From Nostocales cyanobacterium HT-58-2 (GTDB lineage: Bacteria; Cyanobacteriota; Cyanobacteriia; Cyanobacteriales; Nostocaceae), in assembly GCA_002163975.1 (NCBI GenBank), contig CP019636.1, positions 124,001-188,000 on the forward strand: 64,000 nt of DNA. The letters are read 5' to 3'. Of the stretch, positions 1 through 64,000 are shown piece after piece. Below the pieces are notes generated by a model. The model had not been told where the DNA came from and ran no database searches. It saw nothing but the letters and a program-made list of their open reading frames with translations. Positions within the stretch are counted from its first letter, which is position 1. Each line of letters begins with the position of its first letter. Position numbers and translations under genes: made by a program.

Positions 1-108
1 GCTTACTTAGAGTTATTACCGACTCCAGTTCATGATTTTAAAGTGACTACTGAATGGCTGACTGATGAGGTCTTCCATCTCACAAAGTCTGTTGCAAAAA
101 CCAGCTAA
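1..108 (+). CDS. C-terminal end of an NDH-2-like NAD(P)/FAD oxidoreductase (partial)
   Basis: Only the last 35 codons are in the window, ending with TAA at 106-108. The tail AYLELLPTP...TEWLTDEVF matches the C-terminus of the complete NAD(P)/FAD-dependent oxidoreductase at 58683-59945 (AYLELLPTP...TEWLTEEMF), so this is probably a paralogue of that type II NADH dehydrogenase-like flavoprotein. In the family this end packs against the membrane-facing side of the enzyme. The call rests on this short match alone, and most of the gene lies outside the window. Confidence 0.6.
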   Translation, partial: AYLELLPTPVHDFKVTTEWLTDEVFHLTKSVAKTS

Positions 109-285
109 GCTAATTCAATTAATCGAAGACAAACACTTCAATTAAAAAAAATAGCAACTGAATTCGATAGTTATCTGTTTCAGAAGAAATAATTTTTAGT
201 TATGCTCATTGTATTAACACAAGTCAAATAAATTCTTCAAATTAATGAATAATCCAATTGAATAAAAATCTATCCAAGTTAAAAA

Positions 286-1284
286 ATGCCAATAAACTCT
301 AAAAATGCAAAAAAAACATTGACAGGAAAGTATCAACTTTACACTGGCGAAACACTCAACTGGTTTCAAGTAATTTGTAAAGTAGAGATGTCAGTTATCC
401 CAGTTATTTTTCCTTGGGTAATCTTTTTCTTAATTTACGGTTTTTTAGTAACATCGCTATACGATTTAGGATTACCTGTTGCATTTCCAGAGAAAACAAT
501 TGTCCTTAATAATGCTGTTTTAAGTTTCAATCTTGGCTTAACTTTATTATTAGTTTTTAGAACAAATACTGCTCATGAGCGTTTTTGGGAAGGTCGTAAA
601 ATTTTAGGATCTTTAGTTAGTATAGTGCGTAACTTGGCGCAAAAAATTTATATATTTATTGAAGAATATTCCCCAAAGGATAAGTTAGAGAAAAAAGTAA
701 TAATTCGTTTGTTGGTTGCATTTGCAATAGCAACAAAATTACATCTTAGGTCAGAGCCTTTGGATGAGTCTTTAGCAATGTTTATGTCTGACATCCAGTA
801 CTTTGAGCTCAAATGTACTTATCATCCACCACTACAAATTGCCTTTTGGATTAGAGATTATTTACAGCTTCAATATGAGCGCAATTGTTTAAATATTTAT
901 CAGTTAATTGACTTACATAAGTTAGTAGATGAAATGGTAGATGTTGTAGGTGGATGTGAACGTATTCTGCGAACACCTCTACCTCTGATATATACGATTA
1001 ACCTTAAAATATTAGTGATAATTTATTGCCTAACATTACCCCTTGAAGTCGTCAGCGGTTTAATTTGGTGGACTGGTATAGTTATGGCTTTTGTAAGTTT
1101 CACATTATTAAGTATTGAAGAAATTGGTTCCGAAATCGAAGAACCCTTCGGTCACGATCCAAATGACCTCCCGCTAAATTTGATTTGCAAAACAATGGAA
1201 CACTATGTTGAAGAGCTAATCACATTTGCTCCTAACGTCAGTCGCTTATGGCAAATAAAAACTCCAGGCATTAAGGATACATAA
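286..1284 (+). CDS. Bestrophin/UPF0187-family membrane channel
   Basis: This 332-aa protein belongs to the bestrophin-like (UPF0187) family, whose members form pentameric anion or cation channels in the membrane. Visible features are a hydrophobic segment near residues 38-58, a second near 78-92 followed by the family motif RTNTAHERFWEGRK (about 93-106), and two C-terminal hydrophobic stretches around 240-280. The acidic EEIGSEIEEPFGHDPNDLP motif (about 284-302) corresponds to the Ca2+-clasp-like region of bestrophins. Length is typical for bacterial homologues. The gene stands alone in AT-rich surroundings; the ion carried cannot be read from the sequence. Confidence 0.85.
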   Translation: MPINSKNAKKTLTGKYQLYTGETLNWFQVICKVEMSVIPVIFPWVIFFLIYGFLVTSLYDLGLPVAFPEKTIVLNNAVLSFNLGLTLLLVFRTNTAHERFWEGRKILGSLVSIVRNLAQKIYIFIEEYSPKDKLEKKVIIRLLVAFAIATKLHLRSEPLDESLAMFMSDIQYFELKCTYHPPLQIAFWIRDYLQLQYERNCLNIYQLIDLHKLVDEMVDVVGGCERILRTPLPLIYTINLKILVIIYCLTLPLEVVSGLIWWTGIVMAFVSFTLLSIEEIGSEIEEPFGHDPNDLPLNLICKTMEHYVEELITFAPNVSRLWQIKTPGIKDT

Positions 1285-1373
1285 ACGAGGCTCTTGCAAG
1301 GAAATTTACTCTTGAAAATGCTATTACTGCCATCACTTATGCAAGTGCGTTCAAAATCTGTTTTTCCAAGATA

Positions 1374-1398
1374 TCACTCATTAGTTGCTAATGAGTGA
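1374..1398. repeat. Perfect hairpin upstream of the sugar-phosphate block
   Basis: TCACTCATTAG (1374-1384) and CTAATGAGTGA (1388-1398) form a perfect 11-bp inverted repeat with a TTG loop. It lies 47 bp before the ATG of the PGI gene. There is no following T-run on either strand, so it looks more like an operator or an mRNA 5' hairpin than a terminator. The role is inferred from position only. Confidence 0.5.
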
Positions 1399-1445
1399 AG
1401 TTGTTTTCTAGCACAACTTGTTAACTACTCTAGAAGGCTAAAGCC

Positions 1446-3191
1446 ATGATAACCAAGATAACCAAAGCCCTTAATAGACAAACTTATTATCTACCTGAAA
1501 ACCTTGCCCAGAAGGTTCAGGAGTTCCTTGAAGATTGGCAAGCCAATCATAAGGTGCAGCAGTTATGGGCAGAGAATGCTTCGCTCTGGACTGACACAGA
1601 TGAGAATCGTTGGCTTGGCTGGCTCGGTATCACTGAAGACCAACTGGCACACATTGATCGCCTCAAAGAACTAGCACAAGAAGTTAAGAGTGAAGGTTTC
1701 TCACATATATTGTTGCTGGGAATGGGCGGATCAAGTCTGTGCCCTGAAGTGATGAAGTTGACTTTCGGCAAACTGCTGGGCTACCCTGAATTATACGTGC
1801 TAGATTCGACAGACCCAGCTCAAATCAAGGCGATCGAGAGGAAAATAGACCTCACCAAAACTTTGTTTGTCGTGTCTAGTAAATCGGGCGGCACCTTAGA
1901 GCCGAACATCTTCAAGCAATATTTCTGGGAACGTGTACAACAGGTTCTAGGTGCTGAACAAGCAGGCAAACGCTTTATTGCCATCACCGATCCCAAATCG
2001 AAACTGCAGCAAGTCGCACAGGGCGATCGCTTCCGCCACATTTTCTTTGGCTTACCCAGTATCGGCGGGAGGTATTCAGCCTTATCAAATTTTGGCATGG
2101 TGCCTGCGGCGATTATGGGTGTAGATGTCGAGAAGTTTTTGAATTCTACTGAAGAAATGGCACAAGCGTGTGCCGCGAATGTCCCAGCTGGAGATAATCC
2201 CGGTGTCGTTTTAGGAACAATTCTAGGAGTGTTAGCCAAGCAAGGTCGGGACAAAATTACCTTGATTGCCTCACCAGGAATTTCCGACTTGGGCGCGTGG
2301 TTAGAGCAGTTGCTGGCAGAGTCAACAGGTAAGGACGGCAAGGGACTGATTCCCATTGACCAGGAACCCTTATCGTCACCAAATATTTATGGTAGCGATC
2401 GCTTGTTTGTTTATGTCAGATTAGAGTCAGCGCCAAATCCAGCACAGGATGCAGCAGTTGCTGCCCTTGAACAGGCAGGACAGCTAACGGTGAGAATCTC
2501 AGTGACAGATCCCTATCACTTAGGTCAAGAGTTTTTCCGTTGGGAAATTGCGACTGCTGTTGCCGGATCAATTATCGAGATTAATGCCTTCAACCAACCG
2601 GACGTGGAAGCCAGCAAAATTGTCACAAGGCAGTTGACAGCCGCGTATGAAAAGACGGGTACACTTCCAGCAGAGACGCCAATTCTCAGAGAAGAAGGCA
2701 TTGAGTTGTTCACAGATCAAAAGAATGCAGCAGAACTCTTGTCGGCAGTTGGCAATGACCAGTCACTAGTAGGTTATTTGCGCTCGCACCTGAATCGCCT
2801 GCAAGTCGGGGACTATTTTGCCTTGCTGGCTTACGTAGAGATGAACGACCTACACCTGGAGCAACTACAAGCAATACGTCTTGCTGTCCGCGATGCGAAG
2901 AAAGTTGCAACTTGTTTGGGTTTTGGACCGCGCTTTTTGCACTCCACTGGACAAGCTTATAAGGGTGGACCAAATACAGGTGTTTTTCTGCAAATCACGT
3001 GTAAAGACGCCATTGATTTGCCTGTACCTCAGCAAAAATACAGCTTTGGTGTCGTCAAAGCAGCTCAAGCACGCGGTGATTTTCAAGTTTTGGCCGAGCG
3101 CGATCGCCGGACCTTAAGAGTGCATCTAGGTTCAGATGTACAAGCAGGTTTAAAGACTCTACAAAGAGTCATCAAGCAGATTTTAATTTGA
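1446..3191 (+). CDS. pgi: Glucose-6-phosphate isomerase, Tal-Pgi type (stand-alone PGI half)
   Basis: This protein should interconvert glucose-6-phosphate and fructose-6-phosphate. Its 581 aa match the C-terminal half of the bifunctional transaldolase/phosphoglucose isomerase family: sugar-phosphate-binding [11 protein letters not shown] (about 93-103), [11 protein letters not shown] (144-154), [16 protein letters not shown] (about 208-223) and the late [19 protein letters not shown] (about 498-516). The transaldolase half is absent: the 160 bp upstream have no coding capacity for it, and the ATG at 1446 starts at the PGI domain boundary. It opens a same-strand cluster with gnd and zwf. A canonical, unrelated-looking pgi is at 9914-11503, so this copy may be dedicated to the cluster. 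Confidence 0.85.
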
Positions 3192-3216
3192 ACTAGCAAT
3201 CACAAGGAGAAATCAT

Positions 3217-4236
3217 ATGGAATTGGGAATAATTGGTTTGGGGCGCATGGGCGCAAACATAGCGCGGCGTCTACTACGAGACGGACACACCTGTGTTGTA
3301 TACAACCGGACTCCTGACAAAGTCAAACAGCTAGAAAGTGAAGGGGCAATAGGCACGACTTCCCTAGATGATTTTGTTAATAAACTCACGAAACCCCGTG
3401 CTGCTTGGGTCATGGTGCCAGCTGGTGAAGCGACAGAGCAGATAGTCACAGAGTTAGCACAGAAGATGGAGCCAGGCGACATCATTATTGACGGTGGCAA
3501 TTCCTACTACAAAGACGATGTCCGCCGTGCCAAGATTTTGCAAGAAAAAGGCATCCACTACATAGATGTAGGAACTAGCGGCGGGGTATGGGGTTTAGAG
3601 CGGGGTTATTGCCTGATGATTGGTGGTGAAAAAGCCAGTGTTGAACATCTAGACCCGATTTTCAAAACTATTGCTCCCGGACTGGGCGATATCTCGCGCA
3701 CTCCTGGACGCGCTCGCCTGAACAGTACCGCTGAAGCAGGTTACTTGTACTGTGGACCAAATGGAGCTGGACATTTTGTCAAGATGGTTCATAACGGCAT
3801 CGAATATGCTCTGATGCAAGCTTATGCTGAGGGCTTTGATATCTTCCGCAATGCTAACTCTCAAGAGCTAGCTGAAGGTTATCGCTATGAGTTAAATGTA
3901 GCAGACATTGCTGAAGTCTGGCGCAGAGGCAGTGTTATCGGCTCTTGGCTACTGGATTTGACTGCAATGGCTTTGGTAGAAAATCCTGATCTTTCCAACT
4001 ATACAGGATTTGTACAAGACTCTGGCGAAGGACGTTGGACAATTATGGCAGCCATAGAGGAAGCCGTACCTGCTGATGTACTGTCAGCATCGCTCTACAC
4101 GCGCTTCCGTTCACGGCAAGAACACACTTTTGCTGAGAAGGTGTTGTCAGCAATGCGGAATAGGTTTGGCGGGCATGTAGAACAACACAGTCTTGGTGTA
4201 ACCGTAGATGAGAAACGGGTCGAAACTCGGCGTTGA
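3217..4236 (+). CDS. gnd: 6-phosphogluconate dehydrogenase (decarboxylating), short form
   Basis: It catalyses oxidative decarboxylation of 6-phosphogluconate to ribulose-5-phosphate. The N-terminal Rossmann motif [16 protein letters not shown] (residues 4-19) and VYNRTPDK after the second strand are clear, as are [10 protein letters not shown] (about 92-101) and the active-site region [13 protein letters not shown] (about 191-203). At 339 aa it belongs to the short clade rather than the roughly 470-aa GndA. The Arg-Thr after Asn in NRT hints at NADP use, but this is inference. The start has a good Shine-Dalgarno (AAGGAGA) 8 bp upstream. It sits 25 bp after pgi and just ahead of zwf. Confidence 0.92.
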
Positions 4237-4247
4237 GAGATAAAGCC

Positions 4248-5786
4248 ATGACCGTTGCAAAGACAGTAAAAATGAGCAATCAAGGGCTGGCTCAGCCTGG
4301 TGATCCTTGTGTCATAGTGATTTTCGGTGCTGCTGGAGATTTGACAAAACGCAAACTGATTCCAGCACTTTACAACTTAGCGCGTAACAATCTGTTACCA
4401 AAAGAATTCGCTGTTGTTGGCGTTGCTCGTGCCCAGATGAGCACGCAAGACTTTCGTCAGAAAATGAGTCGGGACGTTCACGAATTTGCCCCTATCTCAA
4501 TCGATGCTCAGCTTTGGGATTGGTTAGAAAATCGGTTATGTTATCTGTCGGGCGAGTTCCAAGATCCCAACACTTACGAGCAGTTGCAAAACCTGCTAGC
4601 TCAGATAGACCAAGAAAACGGCACACGGGGCAATTACCTTTACTATCTAGCGACAGCGCCCGACTTCTTTTGCGACATTATTTGGCAACTTAGTAACATT
4701 GGTCTGACCCGTGAGGAAAACGAGCAGTGGCGGCGCTTTATTATCGAGAAGCCCTTTGGTCATGACCTAGATTCTGCCCGCGCCCTCAATAAAAACATTA
4801 GCAGCGTGCTCAAGGAAAGCCAAACTTACCGTATCGACCACTACCTGGGTAAGGAGACGGTGCAAAACATTTTGGTCTTCCGATTCGGCAACGGACTGTT
4901 TGAGCCAATTTGGAACCACCACTACATTGACCACGTGCAAATTACAGTTGCTGAAAGTGTCGGTGTTGAAGGTCGAGGCGGCTACTATGAAGGAGCCGGT
5001 GCGCTGCGGGATATGGTGCAAAACCATATGTTCCAGTTGCTAGCGCTGATAGCGATGGAGCCGCCGCTCTCGTTTGAAGCTGATGTGGTGCGAGATGAGA
5101 AGTCTAAACTACTGCGGGCTATCCAACCCCTGAGTGCAGAAGACGTTCTCACCCATACAGTACGTGGTCAATATGGCTCAGGCACCGTCAGAGGCTCCTC
5201 AGTGCCTGCTTACCGCTCCGAACCACGGGTTGCCCCTGATTCGTGTACTGAAACCTTTGTAGCCTTGAAGCTTATGCTTGACAACTGGCGTTGGGCTGAT
5301 GTACCGTTCTACCTACGCACTGGCAAAGCTCTGGGAGAGCGCGTGACTGAAATTGCCATCCAGTTTAAACGCGTGCCATCTTTACTGTTCCGTCAGACTC
5401 CTATTGACCAACTGACACCGAATCTTCTCATCCTCCGCATCCAGCCTAACGAAGGTATCAGCCTACAGTTTGGTGCTAAAATTCCTGGTCCCACTGTACA
5501 TATGGGTAAAGTGGAGATGGACTTTTGCTACACCGACTACTTTGGGACTCAGTCAAGTACTGGCTATGAAACACTGCTTTATGACTGCATGATTGGCGAC
5601 GCAACGTTATTCCAGCGGGCTGACAACGTGGAAGTTGGCTGGAGTGTGGTAACGCCAATCCTAGATGTTTGGAAAGCCTTGCCACCCCGGAACTTTCCCA
5701 ATTACGCCGCGGGTACATGGGGTCCAAAAGAAGCAGACGACTTGCTAGAGAATGACGGTCGGCAGTGGCGCAGAATTGACTTATGA
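4248..5786 (+). CDS. zwf: Glucose-6-phosphate 1-dehydrogenase
   Basis: It oxidises glucose-6-phosphate to 6-phosphogluconolactone and yields NADPH. Signatures are the nucleotide-binding [19 protein letters not shown] near the N-terminus, [13 protein letters not shown], and the active site [13 protein letters not shown] with the conserved Lys and His. The ATG at 4248 gives 512 aa, typical for the family; a TTG at 4233 overlapping the gnd stop is possible but less likely. It lies 11 bp after gnd, so the two are almost certainly co-transcribed. The usual cyanobacterial partner opcA (allosteric activator) is not in this cluster, which suggests a secondary or differently regulated zwf. Confidence 0.93.
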
Positions 5787-6013
5787 CACTAGCAGGCAAC
5801 GCTAGTGGCACAGGGGCAAGTATGGGAAGCAAGGGAGGCAGGGGCAGTAGGGGAGGAATTTTGGAAGTTGCTAATTCATGCCGCAAATATGCAATGCCTA
5901 AAAGGCGCACACCAAGCCCTTTTTATTTGGTGAGTTCCAACTTCTGGATTTTACAGTATTAATGCTTTACAGTCTGTAGCCTCAGTTTTTTATTTGTCAA
6001 AGATGATTATACG

Positions 6014-6916
6014 ATGAGCACAATAATGAACGAAAACATACAATCCAAAAAACCGAAGGTTTCCCTATTAGTTGCTGATGTGGACGGCACTCTTGTCACA
6101 AAACAGAAAGTCCTCACAGACGATGCTCGAAATGCAGTGCGTCATCTACATGATGCAGGTATCATATTTACAATCACCAGTGGGCGTCCACCCCTCGGCA
6201 TGAAATCGCTCATTGATGAGCTCGCCTTGAGCGCACCCATCGCTGCCTTCAACGGTGCGGTATTCCTGCGTCCAGATTTTTCAATCATTGAGCAAAACCT
6301 CCTCCCACCAGCAGTGGCTAGGCGCGTTATTGAGATTATCACAAATCATGGTCTTGACGTTTGGGTTTATAGCGATCGCGACTGGTTTGTGCCTCAGCGT
6401 CACGGACCCCATGTTGATCGTGAGGAATGGACAGTTAAATTTTCACCAACAGTCGTGCCTTCTTTCGATAATCTGCTCGAGAATGTCGCAAAAATCGTTG
6501 GTGTCAGCGATGACTTCGAGGCAGTAGCGCGATGCGAGGCTGACACTCAACGAGAGTTTCAAGAACAAGTGTGTTGTCAAGCAGGTGCAAGTTCAGGTGG
6601 CGGGGAGCAAGTTTCTGCTGCTCGCTCCCAACCCTACTACCTGGATGTCACTCATCCACGGGCTAACAAAGGCGCTGTCGTGGAACGGCTCTCAGAGATA
6701 CTTGCAATTCCGACTTCCGAGATTGCAACTATCGGGGATATGCCAAACGACGTGCCAATGTTCAAAACCAGTGGAGTCAGTATTGCGATGGGCAACGCCA
6801 GCGCACAGGTACAACAGGCTGCTCACTATGTCACGACCTCTAACGAGGAAGAGGGCTTTGCCAATGCGGTTAAAAACTACATTTTGAGCAATAACTCAGT
6901 CTATGCGATCGCGTAA
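6014..6916 (+). CDS. Cof-type HAD-IIB sugar-phosphatase-like hydrolase
   Basis: This 300-aa HAD-superfamily protein has motif I DVDGT (D22 and D24 as nucleophile and acid), motif II TSGRPP (about 56-61), the lysine/HPxxNK-like region (HPRANKGAVV), and motif IV GDMPNDVPMF, all of the Cof/IIB subfamily that dephosphorylates sugar phosphates and related metabolites. A Gly/Ser/Ala-rich insert (about residues 191-205) precedes the last motif. Its position between zwf and the class I aldolase suggests a hexose- or pentose-phosphate substrate; that is inference. The start ATG at 6014 is followed by an alternative ATG at 6026. Confidence 0.85.
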   Translation: MSTIMNENIQSKKPKVSLLVADVDGTLVTKQKVLTDDARNAVRHLHDAGIIFTITSGRPPLGMKSLIDELALSAPIAAFNGAVFLRPDFSIIEQNLLPPAVARRVIEIITNHGLDVWVYSDRDWFVPQRHGPHVDREEWTVKFSPTVVPSFDNLLENVAKIVGVSDDFEAVARCEADTQREFQEQVCCQAGASSGGGEQVSAARSQPYYLDVTHPRANKGAVVERLSEILAIPTSEIATIGDMPNDVPMFKTSGVSIAMGNASAQVQQAAHYVTTSNEEEGFANAVKNYILSNNSVYAIA

Positions 6917-6948
6917 ACTCAACCAAATTAAAGAAATTGGAGAAAAAA

Positions 6949-7914
6949 ATGAGCAACAATCGTGTGCGTGAAATCTTAACCTGGTACGGTAGTGACAATC
7001 CAGGTACGTTAACCAACCTATCCCGACTGCTCAATCATGGTAAACTTGCAGGCACTGGTAAGTTAGTGATTTTGCCAGTGGATCAAGGCTTTGAACATGG
7101 TCCTGCGCGTAGCTTTGCTTCTAATCCATCTGCTTACGACCCTCATTATCACTTTGAGCTAGCAATTGAAGCTGGTTGTAATGCCTATGCCGCACCTTTA
7201 GGGTTTTTAGAAGCAGGAGCACGGGACTTTGCAGGTGAAATTCCGCTTATCCTCAAAGTCAACGACCACGACTTACTCCAAAATGAGCAAGACCCAAATC
7301 AAGCTTTAACCAGTAGTGTTGCAGATGCCTTACGATTGGGTTGCGTGGGTATTGGGTTCACTATCTACCCTGGCTCAATGCATCGACTTGAGATGTATCA
7401 ACAAATCCGTGCTTACGCTGAAGAGGCTAAGCGCAACGGGTTGGTGGTTATTATCTGGTCTTACCCACGTGGATCTAGCCTGAGCAAGCAGGGAGAAACA
7501 GCTATTGATGTGACAAGTTACGCTGCTCACATTGCTGCCCAGTTAGGCGCACACATTATAAAAGTCAAGTTGCCTTCCGCACATATCGAACAAGAGGCGG
7601 CACGCACAGTTTATCAACAAGAGCAAATACCAATTAGTACACTCACCGAACGGGTTCATCACGTGGTGCAATCTACTTTCAATGGGCGACGAGTTGTTAT
7701 TTTCTCTGGTGGACCCGCAGAAAGTGATGAGACAATATTAGATGAGATTCGCTCTATTCAAGAAGGCGGTGGTTTTGGCTCTATCATGGGGCGAAACTCC
7801 TTCCAACGCCGTAAGCCTGATGCACTGAAGTTACTCAATGCTGTTATAGACATTTATAACAGTAAAAGCGAATCTTCTTTCTATCGAGCCACTGCACTGT
7901 CAAGTGTAAATTGA
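6949..7914 (+). CDS. fbaB: Class I fructose-bisphosphate aldolase
   Basis: It belongs to the Schiff-base (metal-independent) DhnA/FbaB aldolase family that cleaves fructose-1,6-bisphosphate to triose phosphates. Recognisable parts are LVILPVDQGFEHGP near the N-terminus, NDHDLL, the catalytic-lysine strand HIIKVKLPS, and the phosphate-binding VVIFSGGPAE and GSIMGRNSFQR segments. GGAG lies 7 bp before ATG 6949, so this start (321 aa) is preferred over the in-frame TTG at 6937. It is 32 bp after the HAD gene and looks co-transcribed with it. Confidence 0.92.
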   Translation: MSNNRVREILTWYGSDNPGTLTNLSRLLNHGKLAGTGKLVILPVDQGFEHGPARSFASNPSAYDPHYHFELAIEAGCNAYAAPLGFLEAGARDFAGEIPLILKVNDHDLLQNEQDPNQALTSSVADALRLGCVGIGFTIYPGSMHRLEMYQQIRAYAEEAKRNGLVVIIWSYPRGSSLSKQGETAIDVTSYAAHIAAQLGAHIIKVKLPSAHIEQEAARTVYQQEQIPISTLTERVHHVVQSTFNGRRVVIFSGGPAESDETILDEIRSIQEGGGFGSIMGRNSFQRRKPDALKLLNAVIDIYNSKSESSFYRATALSSVN

Positions 7915-8063
7915 GCATTCAATGACTCAAGATTTGTCTTTTGGGAATAAAAAGCTGTTCCTAAAAAATAGTCAGTCTTTCACCCTTGTTGTCTTAAAAA
8001 ATAACCAAAAAACAACAGTTGATTGAAGAAGGCAGAGGGCAGGAGGCAGCTATGCTGAAGGTT

Positions 8064-8123
8064 CAATTACAGGGGGATTCTAACCCCCTGTAATTGTAGA
8101 CCACTAAATCGAAGATTTAGTGG
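8064..8123. repeat. Two adjacent perfect stem-loops (IS200/IS605-end-like)
   Basis: CAATTACAGGGGG (8064-8076) pairs perfectly with 8084-8096 (13 bp, 7-nt loop), and CCACTAAATC (8101-8110) pairs with GATTTAGTGG (8114-8123) around a GAA loop. Short subterminal palindromes of this type mark the ends of IS200/IS605-family elements in cyanobacteria, but no transposase ORF is present, so this is probably a remnant. They lie 150-210 bp after the aldolase gene and could also act as a terminator for it. Confidence 0.5.
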
Positions 8124-8162
8124 GGGTCTTAAACCCATTTTGGGCGTCGCATTTGGGACAAA

Positions 8163-8239
8163 AAAATGAGCCAGGCTTAATAACCCCACCGACTAACGAC
8201 CACGATGAACAAATCAACAAACAAAGCCTGGCTCATTTT
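8163..8239. repeat. 16-bp perfect inverted repeat flanking a 45-bp spacer
   Basis: AAAATGAGCCAGGCTT (8163-8178) is repeated as its exact reverse complement at 8224-8239. The spacer has no coding capacity. Together with the stem-loops just upstream it marks the 7915-8524 gap as mobile-element or regulatory debris. The rest of that gap has only AT-rich sequence and a further stem at 8409-8468. Confidence 0.55.
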
Positions 8240-8408
8240 CCCAGAAGGAACCCCGTAACGGCAAAAAGGCTTACTTTAAAACTTTTCTTTCCTTCTGCCA
8301 TCTGCCATCTGCCTTGCCCGAAGGGCTGATAAAGACAAACCATCAAAAGTCTAAATTTCCTTCTGGAAAAATAACGCGTTCACCACAGAGTATCATAGCG
8401 GATTGCCA

Positions 8409-8468
8409 CCCACCTTTAAAAAATGCCATAACTTGATTCTTATTGAAAATTAGGTTATGGCTGGTGGG
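8409..8468. promoter_or_regulatory. Two-tier stem-loop in the rpe leader
   Basis: CCCACC (8409-8414) pairs with GGTGGG (8463-8468), and inside it GCCATAAC (8425-8432) pairs with GTTATGGC (8454-8461). The structure ends 56 bp before the rpe start. It could be an mRNA leader hairpin of rpe or a terminator for upstream transcription; there is no T-run directly after it on the plus strand. Confidence 0.35.
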
Positions 8469-8524
8469 TTTTCATACTTCCTGTCATGTTTTGTAAAAAC
8501 TGTAGATAGCTAAGTGCTAAAACA

Positions 8525-9232
8525 ATGATCAAAAGCAAATCTTCCAAACCAATTGTAATTGCTCCTTCTATTCTTTCTGCCGACTTTAGCCGCTTAGGAG
8601 AAGAGGTAAAAGCCGTGGACGCTGCTGGGGCTGACTGGATTCACGTAGATGTGATGGACGGTCGATTTGTTCCCAACATTACTATTGGTCCAATCATAGT
8701 CGAAGCCGTGCGTTCAGTGACCACAAAACCTGTGGATGTTCACTTAATGATTATCGAGCCAGAGAAATACGTCGCTGATTTTGCTAAAGCTGGCGCAGAC
8801 CATATCCTCGTTCATGCTGAATCCTCTGCAACCATTCATCTGCACCGTACCTTGGGGCAAATTAAGGAATTAGGCAAGCGAGCTGGAGTTGTCCTCAATC
8901 CCGCTAGTCCTCTAGAGTTTATTGAGTATGTTCTAGACCTTTGTGACTCAGTTTTGCTTATGACTGTCAACCCTGGTTTTGGAGGTCAAAGTTTTCTTCC
9001 AGAGGTTCTACCAAAAATTCGCCGTTTACGTCAGATATGTGATGAGCGCGGGCTTGATCCCTGGATCGAGGTTGACGGTGGTGTGAAAGTTGCTAACTCC
9101 TGGCAAGTTCTGGAAGCAGGGGCTAATGCTATTGTAGCTGGCTCTGCTATTTTTCATGCCAAAGATTACGCGAGTGCCATTGCTGACATTCGTCAAAGTC
9201 AGCGCTCTGCTCTGGCTACAGCTGGCGTGTAA
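8525..9232 (+). CDS. rpe: Ribulose-phosphate 3-epimerase
   Basis: It interconverts ribulose-5-phosphate and xylulose-5-phosphate in the Calvin cycle and pentose phosphate pathway. The 235-aa TIM barrel shows APSILSADF (about 13-21), metal-binding [12 protein letters not shown] (about 41-52), VHLMI (about 76-80), [12 protein letters not shown] (about 152-163) and the phosphate-binding EVDGGV. Length is as expected. It follows the sugar-phosphate cluster on the same strand but after a 610-bp gap, so it may have its own promoter. Confidence 0.95.
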
Positions 9233-9279
9233 TTTTTAATCTTATGACATTAGGCATTTGAAGATACACAAAAAAATTA

Positions 9280-9300
9280 GGGTGGATAGCTGATCCACCC
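9280..9300 (-). terminator. Rho-independent terminator of the cupin gene
   Basis: GGGTGGAT (9280-9287) and ATCCACCC (9293-9300) form an 8-bp stem with a 5-nt loop. On the minus strand it is followed by TAATTTTTT. It lies 24 bp beyond the stop of the minus-strand cupin gene. Confidence 0.75.
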
Positions 9301-9324
9301 CTCACACAATTTAATCTCAATAAT

Positions 9325-9789
9325 TTACACTGGCGTTGTTCCATAATTCTCTATTTTGTTTGTCAATTCCAAACTTTTCATTGCTGCTTCTGCTGCTTCC
9401 AAGTCATAAGGAAATGGTCTTCCACGAGTGACATAATCTCTTTGTTGCACAGATCTGTGACGCAGCACAGCATTGACTAAAACACATATTTCTGAACACA
9501 GATTAATCGCACCATGTAAGACTCCCGGTGGAATTGTCACTACTACTGGATGGTCTTCACTTAAAGGAATATACTGGTATTGCTTATCAAGCAAGGTGAC
9601 AAGAACAAATCGCCCTTTCACGACTAGTAATTGGTCAGTTTGCGATTTGTGAACAAATAAATCATCGATTGTATTGGGTGGAAGTTGCACCAGCATTGTT
9701 TCATGACTGGCTTGAGGTGTGAAGAATTCAGCCATCCCACCCTTAATTGACTCTAACTGACGAATTTCGATTCCTCTAAATTGACTCAT
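9325..9789 (-). CDS. Cupin-fold protein, RmlC/sugar 3,5-epimerase-like
   Basis: This 154-aa protein looks like a single-domain cupin. The stretch DLFVHKSQTDQLLVVKGRFVLV followed by VTIPPGVLHGAINL reads as the two cupin motifs, with His residues in each, and resembles dTDP-4-dehydrorhamnose 3,5-epimerase-like proteins. It is shorter than true RmlC (about 180 aa) and the catalytic His-Asp pair cannot be assigned, so the substrate is unknown. It is transcribed alone, between rpe (convergent) and pgi, and has its own terminator. Confidence 0.6.
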   Translation of the reverse strand: MSQFRGIEIRQLESIKGGMAEFFTPQASHETMLVQLPPNTIDDLFVHKSQTDQLLVVKGRFVLVTLLDKQYQYIPLSEDHPVVVTIPPGVLHGAINLCSEICVLVNAVLRHRSVQQRDYVTRGRPFPYDLEAAEAAMKSLELTNKIENYGTTPV

Positions 9790-9913
9790 GACAATATCCT
9801 AAAAGAGCATCCTAGGCATTGAAGCTTTCCCTCCAATCTAAGATGCTCAAACATAGATTTTTGTGGCTTGTGCAACAAAAATTACACAAAGTATGGTAAA
9901 AAGGCTAAATTTA

Positions 9914-11503
9914 TCAGGTCGCAGCAGATACCTTCAAACTGCTGGGTTCTCCAAGATCTCCTTGCAACACCACTCCTCGCTGATTTGCTTGCAAATGACG
10001 CAGAATCTTGTAAATTGCCTCAATTTGGTCTGTTGCACCTGCCTTTTGAGCAATTTCCTCAAGGGAAAGCTCTGTTTTTTCTGTTTGCAACACTTCCACG
10101 ACTTTTGTTTGCAACTCAAGAATGACAGCAGCAGCTTTTTTACCAGCTTCTACGCCTGGTTGATGGTAGGCGTTGATGTTAACTAAACTGGCATAAAAAC
10201 CGACAGCGCGCTCATATAAAGCAATTAACGCTCCCACTGTACGGGGATTGACTTGGGGAATGGTTACTGTAATCGAGTCGCGCTGGTTTTCAAAAAGTGC
10301 CTGTCGGGTTCCCTGGAGAAAACCAGAGAGATAATCGCCAGATGTGATTCCGGGTTCAATTTCTGCAGATGGACCCTTGCGGTCTTCCAAAACTTCAATG
10401 AAGGTGGTGAAGAAATTCGGCACCCCTTCGCGTAACTGCTGAACGTAAGCGTGTTGGTCGGTTGAGCCTTTGTTGCCATAAACGGCAATACCTTGGTAAA
10501 CAGTGTTGCCTTCTAAATCTTTCTCCTTACCCAAGGATTCCATCACCAGCTGTTGCAAATAGCGGCTGAATAAAAGTAAGCTGTCTTTGTAGGGTAGGAC
10601 AACCATGTCTTTTTCGCCCCGCCCATTGCCGGCATAGTACCAAGACAAAGCTAACAAAGCAGCTGGGTTTTGTTTGAGATCAGGTGTGCGAGTGGCGTCA
10701 TCCATCTCTTTTGCACCCTGAAGCATGGCAAGGATATCGATGCCTTGCAATGCTGCTGGTAACAGTCCTACAGCCGACATTTCTGAGGTGCGTCCTCCCA
10801 CCCAATCGAACATGGGAAATCGTGCCAGCCAGCCTTCGGATTTTGCTTGTTTGTCCAGCTTACTATCTGGCATAGTAATGGCGATCGCATATTGAGCAAA
10901 TTCCAAATTCTGTCCAGAGTAAGCTTTTTTGACTTCAATCATGCCATTGCGCGGTTCTGGCGTTCCCCCAGACTTGGAAATGACCAAGACTAAGGTGCTG
11001 GCAAGGCGATTTCTCAGATGGGTCAAAATGCGGTCAATGCCAGCGGGATCGGTATTATCGATGAAGTGAATTGCCAGAGGCGGGAAATCTGGGGCTAAGG
11101 CTTCAGCAACAAATTCCGGACCCAGGGCAGAACCACCAATGCCAATAGAAATAATATCGGTGAAGCGAGAAGCTTTGGGAGGATGAATCCCGCCAGTGTG
11201 GATTTTTTCAGCAAAAACTTGAATTTGCTCTATGCTGTCCACAATTTCTTGTGTCAGTTCTGGCGTAGGGGCTAAATCGGGATTTCGCAACCAATAGTGT
11301 CCAACCATGCGATTTTCATCCGGGTTGGCGATCGCACCCTTCTCAAGTTCCGCCATATCCGCAAAAGCTTTTTCAAACTTCGGCTGCAACTTCTCGACGA
11401 AGGCATCATCAAACCGCATCCGGCTCACATCCAGGTATAGTCCCAATCCTTCATGGAAATATAACCATTGCTGGTATCGTTGCCAAAGTGCCGTAGCGTC
11501 CAT
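9914..11503 (-). CDS. pgi: Glucose-6-phosphate isomerase, canonical family
   Basis: This 529-aa enzyme is the standard cyanobacterial phosphoglucose isomerase linking glycolysis, glycogen metabolism and the pentose phosphate pathway. It carries [36 protein letters not shown] and [16 protein letters not shown], with the catalytic Glu/His region further on ([13 protein letters not shown]). It differs in length and motifs from the Tal-Pgi-type isomerase at 1446-3191. The C-terminus overlaps no neighbour and there is a 124-bp gap to the cupin gene. Confidence 0.95.
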
Positions 11504-11608
11504 AGGGAAATCTCAAGTAAAGTGATTTTCAAAAACAAGTTTAAGCCAAGGTGCCAGCAGTCCCTTGTCTACCTTATACAGTTTTAAGTGTTGGCTTAAT
11601 GATTCACC

Positions 11609-11866
11609 CTAAACATCTGGCATAGGTATGACGCGCAAGAATTTCACAATGTTACCTCTAACTTCCATACCAATTAAATAATTATCTAGAGTAAAGCGGT
11701 AAAAAATACCCTCAGTATCAAGCTGTCGAATTTCTGGTAAACAATGCAGCAGCCCCTTTTTACCAAACTCAATAAAGACAAAATCATACACCTGCTGGTA
11801 GGCAGCTGGTTCTAAACTTTTCAGGTCTACAAGAAAAGACCTCGCATAGCGCATTTCCATTTTCAC
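11609..11866 (-). CDS. RelE/ParE-like toxin
   Basis: The 85-aa product has the layout of a RelE/ParE-superfamily mRNA interferase or gyrase toxin: N-terminal MRYARSFLVDLKSL, a helical middle, the FYRFTLDNYLIGMEV beta-hairpin and a basic FLRVIPM end. In this family the toxin normally follows a small antitoxin gene with little or no gap. Here the next upstream small ORF is 355 bp away at 12222-12419, beyond a structured remnant. The fold is assigned by pattern only and the target is unknown. Confidence 0.65.
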   Translation of the reverse strand: MKMEMRYARSFLVDLKSLEPAAYQQVYDFVFIEFGKKGLLHCLPEIRQLDTEGIFYRFTLDNYLIGMEVRGNIVKFLRVIPMPDV

Positions 11867-11894
11867 ACATTATCACCTTTAAAAGTCATCAAGG

Positions 11895-12092
11895 ACCAAC
11901 CGCATGCAGTGCCAGCGCTCTCCGGTAAGTGACGTTCACCGTACTCAGAAAGAGCACAAGAGAGCAGCCTGGTGCGACAGGCACTCAAGGACGCCTAGCA
12001 TCTGGGCTACTGAGAAAGCATACCCGAAGGGAGACTCTTTCAGCCCTTGCGGACTGGTGTTCCTGAGTCCTAAGATACTCTCATCTTGAGGT
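11895..12092 (+). ncRNA. Structured multi-hairpin remnant (IS200/IS605 right-end/omegaRNA-like)
   Basis: This stretch is far more GC-rich than its surroundings and packs several stems: GCCTG/CAGGC near 11972-11987, CTGAGAAAG/CTTTCAG around a CCCGAAGGG hairpin (about 12011-12042), and a closing CCTAAGAT/ATCTTGAGG stem (about 12069-12092). The order and spacing resemble the right-end scaffold of cyanobacterial tnpB elements as I remember them. No tnpB ORF is adjacent. It separates the toxin from the antitoxin-like ORF. An unrelated small RNA is the alternative. Confidence 0.4.
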
Positions 12093-12221
12093 TTTTAACC
12101 CACATCCATTTAGGGTGATTCAGTGTCCAAAGGTTTTGCTAACATTTGCCTAACAATAACTTTATTGGTTACTTGATACTCTCACGGAAAAACAGAGCAA
12201 ATAAGAAAGCATTACTGCTGC

Positions 12222-12419
12222 CTACGAAAACATCACCAGTTGCATAGCTTCTTCTTGAGTTAAAGTATCCCAAGGTTGTTGCCTACGCTTGACTTCATGT
12301 ATGGCTTTCATCATATAAAAGTCACAATGTAGAGCATAAACAATGCTCCAAGTACTTTCTAAATCGTCGTCAGCTAACTGTTCAATCAAGTGATGAATTC
12401 TCATTCGCAGCAAATTCAT
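12222..12419 (-). CDS. Small antitoxin-like hypothetical protein
   Basis: This 65-aa ORF begins MNLLRMRIHHLIEQLADDDLESTW and ends DTLTQEEAMQLVMFS. That layout (a leucine-rich helical N-terminus like HLIEQLADDDL, then a PWDTLTQEEA tail) is seen in small cyanobacterial antitoxins that precede RelE/ParE-type toxins. The gene is on the same strand as, and upstream of, the toxin at 11609-11866, but 355 bp away. The pairing is inference. Confidence 0.45.
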   Translation of the reverse strand: MNLLRMRIHHLIEQLADDDLESTWSIVYALHCDFYMMKAIHEVKRRQQPWDTLTQEEAMQLVMFS

Positions 12420-12590
12420 ATGCTACCTACTAAGCACAATCAACCCTAGTGTTCCCACAACTGTGGCGGTGGATAACAGCCGACAGAAGAAGGGGAATAT
12501 AGGAGTGTGGACAATAGGGAGAGTAAAGAAGTAAAAATTCTTATAACTCTTGACTTTTGGCTCTTGACTCTTGACTTTTGATTTTAACTT

Positions 12591-13724
12591 ATGGTTGAGT
12601 ATCTTATTTTCTTAACGATTTCTAGTTCAATTTTGGCTTTGTTCGGTCTGGGACTGAACTTGCAGTGGGGTTTTACGGGTTTGATTAACTTTGGTCATGT
12701 TGCCTTCATGACTCTGGGAGCATACACTACAGTGTTGTTAAGCTTAAAGGGTGTTCCCCTGTTGTTATCAGCACTGATTGGGGCGGTTATCGCAGCGTTG
12801 TTAGGATTGGCGATCGGTTTTTCAACTTTGCGCTTGCGAGAAGATTATTTGGCAATTGTAACAATTGGTGTCGGCGAATTGATCCGTCTTGTTGTCAACA
12901 ACCAGGATTTACCTGTTGGTAATGAGTGGAGATCTGGAGCGTTTGGTGTGCAAAGTTATCCTATACCCTTAGCAACTCTTGTGCCCAATATTTTTACCAA
13001 ACTTTTGTTGATTGGTGTGTTGACATTCCTTGCTGGTGTGACTTTATGGCAGTTGTGGCGGTGGATTCGCGTTTCTCAAGTATCAAATATTGCTAATTCA
13101 TCAAAGAAGGTAGGTAGCAAGCAAGAATTCATATCACGCCTGATTATAGGAGTATTGTTGGCACTGTTAACAGTGGCTATTTACATATCTGGTGTTATCG
13201 CCCTGTATAACTACAACCCAACAGGGGGTTTAATGCTGTTGTCACTTGTAGCATTAGCCTTTGTCTTCTGGCGTCTAGAAATTTTAGTGCGATCGCCCTG
13301 GGGTCGAGTCCTCAAAGCCATCCGCGAAGATGAAGAAGTTCCCAAAGCATTAGGAAAAAACGTCTTTTGGTACAAAATACAAGCGTTGATGCTGGGAGGT
13401 GCGATCGCAGGAGTTGCAGGTGCTTTCATCGCATGGCAACTTTCTGCGATCTATCCCAATAATTTTGAGCCGATAGAAACTTTCAATGCTTGGATTATCG
13501 TGATTTTAGGTGGTTCTGGCAATAACCTTGGCACAATTTTGGGTGCAGTACTGTACTTTATATACTACGAAGGTACGCGCAACTTGGATAAAATTATTCC
13601 CTTAGACTCAGACCGCTTAGGTGCATTACGCATCATGATTATTGGTTTGCTCTTGATGGTACTTATGATTTGGCGTCCTCAAGGTATCTTAGGGAAAAAG
13701 GAGGAACTCACCCTTGGCAAGTAA
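12591..13724 (+). CDS. LivM-type branched-chain/neutral amino acid ABC transporter permease
   Basis: This 377-aa integral membrane protein has the LivM/NatC-NatD signature NLQWGFTGLINFGHVAFMTLGAY near residues 24-46, the LRLREDYLAIVTIG motif (about 81-94), and the cytoplasmic coupling region SPWGRVLKAIREDEEVPKALGK (about 237-258) typical of BPD_transp_2 permeases. About 8-10 hydrophobic segments are visible. A long loop near residues 155-180 is less conserved. It overlaps the following ATPase gene by 11 bp, so the two form an operon. The periplasmic binding protein and second permease are elsewhere, as is common for the cyanobacterial N-I system. Confidence 0.88.
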   Translation: MVEYLIFLTISSSILALFGLGLNLQWGFTGLINFGHVAFMTLGAYTTVLLSLKGVPLLLSALIGAVIAALLGLAIGFSTLRLREDYLAIVTIGVGELIRLVVNNQDLPVGNEWRSGAFGVQSYPIPLATLVPNIFTKLLLIGVLTFLAGVTLWQLWRWIRVSQVSNIANSSKKVGSKQEFISRLIIGVLLALLTVAIYISGVIALYNYNPTGGLMLLSLVALAFVFWRLEILVRSPWGRVLKAIREDEEVPKALGKNVFWYKIQALMLGGAIAGVAGAFIAWQLSAIYPNNFEPIETFNAWIIVILGGSGNNLGTILGAVLYFIYYEGTRNLDKIIPLDSDRLGALRIMIIGLLLMVLMIWRPQGILGKKEELTLGK

Positions 13725-14499
13725 CGAGTCATCTCAATTTCCTCTCTTGTCTGCAACTGGGCTTTGCAAAAGCTTTGGTGGTATCAAGGCAGTAGATAAT
13801 GCCGAAATTCAAGTACCGAGTGGTAGTATCACGGGCTTGATTGGTCCTAACGGTGCAGGAAAAACCACATTATTTAATTTACTCTCACACTTCATCCGTC
13901 CAGACAAAGGACGGGTGACGTTTGACGGCGAACCCATACAGAACTTGCAGCCACACCAAATTGCCCAGATGGGAATGGTTCGTACGTTTCAAGTTGCCCG
14001 AGCTCTGTCACGGCTGTCGGTGCTGGAAAATATGCTGCTAGCAGCACAAAAACAAACAGGCGAAAAATTTTGGCAAGTCCAATTCCAACAACACAAAATT
14101 GCTCAGGAAGAAAAAGAACTCCGAGAACGGGCGCTGTTTTTGTTAGAATCTGTGGGCTTGGCACATAAAGCATATGATTACGCTGGCGGGTTATCTGGCG
14201 GACAACGCAAGCTGCTGGAAATGGGACGAGCACTCATGACCGATCCCAAGTTAATTTTGTTGGATGAACCAGCCGCTGGGGTAAATCCAAAACTCATCGG
14301 TGAGATATGCGATCGCATCCACGCCTGGAATAAAAATGGAATGACATTTTTGATTATTGAGCATAATATGGATGTAATCATGTCATTGTCCGATCACGTT
14401 TGGGTGCTAGCAGAGGGGCGAAATCTCGCTGACGGAACACCAGAAGAAATTCAGCGCAATGCAAAAGTTTTGGAGGCTTATCTGGGGAAGTCAGCATAG
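13714..14499 (+). CDS. LivG-type ABC transporter ATP-binding protein
   Basis: This 261-aa ATPase has Walker A GPNGAGKTT (about 43-51), the LSGGQRKLLEMGRAL signature, Walker B LILLDEPAAGVNP, and the switch His in IIEHNMD, with the LivG-type insert between Walker A and the signature. It should energise uptake of neutral or branched-chain amino acids with the upstream permease. The start is TTG at 13714, supported by GGAGGA about 8 bp upstream and by the absence of an earlier ATG; translation is probably coupled to the permease, whose stop is at 13722-13724. Confidence 0.9.
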   Translation: MASNESSQFPLLSATGLCKSFGGIKAVDNAEIQVPSGSITGLIGPNGAGKTTLFNLLSHFIRPDKGRVTFDGEPIQNLQPHQIAQMGMVRTFQVARALSRLSVLENMLLAAQKQTGEKFWQVQFQQHKIAQEEKELRERALFLLESVGLAHKAYDYAGGLSGGQRKLLEMGRALMTDPKLILLDEPAAGVNPKLIGEICDRIHAWNKNGMTFLIIEHNMDVIMSLSDHVWVLAEGRNLADGTPEEIQRNAKVLEAYLGKSA

Positions 14500-14590
14500 A
14501 AGTCACAAATTTAACTTTCTAACAATCAGCTACAAGCTGAATTATTGGTGTGTGGGATAGTATAGCCTTGTCTACACTGATAGAGTCATT

Positions 14591-15529
14591 ATGCCAGCTG
14601 GTAAAAAATTGTTTGGTTTGGCATTATTTGGTTTGGCTAAGATAGTCGCCATAACAGCGGTGATTCATACTTTTGTAGCTGTACCTGCTTTCCCTCAGTC
14701 CTCAATATTGGGAAACCCCCCATTATCCACAGACACCTCCAGCGACAATAACTCTAATATCAGCGCATTAGATGTCGCAAGACCCATTTTAATTGGTGGA
14801 GTTGCTGCACTTGCTTTAACAACACTTGGTTTGGCAACAGCACTCCTGTCTGGGAGAAATAAAGAACAAATAGAGGTGCAACTCAAAAGTGTCAGAGAAA
14901 TTGCTAATACTGCTAAAAGCTCACAATTAGCTTTAGGTTTACTTACCGCTAGACTGCAAAATAGAGCAGATGACTCTGAGAAAAGTCTTAGTTCAATAGC
15001 AGCAGAACTTATTGAAAGTTATCATACACAGGCTTTAGCTCAAGCAGCGGCACAGTTTTGGTTTAGTCTTTCAGCAGCAACTATTGGCTTTCTTTTGATT
15101 ATCTATATAGGTTTTTTTAACTCATTAAGACAACAACCTCAAATAACTTTTCTTAATACTTTTCCAGGTATTGCCATAGAAGCTGTCGCAGTACTATTTT
15201 TTAGGCAAGCAGAAGATACAAGGAAGCGCGCTACCCAACTTTATGATCGCTTGCGTTTAGATGATAAGCAAACACAAGCTATTGCTCTTATAGAATCTAT
15301 ACAAAATGAAGAGTTACGAGATTTAGTCAAGGCACAATGGGCATTACAGATTGTGGGATTAGAATCTCATCCAGTGGATCTCAATCCTTATTCGTCCCAA
15401 TTCCCATTACCAGGTGACTCCAGTTATAAAAAAGGTGAACAAAATAAAACAAGCGTAACAGAAGAAACAAAGAGTCCTAGTACCGAATTTGATTCAGCTT
15501 CTCGTCCCCCCGAAGTTGAAACTCACTGA
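14591..15529 (+). CDS. Membrane protein with TRADD-N-associated-type transmembrane domain
   Basis: This 312-aa protein has an N-terminal signal/anchor (about 8-32), a second hydrophobic stretch (about 62-86), then a region that I recognise as the cyanobacterial TRADD-N-associated two-TM domain: AAQFWFSLSAATIGFLLIIY (about 154-173), PGIAIEAVAVLFFRQAEDTR (about 193-212), and a helical tail with RATQLYDRLRLDDKQ and LVKAQWALQIVGL. In the family this domain accompanies predicted conflict-system proteins. Here it lacks an obvious TRADD-N or effector domain, and the last 50 residues are hydrophilic and low complexity. The molecular function is unknown. Confidence 0.6.
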   Translation: MPAGKKLFGLALFGLAKIVAITAVIHTFVAVPAFPQSSILGNPPLSTDTSSDNNSNISALDVARPILIGGVAALALTTLGLATALLSGRNKEQIEVQLKSVREIANTAKSSQLALGLLTARLQNRADDSEKSLSSIAAELIESYHTQALAQAAAQFWFSLSAATIGFLLIIYIGFFNSLRQQPQITFLNTFPGIAIEAVAVLFFRQAEDTRKRATQLYDRLRLDDKQTQAIALIESIQNEELRDLVKAQWALQIVGLESHPVDLNPYSSQFPLPGDSSYKKGEQNKTSVTEETKSPSTEFDSASRPPEVETH

Positions 15530-15599
15530 TATCTTGCAAAACTCTCAACCAATCCCATTTCATTTTGAGTTTGGTAGTAGCAACTTGTGAATTAAACAG

Positions 15600-16445
15600 T
15601 TAATTAAACAATGTCCCGAAGAAATTGATAATTGGTTTCCAAAAGATACCAGTTAATACGTAAGGCGCATATTGCAACAGTGGGAAGTTTGGCTGCTGTG
15701 ACAGCTTTATTGGTAAGTAGTTGAGCAGATAAGGCACTATACAGGTGAGTCCATAAGCAGTTACTAAAGCTATATTCAATTGCGGGGCAGAACCTGGTAA
15801 TGGGCTATGATAAATACCCAATAGGATAAAAGAAATCATGAAAAATTGCTCGCACCAAAATAAAGATTGAACTGGTAGAAAATAAACTAACCTAGGAAAG
15901 CTTTTATCTATTTTTTGTCGCATTCCTAACAAAACTGCCCAAGTTGCAGCCCCAACAACGCCGTCATCCTTCAATCCATAAATTCTTTGGAAGCGTCTAA
16001 CGGCTCTTTCGGTTTCCCTATCAAAATATCCATCTGGCTTTTTTTTGGAAAATCCTTCTTGGTAGAGGATGTTTTGCACTTCGGTCACTGAATCCTGTAA
16101 TTCAGGAGAGATAGTTTTACGATTATAAAAAAGCTTTGGGTAGAAAAGACAAGCCCAGCTCAAAGGTCCAACCACTCCATCCACCTGGAGATTATTAGTT
16201 TTTTGAAATTTTTTGACTGCCTCTTCTGTTTCCAAATCAAATTTGCCAGTAATATTTGCGAGAAAAGCTTGAGCTTGCAAACGTTCTTGTAGTTCATAAA
16301 TAAACTCCTCTACAGATTTTGGCGTAAAGCCTCGGTAGAGTATTGGACGTTTATGGAACAAACAAACTTGTTTTTCTTCTGGGAAATAACGCTTGGGCTG
16401 CGTTATGCCAAGTAAGAGGTTGAGGAACCTAGTTGATTTATTCAT
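15600..16445 (-). CDS. Membrane protein with two peptidoglycan-binding domains
   Basis: The 281-aa product carries two PG_binding_1 repeats, near residues 47-105 (VKKFQKTNNLQVDGVVGPLSW) and 120-175 (VRRFQRIYGLKDDGVVGAATW). Each has the three-helix pattern with the VDGVVG-type turn that binds peptidoglycan. A C-terminal third (about 185-281) holds three hydrophobic segments. Domains that normally face the periplasm precede the membrane segments, so the topology would put the N-terminus outside, yet no signal peptide is clear. It is separate from the Cys-rich small gene upstream, which has its own terminator. Confidence 0.7.
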   Translation of the reverse strand: MNKSTRFLNLLLGITQPKRYFPEEKQVCLFHKRPILYRGFTPKSVEEFIYELQERLQAQAFLANITGKFDLETEEAVKKFQKTNNLQVDGVVGPLSWACLFYPKLFYNRKTISPELQDSVTEVQNILYQEGFSKKKPDGYFDRETERAVRRFQRIYGLKDDGVVGAATWAVLLGMRQKIDKSFPRLVYFLPVQSLFWCEQFFMISFILLGIYHSPLPGSAPQLNIALVTAYGLTCIVPYLLNYLPIKLSQQPNFPLLQYAPYVLTGIFWKPIINFFGTLFN

Positions 16446-16491
16446 TCAGCTCTCCTAATGTTAAATCTGGCACGGTTGAAGCGTCATGAAA

Positions 16492-16519
16492 AAGCCCACA
16501 GGTTACAAACCTGGGGCTT
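16492..16519 (-). terminator. Terminator of the small Cys-rich gene
   Basis: Read on the minus strand, AAGCCC/GGGCTT and the inner AGGTT/AACCT form a strong hairpin followed by TTTTTCATG. It lies between the stop of the gene at 16563-16763 and the start of the peptidoglycan-binding gene. Confidence 0.7.
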
Positions 16520-16562
16520 GGGGAATGTAACCGTTCTTTGTACAACTCGTAAACAATATTGT

Positions 16563-16763
16563 TTATTTACGGCTCTCTATCGTGGGATTGAAGAGGTTTG
16601 GCACTTCTGTTTGAGACTCATTTGAAATGACTCTTTGACTCAGCCAGAAAGCAAAAAGCAGCGTCAGAATAAAAATCAAGGGAGTTGGTAGAGGATTCCA
16701 GTGATTGCAATCGCCATAGCAATTTTGTGAATTGTTACAGTTGCATCTATAAGGACACGCCAT
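16563..16763 (-). CDS. Small Cys-rich single-span membrane protein
   Basis: This 66-aa ORF has an N-terminal cysteine cluster (CPYRCNCNNSQNCYGDC, five Cys in about 17 residues), one hydrophobic span (PLPTPLIFILTLLFAFWLSQ), and a polar tail. The start has AAGGAGTCTC about 7 bp upstream, and a terminator follows, which supports a real gene. The Cys cluster could bind metal or form disulfides. I do not recognise the family. Confidence 0.55.
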   Translation of the reverse strand: MACPYRCNCNNSQNCYGDCNHWNPLPTPLIFILTLLFAFWLSQRVISNESQTEVPNLFNPTIESRK

Positions 16764-16907
16764 AAGAGAGACTCCTTAAAAATTGAAACTCAACTGTGGA
16801 TATTTCTAAAAAGTGCTGGTTAAGGTTCTGCTCTGGTAAATTTCAAAGCAGGTTTGGTAACAGCTTGTTCAGCAGCTTGCGTTGTGAGTTATTTTTGGTA
16901 TTTTAAA

Positions 16908-17013
16908 ATGCCGCACAAATTTAAATGCCGCATTTATTATCTAAATTTTATGTAAATGCTACTTAAAATGTCAAGTGGCATAAAAAACTAAGCGGCATAA
17001 TAAAGTGAGGCAT
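16908..17013 (+). promoter_or_regulatory. Cluster of TGCCGC-type half-sites
   Basis: ATGCCGCA occurs at 16908-16915 and 16925-16932, and the reverse complement appears as AGTGGCAT (16974-16981), AGCGGCAT (16991-16998) and AGGCAT (17008-17013). The five half-sites lie in very AT-rich DNA just before an HTH-containing gene at 17032. The arrangement, two in one orientation and three in the other, suggests an operator for that regulator; this is inference. TAAAATG-type AT-rich boxes between them could hold the promoter. Confidence 0.5.
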
Positions 17014-17031
17014 TAAAAAAGGATTCTAGAT

Positions 17032-18483
17032 ATGGTGATGAAGGAGTTTCTCAAGGGTTTATTTCAAGCGCGAAGTTTGTCGGATGCTGAGGCTGAGGTC
17101 GTGTTTCGCGCTTTAGAAGAAAAACCTATAGAAGTGATAGCGCAGGAACTAAACATTTCTGCCAACGCTGTTCGTAAGCGCTTGGGAGAAGCTTATGACA
17201 AACTCGGTGTCCCCGGACGAGGTCCTGGGAAATTAGCAAAGTTGCAGCAGATGCTTTCATCCCAGTATCAAACCCAAAGCATCCAAAAAGTTTTGATTTG
17301 GTGGTCTGGTGAGGATGCTCAGCACCTTGCTGAGAGTCTCAAAAACACCATCCTTTCATATCCACAGTTAGAAACTAGAGTGTGTACTATTGATCCAGCA
17401 GCAGGCAAAGTTTGGCAAACTGAGATAGAACAGAACTTAGAAAAGACAGATTTTGCTATAGGGTGCCTAACCTCCAGTAGCTCAGAAAATCCTTGGGTAA
17501 ACTTTGCAGTTGGTTTCCTGGCAGGAAGATTAAGCAATAAGTTCGTGCGCTTAGATGAAAGGTTGCGGGGTGTCTTAGCGCAATTGCCAGCAATTGATGG
17601 TACCTCGCAACAGGAACTGGCACAGTTGCTTCAGGAAATCACGAGCACTGAGCCACAAAAAGCTAGGGAATGGGTAGAATTCAAATTTCCCCAATGGCAA
17701 AAAGAACTGGAACGTGTACCAAACAAATCAGCGTCTTCTGAAGAAGATAGCCTGACCAAGACGCTTGATTCGATAAAAGAAGCAGAGAACTACCTAAAAG
17801 CTAACAAATACGTTCGCGAGAACGTATGCTTTGAACTCATCATTCTTAACTCTGTTACGGAAATTCGCCAACAACTTTTGGCTGTGAATTTAGATTACCG
17901 CCTTCCTGCAGTTCTCTACCCACAGTGCCTTATCCAGATGCAACGAGAGTGGAAAGCTCGCGTGACAGCGCTAGCTCTTGTTGATCATCAAGAACAATTT
18001 TGGCCCGAGGCAGTTGGTAGAGAAATTTTAGATACAGCTGACCCTGAAAGTATGAGAGTGTTTGTCTTTACAAGACCAGAGGACTTTGATCGCAACTTTG
18101 AAATGCTCCTAGAACATGCGAGCAAATACAATGTCTTCGCTATGAGCTACAAGTCGCTTGCTAGTAACTATGATGGGTTTGTGAAGGACTTTTCAGTCAT
18201 TGAAGTATCAAGTAACGAGATACTTGCAGAATACATAGAGCCAGATGACAAAAGTCAAGTGAAGATGATCCGTTTTGCTGCTGAGACCAAAGAAGTAAAA
18301 GTTCACAAGGACAAGATAAAGGAAATTATTAACAGCCGAGATACGATTTCGATAGAAAAAGGGCTTAGAGAAATCATTAATCGCGCGCAGCAAATTAAAA
18401 TTAGTGACTTTGATGCATTACGAAGTCTAAATCAAATTCAAGAAGAGATTCGTACAAATTTACGCAAACAACTTTTTGCATGA
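17032..18483 (+). CDS. HTH plus TIR-like domain regulator of unknown function
   Basis: The 483-aa protein begins with a LuxR/sigma4-like HTH (about 12-62: LSDAEAEVVFRALEE, then IAQELNISANAVRKRLGEAY). A TIR-like alpha/beta region follows (about 85-170): VLIWWSGED, TDFAIGCLTSSSSENPWVNFAVGFLAGRL. TIR NADases carry a Glu in the WVNFE-AGALA position; here the corresponding residue is Ala, so activity is doubtful. Residues 240-483 hold an unrecognised domain with helical stretches. AAGGA lies about 10 bp before ATG 17032. A methyltransferase gene follows 72 bp later. Context and domain order suggest a signalling or conflict-type regulator. Confidence 0.6.
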   Translation: MVMKEFLKGLFQARSLSDAEAEVVFRALEEKPIEVIAQELNISANAVRKRLGEAYDKLGVPGRGPGKLAKLQQMLSSQYQTQSIQKVLIWWSGEDAQHLAESLKNTILSYPQLETRVCTIDPAAGKVWQTEIEQNLEKTDFAIGCLTSSSSENPWVNFAVGFLAGRLSNKFVRLDERLRGVLAQLPAIDGTSQQELAQLLQEITSTEPQKAREWVEFKFPQWQKELERVPNKSASSEEDSLTKTLDSIKEAENYLKANKYVRENVCFELIILNSVTEIRQQLLAVNLDYRLPAVLYPQCLIQMQREWKARVTALALVDHQEQFWPEAVGREILDTADPESMRVFVFTRPEDFDRNFEMLLEHASKYNVFAMSYKSLASNYDGFVKDFSVIEVSSNEILAEYIEPDDKSQVKMIRFAAETKEVKVHKDKIKEIINSRDTISIEKGLREIINRAQQIKISDFDALRSLNQIQEEIRTNLRKQLFA

Positions 18484-18555
18484 GATGTTTGATAAGTTAC
18501 ACCACATCTAGCTGTATTTTTGGATAAACAACAAATATTTGTGTGAGGTAGTGTT

Positions 18556-19296
18556 ATGGATGTTACAGAAATGTCTAACTACATAGATATCGAAGAGTAT
18601 GACAAAAACGAAGAAAAGCACGCTTACTACATAGATATGATGGCTGAAATGAGCCATATCTTGTGCAAACACCGAGGAGATGACGCCAAACCTTGTCGAG
18701 TTTTAGAACTGGGAGCAGGAACCGGAATTTTTACCAAAAGACTCGCGAAAATTCCTAACGTTCAAGTTGTTGCTGTTGAAATTGATGTGGAATGCTTCCA
18801 GAGACTAAAATACAAAATGCGAAATCACCCCTCAGTAGAATTAGTCAGGGGTGACAGTTGCAGTTATTACCAGGAGACAAAATTTGACTATATTGTTTCA
18901 TCATTTGCCGATCATCATATCAAGACTGAAGACAAGCAGAGGTATTTGCAAAATGTTCAGCAAAATTTGCAGCCTGATGGTTTGTTTATAGTCGGCGATG
19001 AGTTTCTACCACCTCATAACGCAAGTAACCATAAGGCTTGGGAAGCAGCACTCAATGCTTACCATAATCACATTATTGCGATCGCTGTTGAACAAGGAGA
19101 AGAAATCTTAGCAAACCTAGAACGAGATGCATTAAAGTCTGGTTTGGAAAAAACCGGTGATTTTAAAGTTTCTTGCAGTCAGTATGAGGAGTATTTAACA
19201 AGTGCTGCTTTTACTTTTGAGCGTAAAAAAATTGGACCCTTAGATAGAGACGATGTCGGAGGGGTTTATGTATACAGGTCTTGGTTACAAGAATAA
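18556..19296 (+). CDS. Class I SAM-dependent methyltransferase
   Basis: The 246-aa protein has the Rossmann methyltransferase motif I VLELGAGTGIFTKRL (about 50-64), the acidic VVAVEID end of beta-2, LVRGD, and a motif-IV-like FDYIVSSFADHHI. The post-motif region LQPDGLFIVGDEF is typical of small-molecule methyltransferases. The substrate is unknown. It is 72 bp after the HTH/TIR-like gene on the same strand and probably co-transcribed; the first Met at 18556 has GTGAGG upstream as a weak ribosome-binding site. Confidence 0.8.
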   Translation: MDVTEMSNYIDIEEYDKNEEKHAYYIDMMAEMSHILCKHRGDDAKPCRVLELGAGTGIFTKRLAKIPNVQVVAVEIDVECFQRLKYKMRNHPSVELVRGDSCSYYQETKFDYIVSSFADHHIKTEDKQRYLQNVQQNLQPDGLFIVGDEFLPPHNASNHKAWEAALNAYHNHIIAIAVEQGEEILANLERDALKSGLEKTGDFKVSCSQYEEYLTSAAFTFERKKIGPLDRDDVGGVYVYRSWLQE

Positions 19297-19625
19297 CATC
19301 AAGTAAAGAAGTGCCATCGACTCACAAAATTGGATGATTCTTGATAATTCCGTGTTAGTATAACCAGATTCTTTTGTAACCTAAACACTTTGCTCACCCC
19401 ACAAAGTAGATTAAGTTAAATATTGCTGCCAAACGCTCCCACACCCAAGTAATTACAAGATGTGAGTCATTCTCTTTCACAGCGAAAACCGTGTGTCTAC
19501 GCCTGTAACTGTGTCAATAAATATGTCAATCTCACCTAAGGACACTACCCAAGGAGAGAAGATAAATATTTTCGTGCACCCGACTATATGGGTGAGTTAG
19601 CCGAGCAATCAGCTGCAGCTTAACA

Positions 19626-19658
19626 AAGGAGCCATTAAGGAGCCATTAAGGAGCCATT
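19626..19658 (+). repeat. Three tandem 11-bp copies of a ribosome-binding site
   Basis: AAGGAGCCATT is repeated three times without a gap directly before the antiporter start ATG at 19660. Each copy contains a perfect AAGGAG Shine-Dalgarno core; the copy ending nearest the ATG has about 6 bp spacing. The array looks like slippage-prone tandem duplication that could tune translation. Confidence 0.8.
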
Positions 19659-19659
19659 G

Positions 19660-21765
19660 ATGCATCTAGAGCCTATAGTTTCTTTTGCTATTCTGTTAAC
19701 TGTCATTTTAATTGTCCCTCTCCTGTTTGAGCGAATAAAGCTGCCAGGATTGCTGGGGCTACTGATAGCAGGCTTAGTCCTGGGACCACAGGGATTGCAT
19801 CTTTTCCAAAATGAGTCGGAAACTCTCAAGCTTCTCTCTGGCATTGGGCTGATTTACCTGATGTTTGTGGCGGGGCTGGAAATTGATATTGAGCAGTTTC
19901 AGGCAACCAAGCATCGTTCCATTGGCTTTGGTAGTTTGACTTTTCTCGTGCCCCTCATTGTAGGAACAATTGTGGGGCGGATGTTTGGTTTTGGTTGGAA
20001 TGCCTCAATTTTGATTGGCTCTCTTTTTGCCTCTCATACCCTGCTGGCATACCCAATCATTAGCCGGCTGGGAGTGATAAACAATGAAGCTGTGACTGTG
20101 ACTATCGGTGCAACCATCTTTACAGACATCGGTTCACTGCTGGTCCTGGCGATATGTGTAGCTATCCATCAAGGAGAATTCTCCGCTTTTAACCTAGTTA
20201 AACTGCTGCTGGGGCTCATCATTTACTCTGCTGTTATCCTGTTTGGCTTTAAGTGGTTGGGGCATGAATTTTTTCGGCGAACAGGAGATCAAGAAGGAAA
20301 CCAGTTTTTGTTTGTCCTGCTCGTCGTTTTTGTTTCTGCACTGGGAGCAGAAGTCATAGGGGTAGAAAAGATTGTTGGAGCATTTCTGGCAGGACTGGCT
20401 GTCAATGAGGTCATCGGTTCTGGACCAGTGAAAGAAAAGGTGGTCTTTGTCGGTAATGTCTTGTTCATTCCGATTTTCTTCGTTGACTTGGGCTTGTTAA
20501 TTGATATTCGTGGCTTTGTCAGCAGCCTGAGTTCTATCTGGTTGACGTTGGCTATCTTGGTAGGTCTTATTAGTAGTAAGTTTGGGGCAGCACTCCTGGC
20601 AAAGTTGGCTTACCGCTACAGCTGGCGTGAGATGATTACGATGTGGTCGTTGTCTCTGCCTCAAGTGGCAGCTACGCTGGCGGCAACACTAGTAGGTTAT
20701 CGAGCGGGATTATTAACTGAAAATGTTTTGAATGGTGTCATTGTTTTGATGATCGTGACCGCGACATTAGGACCGCTGATTACCTCCAGAAGTGCTGCGG
20801 GGTTGACCATACCAGACACAACTCCTGATGAAGCGACTGGGTCAATGCTTGGCTGGAAGGATGACCCAGCCACGTCTTTGACAGTGGTTGTACCTGTTCA
20901 TAACCCCGAAACGGAGAGGAATTTGATTGAAATGGCGTCACTCTTGGTGCGTCGGGAATCTGGTAAGGTCGTCCCTCTAGCAGTTACACCTACTCATATT
21001 CACATGGATTCACCAGAGTTGGAGAAGAATCTACAGCAAAGCAAGATTCTTCTGTCTCAATCAGTAGAACTCGGTCAGGAATTTGGGGTAGAAGTGGAAC
21101 CACTGGCACGCATTGACCAGGGCATTGCTCAAGGTATTAGCCATGCCAGCCGGGAGCAAGAAGCTAGCTTAATTGTTATGGGCTGGGGTCGAACCACCGG
21201 AATACGTGCCCGCCTGTTTGGCAGTGTGATTGATAGTGTTCTTTGGGCATCTCACTGTCCTGTAGCTGTGACCCGCCTGCTGGATTCTCCTAGCAATATT
21301 CGCCGGATTTTGGTACCTATTGAAAATTTAAACCAAGAGGCGGTGAGAATTTTAAGATTTGCAGAGATTCTGGCTGATGCCAATCAGGCAGAAGTGACGC
21401 TGCTGCATATATGCGATCGCCGTACTACCCCCGCCCGTATTGCTTGGATGGAGTCGCAATTGGATCTGTTGGTTTCCAGACATTTCCCTCAAAACCGTAC
21501 TAGCATTAAAGTTCTCCCAGCAGATAATGTTGTAAATGCTATCCTCAAAGCATCTCAGTTGTGTGAGTTGGTCGTGTTGCGATCGCGCCGTCGCCGCCTC
21601 AACATTGGTGAGGTTGCCGTCAGCGATGTTACAACTGAGGTCGTACGGCAGATTCAGTGCTCAGTTGTGTTGTTAGGAGAGCCACAAGGCTACCAAGAAG
21701 GTTCACGTAGATCCAGAGTGCTGATCAAAAAGTCATCTTCTACACAGAATTTGCAACGTATATAA
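19660..21765 (+). CDS. CPA2-family cation:proton antiporter with C-terminal Usp-like domains
   Basis: This 701-aa protein has an N-terminal Na+/H+ exchanger domain (about 1-385, roughly 12 hydrophobic segments; FERIKLPGLLGLLIAGLVLGP near the start, VGAFLAGLAVNEV in the middle), followed by two universal-stress-protein-like domains (about 400-550 and 555-680; the first with SLIVMGWGR and the second with HICDRRTTPARIAW). It should exchange K+ or Na+ for H+ under nucleotide-sensing control. ATG 19660 is preferred over TTG 19657 because of AAGGAG spacing. The gene stands alone; the 360-bp gap before it shows no recognised riboswitch. Confidence 0.85.
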   Translation: MHLEPIVSFAILLTVILIVPLLFERIKLPGLLGLLIAGLVLGPQGLHLFQNESETLKLLSGIGLIYLMFVAGLEIDIEQFQATKHRSIGFGSLTFLVPLIVGTIVGRMFGFGWNASILIGSLFASHTLLAYPIISRLGVINNEAVTVTIGATIFTDIGSLLVLAICVAIHQGEFSAFNLVKLLLGLIIYSAVILFGFKWLGHEFFRRTGDQEGNQFLFVLLVVFVSALGAEVIGVEKIVGAFLAGLAVNEVIGSGPVKEKVVFVGNVLFIPIFFVDLGLLIDIRGFVSSLSSIWLTLAILVGLISSKFGAALLAKLAYRYSWREMITMWSLSLPQVAATLAATLVGYRAGLLTENVLNGVIVLMIVTATLGPLITSRSAAGLTIPDTTPDEATGSMLGWKDDPATSLTVVVPVHNPETERNLIEMASLLVRRESGKVVPLAVTPTHIHMDSPELEKNLQQSKILLSQSVELGQEFGVEVEPLARIDQGIAQGISHASREQEASLIVMGWGRTTGIRARLFGSVIDSVLWASHCPVAVTRLLDSPSNIRRILVPIENLNQEAVRILRFAEILADANQAEVTLLHICDRRTTPARIAWMESQLDLLVSRHFPQNRTSIKVLPADNVVNAILKASQLCELVVLRSRRRRLNIGEVAVSDVTTEVVRQIQCSVVLLGEPQGYQEGSRRSRVLIKKSSSTQNLQRI

Positions 21766-21774
21766 CCTAAGCAG

Positions 21775-21873
21775 GGGAGACCGCTGAGCCCTGCGGGCAC
21801 GCTACGCGAACGCTTGAGAGCTGGGGAGAAGAAGAGTTAATGGACGTTAACTCCCTCTCCCTTGCTCCCTGCT
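21775..21873 (+). repeat. Interspersed repeat with GCTACGCGAACGC core (copy 1)
   Basis: The segment CTGAGCCCTGCGGGCACGC..., GAACGCTTG, then TTAATGGACGTTAACTCCC and CTCCCTGCTCCC is found again, inverted and about 85% similar by eye, at 33168-33272. It lies between the convergent antiporter and cyclase genes. The GCGTTCGCGTAGCGTG core is a common cyanobacterial interspersed palindrome. Confidence 0.7.
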
Positions 21874-21896
21874 CCCTGCTCCCTTGCTTTCTTCCC

Positions 21897-24479
21897 CTAC
21901 TTGTCCTTGAATGTCCATACCCCATCATCCCAGGCGCTATCTGACGGAGGTTTGTCTAGCCAGTACTGGCAACGTTGCAAATGTAACCTTACTGCTAAGT
22001 CTTTCTCGTTAATGGCCAAAATTTTCAGAAATTCAGCTTGAGCACGGTCAAACCGACGATTTAGATAGTACTCACGTCCTCTGTGATAAAACTCAATTAA
22101 TTTCAGTTTTTCACGACAAATAGGGTCAGAACGCAAGCCTACGAGTTCATAAATGGCGACTGGCTCATTTCTCCCTTTGACGCGAATGTAATCTAGTTCT
22201 CTTGCCCACACATAATCTTTACAAAGCTGGTACGTATTTTGACTGATGATAATGTCGCAACCATACTGCTTGCTGACACTTTCCAGCCGAGAGCCTAGGT
22301 TAACGCCATCACCTATGGCAGTAAATTCCATTCGCTTGCTTGAGCCAATATGACCACTAATTACTGTGTCAGAATTAATACCAATGCCTATATTGATTTT
22401 TGGCTTGTTAGCTGCTTGACGATGAATATTAAATTCTTGTAAGCGATGGCGCATTTCTATAGATGTTTGCACTGCCATCCAAGCATGTTGTTGCAATGGT
22501 AAGGGGGAACCATAAACCGCCATGATGGCATCACCAATATATTTGTCTAGAGTGCCTTTGTACTTAAAGACCGCCTCCACCATTGATTCAAAATACTCGT
22601 TAAGCATAGTTACCACTTCTTCTGCTTCTAGGTTTTCGGTTAAAGTGGTATAGCCACGAATATCAGAGAATAAAATCGAAACTTCTTTGCGATCGCCCCC
22701 CAGTTTCGCATCATCCAATTTCAGCAACTCTTCCGCTAATTCCTGCGTCATGTAACGATACATCGTATTTTTAAGGCGCTTTTCATCACTAATGTCATCC
22801 ATGACGACCAAAGCCCCACGCACTTGATGCCCATCGCTCGCATCGACAATTGTGCTAATCGATAAATTCACGCTGTGCTGTGTTTCGCTGGTTGTCAGCA
22901 GGGTACGATCTGGATAGTACTGCTCGCGATATCTTGACTCTGCTGTATTCAAAGCCGCTTGACACCATTTACTGAAGTCACCTTCTTTGATGCAGATGAT
23001 ATCGTTGATTAATTTACCTTCTAAACGGTCTTCGGCATTAAGACCGAGTAAGCGCTTAGCACTGTCATTAGCGGCAATAATGTGACCTGTTTTATCAGTC
23101 GAAATCACTCCATTAGATAAGCTACGAAGAATATCACGTTGCATTTGTTCTTGTTGCTTAACTGTGGCAAACAACTGGGCATTATGCAACGCTATCCCCG
23201 CCTGAATATTAAAAGCTTCCATAAACTCTTCGTCATTGCGGTCAAAACTCGCTTGGAAGCATTCAGGGGCTTTGGGCCACAACCTGGGATTATAGGAGGG
23301 AAAATCCCCTGGTTTCTTTTTATTCACGAGTTGAGTAACACCAATGAGTCCTCCATCAGCGTTAAACACTGGCATACAAAGTAAGCTACAGGTACGATAG
23401 CCATTTTGCTGATCCATTTGTTTCGCAGTTTCCGAGTCTGGGTGGTTGTATAAGTCAAATGGAATGTTCAGCGTCTTACCGGATAGTGCAACGATACCAG
23501 CAAAGCCTTTACCTATCGGTACTCGTAACTCCTTAGTGGAACCATCGTCTTGGGTTATTTTTGTCCAAAGTTCACCACTGTCGCGGTCTAACAACCATAG
23601 AGTACTGCGATCAGCGTTCATCAGTTCCTTCGCTTCAGCCATGACTCGCTTGAGTGTTTCCTCTAAATCAAGACTACTTTGACTGAGGGATTTGATTGCT
23701 TTCATCAGCGCTGCGACGGCTCTTTGTTTTTGAGTTGCTATGTAAAATGAGCGCGAAGATTCTAAGATGAGCCTAATAGATGGAGCAAATTCCTGAAATA
23801 ATTGTTCGTCAGCATCAGTAAAGCCTTTAATATCAATACGCTCTGAGAGAGGAGCATCTGGATTACCAGATTGTTTTAATTTATTAAGTAATTGCACCAC
23901 CGCAACTAACTGCCCTTGTTCGTTTAAAAGTGGCAAAGCAAGCATTGTGTAGGTGCGGTAGCCGGTTCTTATTTCTTGCTCTTGGGCAAACCTTGAGCGG
24001 GGGTCATTGTAAAAATCAAAGGGAATATTGATGACCTTTTTATACGTCGCAACTTCACCAGCGATACCTTTATTTGCTGGTATGCGGATTTCTAGTGAGC
24101 GATCGCCCTCTGCTTCAGCGACGATTGACCAGAGTTCTTGTTTTTCTTCATCTAATAAAAATATTGTGGTGCGATCGGCACACAGGAGTTCCCCTGTTTT
24201 CAGGGTAATTGAATGTAGCATCTCTTGCAGAATTGTTTCAAACCCCTGAGAATCCAACATGGACAGAGTTTGATTAACAATTCTTAATTTTTGTTCAACC
24301 TCAGTAACAACCTGTTTAAAAGTCTCCTGAGTCAGGGGAGCCAGAAAAGTCGATATTGTTCCTTTTCGTTTGACAAAAGAACCCATAGGAGGGGTATTTT
24401 GCAATTCACGGGTTTCTTGACTGGCAACACTATTAATTAAATCGGCGGTATGACTGTAACTACGTTGATGAACTGACAT
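21897..24479 (-). CDS. cyaB1: Adenylate cyclase with GAF-GAF-PAS-cyclase architecture (CyaB1-like)
   Basis: From the Met at 24479 the protein is 860 aa, the length of Anabaena CyaB1, which is why that start is preferred over 24521. Domains in order: GAF-A (about 70-230), GAF-B (about 260-430; these bind cyclic nucleotides in CyaB1), PAS (about 450-565), and a class III cyclase domain (about 600-780) with FSDIRGYTTL and DKYIGDAIMAVYGSP, which carry the metal-binding Asp pair, and EFTAIGDGVNLGSRLE. A TPR-like tail ends the protein. It should make cAMP under autoregulatory GAF control. The gene is monocistronic and converges with the antiporter. Confidence 0.88.
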   Translation of the reverse strand: MSVHQRSYSHTADLINSVASQETRELQNTPPMGSFVKRKGTISTFLAPLTQETFKQVVTEVEQKLRIVNQTLSMLDSQGFETILQEMLHSITLKTGELLCADRTTIFLLDEEKQELWSIVAEAEGDRSLEIRIPANKGIAGEVATYKKVINIPFDFYNDPRSRFAQEQEIRTGYRTYTMLALPLLNEQGQLVAVVQLLNKLKQSGNPDAPLSERIDIKGFTDADEQLFQEFAPSIRLILESSRSFYIATQKQRAVAALMKAIKSLSQSSLDLEETLKRVMAEAKELMNADRSTLWLLDRDSGELWTKITQDDGSTKELRVPIGKGFAGIVALSGKTLNIPFDLYNHPDSETAKQMDQQNGYRTCSLLCMPVFNADGGLIGVTQLVNKKKPGDFPSYNPRLWPKAPECFQASFDRNDEEFMEAFNIQAGIALHNAQLFATVKQQEQMQRDILRSLSNGVISTDKTGHIIAANDSAKRLLGLNAEDRLEGKLINDIICIKEGDFSKWCQAALNTAESRYREQYYPDRTLLTTSETQHSVNLSISTIVDASDGHQVRGALVVMDDISDEKRLKNTMYRYMTQELAEELLKLDDAKLGGDRKEVSILFSDIRGYTTLTENLEAEEVVTMLNEYFESMVEAVFKYKGTLDKYIGDAIMAVYGSPLPLQQHAWMAVQTSIEMRHRLQEFNIHRQAANKPKINIGIGINSDTVISGHIGSSKRMEFTAIGDGVNLGSRLESVSKQYGCDIIISQNTYQLCKDYVWARELDYIRVKGRNEPVAIYELVGLRSDPICREKLKLIEFYHRGREYYLNRRFDRAQAEFLKILAINEKDLAVRLHLQRCQYWLDKPPSDSAWDDGVWTFKDK

Positions 24480-24882
24480 AACTGATTTTGGATATAGAAT
24501 TACACACGACAAATGTTTCACTATGCCATTTAATGTGCCATTTAATGTATGTAAGTGTTGCTACAAGCAACCAGAGATTAACGCCATCCTCAGTGTAATC
24601 TCTCATCAAGCAAGCGTCACCTTTTGGAAGCCAGGAGTCGGGGATCTAAAACTTGGAACGAACAGCTTCTGGCTTTATCTAGTAGGAATCGGTAACGATG
24701 GAAAAAGCAGTTTGTTTTCATACCAAGCTTTTTCTCATAAATTTCACGGATACGGAGTGTCCTGCACTGAAGGCTTTATCTCATGGCAAAGAAAGCCTTT
24801 TTTGGAAGAGCTACGCTGATGGGGACGTGAAACGCTGCTACAATGATAGTTGTTATATTTATCAGAAATTTGGGTCTAAAAC

Positions 24883-25212
24883 CCCGTCCTTGTAGGACGG
24901 CTTTTCTGGTATAATATGAATAGGTCGTCTCCCTTGAGAACGATGAGGAAACAGGTTTAACGTCCTACTCCGTGCTCTCAAAATTCCTAACTGTCAATGG
25001 TGTTAAACAGTCCACACAGTAAGGACGAAAAAAAATAAATAAGTACCGTGGGGCACACGGAAACTTACGCTTGGGGAGTAGTCCAATAAGAGTGCTTGCT
25101 GTAAAAAGTGTAGTCGGACTAGACATGAGACTGTAAGACCAAAATCAACACTGTTGGTAGAGGCAAGATTCAGCCCAAGAATCCCCGCACTTTTAGGGCG
25201 AGGAGTTGTCAA
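24883..25212 (+). ncRNA. ORF-less structured element, HEARO/omegaRNA-like (variant C)
   Basis: The element starts with the hairpin CCGTCCTTGTAGGACGG (24885-24900), followed at once by a near-consensus extended -10, TGGTATAAT (24907-24915). Several stems follow, and it ends with AATCCCCGCACTTTTAGGGCGAGG-type sequence and GTCAAG. The 3' end and the order of parts match the 275-bp repeats at 32866-33139 and 45453-45727. In IS200/IS605-related elements such RNAs guide TnpB/IscB/IsrB nucleases or occur as HEARO RNAs without an ORF. No nuclease ORF is present here. Family assignment is inference. Confidence 0.5.
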
Positions 25213-25431
25213 GCCTGCTACAATAGCTCGGTACCTGGTGAATTTTTTCAAGCAAAAAGCTTCCTAAGTAAGAAGGAAGCTTCTACTCTGATGTACACTG
25301 ACTTTAAGCTATTCTATGCCAGAGGGCAAAGTTCATGGCGTAGTGTGAGTAATAAAGCAAACTAATTAATCAAGAATAGTAATTATAAATATTGTTATCG
25401 TAAGTTTAAGCTCGAGGCTTGATTCTCAAAT

Positions 25432-25686
25432 TTAGCCATCAGGATTATCTTCACTTGTTTTAATTGATGACTCATGTGAGAAAGGAGGACAAATTTCTAC
25501 CTTACAGGCTTTTGCTAAAGCTCTTGCAAAAGATTTATTTTTCTTGCCAATAACACAACCGTGAGCATAATTAATACAAACCAGACAGTCTGAAGAAATA
25601 TTTTCAGAGTAAGCAGTGCAGTCATTTCTGACTTTACAAACAATAGTCTGCGTATCCTCAGTCACGTTTGTGGGACAGTGAACCAC
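25432..25686 (-). CDS. Small Cys-rich hypothetical protein
   Basis: This 84-aa ORF begins with GTG at 25686 behind AAAGGACAGGAG. It has seven cysteines (CPTN, CKVRNDC, CLVC, GCVIG, CKVEIC), then a short acidic tail, and no signal peptide or membrane span. The spacing does not fit a zinc finger I recognise. It stands alone in a region full of transposon debris. The gap on its 5' side (25687-25896) has nothing I can identify. Confidence 0.45.
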   Translation of the reverse strand: MVHCPTNVTEDTQTIVCKVRNDCTAYSENISSDCLVCINYAHGCVIGKKNKSFARALAKACKVEICPPFSHESSIKTSEDNPDG

Positions 25687-25896
25687 CTCCTGTCCTTTCT
25701 CAATAACTACTTGAGCTTGAAAGGAAACTACGGCATTTTTGCCATAAGTGGTGCTAATCGTAATGGCTCACCCATAGCAACGAATCATCCGATGAAAGTA
25801 ACTGCACTCTCTTCTACTATGTCATTAAACGGCTAAAGGCTTTGGTAGCATAACTCATATTTATCAAATCTTAGACAAGCACGTAATATAACTTAC

Positions 25897-26067
25897 CTAA
25901 ATCAATTCGTAAATTTGCCCGGGGAATTCCAGGTTGAGAATGTCGATGTTTTGGTGTAACAGTTCTTTAATTTTGGCGGTAAGTTCTTTGTCTAGATACA
26001 CTGTGTCTTGGAAAGTTTTTGTAATGATTAAGATTTGTACATTTAAGCTCTTTGCGTCTTTTGTCCT
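25897..26067 (-). pseudogene. 3' fragment of an unidentified protein-coding gene
   Basis: On the minus strand, read in the frame ending in TAG at 25897-25899, about 50 codons translate as ...VQILIITKTFQDTVYLDKE (first half) and an amphipathic helix plus NLEFPGQIYELI (second half). The composition looks coding, and there is no start codon within it; the frame runs into the upstream beta-barrel gene. It is best read as the end of a decayed gene. The original function is not recognised. Confidence 0.35.
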
Positions 26068-26068
26068 G

Positions 26069-26758
26069 TCACGGCATCCACTCTAAAACTGCACCGAAGC
26101 GAGTGTCTTTATCCTGTTTAGCATTTTGCAGTTGAATGTCTGTGGATATACGGAGATTTTGGGTGATGGCATAACCTACTGATAACGTTGTTAAACCAAC
26201 TTCTTCTCCGGAACCCGGACTCACCCAACTCTGTGTCAAAGAAATATCTGCTGCACCACCGCGAGACAATACTAACAACAGTTTTGCACCCAAATTTACT
26301 CCATCTGTTGAGTAGCTGTTCGTTTCTAGGTGTCGGTAGCCTATCACAGGTGCAATGTTAACGTAGCTACCTAAAGGACGTAGATAATAATGCAAGTCTG
26401 CACCATAAGCCTTGTGCTGACCATTGAATGTTGCCTGATACTTACCACTCACTGTCAAGCCAGAACGACCAATAAACACATCCTCCACACCAATATTGAC
26501 CCCCAATGCTTCCTCAGAAGAAAAGTAAGAATAGCCCAGTCGCACCTTGGTAGGAAAACTAGGGTCATTTTTGATATCTTCCAAAACATTAGGCACTTGA
26601 CGCCGCCAACGTTGCAAAACCGGACTATTCTTAATAATCTCGGGGCTTAAATCCAAATCCTGAGCACCTTTGCTCGGTGTATCACATAAACTGGGAGCAG
26701 CCATCAAAACCAAATTTATACCGATTCCAAAGCATAAAGCTGATAACTGCCCTCTCAT
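26069..26758 (-). CDS. Predicted outer-membrane beta-barrel protein
   Basis: The 229-aa product has an N-terminal signal peptide (about 1-25, ending near SLCDT), a short helical linker with PVLQRWRRQVPNVLEDI, then alternating hydrophobic/polar beta strands such as VRLGYSYFSS, LTVSGKYQAT and GADLHYYLRPLG, ending RFGAVLEWMP. This fits a small outer-membrane beta-barrel or YfaZ-like porin family. The role is unknown. It lies downstream of acsF but behind the acsF terminator at 26793-26821. Confidence 0.6.
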   Translation of the reverse strand: MRGQLSALCFGIGINLVLMAAPSLCDTPSKGAQDLDLSPEIIKNSPVLQRWRRQVPNVLEDIKNDPSFPTKVRLGYSYFSSEEALGVNIGVEDVFIGRSGLTVSGKYQATFNGQHKAYGADLHYYLRPLGSYVNIAPVIGYRHLETNSYSTDGVNLGAKLLLVLSRGGAADISLTQSWVSPGSGEEVGLTTLSVGYAITQNLRISTDIQLQNAKQDKDTRFGAVLEWMP

Positions 26759-26792
26759 TCATTCCTCTCTTACCTCATGCGGTTCGTAAAAA

Positions 26793-26821
26793 AAGTGGTT
26801 CTGCACAATGCAGAACCACTT
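26793..26821 (-). terminator. Strong rho-independent terminator of acsF
   Basis: AAGTGGTTCTGCA (26793-26805) and TGCAGAACCACTT (26809-26821) form a perfect 13-bp stem with a 3-nt loop. On the minus strand it runs into TTTTTTTAC. It is 25 bp beyond the acsF stop. Confidence 0.9.
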
Positions 26822-26845
26822 AAGTTTTAGCAAAACCTTTCTAAT

Positions 26846-27922
26846 TTAGCGAACAGAGGCTTGGATAGCAGTCGCGTCAATTGGTTTAATGAGGTACAAA
26901 CGCAACATTTGCCAACCATTGGAGATGTAATAGGGCAGTTTTTGGAAGAATTGCAGGAATTTGGGTGTATTTGAGTTAGCTATTGCCGTTAGCTTCTCGT
27001 TGTTCTTGACACAAACTTCCAACCGTTGATAAAACTCCGGATGCTCAACATCCAGTGTAATTGGGAAGACTCGCCCTGCGGTTTCATTGGTTTTTTCAAT
27101 CACGTAAACATCATATTCCCGTGCATCCAAACCAATTGACGCATAAAAGTCTTTGCGTTGGACATCATTGAGGTACATTGTCGCGAACACCGACAACAGG
27201 AAGAACCGACTCCACAACCGCGCTTTCCAATCATTCAACATTTGCGGTTGAGATTTCATGATGGCATCAAAGAAATCACCGTGACGGTTTTCATCCTGAC
27301 ACCAGTTCTCAAACCAGCGGAAAATCGGATAAACCCGGTCTTCTGGATGTGCTTCTAAATGACGATAAATTGTGATGTAGCGCCAATAACCAATCTTTTC
27401 TGAAAGGTAAGTCGCGTAAAAGATAAATTTCGGTTTAAAGAAAGTGTATTTGCGGCTCTTGGTTAAAAACCCTAAATCTAACGCCAGATTAAAGTCTGAC
27501 AACGCTTTGTTCAAGAAGCCAGCATGACGTGCTTCATCCCGAGACATGAGGGTGAAACATTCTGCTAAGACGGGGCTTTTGTCTTTCAAGCGACGACCGA
27601 GTTCTTTATACAGTAAAAAGCCAGAGAATTCTGCTGTACAGGAACGCTCTAGAAATTCAACGAACAATCGGCGAGTTTCCCCATCAATATGATCCCAGGA
27701 TTGTTCAAACTCGGCATCCCGAACAAAGTGATGGCGGTTGTAGTCAGCACGAAACTCTTCCAATATGGCTTTTAGCTCGTCTTCGTTCGGTGAGATGTCC
27801 ATCCGTGCCATCTCATCGAAGTCAGTTGTGTAGAATCGGGGTGTCAGTAGGGTTTCTTTGGCTGGGACTTTAATCCCGGACCGCATTTCTTCAAAGCCTG
27901 GTTTTTTTAGGGAATCTACCAT
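26846..27922 (-). CDS. acsF: Mg-protoporphyrin IX monomethyl ester oxidative cyclase
   Basis: It forms the fifth (isocyclic) ring of chlorophyll, converting Mg-protoporphyrin IX monomethyl ester to divinyl protochlorophyllide with O2. The 358-aa diiron protein has the two-iron ligand motifs with Glu/His: [13 protein letters not shown] (Glu), [10 protein letters not shown] (ExxH) and [11 protein letters not shown] (ExxH), all in the position known for AcsF/CrdI-like carboxylate-bridge oxygenases. The N-terminal [13 protein letters not shown] is also typical. It has its own terminator; the 550-bp gap upstream (27923-28474) has no gene. Confidence 0.97.
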
Positions 27923-28474
27923 GTCTTGATTGCCATTATTGTCTTATTATCTTGGTGCCCGCAAAAGTCAGCAGTAATACTCTCACCAGGCACAATAGAC
28001 GACAGTATTTTATTTGTATAGTTCAGTCTACCTAGTTAAGTCTACCAAGGCGTAGGTGACAACAAGCGGAAGAAACGTTAAGAGTTGCAACAACACTTCA
28101 ATTTTTTTAGAAATTCATAATTGAGGATGTGTAGCTTGTAGTAACAGCCCTTGCAAACTGAAATTCTCGGATTGGGTGAATCTGCTGAGTGAGCTAGGGT
28201 AGACACAAACCAATCATACTGTAAAGATCTAGCAGCATGATCATATATGTAATTAATGTAACATTAAATTCAGTAAATTTTCTATAAGTTGGTTATCTTA
28301 GTAAGAAGAACTATCCCATTGCGATTGTCGTTCGGGGATGGTGCTTCACACCATTACGCTAGTGTGAAAATTGTGAAAATTTCTAAAAACTTTAGGTGCC
28401 TGTCCTGACACGAAAAAAACAGAATCGGAAAACTGTGATTGAGCAAAGAATGAATCAGAGGGGATGGAAACGAA

Positions 28475-28981
28475 ATGACTGCTGAAAACAAAAATAACAA
28501 AGACCATCAAGAACGGCTTCTTGTCTCCTACGTCTTGAGCGGTGCACTTTTTTTTGGATTGGGTGGATTGCACCGTTTATACAACGGCAAGATAGGGACG
28601 GGTTTGTTGTGGCTCTTGACCGGTGGTGTGTTTGGTATCGGGCAGTTTGTAGACTTGTTTTTGATCCCTAATATGGTTGACGAACACCAAATAAAACTCA
28701 GGGCTAAGGCAGGTTTATCGCCTTTGGGTGTGCCTTTGAATGAACCTGCTGTAGCTACCCAAGTTTACCGCTCTCCCCAGGAAAAACTCACGCTGGAATT
28801 GCTGAAAGCTGCGGAAAGAAGAGGCGGTAAACTCACTGTCACTCAAGCTGTCATGGAAACGGGTGCCAGTTTTACTGAGGTAGAAGCTGTTTTCCGAGAA
28901 ATGCTAAAAACAGGCTATGTCAAAATAGATAACGACCCCGATACCGGAGCCGTCACCTACGACTTCCACGAACTAAACTAA
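28475..28981 (+). CDS. TM2-domain protein
   Basis: This 168-aa protein has a TM2 domain (about 15-68) with two hydrophobic helices and the [23 protein letters not shown] motif linking them. A soluble winged-helix-like C-terminal part follows (about 105-168: [20 protein letters not shown]). TM2 proteins are widespread but their role is unclear. GGGGAT lies about 9 bp before the ATG. The stop overlaps the convergent DUF2996 gene by 4 bp. Confidence 0.75.
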
Positions 28982-29643
28982 TTTCTCCCCAACCACTTTT
29001 GACCGTTCAAGCGCTGCGTCACTCCAAAAACCAGCAGGTCAAGCGTGGTTTTACGCTCATCAATCAAGAATGGTTCAACAACGCTGGGCTTTCTGCCTTC
29101 ATAACAGGAAAAACCTTTTCTCCCTTGAATATCTTCTTCGGGGAAATACAGGTTAAAGTGAAACAAACCGTTCTGCCAACTGCCCACGACTTGCCAGCAT
29201 TCCTCCGCTGTTTCATAGCCTCTGATGGGAATTTTTTGCTTAACAAAATTCAGCTGCAAATCTTGCACCCCTTCTTTGGCGATCGCCTTTTGTACAGATG
29301 GCAAGTAATCTTGCTGGATAAACTCTGCAAATGGCTTATCTTCAACGGCTGGTGCTTTCTCTTTTTTTGCCGCAGCCTTAGCGGCTGGTTTATCTCCTGC
29401 TGCTTTGGCTGCCCCGGCTGGTTTTTCTCGCTTGGGTGCTTCTGCAGTGGTTGTTGTTGCAGCATTTGGGTTAGTTTCTGGGTTTGCCGCTTTGGGGTCT
29501 GGGGCGTTGGCTGTAGGGATGTCTGTCGCTTCGGGTGAGTCTGTGCTAGGAGCGTGTTCTTCAGCGACACTGGGAGCTTGCTGATCTACTGTACTGGGAG
29601 CAACTTCCCCAGCTTCATTGTGGGATTTTGTTTCTTCTGCCAT
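28978..29643 (-). CDS. DUF2996-family protein
   Basis: The 221-aa protein has a long disordered N-terminus rich in Ala, Pro, Glu and Lys (about 1-105), then a conserved DUF2996 domain (about 106-221: [21 protein letters not shown] and [20 protein letters not shown]). This family is specific to cyanobacteria and plastids. A role in photosynthetic assembly is only a suggestion from its distribution; the function is unknown. Its stop overlaps the TM2 gene. Confidence 0.75.
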
Positions 29644-29824
29644 TGCTCAGGTGTATCCTTTGTCTTGCTATTAGTAGGGCTCACCAGGAGGTATTCGTCA
29701 TCTTCATTTTGACACAGCTATGCCTGTCTCCCGACAGCGATCGCTTTTTCCAACGACCAAAGCCTTGTTCTTGGAGGACAAATCCATTCAAGTTCCAAAG
29801 AATTCTTTTGAATTTTGAATTGTA

Positions 29825-30100
29825 CTAGCCCCCAGCCACAGCAGGTACAATACTCACTTCATCACCATCTTTCAATGGTGTCTCTGTTCCATCCAAAAAG
29901 CGAATATCTTCACTATTGACGTACAAATTCAAAAATCGCCGTGGCTGTCCGCTTTCATCGCATAGGCGCGATTTAATCCCAGGACAGTTTTGTTCTAGAG
30001 AGTCGAACAATTCAGCGACTGTACTGCCTTTACATTCCAGGGTGGCTTGATTATTGGTGAATTTTTGCAGAGCAGTAGGAACTAAAACTTTTACAGCCAT
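29825..30100 (-). CDS. MoaD/ThiS-family ubiquitin-like sulfur carrier (downstream of thrC)
   Basis: The 91-aa beta-grasp protein ends in GG (PAVAGG), the di-glycine needed for C-terminal thiocarboxylate formation. It resembles MoaD/ThiS, with [14 protein letters not shown] and [12 protein letters not shown]. It lies 80 bp downstream of thrC on the same strand, separated by a hairpin (30135-30169). It is not close enough to ThiS or MoaD by eye to decide its client; cysteine or thiamine pathways are possible. Confidence 0.75.
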
Positions 30101-30134
30101 AAATTCGGAGAGTCGTAAGTTGGAAATTAACAGC

Positions 30135-30169
30135 GGTCATTAGTCTGTTGTTCTTATTGACTAATGACC
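30135..30169. repeat. Hairpin between thrC and the sulfur carrier gene
   Basis: GGTCATTAGTC (30135-30145) pairs with GACTAATGACC (30159-30169), an 11-bp perfect stem with a 13-nt loop. There is no clear T-run, so it may act as an mRNA-processing or stabilising structure between the two genes. Confidence 0.55.
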
Positions 30170-30180
30170 AATAACAATAA

Positions 30181-31485
30181 TTAAACTAAGACTTGCTGCC
30201 ATTCCAGGCGATCCAGTGTCCGGGAACGCTCTAGCGCTCGTTCAAAGCTATCAAGTTTCGCCTCAATTGTGAGAGGTTCACCAATATAACCTTGTACTGC
30301 TTCTTGAGTTTTCAAGCCGTTTCCGGTAATGTACACCACGGTGGTTTCATCTGGATTAATCTTACCAGCTTCTGCTAACTTCTTCAGCACAGCAATTGTT
30401 GTCCCACCAGCAGTTTCTGTAAAGATGCCTTCTGTTTCTGCCAAGAGCTTGATGCCTTCGATAATTTCGCTATCAGTGACTGACTCAATGGCACCACCAG
30501 TTTTCTTGGCTATGTCCAAAGCGTAAACAGCATCTGCTGGGTTACCGATCGCCAGTGATTTTGCAATTGTATTTGGTTTGACTGGTTTGATAAAGTCGCG
30601 TTCTTCCTTATAAGCTTGGGCAATAGGTGAACATCCCTCAGCTTGTGCGCCGCTGAACTTGACTTTTTTGCCTTCCACCAGACCAACTTCCACGAATTCT
30701 TGGAAGCCCTTGTAAATTTTGGTATATAGTGAACCGGACGCTAAAGGTGCGACGATGTGGTCAGGCAGTTCCCAGCCGAGTTGTTCTACAACTTCAAAGC
30801 CAAGTGTCTTAGAACCTTCGGAGTAGTAGGGACGCAAGTTAATATTGACAAAACCCCATCCATGTGTATTTGCTACTTCAGAACACAGACGGTTGACCTG
30901 ATCGTAATTGCCCTTCACAGCCATGAGGGTTGGGCTGTAGATGAGGCTTCCCAAAATTTTTCCAGCTTCTAAATCAGCAGGAATGAACACGCAACAGTCT
31001 AAACCAGCGTGTGCGGCAATAGCAGCAGTGGAATTTGCCAAGTTACCCGTGCTAGCACAAGAAACTGTCGTAAAACCCAACTCTCTTGCACGGGTGAGAG
31101 CAACGGACACCACCCGATCTTTGAAGCTGAGGGTGGGCATATTGACGGCATCATTCTTGATATACAGCTTATTTAAACCCAGGCGACGTGCCAAGCGGTG
31201 CGATCGCACTAACGGAGTCATACCAGTTCCCACATCAATGGGGTTCTCACTTGCGACAGGCAAAAACTTACGATAGCGCCAGATGGAGTTTGGTCCCGCT
31301 TGAATCGTTTGACGTGTGACTGTGGAGCGTAGGGCACTGTAGTCATAGGTGACTTCCAATGGACCAAAGCAGAACTCACATACATGAAGAGGCTTGAGTT
31401 CATATTCTGCGCCACATTCCTTACATTTCAAGGATTTAAAAGTGGCAGTGGTGGCTTGGGTATTGCTGGTTGTCGCCTGTGTCAT
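30181..31485 (-). CDS. thrC: Threonine synthase
   Basis: It makes threonine from O-phosphohomoserine using PLP. The 434-aa protein has an N-terminal zinc-ribbon-like Cys pair (CKECGAEY, CEFCFGP) typical of this clade, the PLP lysine in TLSFKDRVVSVAL, the SCASTGNLANSTAA phosphate-binding loop, and TAGGTTIAVLKK near the C-terminus. The start is ATG 31485. It is the central gene of a small cluster flanked by two sulfur-carrier-like genes. Confidence 0.94.
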   Translation of the reverse strand: MTQATTSNTQATTATFKSLKCKECGAEYELKPLHVCEFCFGPLEVTYDYSALRSTVTRQTIQAGPNSIWRYRKFLPVASENPIDVGTGMTPLVRSHRLARRLGLNKLYIKNDAVNMPTLSFKDRVVSVALTRARELGFTTVSCASTGNLANSTAAIAAHAGLDCCVFIPADLEAGKILGSLIYSPTLMAVKGNYDQVNRLCSEVANTHGWGFVNINLRPYYSEGSKTLGFEVVEQLGWELPDHIVAPLASGSLYTKIYKGFQEFVEVGLVEGKKVKFSGAQAEGCSPIAQAYKEERDFIKPVKPNTIAKSLAIGNPADAVYALDIAKKTGGAIESVTDSEIIEGIKLLAETEGIFTETAGGTTIAVLKKLAEAGKINPDETTVVYITGNGLKTQEAVQGYIGEPLTIEAKLDSFERALERSRTLDRLEWQQVLV

Positions 31486-31545
31486 AAGTTTATCCCTGGA
31501 TGTCCGTCAGTCAACTTGTCGATTGATAGTAACACGAGCAAAAAT

Positions 31546-31592
31546 ACTCGTCAAACATACCCGATAAAAAATATCGGGTATGTTTGACGAGT
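31546..31592 (-). terminator. 21-bp perfect hairpin between moaD-like gene and thrC
   Basis: Positions 31546-31566 and 31572-31592 are exact reverse complements (21-bp stem, AAAAA loop). On the minus strand the stem is followed by ATTTTTG, so it fits a terminator of the upstream moaD-like gene (ends at 31684) or a thrC leader attenuator (thrC starts at 31485). Confidence 0.8.
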
Positions 31593-31683
31593 GAGTTTAT
31601 TCCTATAGATAGGTTTTGCGTCAGGTGAAGTAGGTTAAATTTGGAACTCGAAATGATTAATGAAATATCAAATCCAAAACATA

Positions 31684-31938
31684 TTACCCGCCACTCACTG
31701 GCGGAATTAGCACCACCTCATCTCCGTCTTGCAGGATGGTATCTGGTTGGACAAATTGCAAATTCACTCCAAAACGGGTAATGTCACGCAGTGGAGCCAG
31801 TTCAGGGTGTTCTTTAATCAGGCGATCGCGTACTGCGGCAACTGGTGTATTTTGCGAAAATTCCAGTACCAGTTCTGGAACTCCATAAGCTTCTTGGTAA
31901 GCAGCAAATAATTTAACGGTAACAGTCGTTGTAGACAT
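31684..31938 (-). CDS. MoaD/ThiS-family protein (upstream of thrC)
   Basis: The 84-aa beta-grasp protein has the ubiquitin-like pattern TVKLFAAYQEAYG, DGDEVVLIPPVSGG, ending in the functional GG. The PPVSGG tail is that of MoaD, the small subunit of molybdopterin synthase. It lies upstream of thrC on the same strand and is separated from it by the hairpin at 31546-31592. It is a second, distinct sulfur carrier in this locus. Confidence 0.8.
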   Translation of the reverse strand: MSTTTVTVKLFAAYQEAYGVPELVLEFSQNTPVAAVRDRLIKEHPELAPLRDITRFGVNLQFVQPDTILQDGDEVVLIPPVSGG

Positions 31939-32151
31939 GGAGAGAAAAATGAATGCAAATCTGTCCCTAAAGTAACGCGAATACTTGCAGTAGCGGCAAC
32001 AACTGTAACTGCCTTGTTTCTGAACTCACTGCTACATCTGAGCTCATTATGAAATTTAATCTGAATCTCTAAAAAAAATAATACTAGGGCAATAACTATT
32101 ACTGAGCTTTCCCTAGCTAAAAAGAAAAGAGGAATAATTTTAGGTGCAATC

Positions 32152-32757
32152 TCACAACATATGCTCTAACATCTGAAAATCACGCTGTACTTCATGCAAC
32201 AAAGACTTATTGTGAGGGTCTGTCTTGAGAGCTTTTTTCAGGTAAATTCTCGCTTTGAACGGCTGTTTTTGTGCAATCAGCGCTCGTCCCCAAAGTTGAT
32301 AGGAAATAGCTTGCCACTGACGCACTTCTGGATCTTCTGGTAAACGCTGGGCTAATGCTTCTGCTAAAGATATCGCTTGTGGGAAGCGTCTTTCTTTCAA
32401 AAACTGCTGCAACTGCTTGTAAGTCCTCCACTTTAACCGCTGTTCTATTTCTGAAAAGCTAGGCGGCTTTGGTTTTGGCTTTTCCTTTGTTGCTGTTTCT
32501 GAACGCGTGACTTTGGTTGGCTGATGTCCAACGACTGACGATTGACTAGAAGGCACTGCTGTCTCTTCTTGTGGTATGACTTGCAACAGTAGCTTGTATG
32601 CTTCAGTCACGGCAATGAACTTTTCTTTTGCTTTGTTGTCCCCTGGGTTGATATCAGGATGATATTGTTGCGCCAGTCGGCGGTAAGACACTTTGATGTC
32701 AGCAAAAGAGGCTCCTGACCTTAAACCTAATAAACGGTAGCAATCTCCAAGATCCAT
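32152..32757 (-). CDS. J-domain protein with C-terminal TPR-like repeats
   Basis: The 201-aa protein begins with a J domain (about 4-62) containing YHPDINPGDNKAKEKF, so it should stimulate an Hsp70 ATPase. The C-terminal half (about 100-201) has TPR-like helices (ISLAEALAQRLPEDPE, ARIYLKKALKTDPHNKSLL). The middle is charged and rich in Lys, Pro and Ser. A DnaK client or partner is not identified. Confidence 0.8.
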   Translation of the reverse strand: MDLGDCYRLLGLRSGASFADIKVSYRRLAQQYHPDINPGDNKAKEKFIAVTEAYKLLLQVIPQEETAVPSSQSSVVGHQPTKVTRSETATKEKPKPKPPSFSEIEQRLKWRTYKQLQQFLKERRFPQAISLAEALAQRLPEDPEVRQWQAISYQLWGRALIAQKQPFKARIYLKKALKTDPHNKSLLHEVQRDFQMLEHML

Positions 32758-32865
32758 CTTGAGTTATGAGCGATCACGAGTATCGGCTATCAGCTATTAG
32801 CTTAAAGCCTGAAGTCTAAATGATAAAGACTTGAATTCTAATTTAAAGTTCGTACTTTACAGTTT

Positions 32866-33139
32866 TTTGACGGCTCCCCGGACTTCAGGACGGGGATTCT
32901 TGGATCAATGGGAGTCCAGCGACTTTACCCTCACCAAAATTCACTGCGATGCGCCCCACCGCTGTATGGATAGAGAAAATTCTTTTGCTCCCCAGGAGCC
33001 AAAACTTTCTCAGGAAACTACGCCCATTACAAGACAGGTTCCTTTGCCGCAGCGCGAGACTCTGCCTGTGTAGCGAGTCATTCTATTGTATCAAAAGTCG
33101 CCCTGGAAGGGCGAGGCTTGTATCCCATATTTTTGGTCA
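32866..33139 (-). ncRNA. ORF-less 275-bp structured repeat, copy B (HEARO/omegaRNA-like)
   Basis: Read on the minus strand, it runs from TGACCAAAAATATGGGATAC to GCCGTCAAA. It has the hairpin CGCCCTTCCAGGGCG, then a -10-like GATACAAT box, several internal stems, and the 3' hairpin CCCCGTCCTGAAGTCCGGGG. Copy A at 45453-45727 (plus strand) is about 95% identical, with the 3' stem imperfect there. No nuclease ORF accompanies it; short frames inside are antisense or chance. It lies between the J-domain gene and clpP3. Confidence 0.55.
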
Positions 33140-33167
33140 GCAGGGAGAGGAAGCAGAGGAGTAGGAA

Positions 33168-33272
33168 GCAGGGAGCGAGGGAGAGGGAGTTAACGTCCAT
33201 TAACTTTTGTTCTCCGCCGCTCCCTAGTCCCAAGCGTTCGCGTAGCGTGCCCGGAGGGCTCAGCAGGCTCCC
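33168..33272 (-). repeat. Interspersed repeat with GCTACGCGAACGC core (copy 2)
   Basis: Read on the minus strand it matches copy 1 at 21775-21873: GCTGAGCCCT, GGGCACGCTACGCGAACGC, then TTAATGGACGTTAACTCCC and CTCCCTGCTTCC. It abuts the 3' end of clpP3 and could influence termination there. Confidence 0.7.
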
Positions 33273-33285
33273 TGCTTCTTCTTAA

Positions 33286-33876
33286 CTAGCGTTCCTCAAT
33301 CACACGGTCAATCAAACCGTATTCCTTTGCTTCTTGAGCAGACATCCAGAAATCGCGGTCTGTGTCTTTTTGAATTTTTTCTATAGGTTGACCTGTGCGA
33401 GCAGCTAGCATTTCATTGAGTTGCTGCCGCATTCTCAAAATTTCCTTGGCTTCAATCTCAATATCGGTTGCTTGACCTTGAGCGCCGCCAAGAGGTTGGT
33501 GGATGAGAATTCTAGAATTGGGTAAAGCTAGACGTTTGCCTTTTGTGCCGGCTGCTAGCAGGAATGAACCCATAGAAGCTGCCATTCCTACGCAGATTGT
33601 GACCACATTGGCTTTGATGTGCATCATCGTATCATAGATGGCAAGACCAGCTGTCACCGAACCTCCGGGGGAGTTGATGTAGATACTGATATCCTTACTT
33701 GGGTCTTCAGAATCCATGTAGAGTAGTCTGGCGATAATGGCATTAGCCATGCCGTCGGTGACTTCTCCACTCAGGAAAATGATGCGTTCTAGAGCAAGGC
33801 GTTCGTAAAGATTAATCCACTGGGTATAAGGATCGCCAGGGAAACGGAAAGGGACTCTTGGAATACCAATTGGCAT
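33286..33876 (-). CDS. clpP: ATP-dependent Clp protease proteolytic subunit (ClpP3-like)
   Basis: It is the catalytic partner in the cyanobacterial ClpP3/R core. The triad is visible: Ser in [11 protein letters not shown], His in [10 protein letters not shown], and Asp in the C-terminal [16 protein letters not shown] region. The 196-aa length is normal. It is 31 bp downstream of clpR on the same strand, the conserved clpR-clpP3 operon order. AAA partners such as ClpC are elsewhere. Confidence 0.92.
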
Positions 33877-33907
33877 AAGTTTCTTTTGCTTTTAACGAAA
33901 AATAAAT

Positions 33908-34606
33908 TTACCGAGGAACAGCAGCAGCCAATGCTGCAGGAAGTTCTTTGGCACTTTCTAAAACCCGGTCAATCAAACCGTATTCTTTGGCTTGTTCGGG
34001 TGTCATGTAGAACTTGCGATCTAAATCTTTGGAAATTCTCTCCACAGGCTGTCCTGTATTGCGCGAGAAAATGTCCAAGATCATTTGCTTGTTTTTAAGC
34101 ACTTCTTGTGCTTGGATTTGAATGTCTGTCGCTTGAGCGTAACCAGTACCACGTTTTGCCTGGTGCAGAACAATCGACGCATGCGGTAAGCTGGCACGGT
34201 GTCCTTTTGTTCCAGAAGAGAGAATCATTGCCGCTGTCCCCATAGCATAACCAAGGCAGATGGTATTGACTGGCGGCTTGATGTATTTAATAGTGTCACA
34301 GATGGCAAAAGCTTCTGTTTCAGAGCCTATGGCATCGCCTGTGTACCAAGAAGTGCCCGTAGAGTTGATGTAGATAGAAATGGGCTTGTCTGGGTCTTCG
34401 TATTGCAGGTACAAAAGCTGAGCAATAATAAGCTCTGTTACGTCTACTCCCAGTTGCTGTTTATACTCATCCGGTGAAACGAGGGGCAATCCCAAGTATA
34501 TAATGCGTTCTTTTAACAATAGAGAAGGTAAATCCGGCGGCGGTGTACGGTAGAAGCTGTCGCCGGCGTAAGGCGCTTGCACAGCCTTAATGATGGAATT
34601 TTCCAT
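33908..34606 (-). CDS. clpR: ClpR, non-catalytic Clp protease subunit
   Basis: The 232-aa protein aligns with ClpP throughout, but the catalytic Ser position reads GYAMGTAAMIL instead of [11 protein letters not shown], so Ser is replaced by Gly. The His (VLHQAKRG) and the C-terminal Asp region ([18 protein letters not shown]) are kept. Such inactive ClpR subunits form the ClpP3/R ring in cyanobacteria and plastids. It starts the operon with clpP3 and has a C-terminal AlaPro tail. Confidence 0.93.
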   Translation of the reverse strand: MENSIIKAVQAPYAGDSFYRTPPPDLPSLLLKERIIYLGLPLVSPDEYKQQLGVDVTELIIAQLLYLQYEDPDKPISIYINSTGTSWYTGDAIGSETEAFAICDTIKYIKPPVNTICLGYAMGTAAMILSSGTKGHRASLPHASIVLHQAKRGTGYAQATDIQIQAQEVLKNKQMILDIFSRNTGQPVERISKDLDRKFYMTPEQAKEYGLIDRVLESAKELPAALAAAVPR

Positions 34607-34890
34607 AGCAACTGTTGCCTAAATTGATGCCGTTAACTGTAGTACATCCTAGCGCGATGATTGCCCGCTTGGAGGTGTGGATTTCTCTCTAGGGTGTAGA
34701 TATGGACTGGGGTAAGGGGATAAGGGAAAATACAAAAAGTATTCTCTGTTCCCTAATTCCTTTATTTTTTACATTGTTTATTGTGAATATTATTTAAAGT
34801 TTTTCTCGAATAACTTTTCCGAAGTGGTGATAGTGTGCGTTGAAGTTATTTATAAATATGTATAGCCCGTGTTAAGAATCCTGGGGGGTT

Positions 34891-36138
34891 ATGAAGGTTA
34901 GCTTGCAACCTATTCTCAATGATGGCAACTTAGATGCCAGTCAACTGAATAGTCAACGTCAGTTGGCAATTTCGATTTCTGCGATCGCAGAAAGTTTGGA
35001 TCGCAATGTTCCACTGAATTTATGCCTAATTCTCGACCATAGTGGTTCGATGAGTGGGCGACCTTTAGAAACTGTTAAAAAAGCAGCGACCCGTCTTGTT
35101 GATAGACTCAAACCTGGAGATCGCCTGAGTATTGTCGTTTTTGATCACCGTGCTAAGGTTTTGGTACCTAATCAAATTATTGAAAACCCAGAGCGAATTA
35201 AACAACAAATTAATCGCCTTTCTGCTGATGGTGGAACAGCTATAGATGAGGGTTTGCGTTTAGGGATTGAGGAATTGGCGAAGGGCAAAAAAGAAACAAT
35301 TTCTCAAGCTTTTCTCTTAACTGATGGCGAAAATGAACATGGTGACAATAACCGTTGTTTGAAGTTTGCCCAATTGGCGTCTGGCTATAATTTGACTTTA
35401 AATACTTTAGGATTTGGTGACAATTGGAACCAAGATGTGCTCGAAAAAATTGCTGATGATGGTGGCGGCAGTTTATCTTACATTCAGCAACCAGAACAAG
35501 CAGTAGATGAGTTTAGTCGCCTTTTCAGCCGCATTCAAACAGTAGGATTGACCAATGCTTATCTGCTATTTTCCTTGGTACCGAATGTCAGATTTGCAGA
35601 ACTCAAACCTATTGCTCAAGTTGCCCCAGACACCATAGAATTGCCGTTGCAACCAGAAGCGGATGGACGTTTGGCTGTGCGCTTAGGAGATTTGATGAAG
35701 GATGTAGAACGGGTAGTTCTGGCTAATATTTACTTGGGACAATTGCCAGAAGGTAGACAGACGATCGCTAGGTTGCAAGTCCGCTACGATGATCCGATGC
35801 AAAATAAAACAGGGTTACTTTCAGAAAACATTCCTGTTGAGGCGAATGTGGTGCGAGTGTATCAGCCTTCTCCCGCGCCTCAAGTGCAGCAACATATCCT
35901 AGCATTAGCCAAATATCGGCAAACGCAACTGGCAGAGGCAAAGTTACAACAGGGCGATCGCGCGGGTGCTGCAACAATGCTGCAAACGGCTGCAAAAACT
36001 GCCCTGCAAATGGGAGATACAAGTGCAGCTACGGTGTTACAAACTTCTGCAACTCGCCTACAAGCGGGTCAAGATTTATCAGAGAGCGATCGCAAAAAGA
36101 CGAGAATTGTCTCCAAAACTGTTTTGCAGGATTCTTAG
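34891..36138 (+). CDS. VWA-domain protein
   Basis: The 415-aa protein has a von Willebrand factor A domain (about 40-220) with a complete MIDAS: DHSGSMSG (DxSxS), GGTAIDEGL (Thr), LLTDGEN (Asp). The C-terminal part (about 225-415) has beta-rich segments then helices with AAATMLQTAAKTALQMG. Such proteins often mediate Mg2+-dependent binding or assist AAA+ MoxR ATPases. No partner ATPase is adjacent. A GGGGG motif sits just before ATG 34891 as a weak ribosome-binding site. Confidence 0.75.
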   Translation: MKVSLQPILNDGNLDASQLNSQRQLAISISAIAESLDRNVPLNLCLILDHSGSMSGRPLETVKKAATRLVDRLKPGDRLSIVVFDHRAKVLVPNQIIENPERIKQQINRLSADGGTAIDEGLRLGIEELAKGKKETISQAFLLTDGENEHGDNNRCLKFAQLASGYNLTLNTLGFGDNWNQDVLEKIADDGGGSLSYIQQPEQAVDEFSRLFSRIQTVGLTNAYLLFSLVPNVRFAELKPIAQVAPDTIELPLQPEADGRLAVRLGDLMKDVERVVLANIYLGQLPEGRQTIARLQVRYDDPMQNKTGLLSENIPVEANVVRVYQPSPAPQVQQHILALAKYRQTQLAEAKLQQGDRAGAATMLQTAAKTALQMGDTSAATVLQTSATRLQAGQDLSESDRKKTRIVSKTVLQDS

Positions 36139-36223
36139 TTTTTAGGGCGGGCTTTTGCCCGCCCTAAGGAAAAATGAACCGCAACGGGCAAGAGAGAACA
36201 CAGAGAAAAGAGAATATAAGAGA

Positions 36224-36610
36224 ATGAAAACTACTGGGATTCATCATGTAGCTATTATTTGTTCTGATTACGAACGCTCTAAAAAGTTTTATACTGAAAT
36301 ACTAGGTTTTTCAATTCTTAAAGAGACTTTTCGTGCTCAGAGAAATTCTTATAAGTTAGATTTACAGGTGGGAGACAATCATCAAATTGAGTTATTTTCT
36401 TTTCCTAATCCTCCTCAAAGATTGAGTCATCCAGAGGCTTGTGGTTTAAGGCATTTGGCTTTTGAAGTTGATAATATTGAACAAACAGTTAATGATTTAA
36501 AATCGCAAGGCATTGAAGTTGAAGATATTAGAATTGATGAAATAACTGGTAAGAAGTTTACTTTTTTTCAAGACCCAGATAATTTGCCTTTAGAGATTTA
36601 TGAGCGTTAG
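36224..36610 (+). CDS. Glyoxalase/VOC-family protein
   Basis: The 128-aa protein (start ATG 36224; the longer ORF from 36155 adds 23 residues with no family match) has the VOC pattern: IHHVAIICSDYERSKKFYTEILGF, GLRHLAFEVDNIE, and FFQDPDNLPLEIYE. The metal-binding His/Glu residues (His6 or His7, Glu near the end) are present, so it resembles the YaeR/gloA2-type glyoxalase-like proteins. Substrate unknown. Confidence 0.8.
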   Translation: MKTTGIHHVAIICSDYERSKKFYTEILGFSILKETFRAQRNSYKLDLQVGDNHQIELFSFPNPPQRLSHPEACGLRHLAFEVDNIEQTVNDLKSQGIEVEDIRIDEITGKKFTFFQDPDNLPLEIYER

Positions 36611-36888
36611 GACTATTGGACAATACGGTTCAGATAAGCGTTTTTTCTCTCCCCCTGACTCCTCTGCTTCCTCTGCTCTGCCTGCCTCAACAGATACAAC
36701 TCCTTAACTGAACTGTATTGGGCCATTATAGGAATTTCAATTGAAAGCAGAGTTCATGACGTCGGTAAAAGCCTAAATATTCTTTATGCTCAGAATTTGA
36801 TACATTTAAAAGAATTCCGGAATGAAGCAATTTGGCACTGAAGTATAATAAGGCAATTTTAAATGATTGGTGTTTGAGGATGTGAAAA

Positions 36889-37530
36889 ATGGCAGAAGAG
36901 CCAAAATTGCTCATTAAGTTGGATGCGCAGAGGAAAAAAATCCTTCGGGTCTACTTGGGATGGACGCTGGCAGATGTTGAAAGAGCAATCTCAAACCAAC
37001 CATCACTAACTGTTGACGATGTTCTCAAAGTTTTCTCCCAGGAGGAATGGAACGAGTTGTCACTCAAACTGGCATCCTTTGCGGGACCAGAGACAAAATC
37101 TCGTCAAAGGCAACAGGCTTATCAAAAAGGTCTCGTTACCCAACGAAACAAGGATATCACCAGACTAGAAGAAGAAATGTCCGCTCTTCAGGAGCAGATC
37201 CGAAAAGATAGGAAGCAGATAGAAATTAATCAGAAAGAGATTGGAGAACAGCAGAAGACCATTGAGAAGCAGGAGAAGGCGATCGCGGGACAAAAACAAG
37301 AGATTGAGAGGCAAGAAAAAGAAATCGAAGTACAACAGAAATTTTTAAACAAAAACGCTATTGTCATTAAAAAACTTCAAGAAAGTGGAAAAATTCTAAA
37401 GGATGAGAATATATATTTAAGAGAAATATCTGAATCGCAGCAGACAGCATTGAAGAAGATTAGAGATTTTATAATATCAAAAATCAAATATATCCCATTA
37501 GAAATCAAGAAATTTTTAGATATTAGTTAA
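36889..37530 (+). CDS. Coiled-coil protein, first gene of an HNH cassette
   Basis: The 213-aa protein has a globular N-terminal part (about 1-85: LLIKLDAQRKKILRVYLGW, then VLKVFSQEEWNELSLK) and a long coiled coil (about 90-185) rich in Lys, Glu and Gln heptads such as IEKQEKAIAGQKQEIERQ. No known domain is recognised. GAGG lies about 9 bp before the ATG. It is AT-rich and tightly followed by the two next genes, suggesting a horizontally acquired operon. Confidence 0.65.
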   Translation: MAEEPKLLIKLDAQRKKILRVYLGWTLADVERAISNQPSLTVDDVLKVFSQEEWNELSLKLASFAGPETKSRQRQQAYQKGLVTQRNKDITRLEEEMSALQEQIRKDRKQIEINQKEIGEQQKTIEKQEKAIAGQKQEIERQEKEIEVQQKFLNKNAIVIKKLQESGKILKDENIYLREISESQQTALKKIRDFIISKIKYIPLEIKKFLDIS

Positions 37531-37556
37531 TAAGAAAAATAGAAAAAGATTGATTC

Positions 37557-38009
37557 ATGAAAACTATTACAAGAAAGCAGTTAAAAACATTCGGATGCTC
37601 TGATTACTTGGCTCGCAAACTTACAAATGGGGTGATGTATACAAAAGATAAAAGAGAACGTGGCTATATTTGTCAAGGGGTAGCGAAGAAAATTGATGAC
37701 ACATTAAATAATACATCGCGAATTCAGTACAAAACGGTGCAGATTCTTGAGGATTTGCTTAGGAAAATAAAAAGCTTCTCCCCAGAGGTTTGGGTTGAGA
37801 TACTAGAATCTGAGGAGATGGCACAAGTTGTTGATGAAATCAAAAACTTCAATAAACATTATCCAGAGATTTGCAAAAGATCCGATCAGGCAATACAAGC
37901 CATTTCGGAAGCTTTGGAAGAACACAGCAAAGCGATGCAAGAGTATTTGAAGCATCTATCCCCAAAAACGCAGAAAGAATTTTTACAAAGCATTGAAGGG
38001 GCTGTATGA
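37557..38009 (+). CDS. Small unknown protein, second gene of the HNH cassette
   Basis: This 150-aa protein starts MKTITRKQLKTFGCSDYLARKLT and has predominantly helical, charged sequence after residue 40 (TVQILEDLLRKIKSF, IQAISEALEEHSKAMQ). The N-terminal 30 residues look like a small HTH-like element with the pattern QLKTFGCSDYLARKL. It is 26 bp after the coiled-coil gene, and its stop overlaps the HNH gene by ATGA. No family is recognised. Confidence 0.6.
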   Translation: MKTITRKQLKTFGCSDYLARKLTNGVMYTKDKRERGYICQGVAKKIDDTLNNTSRIQYKTVQILEDLLRKIKSFSPEVWVEILESEEMAQVVDEIKNFNKHYPEICKRSDQAIQAISEALEEHSKAMQEYLKHLSPKTQKEFLQSIEGAV

Positions 38010-38491
38010 AAAGCCTAAGCCAACTTATAAAAGAATTAGAGCAAATCAAGAAAAGGTCTGATGTCGCAATAAACGCTATTGAAGATATCAATCAACAATG
38101 GGAAAAGGAATGCTCTCCTCGCGCTCTGTATCGCCATTTAAAAGCTTCAGGAATTTACGAGCAATGGATTCAAGAGCAAATAAAAGTACAAAACAACCGA
38201 TGTTTTAACAAAAAATGTCGCTGCCTTTTTAGTGATGATAATCCGTTTACTGTTGATCATGTAGAGCCTTTAAGTCCCAGAAAAATTCCAGAGAATCCAG
38301 ACAAACTCTGGGGATATACATCGAATACTACAAACAATTTCATACTTCTCTGTATTACCTGTAATAAACTCAAGAGCAATCATACAGATATTGATATTTG
38401 GATGGGTTGGAATAGGGCAGACATAGAAAGGCTACGCCAAAATTCACAAAGAAGGGTGGGAAGCACGGAAGCTCCTGAAGATATTCCCTAG
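38006..38491 (+). CDS. HNH-type endonuclease, third gene of the cassette
   Basis: The 161-aa protein has an HNH/treble-clef core: C-x4-C (CFNKKC), FTVDHVEPLSP as the HNH histidine segment, then NNFILLCITCNKLKSN with the second Cys pair and terminal Asn. The N-terminal 50 residues are helical. It starts with ATG 38006, overlapping the upstream stop (ATGA), a clear sign of translational coupling. With its two partners it forms a compact module; DNA target is unknown. Confidence 0.75.
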   Translation: MKSLSQLIKELEQIKKRSDVAINAIEDINQQWEKECSPRALYRHLKASGIYEQWIQEQIKVQNNRCFNKKCRCLFSDDNPFTVDHVEPLSPRKIPENPDKLWGYTSNTTNNFILLCITCNKLKSNHTDIDIWMGWNRADIERLRQNSQRRVGSTEAPEDIP

Positions 38492-38625
38492 AGTAGGGTG
38501 CAGGACAAACGCATCTAAATTAGTTCATTAGTTAACAGTTAGGTAGAGAGCGACGAAGCGAGTCTTGAGATTCTTTTTCCTCTCTACTACGTACTACCTA
38601 CGCTGTTTATTGTTGACTCATTTAA

Positions 38626-38820
38626 TCAACGCTTTTTCTGTGCCTTCCACGTCCCGCCGTATACATAAAACGGGTTATTTTCACTGACTTGCTGCCAACA
38701 TTCAAGGCAGACAAAAATCCATTCTCCATCTTCTTGGTACTTGACTCGATAAAGAATCGGTGCAGTCAATCTGCACCGATCGCAAAGTTTAACTCGAATT
38801 GAACGTGCCATTGCTGTCAT
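38626..38820 (-). CDS. Small zinc-ribbon-like protein
   Basis: The 64-aa protein has two Cys pairs (CDRC and CLEC about 25 residues apart) and a YRVKYQEDGEWIFVC strand between them, as in zinc-ribbon-like cyanobacterial proteins. It overlaps the upstream PIN/TRAM gene by 4 bp (ATGA), so the two are co-translated. An internal Met (MARSIRVK) is an alternative start. Function unknown. Confidence 0.65.
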   Translation of the reverse strand: MTAMARSIRVKLCDRCRLTAPILYRVKYQEDGEWIFVCLECWQQVSENNPFYVYGGTWKAQKKR

Positions 38821-39893
38821 GCTATTGCAGAAGCTTGGGGCTTAGCGAAAATCATCCTTCCTGCGGAAGTCTGTAAGGCGCTGGTGACGACAACCCGGAG
38901 TTCACCTCCTACATAGTTGCTGCCTTCCTCAACGACGACCATTGTGCCATCATCGAGATAGCCAATACCTTGACTGGGTTCTTTGCCTTCCTTGAGAATT
39001 TTTAGGTCAATATTATCTCCAGGTAGATAGGTGGGACGAACTGCGTTCACCAAATCGTTCACATTCAACACAGGCACTTTTTGAACGCTAGCAACTTTTG
39101 ATAAGTTGTAGTCATTTGTAAGCAGTGTCGCGTTGATTTCTTGGGCGAAGCGTACTAACTTAGCATCCACTGTGGCAATATCGTCATAGTCAATTGAGTT
39201 GATTAGGATGCGATCAGGGTAAGCTGCTTTGATCCGGTTGAGAATCTCTAGTCCTCGCCTTCCCCGTACCCGTTTTTGGTCTTTGCTAGCATCGGCGACT
39301 TGTTGCAATTCTTGTAAGACGAACTGCGGTACGATGATTTGTCCTTCTAAAAACCCGGTTTCTAGTAGTGTTTCAATGCGACCATCGATAATGCAACTGG
39401 TGTCTAAAACTTTGGTACTAGCAGGTTTAAGTGTTCCTTCTACAACCATTGATTCCACGGTATTGGGATTGATAAGCCTTAATAATCCTCGTCCGTGGGC
39501 ATCTGCTAAATTCATACCAGTGTAGGACAGTATAATGCTACCGACAACAGCTACCAGCGGTTTTATAAAACTAAAATCTGCTGGAATAGGTAGCAAGAAT
39601 AACGGAGCAAGCATTAAGTTTGCTATTAATAGTCCGATGACTAATCCAATGGCACGAGTTAAAATAACTTCTAGAGGTAGTTCTCGGACTTGAGCCTGCA
39701 AGCGACGATATCCTGTTTGGAAACTCAAGCCAAGCGCACCTCCAAACATGGCGGCAAAAGCTGCGACAACCATGCGTAGAGCTTCCAGGTTAGAAACTCT
39801 AGCTAGTGCCCCAGTTGGTAACAGATCCGTGCTGTAGTAACCTATCCCCGCTGCTGCCAGGACGAATGAAAAAATAATAATGGCATCAAGCAT
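38817..39893 (-). CDS. PIN/TRAM-domain membrane protein (YacL-like)
   Basis: From ATG 39893 the protein is 358 aa. Four hydrophobic segments (about 1-135) precede a PIN nuclease domain (about 160-275: LDTSCIIDGRIETLLETGF, then LLTNDYNLSKVA with acidic residues) and a C-terminal TRAM-like beta region (GQGIGYLDDG-like). The family is predicted to act as a membrane-tethered RNase. A TTG at 39914 would add seven residues. It forms a two-gene unit with the small zinc-ribbon gene. Confidence 0.82.
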   Translation of the reverse strand: MLDAIIIFSFVLAAAGIGYYSTDLLPTGALARVSNLEALRMVVAAFAAMFGGALGLSFQTGYRRLQAQVRELPLEVILTRAIGLVIGLLIANLMLAPLFLLPIPADFSFIKPLVAVVGSIILSYTGMNLADAHGRGLLRLINPNTVESMVVEGTLKPASTKVLDTSCIIDGRIETLLETGFLEGQIIVPQFVLQELQQVADASKDQKRVRGRRGLEILNRIKAAYPDRILINSIDYDDIATVDAKLVRFAQEINATLLTNDYNLSKVASVQKVPVLNVNDLVNAVRPTYLPGDNIDLKILKEGKEPSQGIGYLDDGTMVVVEEGSNYVGGELRVVVTSALQTSAGRMIFAKPQASAIA

Positions 39894-40146
39894 TGTTGTA
39901 TAGTTTTCCTGCAACTGTGTTTCCCGAAAAAGTAAAGTATTTTTTAATTCTTCGGTTAGATAGATTTAGAAACAATTACGGTCATACTAAGGGCTTAGTC
40001 TGACAACATCTGCAATCATTATAACCAAAGAGTTTTATGCTTTATCTTTTTCATCATTTTGTTGTAAAACGATAAAAAACTCTAAATAATACAGTAATTT
40101 TCATGAGTTTGTATTGGTGTAAATGATAATTTAAATCTTTATCAAA

Positions 40147-41331
40147 ATGATTCAAAATATTTCTACTTTCGGTATTCCAAGTTCCGCTTATATTCATATT
40201 CCCTTTTGTAGAAGGCGATGCTTTTACTGTGATTTCCCTGTATCGGTTGTGGGGGAGCGCTTACGGGGTGAAACATCTGGCACCATTTCCCAATACGTTC
40301 ATATGCTATGTCAAGAAATTGCCATTACGCCAGCCCTTGGTCAACCCTTGATAACAATTTTCTTTGGAGGCGGTACCCCTTCTCTTCTGTCTACAGAGCA
40401 GTTAAAAAGCATATTAGCAGCCCTTGAAGCACAGTTTGGTGTATCTCCTGGGGCAGAAATTTCAATGGAAATAGACCCAGGTACGTTTGATTTAGGACAT
40501 CTACAAGGTTACCGCAGTGCAGGCGTAAATCGGATAAGTTTAGGTGTACAAGCGTTTCAGGAAGACTTATTGCAAATTTGTGGGCGATCGCACTCAGTCT
40601 CTGATATATTCGCAGCTGTAGACTTGATTCAGCAAGCAAAGATCCCTGAATTTAGTTTAGACTTAATTTCGGGATTACCGCATCAAACTTTAGATAGGTG
40701 GCAGGAGTCTTTAGAAAAAGCGGTTACCATAGCCCCTACGCATATATCAATCTACGACTTAACGATTGAGCCTGGAACGGCTTTTGGTCGTTATTACAAA
40801 CCCGGGGATCAACCTTTGCCAACAGATGAAACCACAGTCAAAATGTATCGCATGGCACAGCAAATTTTGACGAGTGCAGGTTACGAGCATTATGAAATCT
40901 CTAACTATGCAAAGCCGGGACATCAGTGTCGCCATAATCGAGTTTATTGGGAAAATCGTCCATATTATGGCTTTGGCATGGGTGCAGCAAGTTATGTAGA
41001 AGGGAAACGGTTCACACGTCCACGCAAAACGAAGGAGTATTATCAATGGATGCAAGATGGTAGTGTCATTGATTGTGAAGTGACATCACCAGAGGAAGCT
41101 CTATTAGAAACTTTAATGCTAGGTTTGCGTTTGGCAGAAGGTGTGAGTTTAGCGGTGTTGGCAAAACAGTTTGGGGAGGAGAAGGTGGAGGAAATTCACA
41201 AGTGTTTGCAACCGTACTTTGAGAAGGGTTGGGTGGAAATTGTAGAAGAAAGGTTGCACTTGAGTGATCCCGATGGGTTTTTGTTTTCTAATGTAGTGTT
41301 GGCGAGATTGTTTAGTGAGTTGGGCAAATGA
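40147..41331 (+). CDS. hemW: HemW-type radical SAM protein
   Basis: It belongs to the HemW/heme-chaperone group of radical-SAM proteins, related to oxygen-independent coproporphyrinogen oxidase. The 4Fe-4S cysteines are C21, C25 and C28 in FCRRRCFYC; FFGGGTPSLL (glycine-rich SAM binding) follows, and HNRVYW near residue 268 is the HNxxYW heme-binding motif of HemW, which separates it from HemN. The 394-aa length is as expected. Its downstream region has a CCCTTTCTCC/GGAGAAGGGG hairpin, a likely terminator. Confidence 0.9.
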   Translation: MIQNISTFGIPSSAYIHIPFCRRRCFYCDFPVSVVGERLRGETSGTISQYVHMLCQEIAITPALGQPLITIFFGGGTPSLLSTEQLKSILAALEAQFGVSPGAEISMEIDPGTFDLGHLQGYRSAGVNRISLGVQAFQEDLLQICGRSHSVSDIFAAVDLIQQAKIPEFSLDLISGLPHQTLDRWQESLEKAVTIAPTHISIYDLTIEPGTAFGRYYKPGDQPLPTDETTVKMYRMAQQILTSAGYEHYEISNYAKPGHQCRHNRVYWENRPYYGFGMGAASYVEGKRFTRPRKTKEYYQWMQDGSVIDCEVTSPEEALLETLMLGLRLAEGVSLAVLAKQFGEEKVEEIHKCLQPYFEKGWVEIVEERLHLSDPDGFLFSNVVLARLFSELGK

Positions 41332-41463
41332 ACCACACTAAGCGTGGGGAAACGAGGGGATGGAGTTAAATGATGGTACGCTCACCCTTTCTCCATAAGC
41401 AGAGTGGAGAAGGGGAGATTCAATCATAATTGCGAAGTTTAACGTGGGAGCATATAACTCGCA

Positions 41464-42531
41464 CTAAGAAGCGCTTTTCAATGAATTTAACCTTTCAGCC
41501 ATATATTGACCCACAACGGCTTCAGAACATTTCGTTTCCCACCACTTCAAAGATTCTTGGTGTTTTTCCTGCAAGAGGTGCTTGTTTTCAAGTAGGTTTT
41601 CCAGGACTTCCCCGAGTTCCCGCCAATTCTTTATTTGAATAGCAGGTGCTTCCTCATAAAACCATCGTGAAGGCAATAGTTCTGTCACTGGAATGCAACC
41701 ATATCTGATTGCTTCAAAAAAGCGGATTGTCTCAAACGAAGTTCCTCTAGGAATGAGACATATTTTTGCATTCATCATTCTTTCGGAATAGGTGCTGACA
41801 TCTTCTTGACTTGTCGCATGGAAACCCGGGGTGACTGATAAGTCAGCTTTCATCTCGGGATGTTTTTCCATAAAATTATTCAGGCTTGATATCATCTCTC
41901 TTCGAGAGAAAGTTTTTGGAGTTCCCAACCACTGCTTCAAAGACCATGGAGGTAATGGCACGTGTACTACACTACCTGCAAAAAAAACGTCATTAGGACG
42001 TGCTTCTATATCCTTAATTGGCAAATCCTTTGAGTTACCGTACCCCTGTGGGATATCGTAAATAGGCGGAATTTCAGTTCTACCAGTCTGCCAGAGCTTA
42101 AACTTTTGAAAGTGATAATTGATTACCCACGGAAGGCGGTAAACTAATATTCTCAGAAATTGGATCACACTCAGAAAGTTTAGATAAGAAGGCTGGAGCA
42201 AGGGATTGCATCCAAGTATTGGACGCGTTCCAAGGCATTTGAAGACAGCACCTACCTTGTGAAAATACTTTGGTATGCGAAACCATTCGTCTCCCAGCAC
42301 TACAGCAATAACATTTTCCCCATATGAAGGAAGTTCATTAATTTCGTCCCAGGTGACATAGAAAACCAGACCACTCACTTTTAAATGTTTCTCCATCGCC
42401 TGGAACACTCTACTGTAGTATGTAGACAAGCCCAGGTTTGATGGTGGATTGACATCGTATATATTCCAGGGAATGGGCTCCTGATCTGCTTTTATGTAGA
42501 CGAAGTACTGATTGGAAAGCGGTTTCATCAT
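41464..42531 (-). CDS. Exostosin-like glycosyltransferase
   Basis: The 355-aa protein has the GT47/exostosin layout: an N-terminal YFVYIKADQEPIPWNIYD, a long central domain, and a C-terminal signature KICLIPRGTSFETIRFFEAIRYGCIPVTE, followed by the acidic helix region LGEVLENLLENKHLL. It should transfer a sugar to a polysaccharide or protein in the cell envelope. No transport or polymerase partner is next to it; GT2 lies 1.5 kb further on. Confidence 0.75.
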   Translation of the reverse strand: MMKPLSNQYFVYIKADQEPIPWNIYDVNPPSNLGLSTYYSRVFQAMEKHLKVSGLVFYVTWDEINELPSYGENVIAVVLGDEWFRIPKYFHKVGAVFKCLGTRPILGCNPLLQPSYLNFLSVIQFLRILVYRLPWVINYHFQKFKLWQTGRTEIPPIYDIPQGYGNSKDLPIKDIEARPNDVFFAGSVVHVPLPPWSLKQWLGTPKTFSRREMISSLNNFMEKHPEMKADLSVTPGFHATSQEDVSTYSERMMNAKICLIPRGTSFETIRFFEAIRYGCIPVTELLPSRWFYEEAPAIQIKNWRELGEVLENLLENKHLLQEKHQESLKWWETKCSEAVVGQYMAERLNSLKSAS

Positions 42532-42651
42532 TCACACATCAAAATTTCTTGATTAGTTGCTGGAATGGAGATAGACAAACATAGAGTTTGTTGACTATTT
42601 ATCGCACTCACAACTCAGGGTACATATCAACTTTGTACTACTTCATCTGTG

Positions 42652-43839
42652 TTATTCTGCACCACCAGTGTGAGAAATGAGCCTGCCTACAGGATAAGTT
42701 GCGACTTTGTGAGGAGGTATGCCTTCAGTCATGGCTGCTGGTATTTCATCTACTGGTTGGGTTTTAGCTGCTAAATAATCTGTCCGCAGCTTGTCTAGCA
42801 TTTGTTCACGCCTGTCATACACCCGCTTGAGAGTACGAGGCTGACACTGGTTCAAGACGTAAGCTGTGAGTAAAGGCAATGCAATTGTGCTATCGGTATA
42901 ACAAACAATTGTGCTGGGTAACTCATCTGGGTCAATTTTACCCCAACTGACAGCTTCCGAGGGTGTTGCTCCAGATAATCCTCCAGTATCTGGACGAGCA
43001 TCGGTAAACTGGATAAAGTAATCGTGTCCTCGTTCTTCTAATCCCAGGACTTCGTGAATTTGCGGTTGTGTTTGTAGCAAAAAGTTTTTAGGACTGCCAC
43101 CACCAAGAATGACAGCTGCGCTCTTGCCTCCTGTTTCCCGGGCGCTGTAGGCAATGGCTGCCGTTTCATTAACATCAATTGCCGGATCTAATACAAGCTG
43201 AGAACCTTCCAAAGATAGTGCAGCAACGTTCATGCCAATAGAACTATCTCCAGGTGATGATGTATATATAGGTACTCCATACTCATAAGCTGTAGCTAGC
43301 AGACTGGAATGCTTCACCCCCAGTTGCTTTTCTACTTCTCGGACATACTTACCTAGTAAATTATGAAATTCAGCAGTTCCCATTCGTTTTTGGAATGGTT
43401 CTGCTTGTAAAATTTTACGGATGAAAGCATCTGTTTCTAGCAGCACATCGTAGCCAAAGATTATGTCATAAATGCGGATGGTGCCTTGCTGACGCAGCTT
43501 CACATCATCCAAAAATGGATGACCAGTAAACAGTTCAAAACCTAGCCCATAGTGCATATCATGGTAAAGATTCGCACCTGTACTAATGATCCAGTCAATA
43601 AATCCGTTGCGGATCAGCGGCGTCAGCGCAGAAACTCCGAATCCTGCTGGTGTCAGCGCACCAGAAAGGCTGACTCCCACAGTCACACCTTCAATAAATA
43701 CATCCCGACTCAGAAGATGACAGATCTCCCGTAACCGTGCTGAATTGTAAGCAGTGAAGTAATTATCAATCAAATCGACAACTCCGATATCAGTTGGTAT
43801 CGGTGCAGGTGCGATTTTTTTCTCCAGATGTTTTGACAT
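42652..43839 (-). CDS. Deoxyhypusine-synthase-like (homospermidine-forming) enzyme
   Basis: The 395-aa protein is of the deoxyhypusine synthase fold used in cyanobacteria for homospermidine-type polyamine formation. Motifs include [29 protein letters not shown], the NAD-binding GDSSIGMN, and [13 protein letters not shown] plus [27 protein letters not shown] 43839 is used because the TTG at 43884 has no ribosome-binding site. The family annotation (homospermidine biosynthesis) is from known cyanobacterial homologues, not from catalysis seen here. Confidence 0.85.
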
Positions 43840-43980
43840 TTTTGGTAGTTCCCAACAAATATCTGAATCAACGATAGGATACAATCCTAGCTAGCTTTCA
43901 GTTATTTCCCGCATCACCTGTAGGTAGCAATTGTAAGTATTTTGGTTCATCATATGCTTTGAAAATAAAGGTTATGGAGT

Positions 43981-44841
43981 TTACAGAGGAAGATACTTAT
44001 ACTTTATGCAACCTTGTAAATGTCCTGCCAACCAAGCAAAATCTAATAACCACCGCACCAAACTTTCTCTATTACGAACTTTCACTATAAATTTCACAGG
44101 AAGAATCACTCCGTCTTTAACAAACCCCTGCCATTTAATCAACTTAGGCATACCCACTTGTTGATGCTTTTTATGCAGCAACACATCATAACAAGCTAAT
44201 TTCCAATAGCGATGGTACAAACCTCTAGTGGTGTTGCGAAACCGGAAATGAACTAGGGCATCTTTTGCTGAGTCAAGTGTTTTCCCTGCCTCTTGAATCC
44301 TCCAGCAGTAGTCAACGTCTTGGAGTGAGAGCATTGTTTCATCGAAACCACCAACCATTTCATGGACTGAACGCTTGACACCAAGATTACTGCAGCCTGC
44401 GTAGGGAAAATATGGATGCTGGTTAACTCCGTTACCCTCTCTGTATTCACAACACTGAATCACCCACAGTTGGTTGAGTTTCGAGTACTCGTTGCGACCT
44501 GCAACAAGATCATACTTGGAGAGTGCTTCTATCATAGCTGCTACCCATCCTGGAGCCACTTCGTCGTCAGCATCACAAAATGCGATCGCCTCACTCTTGG
44601 CAACACTGACACCAACGTTACGGGCGTGCGCAGAACCTCTGCGAGCAGATGCTTCGACAAAACGAAGATGAGGTATGCGTTGCTGATATTGTTTTATGAT
44701 CGCCACTGTGTCATCAGTTGAACCGTTGTCAGCAACAATAATTTCCCATGGTTGGGAACATTGCTGCCTAGCCAACGCTTCCAACTGAAAAGCGATGGTA
44801 TCCGCTGCGTTGAAACAGGGTATGACCACACTTAACTTCAT
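43981..44841 (-). CDS. Family 2 glycosyltransferase
   Basis: The 286-aa GT-A protein has VVIPCFNAADTI (about 5-16), VADNGSTDDT (about 36-45), and FCDADDEV (about 92-99) containing the metal-binding DxD. A LQDVDYCWRI segment near residue 170 is the acceptor-side acid. It probably transfers a sugar to an envelope glycan. It is near, but not adjacent to, the exostosin-like gene; the deoxyhypusine-like gene lies between. Confidence 0.85.
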   Translation of the reverse strand: MKLSVVIPCFNAADTIAFQLEALARQQCSQPWEIIVADNGSTDDTVAIIKQYQQRIPHLRFVEASARRGSAHARNVGVSVAKSEAIAFCDADDEVAPGWVAAMIEALSKYDLVAGRNEYSKLNQLWVIQCCEYREGNGVNQHPYFPYAGCSNLGVKRSVHEMVGGFDETMLSLQDVDYCWRIQEAGKTLDSAKDALVHFRFRNTTRGLYHRYWKLACYDVLLHKKHQQVGMPKLIKWQGFVKDGVILPVKFIVKVRNRESLVRWLLDFAWLAGHLQGCIKYKYLPL

Positions 44842-45050
44842 ACAAACTTAATATTCTCGGCAATTCATGCTTTTTCAGCATCTTACGTTGTTTCTCAAAA
44901 CTTTTTATATTTTTTCAGATGCTGTTGACGCAACTATATGCCAGATTTTTTCCTGGTCACTTTACCAATTTTTTTTAATTTTTGTGATATTGTTAACGCC
45001 TCTGTCATTCAATTTCTGCTCGTGCCTTCTCCACAGATTATTTTAGATTC

Positions 45051-45270
45051 GTAGTGGCGTGACACAGCTAAATTAGTGTATTAGATTAGTAGTCAACTTC
45101 TGTGCTAAAGCACTACTACTGGCGCGACACAGCTAAATTTGTGCATTAGATTAGTAGTCAACTTCTGTGCTAAAGCACTACTACGAGCTTTTTCTATCGC
45201 ATCATTTTAGTCTTGTCACGCCACTACGAGCTTTTTCTATCGCATCATTTTAGTCGTGTCACGCCAGTAG
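45051..45270. repeat. Nested direct and inverted repeat block
   Basis: Two 65-bp direct copies (45055-45119 and 45120-45184; core AGTAGTCAACTTCTGTGC) are followed by two 43-bp copies (45185-45227 and 45228-45270; GAGCTTTTTCTATCGC). The ends are inverted: TAGTGGCGTGACACAG at the left matches the reverse complement of TGTCACGCCACTA/TGTCACGCCAGTA at the right. This looks like a palindromic MITE-like unit whose halves were duplicated in place. No ORF is in it. Confidence 0.75.
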
Positions 45271-45452
45271 GATGTGTTAGGCGTAGCCGTAACGCATCAA
45301 TTGTTTGAGCAGCATGGGCTACTACATTTATTCATGTCGAGCTACTTGTCATCTATCTATAGTTAGATAATATTACTTTGGCTCATAGAAATTTTGTTTC
45401 TCATTAAATCCAGTCGCTCGATCAGGAGTATTTTGGTTCATCCTAGTATTAA

Positions 45453-45727
45453 TGACCAAAAATATGGGATACAAGCCTCGCCCTTCTAGGGCGACTTTTG
45501 ATACAATAGAATGACTCGCTACACAGCCAGAGTCTCGCGCTGCGGCGGAGGAACCTGTCTCGCAATGGGCGTAGTCTCCTGAGAAAGTTTTGGCTCCTGG
45601 AGAGCAAAAGGAATTTTCTCTATCCATACAGCGGTGGGGCGCATCGCAGTGAATTTTGGTGAGGGTAAAGTCGCTGGACTCCCATTGATCCAAGAATCCC
45701 CGTCCTAAAGTCCGGAGAGCCGTCAAA
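45453..45727 (+). ncRNA. ORF-less 275-bp structured repeat, copy A (HEARO/omegaRNA-like)
   Basis: About 95% identical to copy B (32866-33139, opposite strand), including the 5' flank TGACCAAAAATATGGGATAC. It begins with CGCCCTTCTAGGGCG hairpin and a -10-like GATACAAT box and ends with the 3' CCCCGTCC...GTCCGGAG stem (one mismatch versus copy B) and GTCAAA. It ends 20 bp before cobO and could affect its leader. No nuclease ORF accompanies it. Read antisense it contains a chance ORF that is not a gene. Confidence 0.55.
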
Positions 45728-45747
45728 GTGAACTAAATGCCAGCGCC

Positions 45748-46410
45748 ATGCAAACCGATGAAACTTGGGCAACTACGAGTGATGTAACTGTTCGGGAAAA
45801 TTCTTCCCTGACGTCAGAACAGTACCGCAAAAAGATGCAGCGACGCCAAGAAGTCCAGGAAGCGCGAATGACTCATGCGTCTAGCGAAAAAGGGTTAATT
45901 ATTGTTAATACGGGTCATGGCAAGGGAAAAACCACTGCAGCGCTAGGAATGGTGTTGCGTGCGCTTGGTCATGGGTATAAGGTAGCCATTGTTCAATTTA
46001 TCAAAGGCGCTTGGGAACCTGCCGAAAAAAGAGTTTTTAGTATTTGGCAAGATGATTTATTAGAATTTCATGCAATGGGTGAAGGCTTCACCTGGGACAC
46101 TCAAGATCGCGATCGCGATATCGAAAAAGCGATCGCTGCTTGGCAAAAAGGATTAGAATACATCCGTAACCCAGACTTCAAGCTGGTACTGTTGGATGAA
46201 ATTAATATTGCTCTTAAACTTGGCTACTTACAAGTTGAGGAAGTTTTAGCTGGGTTGGCTCAAAAGCCGCATGACAATCATGTTATTCTGACAGGCAGAG
46301 GTGCACCCACAGCCTTGATTGAACGCGCCGACTTAGTAACGGAAATGACATTAGTTAAGCATCCTCTTCGTGATCAAGGTATTAAGGCGCAACCAGGAAT
46401 TGAGTATTAA
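45748..46410 (+). CDS. cobO: Cob(I)yrinic acid a,c-diamide adenosyltransferase
   Basis: It adenosylates cobyrinic acid a,c-diamide or cobinamide in cobalamin synthesis. The 220-aa P-loop protein has Walker A NTGHGKGKTTAALG (about 55-68), the QFIKGAW motif, and LVLLDEINIALKLGYL as the catalytic Asp-Glu pair, all of CobO/BtuR. The N-terminal 45 residues are a family-typical extension. It begins directly after repeat copy A. Confidence 0.93.
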   Translation: MQTDETWATTSDVTVRENSSLTSEQYRKKMQRRQEVQEARMTHASSEKGLIIVNTGHGKGKTTAALGMVLRALGHGYKVAIVQFIKGAWEPAEKRVFSIWQDDLLEFHAMGEGFTWDTQDRDRDIEKAIAAWQKGLEYIRNPDFKLVLLDEINIALKLGYLQVEEVLAGLAQKPHDNHVILTGRGAPTALIERADLVTEMTLVKHPLRDQGIKAQPGIEY

Positions 46411-46696
46411 AAATTCATGAGTCGTGAGTTCTGAGTTTCACTTTCTTGCTCTCAACTCTTACAACGTATTGCAAGTCAGTGAAGTACAATCGTGAGGTCT
46501 AAAAGGCAGATACAAAACACAAAACCATTTTTACTTCTGACTACTGACTTCTGAATTCTGCTGTGACTCTTCACTGTTAGAAGTTCTGAGAATTTTTGGA
46601 AAGAACAATTAAGCAGATTTTTTAGTTCCTCTAATGATTGCACTTGTTGAGCTAGTCGAATTGCCAGGCAATAGCACTTGGGATTTTTGGATACAT

Positions 46697-46819
46697 TAGA
46701 CCTCTTGCATAAATCTTCGCCCTAGCCAAAATCTCTCTCCCAACCTTGGGAGAGAGATTTTGAAATTGGCAGAAGGGGTTGGGGATAAGGGCAAGTTTGG
46801 CATTCGTGCAAGAGGTCTA
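46697..46819. mobile_element. MITE with terminal inverted repeats and TA target duplication
   Basis: GACCTCTTGCA (46699-46709) and TGCAAGAGGTC (46807-46817) are inverted ends, each flanked by TA (46697-46698 and 46818-46819), the target duplication typical of IS630/Tc1-mariner-type insertion. Inside, AAAATCTCTCTCCCAA (46728-46743) and its exact reverse complement (46746-46761) form a 16-bp stem with a 2-nt loop. No transposase is encoded. The rest of the 46411-46918 gap has no other feature I can name. Confidence 0.8.
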
Positions 46820-46918
46820 TTTTGCTAAATTATTGCTTGGCTAAAAATCTAAAAAGATTGTTAGACCCAAATTTGAAATATGCTGAGGCTTTCCTGCAGT
46901 TACAAAAAAACATTATTT

Positions 46919-47308
46919 CTACGAATTTCCACTTAAAAGGCTGTAAACTAACCCAGTTAGTACAATCAAAGTTATAATCGTGTAAGTCAAGTCCCTTTGC
47001 CGCACAAACGCAAACAAAGAGAATACCACTCGTGCAATTGGTGTGGCAATTAATAGCAGCAATCCAAGTTGGATAACGCCACGACGACGACCTAATAAAA
47101 CTGCTGTTGCTACTCCCTCCGGAGAACGAAAATCTGCGGGTTCTCCTCGAAAGAACTGATAATTAGTAGAACTGCAACCGTAGCGAATTAAGTACAAAAC
47201 TCCGCCTATCAAAACCACAGATGTAGCAAAAACAACACCTAATCTTAAAAGGTTCCCTACAAACTGCTCAATTTGATGTTCGCTCCATCTACGCCTGGGT
47301 TGAGACAT
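46919..47308 (-). CDS. DUF1634-family membrane protein
   Basis: This 129-aa protein has three hydrophobic segments (about 20-45, 72-98, 104-125) and is of the DUF1634 family, which is usually encoded next to TauE/SafE permeases. It begins 1 bp after the stop of the TauE-like gene, so the two form an operon and probably one complex. The start is ATG 47308. Confidence 0.82.
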   Translation of the reverse strand: MSQPRRRWSEHQIEQFVGNLLRLGVVFATSVVLIGGVLYLIRYGCSSTNYQFFRGEPADFRSPEGVATAVLLGRRRGVIQLGLLLLIATPIARVVFSLFAFVRQRDLTYTIITLIVLTGLVYSLLSGNS

Positions 47309-47309
47309 G

Positions 47310-48143
47310 CTAAATCCCTCCCGTTAAACCTTTGTAAATCATCTCAACTGCCAGTCCCAAAATCACAAGGCTGAAGATATTTCGCAACAACCCAATCCTA
47401 GCTCTAACCAGTACCCTTGCTCCTAACAAAGCACCAAATAGTACCCCCAACATGACTGGCATTGCCAGTCCCGGATCGATATAACCCCGCTTCAGGTACA
47501 CCCCAGCACTAGCTGCCGCCGTTACCCCAATCATAAAATTGCTCGTGGTGGTAGAAACCTTAAATGGAATACGCATGGCTTGATCCATTGCTAGTACTTT
47601 AACAGCTCCTGAACCAATGCCAAGTAATCCTGAAAGTACCCCAGCAAGAAACATGAGTCCAAATCCAACTGGTACTGCACGGACAGTATAAAACTTTTGC
47701 CCATCAGGAGTTGGGTAACTACCATTTAGTTTGAGAAGAGTTGCCAAAGGATCTGGTTCACTGTCAAGGTGTTCAATGCGGTGTTGACGCGATAGGTATG
47801 CACTATACAGTAGAACAATACCGAAGACGATCGCGATCGCTCTAGTAGAAACTATGCCTGCCACAATGGCCCCGACTATGGCACCAAATGTTGTCGCTAC
47901 TTCCAGAAACATCCCTAACCGCAGATTAGTGTAACCTTCCTTGACGTAGGCAGATGCAGCTCCACTAGATGTAGCAATCACAGATACCAGTGAAGCACCA
48001 ACTGCATATCGAATATCAACCCCAAATGCCAAAGTTAACAAAGGTACAATTACGACTCCACCCCCTAAGCCAGTCAATGAGCCCAGAAAACCTGCGGTTA
48101 AGGAACCAAGCCAAACTGATAAGGAAAATTCTAAAATATTCAC
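47310..48143 (-). CDS. TauE/SafE-family sulfite/organic anion permease
   Basis: The 277-aa protein has about eight hydrophobic segments and family motifs such as GSLTGLGGGVVIVPLLTLAFGVDIRYAVGAS near the N-terminus and FLAGVLSGLLGIGSGAVKVLAMD in the second half. Such proteins export sulfite, sulfoacetate or other anions. It is followed by its DUF1634 partner. Substrate is inferred from the family; a LysR-YeiH sulfate-exporter pair lies next to it. Confidence 0.85.
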   Translation of the reverse strand: MNILEFSLSVWLGSLTAGFLGSLTGLGGGVVIVPLLTLAFGVDIRYAVGASLVSVIATSSGAASAYVKEGYTNLRLGMFLEVATTFGAIVGAIVAGIVSTRAIAIVFGIVLLYSAYLSRQHRIEHLDSEPDPLATLLKLNGSYPTPDGQKFYTVRAVPVGFGLMFLAGVLSGLLGIGSGAVKVLAMDQAMRIPFKVSTTTSNFMIGVTAAASAGVYLKRGYIDPGLAMPVMLGVLFGALLGARVLVRARIGLLRNIFSLVILGLAVEMIYKGLTGGI

Positions 48144-48456
48144 GTTCGTGAGTTTTGCGTCACTTAAATTACTATTTTTTTGGGCTGAGTTATGAAGCCG
48201 AATTGCCCATGTTTGTAAGCATTACTTTTATTGCATTTATGAGCAGCTTTGCTTAAAATGCTCAATTCAAGTTTACGTGAGCGTATCGATACAAGCAATC
48301 GTTCTTTTCTGTCAAAATGATAGATAAAATTGATTGAATTTGTGATGAAGCGCTGCTTCACCCCACACTAGCTCCCCCTACTTGTATTTAAAAAATCAAA
48401 TAGGAATTCTATACTGCTACAAATTCCAATAATATCTGTTCCACAGCAATGCTATC

Positions 48457-49386
48457 TTAATGGGTTATTAGTATCTGCTCAAAAGCTTGAGAGACTCTAG
48501 TAGAAAAGCGTTCCCGGTGCTTGAGTAACACAAATTGACGGGTGATATCAAAAAACGTCGTTGATTTTTGTGCTCCATCTATGATAACAACTGCACGAAG
48601 GGTACCGAGTTGCAGTTCCTTGTTTACCATCAATTCGGAAATTGCCGCCACACCTACTCCACTTTCGACAGCTACTTTGACCATTTCACCTGTACTCATC
48701 TCCAGAATAACTGTTAATTCGGCTAGCTCAATTCCCCAGTCTTGCAAAGCCTGCTCAAAACGTTGACGAGTACCTGAGCCTTTTTCTCGCATCACCCAAA
48801 CGGTTTTAGAAAGTTCATACATAGAAACACTCTGGCGTTCAAACCAAGGGTGAGACTTTCCAACCACAACAAGCAAGCGGTCGCCTCCTACCACTCGCTG
48901 TTCTAGAAAATCCTTAACTGATGGCTCAATTTCCCCTTCTACAAGACCGAGGTCAAACAATCCTTTGACTGTTCCAGCACTAATTTCTTGAGTGTTGCCC
49001 AAGGTACAGTTAACCTGAATTCCAGAATATTGTTGTTTGAACTTGCTGATGAACTGGGGAAGCCAATAATTACCAATTGTCTGACTTGCCCCTAACCTCA
49101 GTTCACCTTGTTGCAGATTGTTTAATTCTCGCAATCCCCGCTCGCACAAAGCAACTGCATTAAAAATTTTCTGCGCTTCCACTTGTAGCAACATCCCGGC
49201 ATCAGTTATCTCTATGTGACGACCGATGCGATGAAACAACTTCACGCCATATTTCTCTTCCAAGCTTTGAATTGCCGCACTTACGGAAGACTGGGTAATG
49301 TAGAGTGCCTCAGCTGCACGGGTAAAGTGCATATGCTGTGCTACTGCTAGAAAGATTTCTAACTGGTCGAGGGTCATCCTTGTCAT
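48457..49386 (-). CDS. LysR-family transcriptional regulator
   Basis: The 309-aa protein has an N-terminal winged HTH (about 3-62: LDQLEIFLAVAQHMHFTRAAEALYITQSSVSAAIQSLE) and a periplasmic-binding-like effector domain (about 90-300: LRLGASQTIGNYWLP). It is divergent from the YeiH gene and probably regulates it, as YeiE does. Candidate T-N11-A sites lie at 49390-49406 and 49474-49488. A shorter start (MTLDQ) is possible 9 bp in. Confidence 0.88.
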   Translation of the reverse strand: MTRMTLDQLEIFLAVAQHMHFTRAAEALYITQSSVSAAIQSLEEKYGVKLFHRIGRHIEITDAGMLLQVEAQKIFNAVALCERGLRELNNLQQGELRLGASQTIGNYWLPQFISKFKQQYSGIQVNCTLGNTQEISAGTVKGLFDLGLVEGEIEPSVKDFLEQRVVGGDRLLVVVGKSHPWFERQSVSMYELSKTVWVMREKGSGTRQRFEQALQDWGIELAELTVILEMSTGEMVKVAVESGVGVAAISELMVNKELQLGTLRAVVIIDGAQKSTTFFDITRQFVLLKHRERFSTRVSQAFEQILITH

Positions 49387-49389
49387 GGA

Positions 49390-49488
49390 TTAGTTTCCCT
49401 AACTAAAGTTTAGTAATTTTATTTAATCGTTTATTTCTATCATTTTTACAATAAAGAACGTTTGCTCCTATGGTTTAGCTTATCTAAA
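49390..49488. promoter_or_regulatory. Candidate LysR operators between the divergent genes
   Basis: TTAGTT-N5-AACTAA (49390-49406) and TTTAG-N5-CTAAA (49474-49488) are inverted repeats, the second with the T-N11-A spacing of LysR-type sites. Both sit in the 139-bp divergent region between the LysR and YeiH genes. ACTAAAGTTTAGT (49402-49414) adds a third half-site pair. Confidence 0.5.
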
Positions 49489-49525
49489 GTGAAATCAAGC
49501 ACAAGATGCAATTAAGCCATAACTC

Positions 49526-50527
49526 ATGAAAAAAATTAGTAGCCCTGACTATCCAATAAGACTAGAGAAGAGGATCTCAGTCGGGGTACGAAAACTTCTA
49601 TTTCTATGCAGTGCCTTTTTATGCCTGATAAATTGGATTTCATCACCTTTAGCACTAACGCTAGGGATGATTTTGTCGTTAACTGTGCAAAACCCCTTTC
49701 CGCGTACCAGTAGGTACGTCGCTAAATATCTACTACAAGGTTGTGTTATTTTGCTCGGTTTCGGGATGAATTTAGCGGTTGTACTCAAAGCAGGTGAGAG
49801 TGGCGCATTATTTGCAGCCGTTAGCATTGTGGCTACTTTTTTTTGCGGTAACATTTTGGGGCAGCAGTTGAAGATTCCTGTGAAAGCTTCTGTTCTTATT
49901 TCCGCGGGTACAGCAATTTGTGGCGGTTCGGCGATCGCTGCTGTTAGTTCAGTAATTAGCGCAGCAGAAAGTGAAATTTCTGTGGCTATGGGAACAGTTT
50001 TTCTACTTAATGCGGTAGCATTGTACGTCTTTCCACCTCTAGGTCATCTGCTGCACCTAACACCAACACAGTTTGGGACATGGGCAGGTGTAGCAATTCA
50101 TGATATTTCCAGCGTTGTCGGAGCAGCATCACACTTTGGTTTAGGCGCACTGAGCACAGCGACAGCAGTAAAACTCTCCCGTGCTTTGTGGATTGTCCCT
50201 GTCTCAGTGACAGCGGCTTTTATCTTCCGACGTTACCACATATGGGACAAGCAGCAGATTCCAAATCCAATACAAATACCTTGGTTCATTGGCTTGTTCC
50301 TTCTAGCTTCTGTAGTCAGGACGTTTGTACCAGGGACAGCTATTTGGTCACCGCTACTGACACGTCTATCAGAATCGGGGTTGACGCTGACATTGTTTCT
50401 TATTGGTGCAGGTTTGTCACAACCAGCGTTGAAGGCAGTTGGCTGGAAGCCGATGGTGCAAGGGATGGTGCTTTGGGTATTTATCAGTGTTAGCTCGATG
50501 TTAATTATTCGACAAGTTGTACATTAA
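49526..50527 (+). CDS. YeiH-family putative sulfate exporter
   Basis: The 333-aa membrane protein has about nine hydrophobic segments and the motif SAGTAICGGSAIAAVS plus GVAIHDISSVVGAA, both typical of the YeiH/Cons_hypoth698 family. It is often controlled by a divergent LysR (YeiE). Sulfate or sulfite export is the family suggestion; nothing in the sequence confirms the substrate. Confidence 0.87.
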   Translation: MKKISSPDYPIRLEKRISVGVRKLLFLCSAFLCLINWISSPLALTLGMILSLTVQNPFPRTSRYVAKYLLQGCVILLGFGMNLAVVLKAGESGALFAAVSIVATFFCGNILGQQLKIPVKASVLISAGTAICGGSAIAAVSSVISAAESEISVAMGTVFLLNAVALYVFPPLGHLLHLTPTQFGTWAGVAIHDISSVVGAASHFGLGALSTATAVKLSRALWIVPVSVTAAFIFRRYHIWDKQQIPNPIQIPWFIGLFLLASVVRTFVPGTAIWSPLLTRLSESGLTLTLFLIGAGLSQPALKAVGWKPMVQGMVLWVFISVSSMLIIRQVVH

Positions 50528-50713
50528 TAGAAGCAGACTACATTCATGCTTATGCGTTGAAAGATACTCCAGTAAGAGAAGTGTATTTTTTCACTAATTT
50601 CCCGCAACCAGGAAAACATAATTTCATTTCACTTTGTCAAGTTAGCTAACGAGAGGTCTATTCATCCTTGATGGGTTGGAAAGCAATTTGACAGAGTTAA
50701 TTTCTTATAGTGA

Positions 50714-51454
50714 TCACTTAGATTGACACATTTGTAAAATGCGGCGATCAATAGCACTGATATTATTTAGTGAATAATAATCTTGCAACGTTACAGAGTG
50801 AGCATAAGTACTGGACTCATCATCCATAACACGAGGCAATGTATTGTTTGTTGCCACCTGAGTTGGGCTTTTGTCACCAGGGTAACCAGTCACCGTCATT
50901 GCCAACTCTCCTGAAGAGTGAAGTGTGCCATTAAAGCAACTAAACTCTGAACTGGGCATATATAAAGCACCCACAACCTTGCCTTGCTGTTTCTCAAATA
51001 TGATGTAGCCTTGCCCTAGTTGACCTGATTTAGGCGATTGACCATAGAGGTAAATGCCATCTTGCTTGGGTAACCTAGCTCTTATAGGCGTAGTTGCGGT
51101 TGTTTGGGCAGAGGTGAGGGGATCTCCAACCTTTGTTGTGGTTGTAGATACTGCTTCCAAATTATTTGGGTGAGTAAAATGAGTTGGAACGGTAGCTGAT
51201 TTTGCTAGTACTCTTTGTAGACGGGTTTCTTTGTTCTGAGTGTATTCTGAAGTTGGGTAAGGATTTCTTTGCAACCAAGTATAAGTTGGTAATTGAGAAT
51301 CTGTAGATGACACTATGGATGAGTCAACGTACGCAAGCTGATTACTCATTACTGGTTTAGGGCGATTGGCAACCACGCCAAGCAACAGAAGTACACCAAC
51401 AAAGGGGATTCCTAATAAACTAGAGGAAGGGAATTTTTTGATGTTGTTTGGCAC
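50714..51454 (-). CDS. Membrane-anchored hypothetical protein
   Basis: The 246-aa protein has a single N-terminal membrane anchor (about 13-29: LLGIPFVGVLLLLGVV), a hydrophilic linker rich in Ser and Thr, and a C-terminal beta-rich domain (LYGQSPKSGQLGQGYIIFEK, then GALYMPSSEFSCFNG with two Cys near the end). The start is GTG 51454 with AGGAG about 8 bp upstream. I do not recognise the family; the 640-bp gap on its 5' side includes an AT-rich stretch with no gene. Confidence 0.55.
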   Translation of the reverse strand: MPNNIKKFPSSSLLGIPFVGVLLLLGVVANRPKPVMSNQLAYVDSSIVSSTDSQLPTYTWLQRNPYPTSEYTQNKETRLQRVLAKSATVPTHFTHPNNLEAVSTTTTKVGDPLTSAQTTATTPIRARLPKQDGIYLYGQSPKSGQLGQGYIIFEKQQGKVVGALYMPSSEFSCFNGTLHSSGELAMTVTGYPGDKSPTQVATNNTLPRVMDDESSTYAHSVTLQDYYSLNNISAIDRRILQMCQSK

Positions 51455-52027
51455 CCTATTTCTCCTGTAAAAAAAATATCTTGGTTTTCTGCAACTTACC
51501 TACAAACGTACCGAACTATTAAGTTGTAAAGGCTCCGTCAATGGTTTGATTTATATTGTCTAGAAAAAATCTCTTTCAACAAAGGAACTTTTTCTTTAAT
51601 TTTGGGTCATTGAATCCTGGGCGATGATCTTAACCTATCATTGTTTGGGTTACTCGTGCTTCATCCATCAGAGTCACCCAAATGGGTGATATTTTGAAAA
51701 ATAAAAATTCAAAACGAAAAGCTAATTTTTGATATTTTTTATTTTTTATTCTTAATTTTTAAAATATTTATACCTGCATGAACAAGGAGAACTACACAAG
51801 CAATTCTCTCGATTCCGGATTTCGTCCAAAAACTTTGGCAAAAATCACATCAATCCAGGGAATTAGGAAAGTCATCCGTTCGGCGTAGCCGTTCTCGAAC
51901 GCGAGTGTGTCTGGTGATAGGTGATAGGAGAAGGGCAGGGAGGTTCGCGCGAGTGTGCAGACTACTGTCTAGGATTCAGTCTCAGAGTGTTTTGTCGTCG
52001 TCAACGTAGTGGCTCATAATGACAAAA

Positions 52028-52051
52028 ACGCCCCCTAGGTTCAGGAGGCGT
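52028..52051 (-). terminator. Terminator of the sigma-factor gene
   Basis: ACGCCCCCT (52028-52036) and AGGAGGCGT (52043-52051) pair, with one G-T pair, and on the minus strand the stem is followed by TTTTTGTC. It is 45 bp beyond the sigma-factor stop. Confidence 0.85.
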
Positions 52052-52095
52052 GTCAGTTTTATTGTGTCAAGATGTAGCAATGCTACGTCTGTACT

Positions 52096-53079
52096 TTAGC
52101 TAGCAACGTACTCTTTGACATTTGCACGACGGCGACGCAGATGAGCTAGAGCTTGATGCTCTAACTGACGGACGCGTTCGCGGCTGAGATTCAACCGTTC
52201 GCCAACTTTTGCCAAAGACATTTCATTACCATCTACTAAACCAAAGCGCAGTGCTAGAACTTCTCTCTGTTGTGGGGTGAGTTCTGCCAACATATTGTTC
52301 AAGTCTTGGCGCAAGAATTCCTGTGTCATGTAATACTCTGGTGATGGTCCTTCATCTTCGAGCATTTCTTGCAGTTCGGTATCTTGGTTATCGCCAACTT
52401 TGACATCCAAAGAGACTGGTTGACGCGCCATGTTCAGATACTCACGGATCTGAGCTGGTTCTAACTCAAGTTCTTTGGCAATTTCAGCAGGAGAAGGTGA
52501 TCTACCTAACGTCTGAGCAAGTTCTCGCTGCACTTTCTTAATTTTGTTGAGTTTCTCGGTGATGTGGATAGGTAAGCGAATGGTACGACCTTGCTGGGCG
52601 ATCGCACGAGTAATAGCTTGGCGAATCCACCAGTAAGCGTAAGTCGAAAACTTGTAACCCCTCATTGGGTCAAATTTCTCTACACCTCGCTCTAATCCTA
52701 GTGTTCCTTCCTGGATGAGATCCAGAAACTCCATATTCCGCTTCTGGTACTTCTTGGCAATGGCAACGACTAAGCGCAAATTCGCTTCAATCATCTTCTG
52801 CTTTGCCCGCTTGCCTTGGTGTACTATCTGTTTGACATCAGTCTCAGATTTACGAACATGATCCGCCCACTCTTGTAAGGTCGGTTCATGGCGCAATTTC
52901 TTGGCCAAAGCCTCCTTAGCATCCAGGAGCGTCATCATTTGTTGTACCTGTTTCCCATAAACAATCTCTTGCTCACGGGTTAGCAGTGGTACACGACCAA
53001 TCTCGCGCAGATAGGTTCGCACCATATCAGCCGTGAATTTGGCGTTAAGGTTTTCAGTTTGGTTGTCAACAGTAGGCAT
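52096..53079 (-). CDS. Group 2 RNA polymerase sigma factor (SigB-like)
   Basis: The 327-aa protein has sigma region 1.2-2 (MVRTYLREIGRVPLLTREQE, then ANLRLVVAIAKKYQKRNMEF LDLIQEG and the region 2.4 AYWWIRQAITRAIAQQ), region 3 (LPIHITEKLNKIKKV) and region 4 (HTH: MSLAKVGERLNLSRERVRQLE). Lack of a long N-terminal region 1.1 and the 327-aa length mark it as a non-essential group 2 factor, probably SigB-type. It is transcribed alone with a clear terminator. Confidence 0.9.
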   Translation of the reverse strand: MPTVDNQTENLNAKFTADMVRTYLREIGRVPLLTREQEIVYGKQVQQMMTLLDAKEALAKKLRHEPTLQEWADHVRKSETDVKQIVHQGKRAKQKMIEANLRLVVAIAKKYQKRNMEFLDLIQEGTLGLERGVEKFDPMRGYKFSTYAYWWIRQAITRAIAQQGRTIRLPIHITEKLNKIKKVQRELAQTLGRSPSPAEIAKELELEPAQIREYLNMARQPVSLDVKVGDNQDTELQEMLEDEGPSPEYYMTQEFLRQDLNNMLAELTPQQREVLALRFGLVDGNEMSLAKVGERLNLSRERVRQLEHQALAHLRRRRANVKEYVAS

Positions 53080-53625
53080 TGGTGCGTTTTCCTCTACTCC
53101 GTAAACAAAAATGAATACTCAATGACTAGGGCGGATTGGGAAAGTTAGTACACGTATTACGCAACCAGGGGAACTCTTACAGAAAAAATTGATTCCTACA
53201 GAGTCTGTCAAGACGGTCACTCTCTTTGATAGGTTCCCCTACCTTCCCTACATTTTGAAATCGTTTATAAACATGCTGGCTTATTTTCCAGAATTCTTTT
53301 AATTCTTCCGTCGCTGGCGGTGACAGTTATAATACGAAGTCGATATGAGTTCTACTTATCTCTATAGTACGACAAATCGTGCCGATAGTAAAGTAGCCTA
53401 GTTAAATCTTTCAATTATAATGCAAATCAATACTTTTGCACAAAAAATCTGACATAGTTTTTCAAAACTTACTATATATATAGTGACTCCATAATCCCGT
53501 AATCAGTCCTCCGCCTATAGCCGGATAACCGAACTGAAATGGTTATCATCATGGAGGGATGTCACCAAATCTAAAAATCAGGAATGGGAAATTCTGAATT
53601 GGTAGTTGATATATTTTCTCCACTA

Positions 53626-53734
53626 CTAACCTGGGTTTACAGCTATTAATCTTTCCACTAAAGACTCAATAGCTGATAAAGGCGCTCCTGGCTTGAGAGC
53701 CACATCAATTGCCTTGTACATCAATTGCCTTGTA
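53626..53734 (-). pseudogene. Lost C-terminal end of the MNT-type gene and its 16-bp duplication
   Basis: CATCAATTGCCTTGTA occurs twice in tandem at 53703-53718 and 53719-53734. Deleting one copy restores the frame so that the gene runs on to TAG at 53626-53628, adding about 25 residues (VALKPGAPLSAIESLVERL first). The preserved reading frame in the now untranslated stretch suggests the duplication is recent. Confidence 0.75.
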
Positions 53735-54295
53735 AGTACCTGGGTCATGAATTTTAAGCCACTTCCAACTTTCTTTGGAACCAAGATACCACTTCTGGCT
53801 TAAGGCAAAATAGTCTTCAAGCAGTGCATACAACAGCCACACACGACGATGGTCAGCCTCAATGTCTCCTTGTGAGATGCGCTTTAACATCTTACTGAAC
53901 CAAGTGTGCCGCCGTTGAATTTCATTTGCTGATAGGACCGCAGGACTAGTGGCAAAGAACTCATCCACTTGCTTGAGCAGTCTTTGTGCAAAACTTTCCT
54001 GCTCTCGCAACACTATGCCCCCTCTAATCCGCAGGAAGGAACTATCTATGATAATAACATCTTTCTCGTTATAGATGAAAATATCCAAGTAGCTGTTATT
54101 CCAGAGGCGGGCATTATGCAAACTCTCGCCAGTTTGTCTAACGGCAAACAGCTCGTAGTCACTTTCAGCAGTGTGTGTGCCTTTGGCTCTAGAACGGTAC
54201 AATATCACAGTGTGACAGCCGTGAATATTGCACAGTTCATCAACCACTGCTGCAAGAAGAGGGTCATTGCTGAGTGGATTTAAGGTGCTGGACAT
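53705..54295 (-). CDS. MNT-type nucleotidyltransferase-like protein, C-terminally truncated
   Basis: The 196-aa protein has a minimal-nucleotidyltransferase core: ILYRSRAKGTHTAESDYEL (the GSxxxG...DxD region, here YRSRAKG with the first Gly replaced by Arg-flanked Tyr), then LDIFIYNEKD. Helical C-terminal part resembles HEPN/MNT partner helices. A 16-bp tandem duplication (53703-53734) shifts the frame after YKAIDV and ends the protein four codons later. Without it the frame would continue as ALKPGAPLSAIESLVERL to a stop at 53626. It is probably a recent pseudogenising event. Confidence 0.7.
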   Translation of the reverse strand: MSSTLNPLSNDPLLAAVVDELCNIHGCHTVILYRSRAKGTHTAESDYELFAVRQTGESLHNARLWNNSYLDIFIYNEKDVIIIDSSFLRIRGGIVLREQESFAQRLLKQVDEFFATSPAVLSANEIQRRHTWFSKMLKRISQGDIEADHRRVWLLYALLEDYFALSQKWYLGSKESWKWLKIHDPGTYKAIDVQGN

Positions 54296-54406
54296 AATCG
54301 CATTTGTTTAGAAATTGATAATGAGTTTGTCGTCGCGTTGAAGCGTAACGACAAGCTTAGATATTAACTACCAATTACTAAATCCAAAATCCAAAATTTC
54401 AAATCC

Positions 54407-56137
54407 CTAAAAGCCGAGATCTGCTTTAGCTAATTCAGCAGCAGCGAAGACTTCTTCATCTGGCTTTTCGTCCCAAGCAGTTTCGCCAATTTCTTCATAG
54501 AATTTGGTATCGTAGGGACGAGTACGGACAACAACAGGCATAGGAACGGCGTGACCTAAAATCAGGGCTTGTTGCTTAGAGTCCAACTTTGCTAATACAG
54601 ACCGCAAGGCGCCTCCACCAGAAACCCCAGTAAAAATCGCCTCAATGTCTTTTTCATCATTGAGTAAGGCGGTGATCCGAGTGCCAATCTGGGACATCAC
54701 TTCATTATCTATGCCCGATGGACGTTGATCAACGACCAAAAGCGTGACAAAGTATTTGCGCATCTCGCGAGCGATCGTCCCAAAGATAGTGCTTTGTACT
54801 GTTGCTGGATCGAGAAAACGGTGGGCTTCCTCAATCGTAATCATTAGTTGCGTTGGTCTATCGGTCGGATTTTTTGTTTGTAAAAACTTCTCCGCTTTAC
54901 TCACATAATGTTGGTGAATTCGTCGGGTAATCATATTAGTCACCAACATATACGAGAGCATATTTGACTGGGAGCCAAACTCTACGACAATATTCTTCCC
55001 AGCTTCTAGAGACCGCAACATTTGATTGACATAATTTTGCGGACAAGCGGCGCGCATATACTTTAGATTTTCCAATCGCAGAAGTTTACGCTGCAATGCT
55101 GTAATCGAACCTTGGTGTCCTCGCTTCTCCTCACAAAAGAGCTTGATTTCCTCGTTGGTCATATTTATTAATTGGAGAATCCAAGACTTGCCAAACTCCG
55201 CATACAAAATATTGGCATTATCTAAACTTGCTTCCGATAGCCCTAAATCTCGGCTGCATAATTTAATATCTTCTACTTCAATTTGGTCATAACTTAAGTA
55301 GAGTTCTTGAGCGTGAGGAACTCCTCGACGCTTGGTAGATTCTGGGTCAAGAGTGTAAACTTCAACGAGACTGGGAAAGAGCTGCTTTAAGCCTTTGACA
55401 GTACTCATTTGTTTGCCTTCAGAGACTGCTTCCCAGCCATACTCTGAGTGCATATCAAAAATTAAATTAACTGCAGCATTTTTGCGGATTGTCCCTGCTA
55501 AGAGTAAGCGCGTCAAAAAGGATTTGCCTGTTCCTGATTTTCCAAAAACGCCGTTGCTTCTTTCCACAAAGCGGTTTAAATCAAGGCAAACTGGTACTTC
55601 CATATCCAGTGGTTTGCCAATGGAAAAATTTTTCCTTTGAGGGTCATCTTCCCAACCAAAGACTCGGCGAAAATCTTCTTCTGAAGCTTCATACACTTGG
55701 CTAAAGTGGCTGGGAATCGTTTTCACTGGTAGTAGTTCCATCGTCGTGTTGGTTTGTGGCTGAAATGATGCCAAACCTGTGGTTGATGGAACAAAAGGAT
55801 TTGCAGATTTACCGTTGGTTGGAGAATAAGTTTCTTCCGATTCGGGGGTAAACATCAACATAGGTGCGAGGTTGATGGTACCGTAGGTCCCGCCTCCTGC
55901 TAAAATTTCTCGCAAAAAAGTATCTTCCCAATTAGGAGGATTAGCAATAATTCGTTGGTTGGCAATTCCTAACGCCACATCTGTGAGCATGCAGAAAAAA
56001 CGCGATCGCACCCCTTGCACGACTAAAAACTTACCGACGCGCATATCTTCCACCGAAACATCGGGGTGCAATCTAACTTCTAATCCCCCAGTGAGAGAGC
56101 CTTGTATGACTGAACCTAATGGCTGTCCCAAATTCAT
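54407..56137 (-). CDS. HerA-like ATPase (DUF87 family)
   Basis: The 576-aa protein has an N-terminal HAS-barrel-like region (MNLGQPLGSVIQGSL), then Walker A VFGKSGTGKSFLTRLL (about 195-210), Walker B LMITIEEAHRFLDP, and the arginine-finger-like VDQRPSGIDNEVMSQIGTR. HerA ATPases are hexameric DNA translocases, often paired with the NurA nuclease; no NurA is adjacent. ATG 56137 is used; GTG 56149 would add four residues. Confidence 0.85.
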   Translation of the reverse strand: MNLGQPLGSVIQGSLTGGLEVRLHPDVSVEDMRVGKFLVVQGVRSRFFCMLTDVALGIANQRIIANPPNWEDTFLREILAGGGTYGTINLAPMLMFTPESEETYSPTNGKSANPFVPSTTGLASFQPQTNTTMELLPVKTIPSHFSQVYEASEEDFRRVFGWEDDPQRKNFSIGKPLDMEVPVCLDLNRFVERSNGVFGKSGTGKSFLTRLLLAGTIRKNAAVNLIFDMHSEYGWEAVSEGKQMSTVKGLKQLFPSLVEVYTLDPESTKRRGVPHAQELYLSYDQIEVEDIKLCSRDLGLSEASLDNANILYAEFGKSWILQLINMTNEEIKLFCEEKRGHQGSITALQRKLLRLENLKYMRAACPQNYVNQMLRSLEAGKNIVVEFGSQSNMLSYMLVTNMITRRIHQHYVSKAEKFLQTKNPTDRPTQLMITIEEAHRFLDPATVQSTIFGTIAREMRKYFVTLLVVDQRPSGIDNEVMSQIGTRITALLNDEKDIEAIFTGVSGGGALRSVLAKLDSKQQALILGHAVPMPVVVRTRPYDTKFYEEIGETAWDEKPDEEVFAAAELAKADLGF

Positions 56138-56261
56138 TTCATTAATCACATAGTGATGAGTCTACTTTTATGTTGCATTGTAATTGTATGAGACAACATT
56201 TGTGATGCAACTTGCTATGAGTTCAAAGTCCATAGTCCAAACAATTTTGACTCTTGAGACA

Positions 56262-57059
56262 TTACTCAATTTGAATTGAAGTAGGCGCGTTACCAGTTCC
56301 TGTTGTGGTAAAACTTGTGAGTGGTCTACGAAATTGGGCATAGAGGCGATCGCGCCAAGCGAAGAACGGTTCATAAACAGGATTATCTGCTAATCCAGGC
56401 ACTCCTTTGCCTCTGAGGGTTACTGGTAAATCTAAATAAGGACCATCAGGAAACTTCAGCAATATGGATAAACCCGCCACAGCCAAGTCAGCTAATGTAG
56501 GTTCATCTCCTACTAAATAAGGACTATCTGCTAGCAACAGCGTTAGGGCTTCCAAATCTTGCTTCAAGTCAGTGAGTGCACTGCTGATGACATCTGGGCT
56601 GTAACCTACGCCAAAACCCAACACTTGCAATACATCGTTGGGTACTCCTTGCACTAGAGTTTTGAGGACATCTGGTGTTGTAGTAGGTAGTAAAGACCTG
56701 CGGAAATTCTGGTCTTGACTAATGGCAGAAAACAATGCTTTGCGACTTTTATTGCCAATCGACTCATCCGCCCATTCTTCTATCAGTAAACATAAACCCC
56801 GTTGTTTTGAATCGATTGGTATCAATGGACGTTCTGGATACTTTGAGTCTAAATACTTAGCTATTTTCGTTGAATCTGCTATGTATTTATTACCGTCCTT
56901 TAACACTGGTACTTGCCGCTGACCAGTCAACCGGAATAGTTCTACCTGTCCAATTCCTGGTGTCACCTCAATTTTGCGGTACTCCAGCCCTTTGTAATCG
57001 AGGATGAGACGTACTTTTTCTGAGTATTGAGATAGCTCAAACTGGTATAATTCCAACAT
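56262..57059 (-). CDS. Glutathione S-transferase-family protein
   Basis: The 265-aa protein has a thioredoxin-like N-terminal domain (about 1-80) with LYQFELSQYSEKVRLILDYKG, RQVPVLKDGNKYIADST (cis-Pro and Ser/Thr of the glutathione site), and an all-helical C-terminal domain (about 90-230) with DSPYLVGDEPTLADLAVAGL. The tail beyond residue 230 is unusual. The substrate is unknown; it is a single gene. Confidence 0.85.
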   Translation of the reverse strand: MLELYQFELSQYSEKVRLILDYKGLEYRKIEVTPGIGQVELFRLTGQRQVPVLKDGNKYIADSTKIAKYLDSKYPERPLIPIDSKQRGLCLLIEEWADESIGNKSRKALFSAISQDQNFRRSLLPTTTPDVLKTLVQGVPNDVLQVLGFGVGYSPDVISSALTDLKQDLEALTLLLADSPYLVGDEPTLADLAVAGLSILLKFPDGPYLDLPVTLRGKGVPGLADNPVYEPFFAWRDRLYAQFRRPLTSFTTTGTGNAPTSIQIE

Positions 57060-57712
57060 TTTTCAGTTTCTGTACGTGGTTTACTTATAAATTTTACAAG
57101 TTTATTTTAGTGAAAATAATTTGGTTTTACCATTTCTGCCTGTTAAATTGATACTCAGGTTGAAATCCCGCTTAAATTTTGGATCAATTATTCATTCTTT
57201 AAAAAATAGTTTTTGATAAATCAAATTAAAAATAATTGAAAATTATTGAACCATATTGAATCAGGCTTATTTAATAAGAAAGCTTGTATAATTATTGAGG
57301 TCCATCAAGGATAAATAAACTTTCTCTTTCTATAAATAGCTGTAGAAAATATTTGATTTGTAGATAACAAGACTTTTTATTTTCATCTTAAACAGAGCTA
57401 AATCTCTGAAAAATACTTAAAAATGTTGTATATTATTTTGCTTTTTAGAAGTTGGAATCATGCAATATTGCGGAAAATTTCATTCTAAGGGAACATAATG
57501 GCTAATGAAATCGTCTATGCTTGTTTTGTTTAATTAAATTATGTTGATGTAGACAGTCAAATATACTCATTTTATAAGAAAATTTTGAAATTTCTCATAC
57601 TGATACCTAGCTTATTTATCTATAAAAATCTCACTTCTTTAGTTAGATTTTCCGTGTAGCAAGATGATATAAATCATTATGTAAGTGTGGAAATTAAAGC
57701 CAAACAAAACTT

Positions 57713-58555
57713 ATGAAGGTTGAATACGACAATTTTCTGACAAAGTTGGCTGGCATAGTAGGAGTAACGGGCATCAGCCTCCTTATTGGTCTACCTACTG
57801 GAGCAAGCGAGGTATTAAATCCTAATCCTAGTATTCTCAAGCAAGCAGCGGATAATGGTGGTCAGCGCACTTTAGTAAACACTCAGTACGCACCTACTGA
57901 ACCTGCGTTAAAAGCAATAAAGTCCGAGAAAACGAGAGCGAAAAGCACAATAGTTGCACAAGGACGGCGAGGAGTCAACCCTAACCCCAGTATTTTGCAG
58001 GAGTGTCCATATAACCGTGCTGCTTGTCCTGGTGCTACTCCTGCACCTACACCTCCCACACCTGGTGGAACAGAAGTACCCACAGCACCACCTGCACCTG
58101 GTACAGAGACTCCTTCCAAAGAACCAGCAGCAGGTGCCGACAAGACTATAGTAGGGGTTGCAGAGTCCAACGGCTCCTTTACAGTGCTAACCAAAGCTTT
58201 GAAAGCAGCTGGGCTAGTAGAAACCTTGCAAGGTGAAGGTCCTTTCACTGTTTTCGCACCTACAGATGCAGCTTTTGCCAAACTACCACAAGATGCGGTG
58301 CAAGATTTATTAAAGCCAGAGAATAAAGAAGTTCTGGTGAAGATTTTGCGGTATCACGTGGTACCAGGTTCAGTAGCATCAACTGATTTGAAATCTGGAG
58401 AAGTCAAAAGCATTGAAGGCGGTCCAATTAACGTCAAAGTTGATCCAACCGCTGGTGTCACAGTCAATGATGCTAAAGTCGTTCAGCCTGACATCAAAGC
58501 CAGCAACGGCATTATTCATGTGATTGATACTGTCATTTTGCCTCCCGACTTGTAA
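57713..58555 (+). CDS. Secreted fasciclin (FAS1) protein
   Basis: The 280-aa protein has an N-terminal signal peptide (about 1-33), two copies of NPNPSIL (about 37-43 and 91-97), a Pro/Thr/Ala-rich linker (about 109-145), and one FAS1 domain (about 146-280) with FTVFAPTDAAFAKLP and LRYHVVPGSVAS. FAS1 proteins act in adhesion at the cell surface. It follows a 650-bp AT-rich gap that may hold its promoter, where I see no other feature. Confidence 0.85.
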   Translation: MKVEYDNFLTKLAGIVGVTGISLLIGLPTGASEVLNPNPSILKQAADNGGQRTLVNTQYAPTEPALKAIKSEKTRAKSTIVAQGRRGVNPNPSILQECPYNRAACPGATPAPTPPTPGGTEVPTAPPAPGTETPSKEPAAGADKTIVGVAESNGSFTVLTKALKAAGLVETLQGEGPFTVFAPTDAAFAKLPQDAVQDLLKPENKEVLVKILRYHVVPGSVASTDLKSGEVKSIEGGPINVKVDPTAGVTVNDAKVVQPDIKASNGIIHVIDTVILPPDL

Positions 58556-58682
58556 GTTTTTGATAGATGTAAACTTTGTAACATAAGTCAATTGTAATAA
58601 GTTTTTGGAAATGGGTAATAGGTAATGGGTAATGGGTCTTCCCCTACTAATTACTTGTTACCCATTACTCTAAACGATCGCC

Positions 58683-59945
58683 TCACCCAACAATCTGTCG
58701 AAACATCTCTTCTGTCAGCCATTCTGTTCCAGCGACAAAATTGCGTCCTGGCGTAGGGAGTAACTCTAAATAAGCACCTTGACGAATCAGATGACCGAGT
58801 TTGCCTTTCACCTCGAAGCGATCAAAGATTTCAGCAGCACTCTCCTGCAAACCCAACTTGAGCAGTGTTCCACGTAGATGCACCTGAGCTGCATGAGGTT
58901 GTTTGCCCTCAAGCAAGGCTTTGATGTTGTGGGCGATCGCCCTTCCCTGCTGATAAGCAACCTGAGCTGTGGCAGGTTGAGGGTTTTGGGGATCTGTAGC
59001 ACAATCTCCCCCAGCAAAGACCTCCGGAAAGTCTGGCAGTTGTAAAGTTGATCTCACTATAAGGCGACCTCGCTTATCGCGATGCTCGGCTGCAATGGGT
59101 AATGCTTCAATCAAGGGATGGGTGATTGTCCCAGCTGTCCAGACAATTGTGGAAGTTTGGAGCACATGAGTTTGTCCATTTTGCTCAAATTCCACAGCCT
59201 CTTGATGAATTCTGCGGACTCCAGCTCCCAACAGCAATTCAACAGAAGCAGTCCGCTGACTCAGTGCTAATTGTGCCGTCTTGCGGAGATTTTTGTTAGC
59301 AGCATCCTTGAGAATTTCAGTTCCTCGCTGTAGGATGACGATACGAATATCTTGAGAGTTGCCCCCCAAAGGTGTGTACCAGGTAGGCAGCAAATCTGCC
59401 AAGGTTGCAGCAAGCTCAACACCAGCAGGACCCGCGCCAATGATGGCAATAGTGAGTACCTTGCGGCGCTGCTCTAAATCTTCGGTTTGGCTTGCTTTTT
59501 GAAGACAGCCTCGCAAATGTTTACCTAAGGCAAAGACATCTTGGTCAGTACGAAACGGCAAGGAATATTCTTTTGCGCCCAGAGTTCCAAAGTACCCTGT
59601 GTTACTGCCCAATGCTAGGACAAGATAACGGTAAGTGTACTCTAAACCAGAACTGAACCTAACCTGTTGCTGTTGTAAGTCAATTGCTTGAACGGTATCT
59701 AGAAGGAACGTGATACCGCTTTTGTGGAGTAACTCATCGTAGCGGGGTAAAACCAACTCAAGATTGATTTCGCTGCTGAGAAGTTCATAAAGCAGGGGTT
59801 TGAAAACGAAGCGCCATGATTGGTCTATTAAGATAACAGGACAAGAGCATTGTAAATGCCTCAAGTAGAGTGCTGTGAACAATCCAGTAAAGCCACCGCC
59901 TAAAATCAAGATGGGGAGATTTGTGTTGCTAGTTTGGACTTGCAT
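58683..59945 (-). CDS. NAD(P)/FAD-dependent oxidoreductase (NDH-2-like)
   Basis: The 420-aa flavoprotein has the FAD-binding LILGGGFTGLFTALYLR (about 13-29), the NAD-binding IAIIGAGPAGVELAATLAD (about 164-182), and VFAGGDCA near residue 310. It resembles type II NADH dehydrogenases of cyanobacteria, which oxidise NAD(P)H and pass electrons to quinones. Its C-terminus matches the partial gene at 1-108, so two copies occur in one genome region. Downstream gene order shows no partner. Confidence 0.85.
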   Translation of the reverse strand: MQVQTSNTNLPILILGGGFTGLFTALYLRHLQCSCPVILIDQSWRFVFKPLLYELLSSEINLELVLPRYDELLHKSGITFLLDTVQAIDLQQQQVRFSSGLEYTYRYLVLALGSNTGYFGTLGAKEYSLPFRTDQDVFALGKHLRGCLQKASQTEDLEQRRKVLTIAIIGAGPAGVELAATLADLLPTWYTPLGGNSQDIRIVILQRGTEILKDAANKNLRKTAQLALSQRTASVELLLGAGVRRIHQEAVEFEQNGQTHVLQTSTIVWTAGTITHPLIEALPIAAEHRDKRGRLIVRSTLQLPDFPEVFAGGDCATDPQNPQPATAQVAYQQGRAIAHNIKALLEGKQPHAAQVHLRGTLLKLGLQESAAEIFDRFEVKGKLGHLIRQGAYLELLPTPGRNFVAGTEWLTEEMFRQIVG

Positions 59946-60049
59946 CAGTTACTCAACTCCTCTGCTCAAAAGTTTTGCTGAAGGTTCTAAGGTAACGGGA
60001 GAGCTGCAGTGGATGGAATTGCTACTCGTTGTAGATTTTTTTTACTGAG

Positions 60050-61225
60050 TTATTTCCACCGCGTCATAACCCCAAAGGTAATGACAGCTAAAATCAGCAT
60101 GAATCCTCCTGCCAAGCCATAAGCAGTACCTAAGCCAACCCACTGACTTAAGGGTTGACTGAGAATTGGTGAAGCAAACTGACCGAGGAAAAAACTTGTT
60201 GTCAATCCTCCCAGCACTCGACCCCGTGAGGCAGCAGGCATTACGGAGGTTAGACAAACATTCATGTTGGGCATCAACAGTCCTAATCCAAAACCACCGA
60301 CTGCTAACCCGATAAGAACAACTCCATAAGTTGGGGCAAAACTGATAATTTCATACCCAATGCCCATCAACACAAAAGCGATCGCATAAATACCAACAAA
60401 CGAGAAACGTGTTTTGATGCGCTGATATCCAACAGCGCTTAGAGAACTGAAGAGGGTTGATAGGGCGATCGCCAATCCACTCTGGGATGCATTAGCATTG
60501 CTCAACTGTTTGAGATAGAAGGGCAATTGCACTGGAATCATGTAGAACACCACCTGTGTGACAAAAGCTATTCCGTAGGTCATAATCAGCAATACCCACG
60601 GAAAATGGCTTGGTTGTGGAGGTGTATCGTTGATTTGAGTCGAGGAATTGCTTGTGCGACTAGGTTCAGGCAAAAGCAGGATCAAGGGTAAAAGCAGTAG
60701 GGCGACCAGGTAAATTAAAAACGGCATTCGCCAATAGATATCTGCCAGAAAACCACCTGCTGTTAGAAAAATCACACCCCCTAAACCCATAAATGCTGCC
60801 TGGAAGCCCAGAAATTGAGCGCGGGTTGCACCAACGTAGTAGTCTGCAATCAGAGTTGTGGCTGTGGTCATAATTCCCGCCACACTTAAGCCCAGCAGCG
60901 CCCGCCCTAGTAGAATAACTCCTAGGGAATTTAACACAAAGCCTGAGCTACCAGCCAAACCATACAAGACCACAGCTACACTCAGCAACGGTTTTCGCCC
61001 AAAACGGTCGATAATGACACCTGCAAAGGGAGCACCAATTGCAATGCAGAGTGCGGGAAAAGTCAAAACTAACCTCACCCAGTAATCTACATTTGCGACA
61101 TTGGCAAAATACTCCCGCATTGCAGGTAGTGAAGGTGCGATCGTTGCCCCTGCCATAACAGTTAGGGTACTTGTCATGAGCAGAGTTGCTTTGACCAGAA
61201 ATGAATTAGTTTTTGGCTGCCGCAT
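60050..61225 (-). CDS. MFS transporter
   Basis: The 391-aa protein has 12 predicted membrane segments and the MFS loop motif between TM2 and TM3 (GVIIDRFGRKPLL, about 65-77), typical of drug/H+ antiporters. Length and pattern fit DHA1-like exporters. The substrate is unknown. It is separate from the flavoprotein by 105 bp and from the PaaK-like gene by about 200 bp. Confidence 0.88.
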   Translation of the reverse strand: MRQPKTNSFLVKATLLMTSTLTVMAGATIAPSLPAMREYFANVANVDYWVRLVLTFPALCIAIGAPFAGVIIDRFGRKPLLSVAVVLYGLAGSSGFVLNSLGVILLGRALLGLSVAGIMTTATTLIADYYVGATRAQFLGFQAAFMGLGGVIFLTAGGFLADIYWRMPFLIYLVALLLLPLILLLPEPSRTSNSSTQINDTPPQPSHFPWVLLIMTYGIAFVTQVVFYMIPVQLPFYLKQLSNANASQSGLAIALSTLFSSLSAVGYQRIKTRFSFVGIYAIAFVLMGIGYEIISFAPTYGVVLIGLAVGGFGLGLLMPNMNVCLTSVMPAASRGRVLGGLTTSFFLGQFASPILSQPLSQWVGLGTAYGLAGGFMLILAVITFGVMTRWK

Positions 61226-61427
61226 AATGTGGTGACATAATGGTGAGGTTTTTTTGTGATGGCAAGCTTAGTTTTCTTCAGCACTTATGGTGAAGATGCC
61301 ATAACCTGGCTGATAGTTTTTGTATCTACCTAAAGGTTGAAATTGAGTTTAGGGGATATCCCTCACCATTGTCTTTTCTTTTCTTGTGAAAAATGTCCCA
61401 ATATTGCGAATTTGCTGCAATTTTCGA

Positions 61428-62939
61428 CTATTTACGGGTATAGCGATGCTTGACCCCAATGGGGAAATATTCTGGATCACCTGTTGGGGCTAGTGCAAGA
61501 TGCGGCATTTGATATTCTAAAGGGACGTAATTGGCAAATTCGCTGTTGAGGCGCTTGAGTTGGGTGAGGATAGAGGATGCGATCGCCTGCTTTTTCTCTT
61601 CACTTTCCTTGACTCCTGGTGCTAACTCCACAACCACAGATAAAAATCGGTTCTTATCTGCGTCTTCTTGCACCTGCAACACAAACTTACCTGTCACCCA
61701 TTCTCTAATAACTGGTTGCTCTAATCCTACCGTCACATTTTCTGGATAAATATTCGCTCCAAAGTAAGAAACTGTGAAGTTAGAACGTCCAAAAACATAG
61801 ACAAAAGGTAGTGGACGAATACCTCTTCCTCCCATTTCTTGTAGTTCTGCTACTGGATTGAAGCCATATTTAGCTAAAAACTGGAGCATATTATCGTAAC
61901 TGATGATTCCCCCAGTATCTAAAATGTTGTAACGTATCAGAGGGATGCCATTATCTCCAGAAAAAACCAAAGCGCCATCTATCACTTCAAAAAAGCGACT
62001 TATAGGGTCATATTGTACCAGCGTGGGTAAACGGGATTCTCCAAATAAGGCACGTGCTGCCTCTGGATGATTTGCCAAAAATCGCCGAATGCAGATACTC
62101 AAAGGTGTTTCGTTACCTAATACACCTGCATCTGCTGTGCCGTAGAGTGATGCTGAGTCATAGCAGCAATGTTGCGAACCCACTCTTTCACCAACTAAAC
62201 TGCGCCATTCTTCACTGAACACCTCTCCCGCCATGACTAACTTTATCTGATACCGTTGCCAGTCAATACCACGGGCAATCCCAGTATCAATAATATCTTT
62301 GAGAAATGGTGGATATCCTAACAGGACAACCTGCTCAAAATTGGAACCAAGTTCTTGGACGACTCGAAAAATTTCTTCTTTGTTGTTACCGGGAGTGATC
62401 ACGGTGATAGGATAACCTTTGCTGGCAAGATAGCGACAGCAATTGGTTGTGTACATTCCGCCTACCCATGTTCCTAAAGTGAAACAAATCACCGCTAGGG
62501 TATGTCTTTTATCTGCTTGAAAGCTGTCATGAAATACCTGCTCAAAACGGGTAGCAATTTGCATTTCATCAGCGAAAAAACGGGGCCAGAATGTAGGTTT
62601 TCCCGTCGAACCCGAGGAAACAGCTATCATATCGCATGTTTGTAACTGTCCGTGGCGACACAACTCAGTTAAACGATAACGTTGCAAATAGTTTTCTTTG
62701 GTAAGTTGCGGTAATCTTTGGAAATCCTCAAAGTTTTGGTACTGTTCCGGATTGACTGCATGATGTGCCAAGAAATCTTTGTACGCAGGTACACTAGTAG
62801 CCATATCATGAAATAATGCGATCGCCGCTGCCGAAGTATCAGTATTTATATGCTGTTGTAGTAGTGCTTCGAGAGGAGTCTGTAAAAAGTCTGTAAATGC
62901 TTGAATTGACCGTTGCTTTTGTTCTTCTAAGTTCATCAT
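61428..62939 (-). CDS. Phenylacetate-CoA ligase-like adenylate-forming enzyme
   Basis: The 503-aa protein has the ANL-superfamily P-loop AVSSGSTGKPTFWPR (about 104-118), GYPPFLKDI, and YGTADAGVLGNE in the adenylation core, as in PaaK. It should activate an aryl or acyl carboxylate as the adenylate/CoA thioester. The middle part (residues 145-175, with GTWVGGMYTTNCCRYL) is divergent. No pathway partner is next to it. Confidence 0.82.
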   Translation of the reverse strand: MMNLEEQKQRSIQAFTDFLQTPLEALLQQHINTDTSAAAIALFHDMATSVPAYKDFLAHHAVNPEQYQNFEDFQRLPQLTKENYLQRYRLTELCRHGQLQTCDMIAVSSGSTGKPTFWPRFFADEMQIATRFEQVFHDSFQADKRHTLAVICFTLGTWVGGMYTTNCCRYLASKGYPITVITPGNNKEEIFRVVQELGSNFEQVVLLGYPPFLKDIIDTGIARGIDWQRYQIKLVMAGEVFSEEWRSLVGERVGSQHCCYDSASLYGTADAGVLGNETPLSICIRRFLANHPEAARALFGESRLPTLVQYDPISRFFEVIDGALVFSGDNGIPLIRYNILDTGGIISYDNMLQFLAKYGFNPVAELQEMGGRGIRPLPFVYVFGRSNFTVSYFGANIYPENVTVGLEQPVIREWVTGKFVLQVQEDADKNRFLSVVVELAPGVKESEEKKQAIASSILTQLKRLNSEFANYVPLEYQMPHLALAPTGDPEYFPIGVKHRYTRK

Positions 62940-63149
62940 ATTTTTTTGTGTAAAAACTTTTCTGACTTTTTGCTGAAGTGTAACCTAGACGACTTTTCGT
63001 TGTTGTCAGAATTTTAACCTTTGTTATCTTCCTTCTCACGCTTCTAAAAAAAGAGGGCAAAATATTAAAGATAAAGAGCGGGTTATGCGTAATTGCAGCT
63101 TTCCAATTTGTAGCAACCTATAAAAACCTTTTGTTCATCCCTCAGCGCC

Positions 63150-64000
63150 ATGGACGTTTATTGCAGCAAACAACACGCAAATAATGAGAGTAACCGCTTT
63201 TGCACTCAGTGCGGTGAGCCGTTACCTCTTGCGGTAGGACAGGTTGTTGATAACCGCTACCGGATTATACGTCATTTGGGTCAGGGAGGCTTTGGACGCA
63301 CTTATTTAGCTGAGGATTTAAATCAATCGCAACTTCAGTGTGTGCTGAAGGAGTTTGCACCACAAGTTGAAGAACCACAGGATTTAGAAAAGGCGAAAGA
63401 ACTGTTTGAACGAGAAGCGAGTGTGCTACAAAAACTACAGCATCCTCAAATTCCGCGTTTGCACGCCTCACTACAAGCGCAGTTGAGTCATAAAGATTTT
63501 TTCTTTCTGGTGCAAGACTATGTGGAGGGTGACAACTACTGGGATTTATTAGAAAACCGCATAAATCAGGGGCAAACTTTTAGTGAGGAGGAAGTTGTCA
63601 AACTTCTGCAACAGATGTTGCCTATTTTGTCTTACATCCACTCTCTCAATGTCGTTCACCGCGATATTTCTCCTGATAATATCATTTTGCGGCATACTGA
63701 TAATTTGCCTGTGCTTATTGACTTTGGTGGTGTGAAGCAACTCCCAGCTTCTAAAGGTTTTTGGTTTACCCAAATGGGCGGAATTCGCACACTTTTAGGG
63801 AAAAAAGGCTACGCACCAGAGGAGCAATTGCGTCAGGGAAAAGCATTCCCTTGTAGCGATTTGTACTCTTTGGCTGTGACGGCGTTGGTTTTGTTAACTG
63901 GTCGTCAGGAACCACAACCCCTTTATGATAGCTATCAGGGAACTTGGCGCTGGGGAACGGAAATTAAAGTCAGCCCGAAACTAGAAGCTGTGTTAAAAAA
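63150..64000 (+). CDS. Serine/threonine protein kinase with N-terminal zinc-ribbon (partial)
   Basis: The gene runs off the window end (about 283 codons visible). Residues 1-25 hold a Cys-rich ribbon (YCSKQHANNESNRFCTQC), followed by a Hanks-type kinase domain: glycine loop GQGGFGRTYLAE (about 49-60), ATP lysine in CVLKEFAP, catalytic HRDISPDNII (the usual Lys after Asp is replaced by Ser), and VLIDFGGVKQ (DFG). A TLLGKKGYAPEEQ activation-segment end is visible. The extracellular or further domain is outside the window. Confidence 0.85.
   Translation, partial: MDVYCSKQHANNESNRFCTQCGEPLPLAVGQVVDNRYRIIRHLGQGGFGRTYLAEDLNQSQLQCVLKEFAPQVEEPQDLEKAKELFEREASVLQKLQHPQIPRLHASLQAQLSHKDFFFLVQDYVEGDNYWDLLENRINQGQTFSEEEVVKLLQQMLPILSYIHSLNVVHRDISPDNIILRHTDNLPVLIDFGGVKQLPASKGFWFTQMGGIRTLLGKKGYAPEEQLRQGKAFPCSDLYSLAVTALVLLTGRQEPQPLYDSYQGTWRWGTEIKVSPKLEAVLK

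Follow-up and report, generated by a model that had tools for sequence, protein, structure and literature searches.

TnpB is the ancestor of the CRISPR-Cas12 nucleases, and stand-alone copies have been reported for the HEARO RNAs of IscB systems, in which the guide lies 5' of the scaffold. In IS608 the target and right end, whose counterparts are described below, are TTAC and TCAA. The scaffold of the ISDra2 TnpB RNA is given, in the available text of PMC10097598, as 116 nt with stems 1-4 followed by a 3' guide; its stem-1 loop forms a pseudoknot with nucleotides -6 to -2, and cleavage does not depend on the region 5' of -116. The guide is 16 nt long and is taken from the flank (excerpts of PMC8612924 and PMC10097598). 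A role of TnpB in transposon retention is stated in the accessible part of PMC10278001, and PATEs carrying part of the TnpB C-terminal coding region have been described (HqIRS71; PMC3119063, available in part).

The window, a 64,000-nucleotide stretch of the genome of Nostocales cyanobacterium HT-58-2, contains two repeats that a sequence-only reading had described as near-identical, structured and lacking a nuclease ORF, and had proposed to be orphan omegaRNAs, possibly HEARO RNAs. The description held: copies A and B agree at 259 of 270 aligned columns (96%), no nuclease ORF is present in either among the listed ORFs of at least 60 aa, and the 5' hairpin, GATACAAT, the internal hairpins and the terminal GTCAA lie where that reading had put them. 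Over 100 nt, ungapped, the left flanks of A and B are 31% and the right flanks 29% identical, so that apart from TGAC the flanks are unshared. We consider it probable that the repeats are ORF-less elements of the IS200/IS605 kind without tnpA or tnpB, which keep both DNA ends together with a predicted TnpB-type omegaRNA (reRNA) that would be used in trans (Table 1).

Table 1. Features of the repeats in the window and of the related psbB-psbT loci.
Feature	Position	Strand	Remark
Element A, ORF-less, IS200/IS605-type (PATE-like)	45457-45726	+	270 bp; ends TCAA
Element B (locus L002)	32867-33135	-	269 bp; same anatomy as A
TGAC target tetranucleotide of copy A	45453-45456	+	Precedes element; predicted TAM
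TGAC target tetranucleotide of copy B	33136-33139	-	
Left-end subterminal hairpin	45478-45494	+	Also scores terminator-like, then CTTTT
-10-like box, GATACAAT	45500-45507	+	13 nt before conserved ACACAG
5' RNA domain, helices 1-3	45515-45570	+	56 nt; conserved across families
Apical hairpin of 5' domain	45534-45550	+	
Variable long hairpin between 5' and 3' domains	45581-45620	+	Absent in short families
Stem 1	45631-45647	+	Common to TnpB genes (codons around AVGHI)
Stem-1 loop GGC	45638-45640	+	Predicted pseudoknot with GUC 45722-45724
Stem 2, 5' arm	45655-45659	+	Partner 45690-45694; covaries in TnpB ends and ORF-less sequences
Stem 2, 3' arm	45690-45694	+	
Stem 4 / right-end hairpin	45697-45718	+	Copy A 4 of 5 pairs (one mismatch), copy B intact
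GUC, 3' side of predicted pseudoknot	45722-45724	+	Just before element end
Predicted guide of copy A	45727-45746	+	Flanking DNA, outside element; position only, 20 nt shown
Predicted guide of copy B	32847-32866	-	Flanking DNA; position only, length inferred
psbB-psbT orphan	L191:2140-2242		
psbB-psbT orphan	L190:1242-1340	-	
psbB-psbT orphan	L238:924-1022	-	
psbB-psbT orphan	L237 (G056:C492:16500-18300)		

The repeat recurs in its own genome (7.9 Mb) far beyond chance, with at least 36 matches among the matches listed (40 of 52 candidates were scored) and at least 11 copies near full length (at least 250 nt) at 93-100% identity. A further copy, L012, consists of the left end only (63 nt, 100% identity), and L033 is a related element of a distinct type. 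G001, a relative in the same family, carries element copies that match loci of Desmonostoc vinosum HA7617-LM4 exactly, and a copy in G004 is identical to a locus of Fischerella PCC 9431.

All 11 near-full copies are preceded by TGAC, the base before it varying. One of them, L003, splits an ORF, and joining its flanks (the sequence up to TGAC and that after TCAA) restores a continuous frame, which in a protein search of 40 genomes was matched in 36 and without match in 4. The interrupted gene, for which no Pfam match was found, is in one piece without stops in 33 relatives of the 39 searched, while it lies in two halves in its own genome, is split in G014, and is matched over only 30 residues in G004. 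Junction sequence was printed for five of the eight relatives fetched, and in these five the codons cross the site unbroken, for example CTGGACAAGGAC in L146 versus CTTGAC/AAAGAC in the own genome. The element thus inserts 3' of TGAC, with TCAA as its right end and without target duplication, the empty-site evidence coming from the single L003 site; these are marks of IS200/IS605 insertion. Subterminal imperfect palindromes are present at both ends, and of the 11 own copies 6 have a right-end hairpin in which 4 or 5 of the 5 pairs form.

The terminal hairpins also differ among otherwise near-identical copies. The right-end hairpin loop (TCCTGAAGTCC or GGACTTCAGGA) is inverted in L001, L002, L004 and L006 relative to L003, L005, L007, L008, L010 and L011, and the left-end loop is found in inverted orientations, as TTCC or GGAA (left-end loop of L006). 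GGGGAG is replaced by GCTTAG in the right-end hairpin of L005, L007, L010 and L011, and stem 3 of L080, L084 and L088 shows the complement of this swap, CTCCCC to CTAAGC: the same bases in two places and two genomes.

Both ends of the repeat recur in L032, a locus of the same genome, positions 1-48 being 90% identical to its left end and positions 174-275 being 79% identical to its right end over 105 columns. L032 encodes a TnpB with HTH_OrfB_IS605, OrfB_IS605 and Cas12f1-like_TNB domains, and its alignment to the solved ISDra2 TnpB places conserved acids at all three of the residues that we take to be the catalytic triad. The genome holds 74 TNB-domain matches, 73 of them over the cut-off, and 8 Y1-transposase matches, so that a tnpB in trans, for which the sequence-only reading had suggested a search, is present in L032 and among the 74 matches. 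No TnpA with matching ends was found at the four IS605 loci (BLAST) and the one further Y1 locus examined. Behind the L032 TnpB element lies a second, diverged tnpB 3' end with a right end, on the reverse strand at about 3123-3226 (L013:1016-1117, minus strand).

The 3' domain sits at the right end of the element and is homologous to the tnpB 3' end plus right end, and the elements share with cyanobacterial TnpB 3' ends the order stem 1, a GGC or GAC loop facing GUC, stem 2, a GGG/CCC stem 3, and the right-end hairpin as stem 4, a layout that agrees with the published ISDra2 scaffold. The pairs of this domain were counted apart on 24 TnpB ends (set A3) and on 29 ORF-less sequences (set A4, comprising 26 elements and 3 psbB-psbT orphans, with 25 distinct sequences); the structures were written out after viewing the alignments, and the relatives are few in number and related to each other. 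L104, L105 and L175 were omitted from the 3'-domain list for their insertions, as were the TnpBs L172 and L119, in which GTCAA was not found; L161 and L178 were left out of A3, and L184 and L237 out of both sets.

Among the TnpB ends 97.3% of cells were paired, against 41-51% in slid controls, and 12 pairs had both-side changes, in 57 cells as compared with 14.9±4.0 after shuffling (0 of 500) and at most 7 when slid. The ORF-less sequences gave a similar picture, with 95.0% of cells paired (43-51% when slid), both-side changes in 9 pairs versus 5.6±1.3 shuffled (4 of 500), and 45 such cells versus 13.8±2.5 shuffled (0 of 500) and at most 9 when slid; further pair types were not in excess in this set (19 versus 17.5 shuffled, 118 of 500). 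Stem 1 is paired in 96.0% of cells in the ORF-less sequences and 99.3% in the TnpB ends, and the pseudoknot in 100% (25 of 25 distinct rows) and 98.6%, respectively, its variation in the ORF-less rows being on one side only. At the innermost pair counted in stem 2, the ORF-less rows have G-C, C-G, U-G or U-A and the TnpB rows C-G, G-C or A-U, 3 of the 24 TnpB rows being unpaired there. Copy B forms every counted pair of stems 1-4 and the pseudoknot, and in three of the six G001 copies 2 of the 5 pairs of stem 3 are left. The hairpin of stem 4 doubles as a DNA signal and so does not by itself count for an RNA.

In a tree of the 3' domain the elements from three genomes (the own one, G032 and G001) group with the TnpB lineage bearing TAVGH, L033, L047, L095, L102, L104, L105, L106 and L107 fall among the AAVGHT TnpBs, and L045 and L074 are without clear placement; support is limited because the domain is only about 100 nt long. 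The 5' domain is common to all of them, and the 3' ends either would have been swapped with those of local TnpB elements or would belong to lineages that co-diverged. Short GC-rich palindromic inserts of the GCGCTAGCG/GCGTAGCG type lie inside the RNA domain of L045, L104 and L105. Another ORF-less element of the own genome, L184 (G000:C1:3585000-3589000, minus strand 1727-1941), has a 3' domain of the same kind with a long stem 3, preceded by a 5' part of another sort and by a TATAAA-like box.

Upstream of the 3' domain of the repeat lies the 5' domain, which combines a strongly conserved core with an apical hairpin. Across families the second inner pair of the hairpin is G-C, A-U, U-A or C-G, and the loops include GAAA, GUAA, GCAA and UUCG (GNRA or UUCG in several families); 4 of the 11 own copies have a broken first inner pair. 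A count on 28 sequences, taking in the middle hairpin and stem 1 along with the 5' domain, gave 8 pairs with both-side changes and 35 such cells, as compared with 9.3±2.3 shuffled (0 of 500) and at most 15 when slid; the excess of further pair types was weaker, at 21 versus 19.1 shuffled (21 of 500). Both the 5' and the 3' domains show covariation above shuffles, which supports the structured RNA of the sequence-only reading. The folding energy of the single sequences was no better than that of shuffles on either strand (z 0.33 and 0.37), and with z near 0 single-sequence folding was dropped as support for an RNA.

The promoter-like start noted in that reading is likewise borne out, as a -10-like box upstream of the structured domains. 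A TANAAT-like hexamer lies 13-14 nt before ACACAG in families with differing upstream sequences and was the top pick of our -10 script in 18 of 28 rows; the other 10, A and B included, have a similar hexamer there, with an equal or better one picked elsewhere, such as TAGAAT 8 nt before. A strict sigma-70 scan gave no -35/-10 pair, the hexamer being without a -35 partner, so that transcription from this box is only putative.

No homology of the 5' domain to TnpB coding DNA was detectable in the TnpB genes tested. Derivation from the tnpB zinc-finger codons (TGKKELSER), suggestive by eye, was rejected: in only 8 of 77 element-TnpB pairs did fewer than 5% of shuffles reach the score, in at least 2 of these 8 the alignment covers parts of the 3' domain or a different place, and the stem expected at these codons is not kept among TnpB genes. 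Derivation from the DRD...VLSRG codons was also rejected, three core sequences against 29 TnpB ends scoring at shuffle level (mean z -0.43 to -0.64). Covariance-model matches on TnpB genes rest on the 3' part and were therefore not counted for the 5' domain; the 10 alignments shown bypass most of it.

Named genomes contain 13 loci with the exact 5'-domain pattern (Anabaena, Desmonostoc, Nostoc, Fischerella, Brasilonema and a Nostocaceae MAG). In a survey of 386 genomes of the phylum it occurred in 4, counting the own genome, where it picks up 6 of 12 copies; with the covariance model, 6 of 120 genomes had matches above 80 bits. The 3' domain follows in 28 of 28 copies examined, and given that most of these were chosen for whole-repeat similarity, the fairer test is the set of loci found by the 5'-domain pattern alone, where 15 of 15 checked carry the 3' domain and right end. 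Viral contigs gave no instance of the exact pattern, and plasmid and phage collections no match (blastn, distant).

The 3' domain also occurs alone, between psbB and psbT (identified by Pfam in G004), in four genomes of two genera (G004 and G056; G008 and G059). These orphans have TATAAT- or TATACT-like boxes ahead and no recognised left end. Between the genera their scaffold is 85-88% identical and the next 20 nt 85-90%, the preceding spacer being 45-61% identical. We regard this RNA as a candidate domesticated guide RNA.

Taken together, the repeat appears to have kept and extended a TnpB-kind guide RNA, and relatives in the same genome may supply it with both a transposase and an RNA-guided nuclease. 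An RNA of about 210 nt would start at the -10-like box and run through the right end into the flank, which would give each copy a unique guide, and a TnpB encoded elsewhere in the genome would bind this RNA. Excision by TnpA in trans would leave an empty site flanked by TGAC, which the TnpB-RNA complex would cut, and repair from the sister copy would restore the element and favour its retention. The element would in that case parasitise its relatives for both transposase and RNA-guided nuclease.

There is an appreciable though minor probability that the repeats are instead ordinary DNA-only PATEs or MITEs, that is, deletion derivatives moving by their ends, whose RNA-like features would be remnants of the tnpB 3' end and of DNA hairpins that TnpA needs. 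HqIRS71-type PATEs with a TnpB C-terminal coding part, as described in the available text of PMC3119063, are a precedent, IS605 elements have the right-end hairpin as a DNA feature, the fold energy equals that of shuffles, and stem 4 is damaged in 5 of 11 own copies, where 2-3 of its 5 pairs are left. A DNA-only element needs no stem 1, stem 2 or pseudoknot, however, yet these pair in 96-100% of cells in the ORF-less sequences. Furthermore, stems 1 and 2 carry both-side changes, the extra 5' domain covaries across families, and the -10-like hexamer keeps its 13-14 nt distance to ACACAG where upstream sequences differ. The sequence-only reading had set its RNA against a MITE with transposase-recognition ends, and this alternative is also half right: the ends are indeed IS200/IS605 ends, but the both-side changes fall in stems other than the terminal DNA hairpins.

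An RNA of the host is improbable, whether a domesticated or regulatory one or a 5' leader of downstream genes that spread by chance. Copy A does end 21 nt before the start of an ORF of the CobA_CobO_BtuR family (an adenosyltransferase gene, at 45748), and the orphan found between psbB and psbT in four genomes demonstrates that RNAs of this sort can become fixed; against this, the copies lie at unrelated sites, one of them inside a gene, and the 5'-domain pattern, which detects only 6 of 12 own copies, is found in only 4 of 386 genomes. Most doubtful of all, and in our judgement almost certainly wrong unless the relation is a distant one, is the HEARO/IscB-type orphan omegaRNA originally proposed. 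The repeat is ORF-less, structured and mobile, as that proposal would have it, but no Rfam family reached its gathering score in the window, the HEARO covariance model (RF02033) gave no match on the repeat at E<=10 nor on a distant relative, and we rejected membership on these results; the ends and 3' domain match TnpB elements instead. The only sub-threshold HEARO match in the genome is elsewhere (G000:C1:6187684-6187958, locus L031; 60.4 bits versus a cut-off of 83), and no IscB-like ORF was seen there among ORFs of at least 100 aa within about 1 kb to the left and 1.5 kb to the right (L037). A search for PF14239 (RRXRR), presumably the IscB N-terminal domain, gave no match in the own genome, the control genomes being equally silent. 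What survives of the orphan omegaRNA is its kind, in that the repeats are ORF-less and mobile, have covarying stems and possess a 3' half that is omegaRNA-like by homology and fold; its type is that of TnpB and not of HEARO.

If the repeats are, as we favour, ORF-less elements with a TnpB-type guide RNA, they might represent a class of guide-only mobile elements, which we advance tentatively and with rather less than even confidence: stand-alone TnpB omegaRNA genes with their own promoter, an added 5' domain and 3' ends swapped with or acquired from more than one TnpB lineage, living as parasites of TnpB in filamentous cyanobacteria. The psbB-psbT relative, kept in two genera and lacking a recognised left end, would then be a candidate for a domesticated guide RNA. 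Were such elements maintained by TnpB encoded elsewhere, RNA-guided transposon retention would be open to parasitism in trans, and omegaRNAs could separate from the nuclease gene, a step needed toward CRISPR-like systems in which one nuclease serves many guides. What the constant 5' domain contributes is a testable question, and a direct test is possible since one genome holds the copies, their empty sites and a TnpB whose catalytic triad is kept.

While TnpB omegaRNAs are already known, the titles and abstract starts of open-licence PMC papers, among the matches listed, described no ORF-less TnpB omegaRNA elements of cyanobacteria and no ORF-less version with a promoter-like box and a covarying 5' domain; the words orphan, PATE and standalone are absent from PMC12558985, on archaeal omegaRNAs. 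HEARO/IscB omegaRNAs (RF02033) belong, as does the RNA proposed here, to the OMEGA class, but their covariance model has no match here. The element resembles the PATEs of Haloquadratum walsbyi, especially HqIRS71, in being short and transposase-free, with subterminal palindromes, IS605-type ends and no target duplication (PMC3119063); unlike the PATEs as presented in the available part of that paper, which contains no guide-RNA reading, conserved RNA fold or promoter, it has a conserved 5' RNA domain with covariation. With the ISDra2 TnpB omegaRNA (reRNA), as described in the accessible portions of PMC8612924 and PMC10097598, it shares the location at the right end, a guide in the flank, a TAM that equals the left-end target, and stems 1-4 with a pseudoknot. 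In those same portions, however, the ISDra2 scaffold overlaps tnpB and lies 3' of it, whereas in the element no tnpB accompanies the scaffold, which has a -10-like box of its own in front and an additional structured 5' domain, and the predicted TAM is TGAC in place of the TTGAT of ISDra2.
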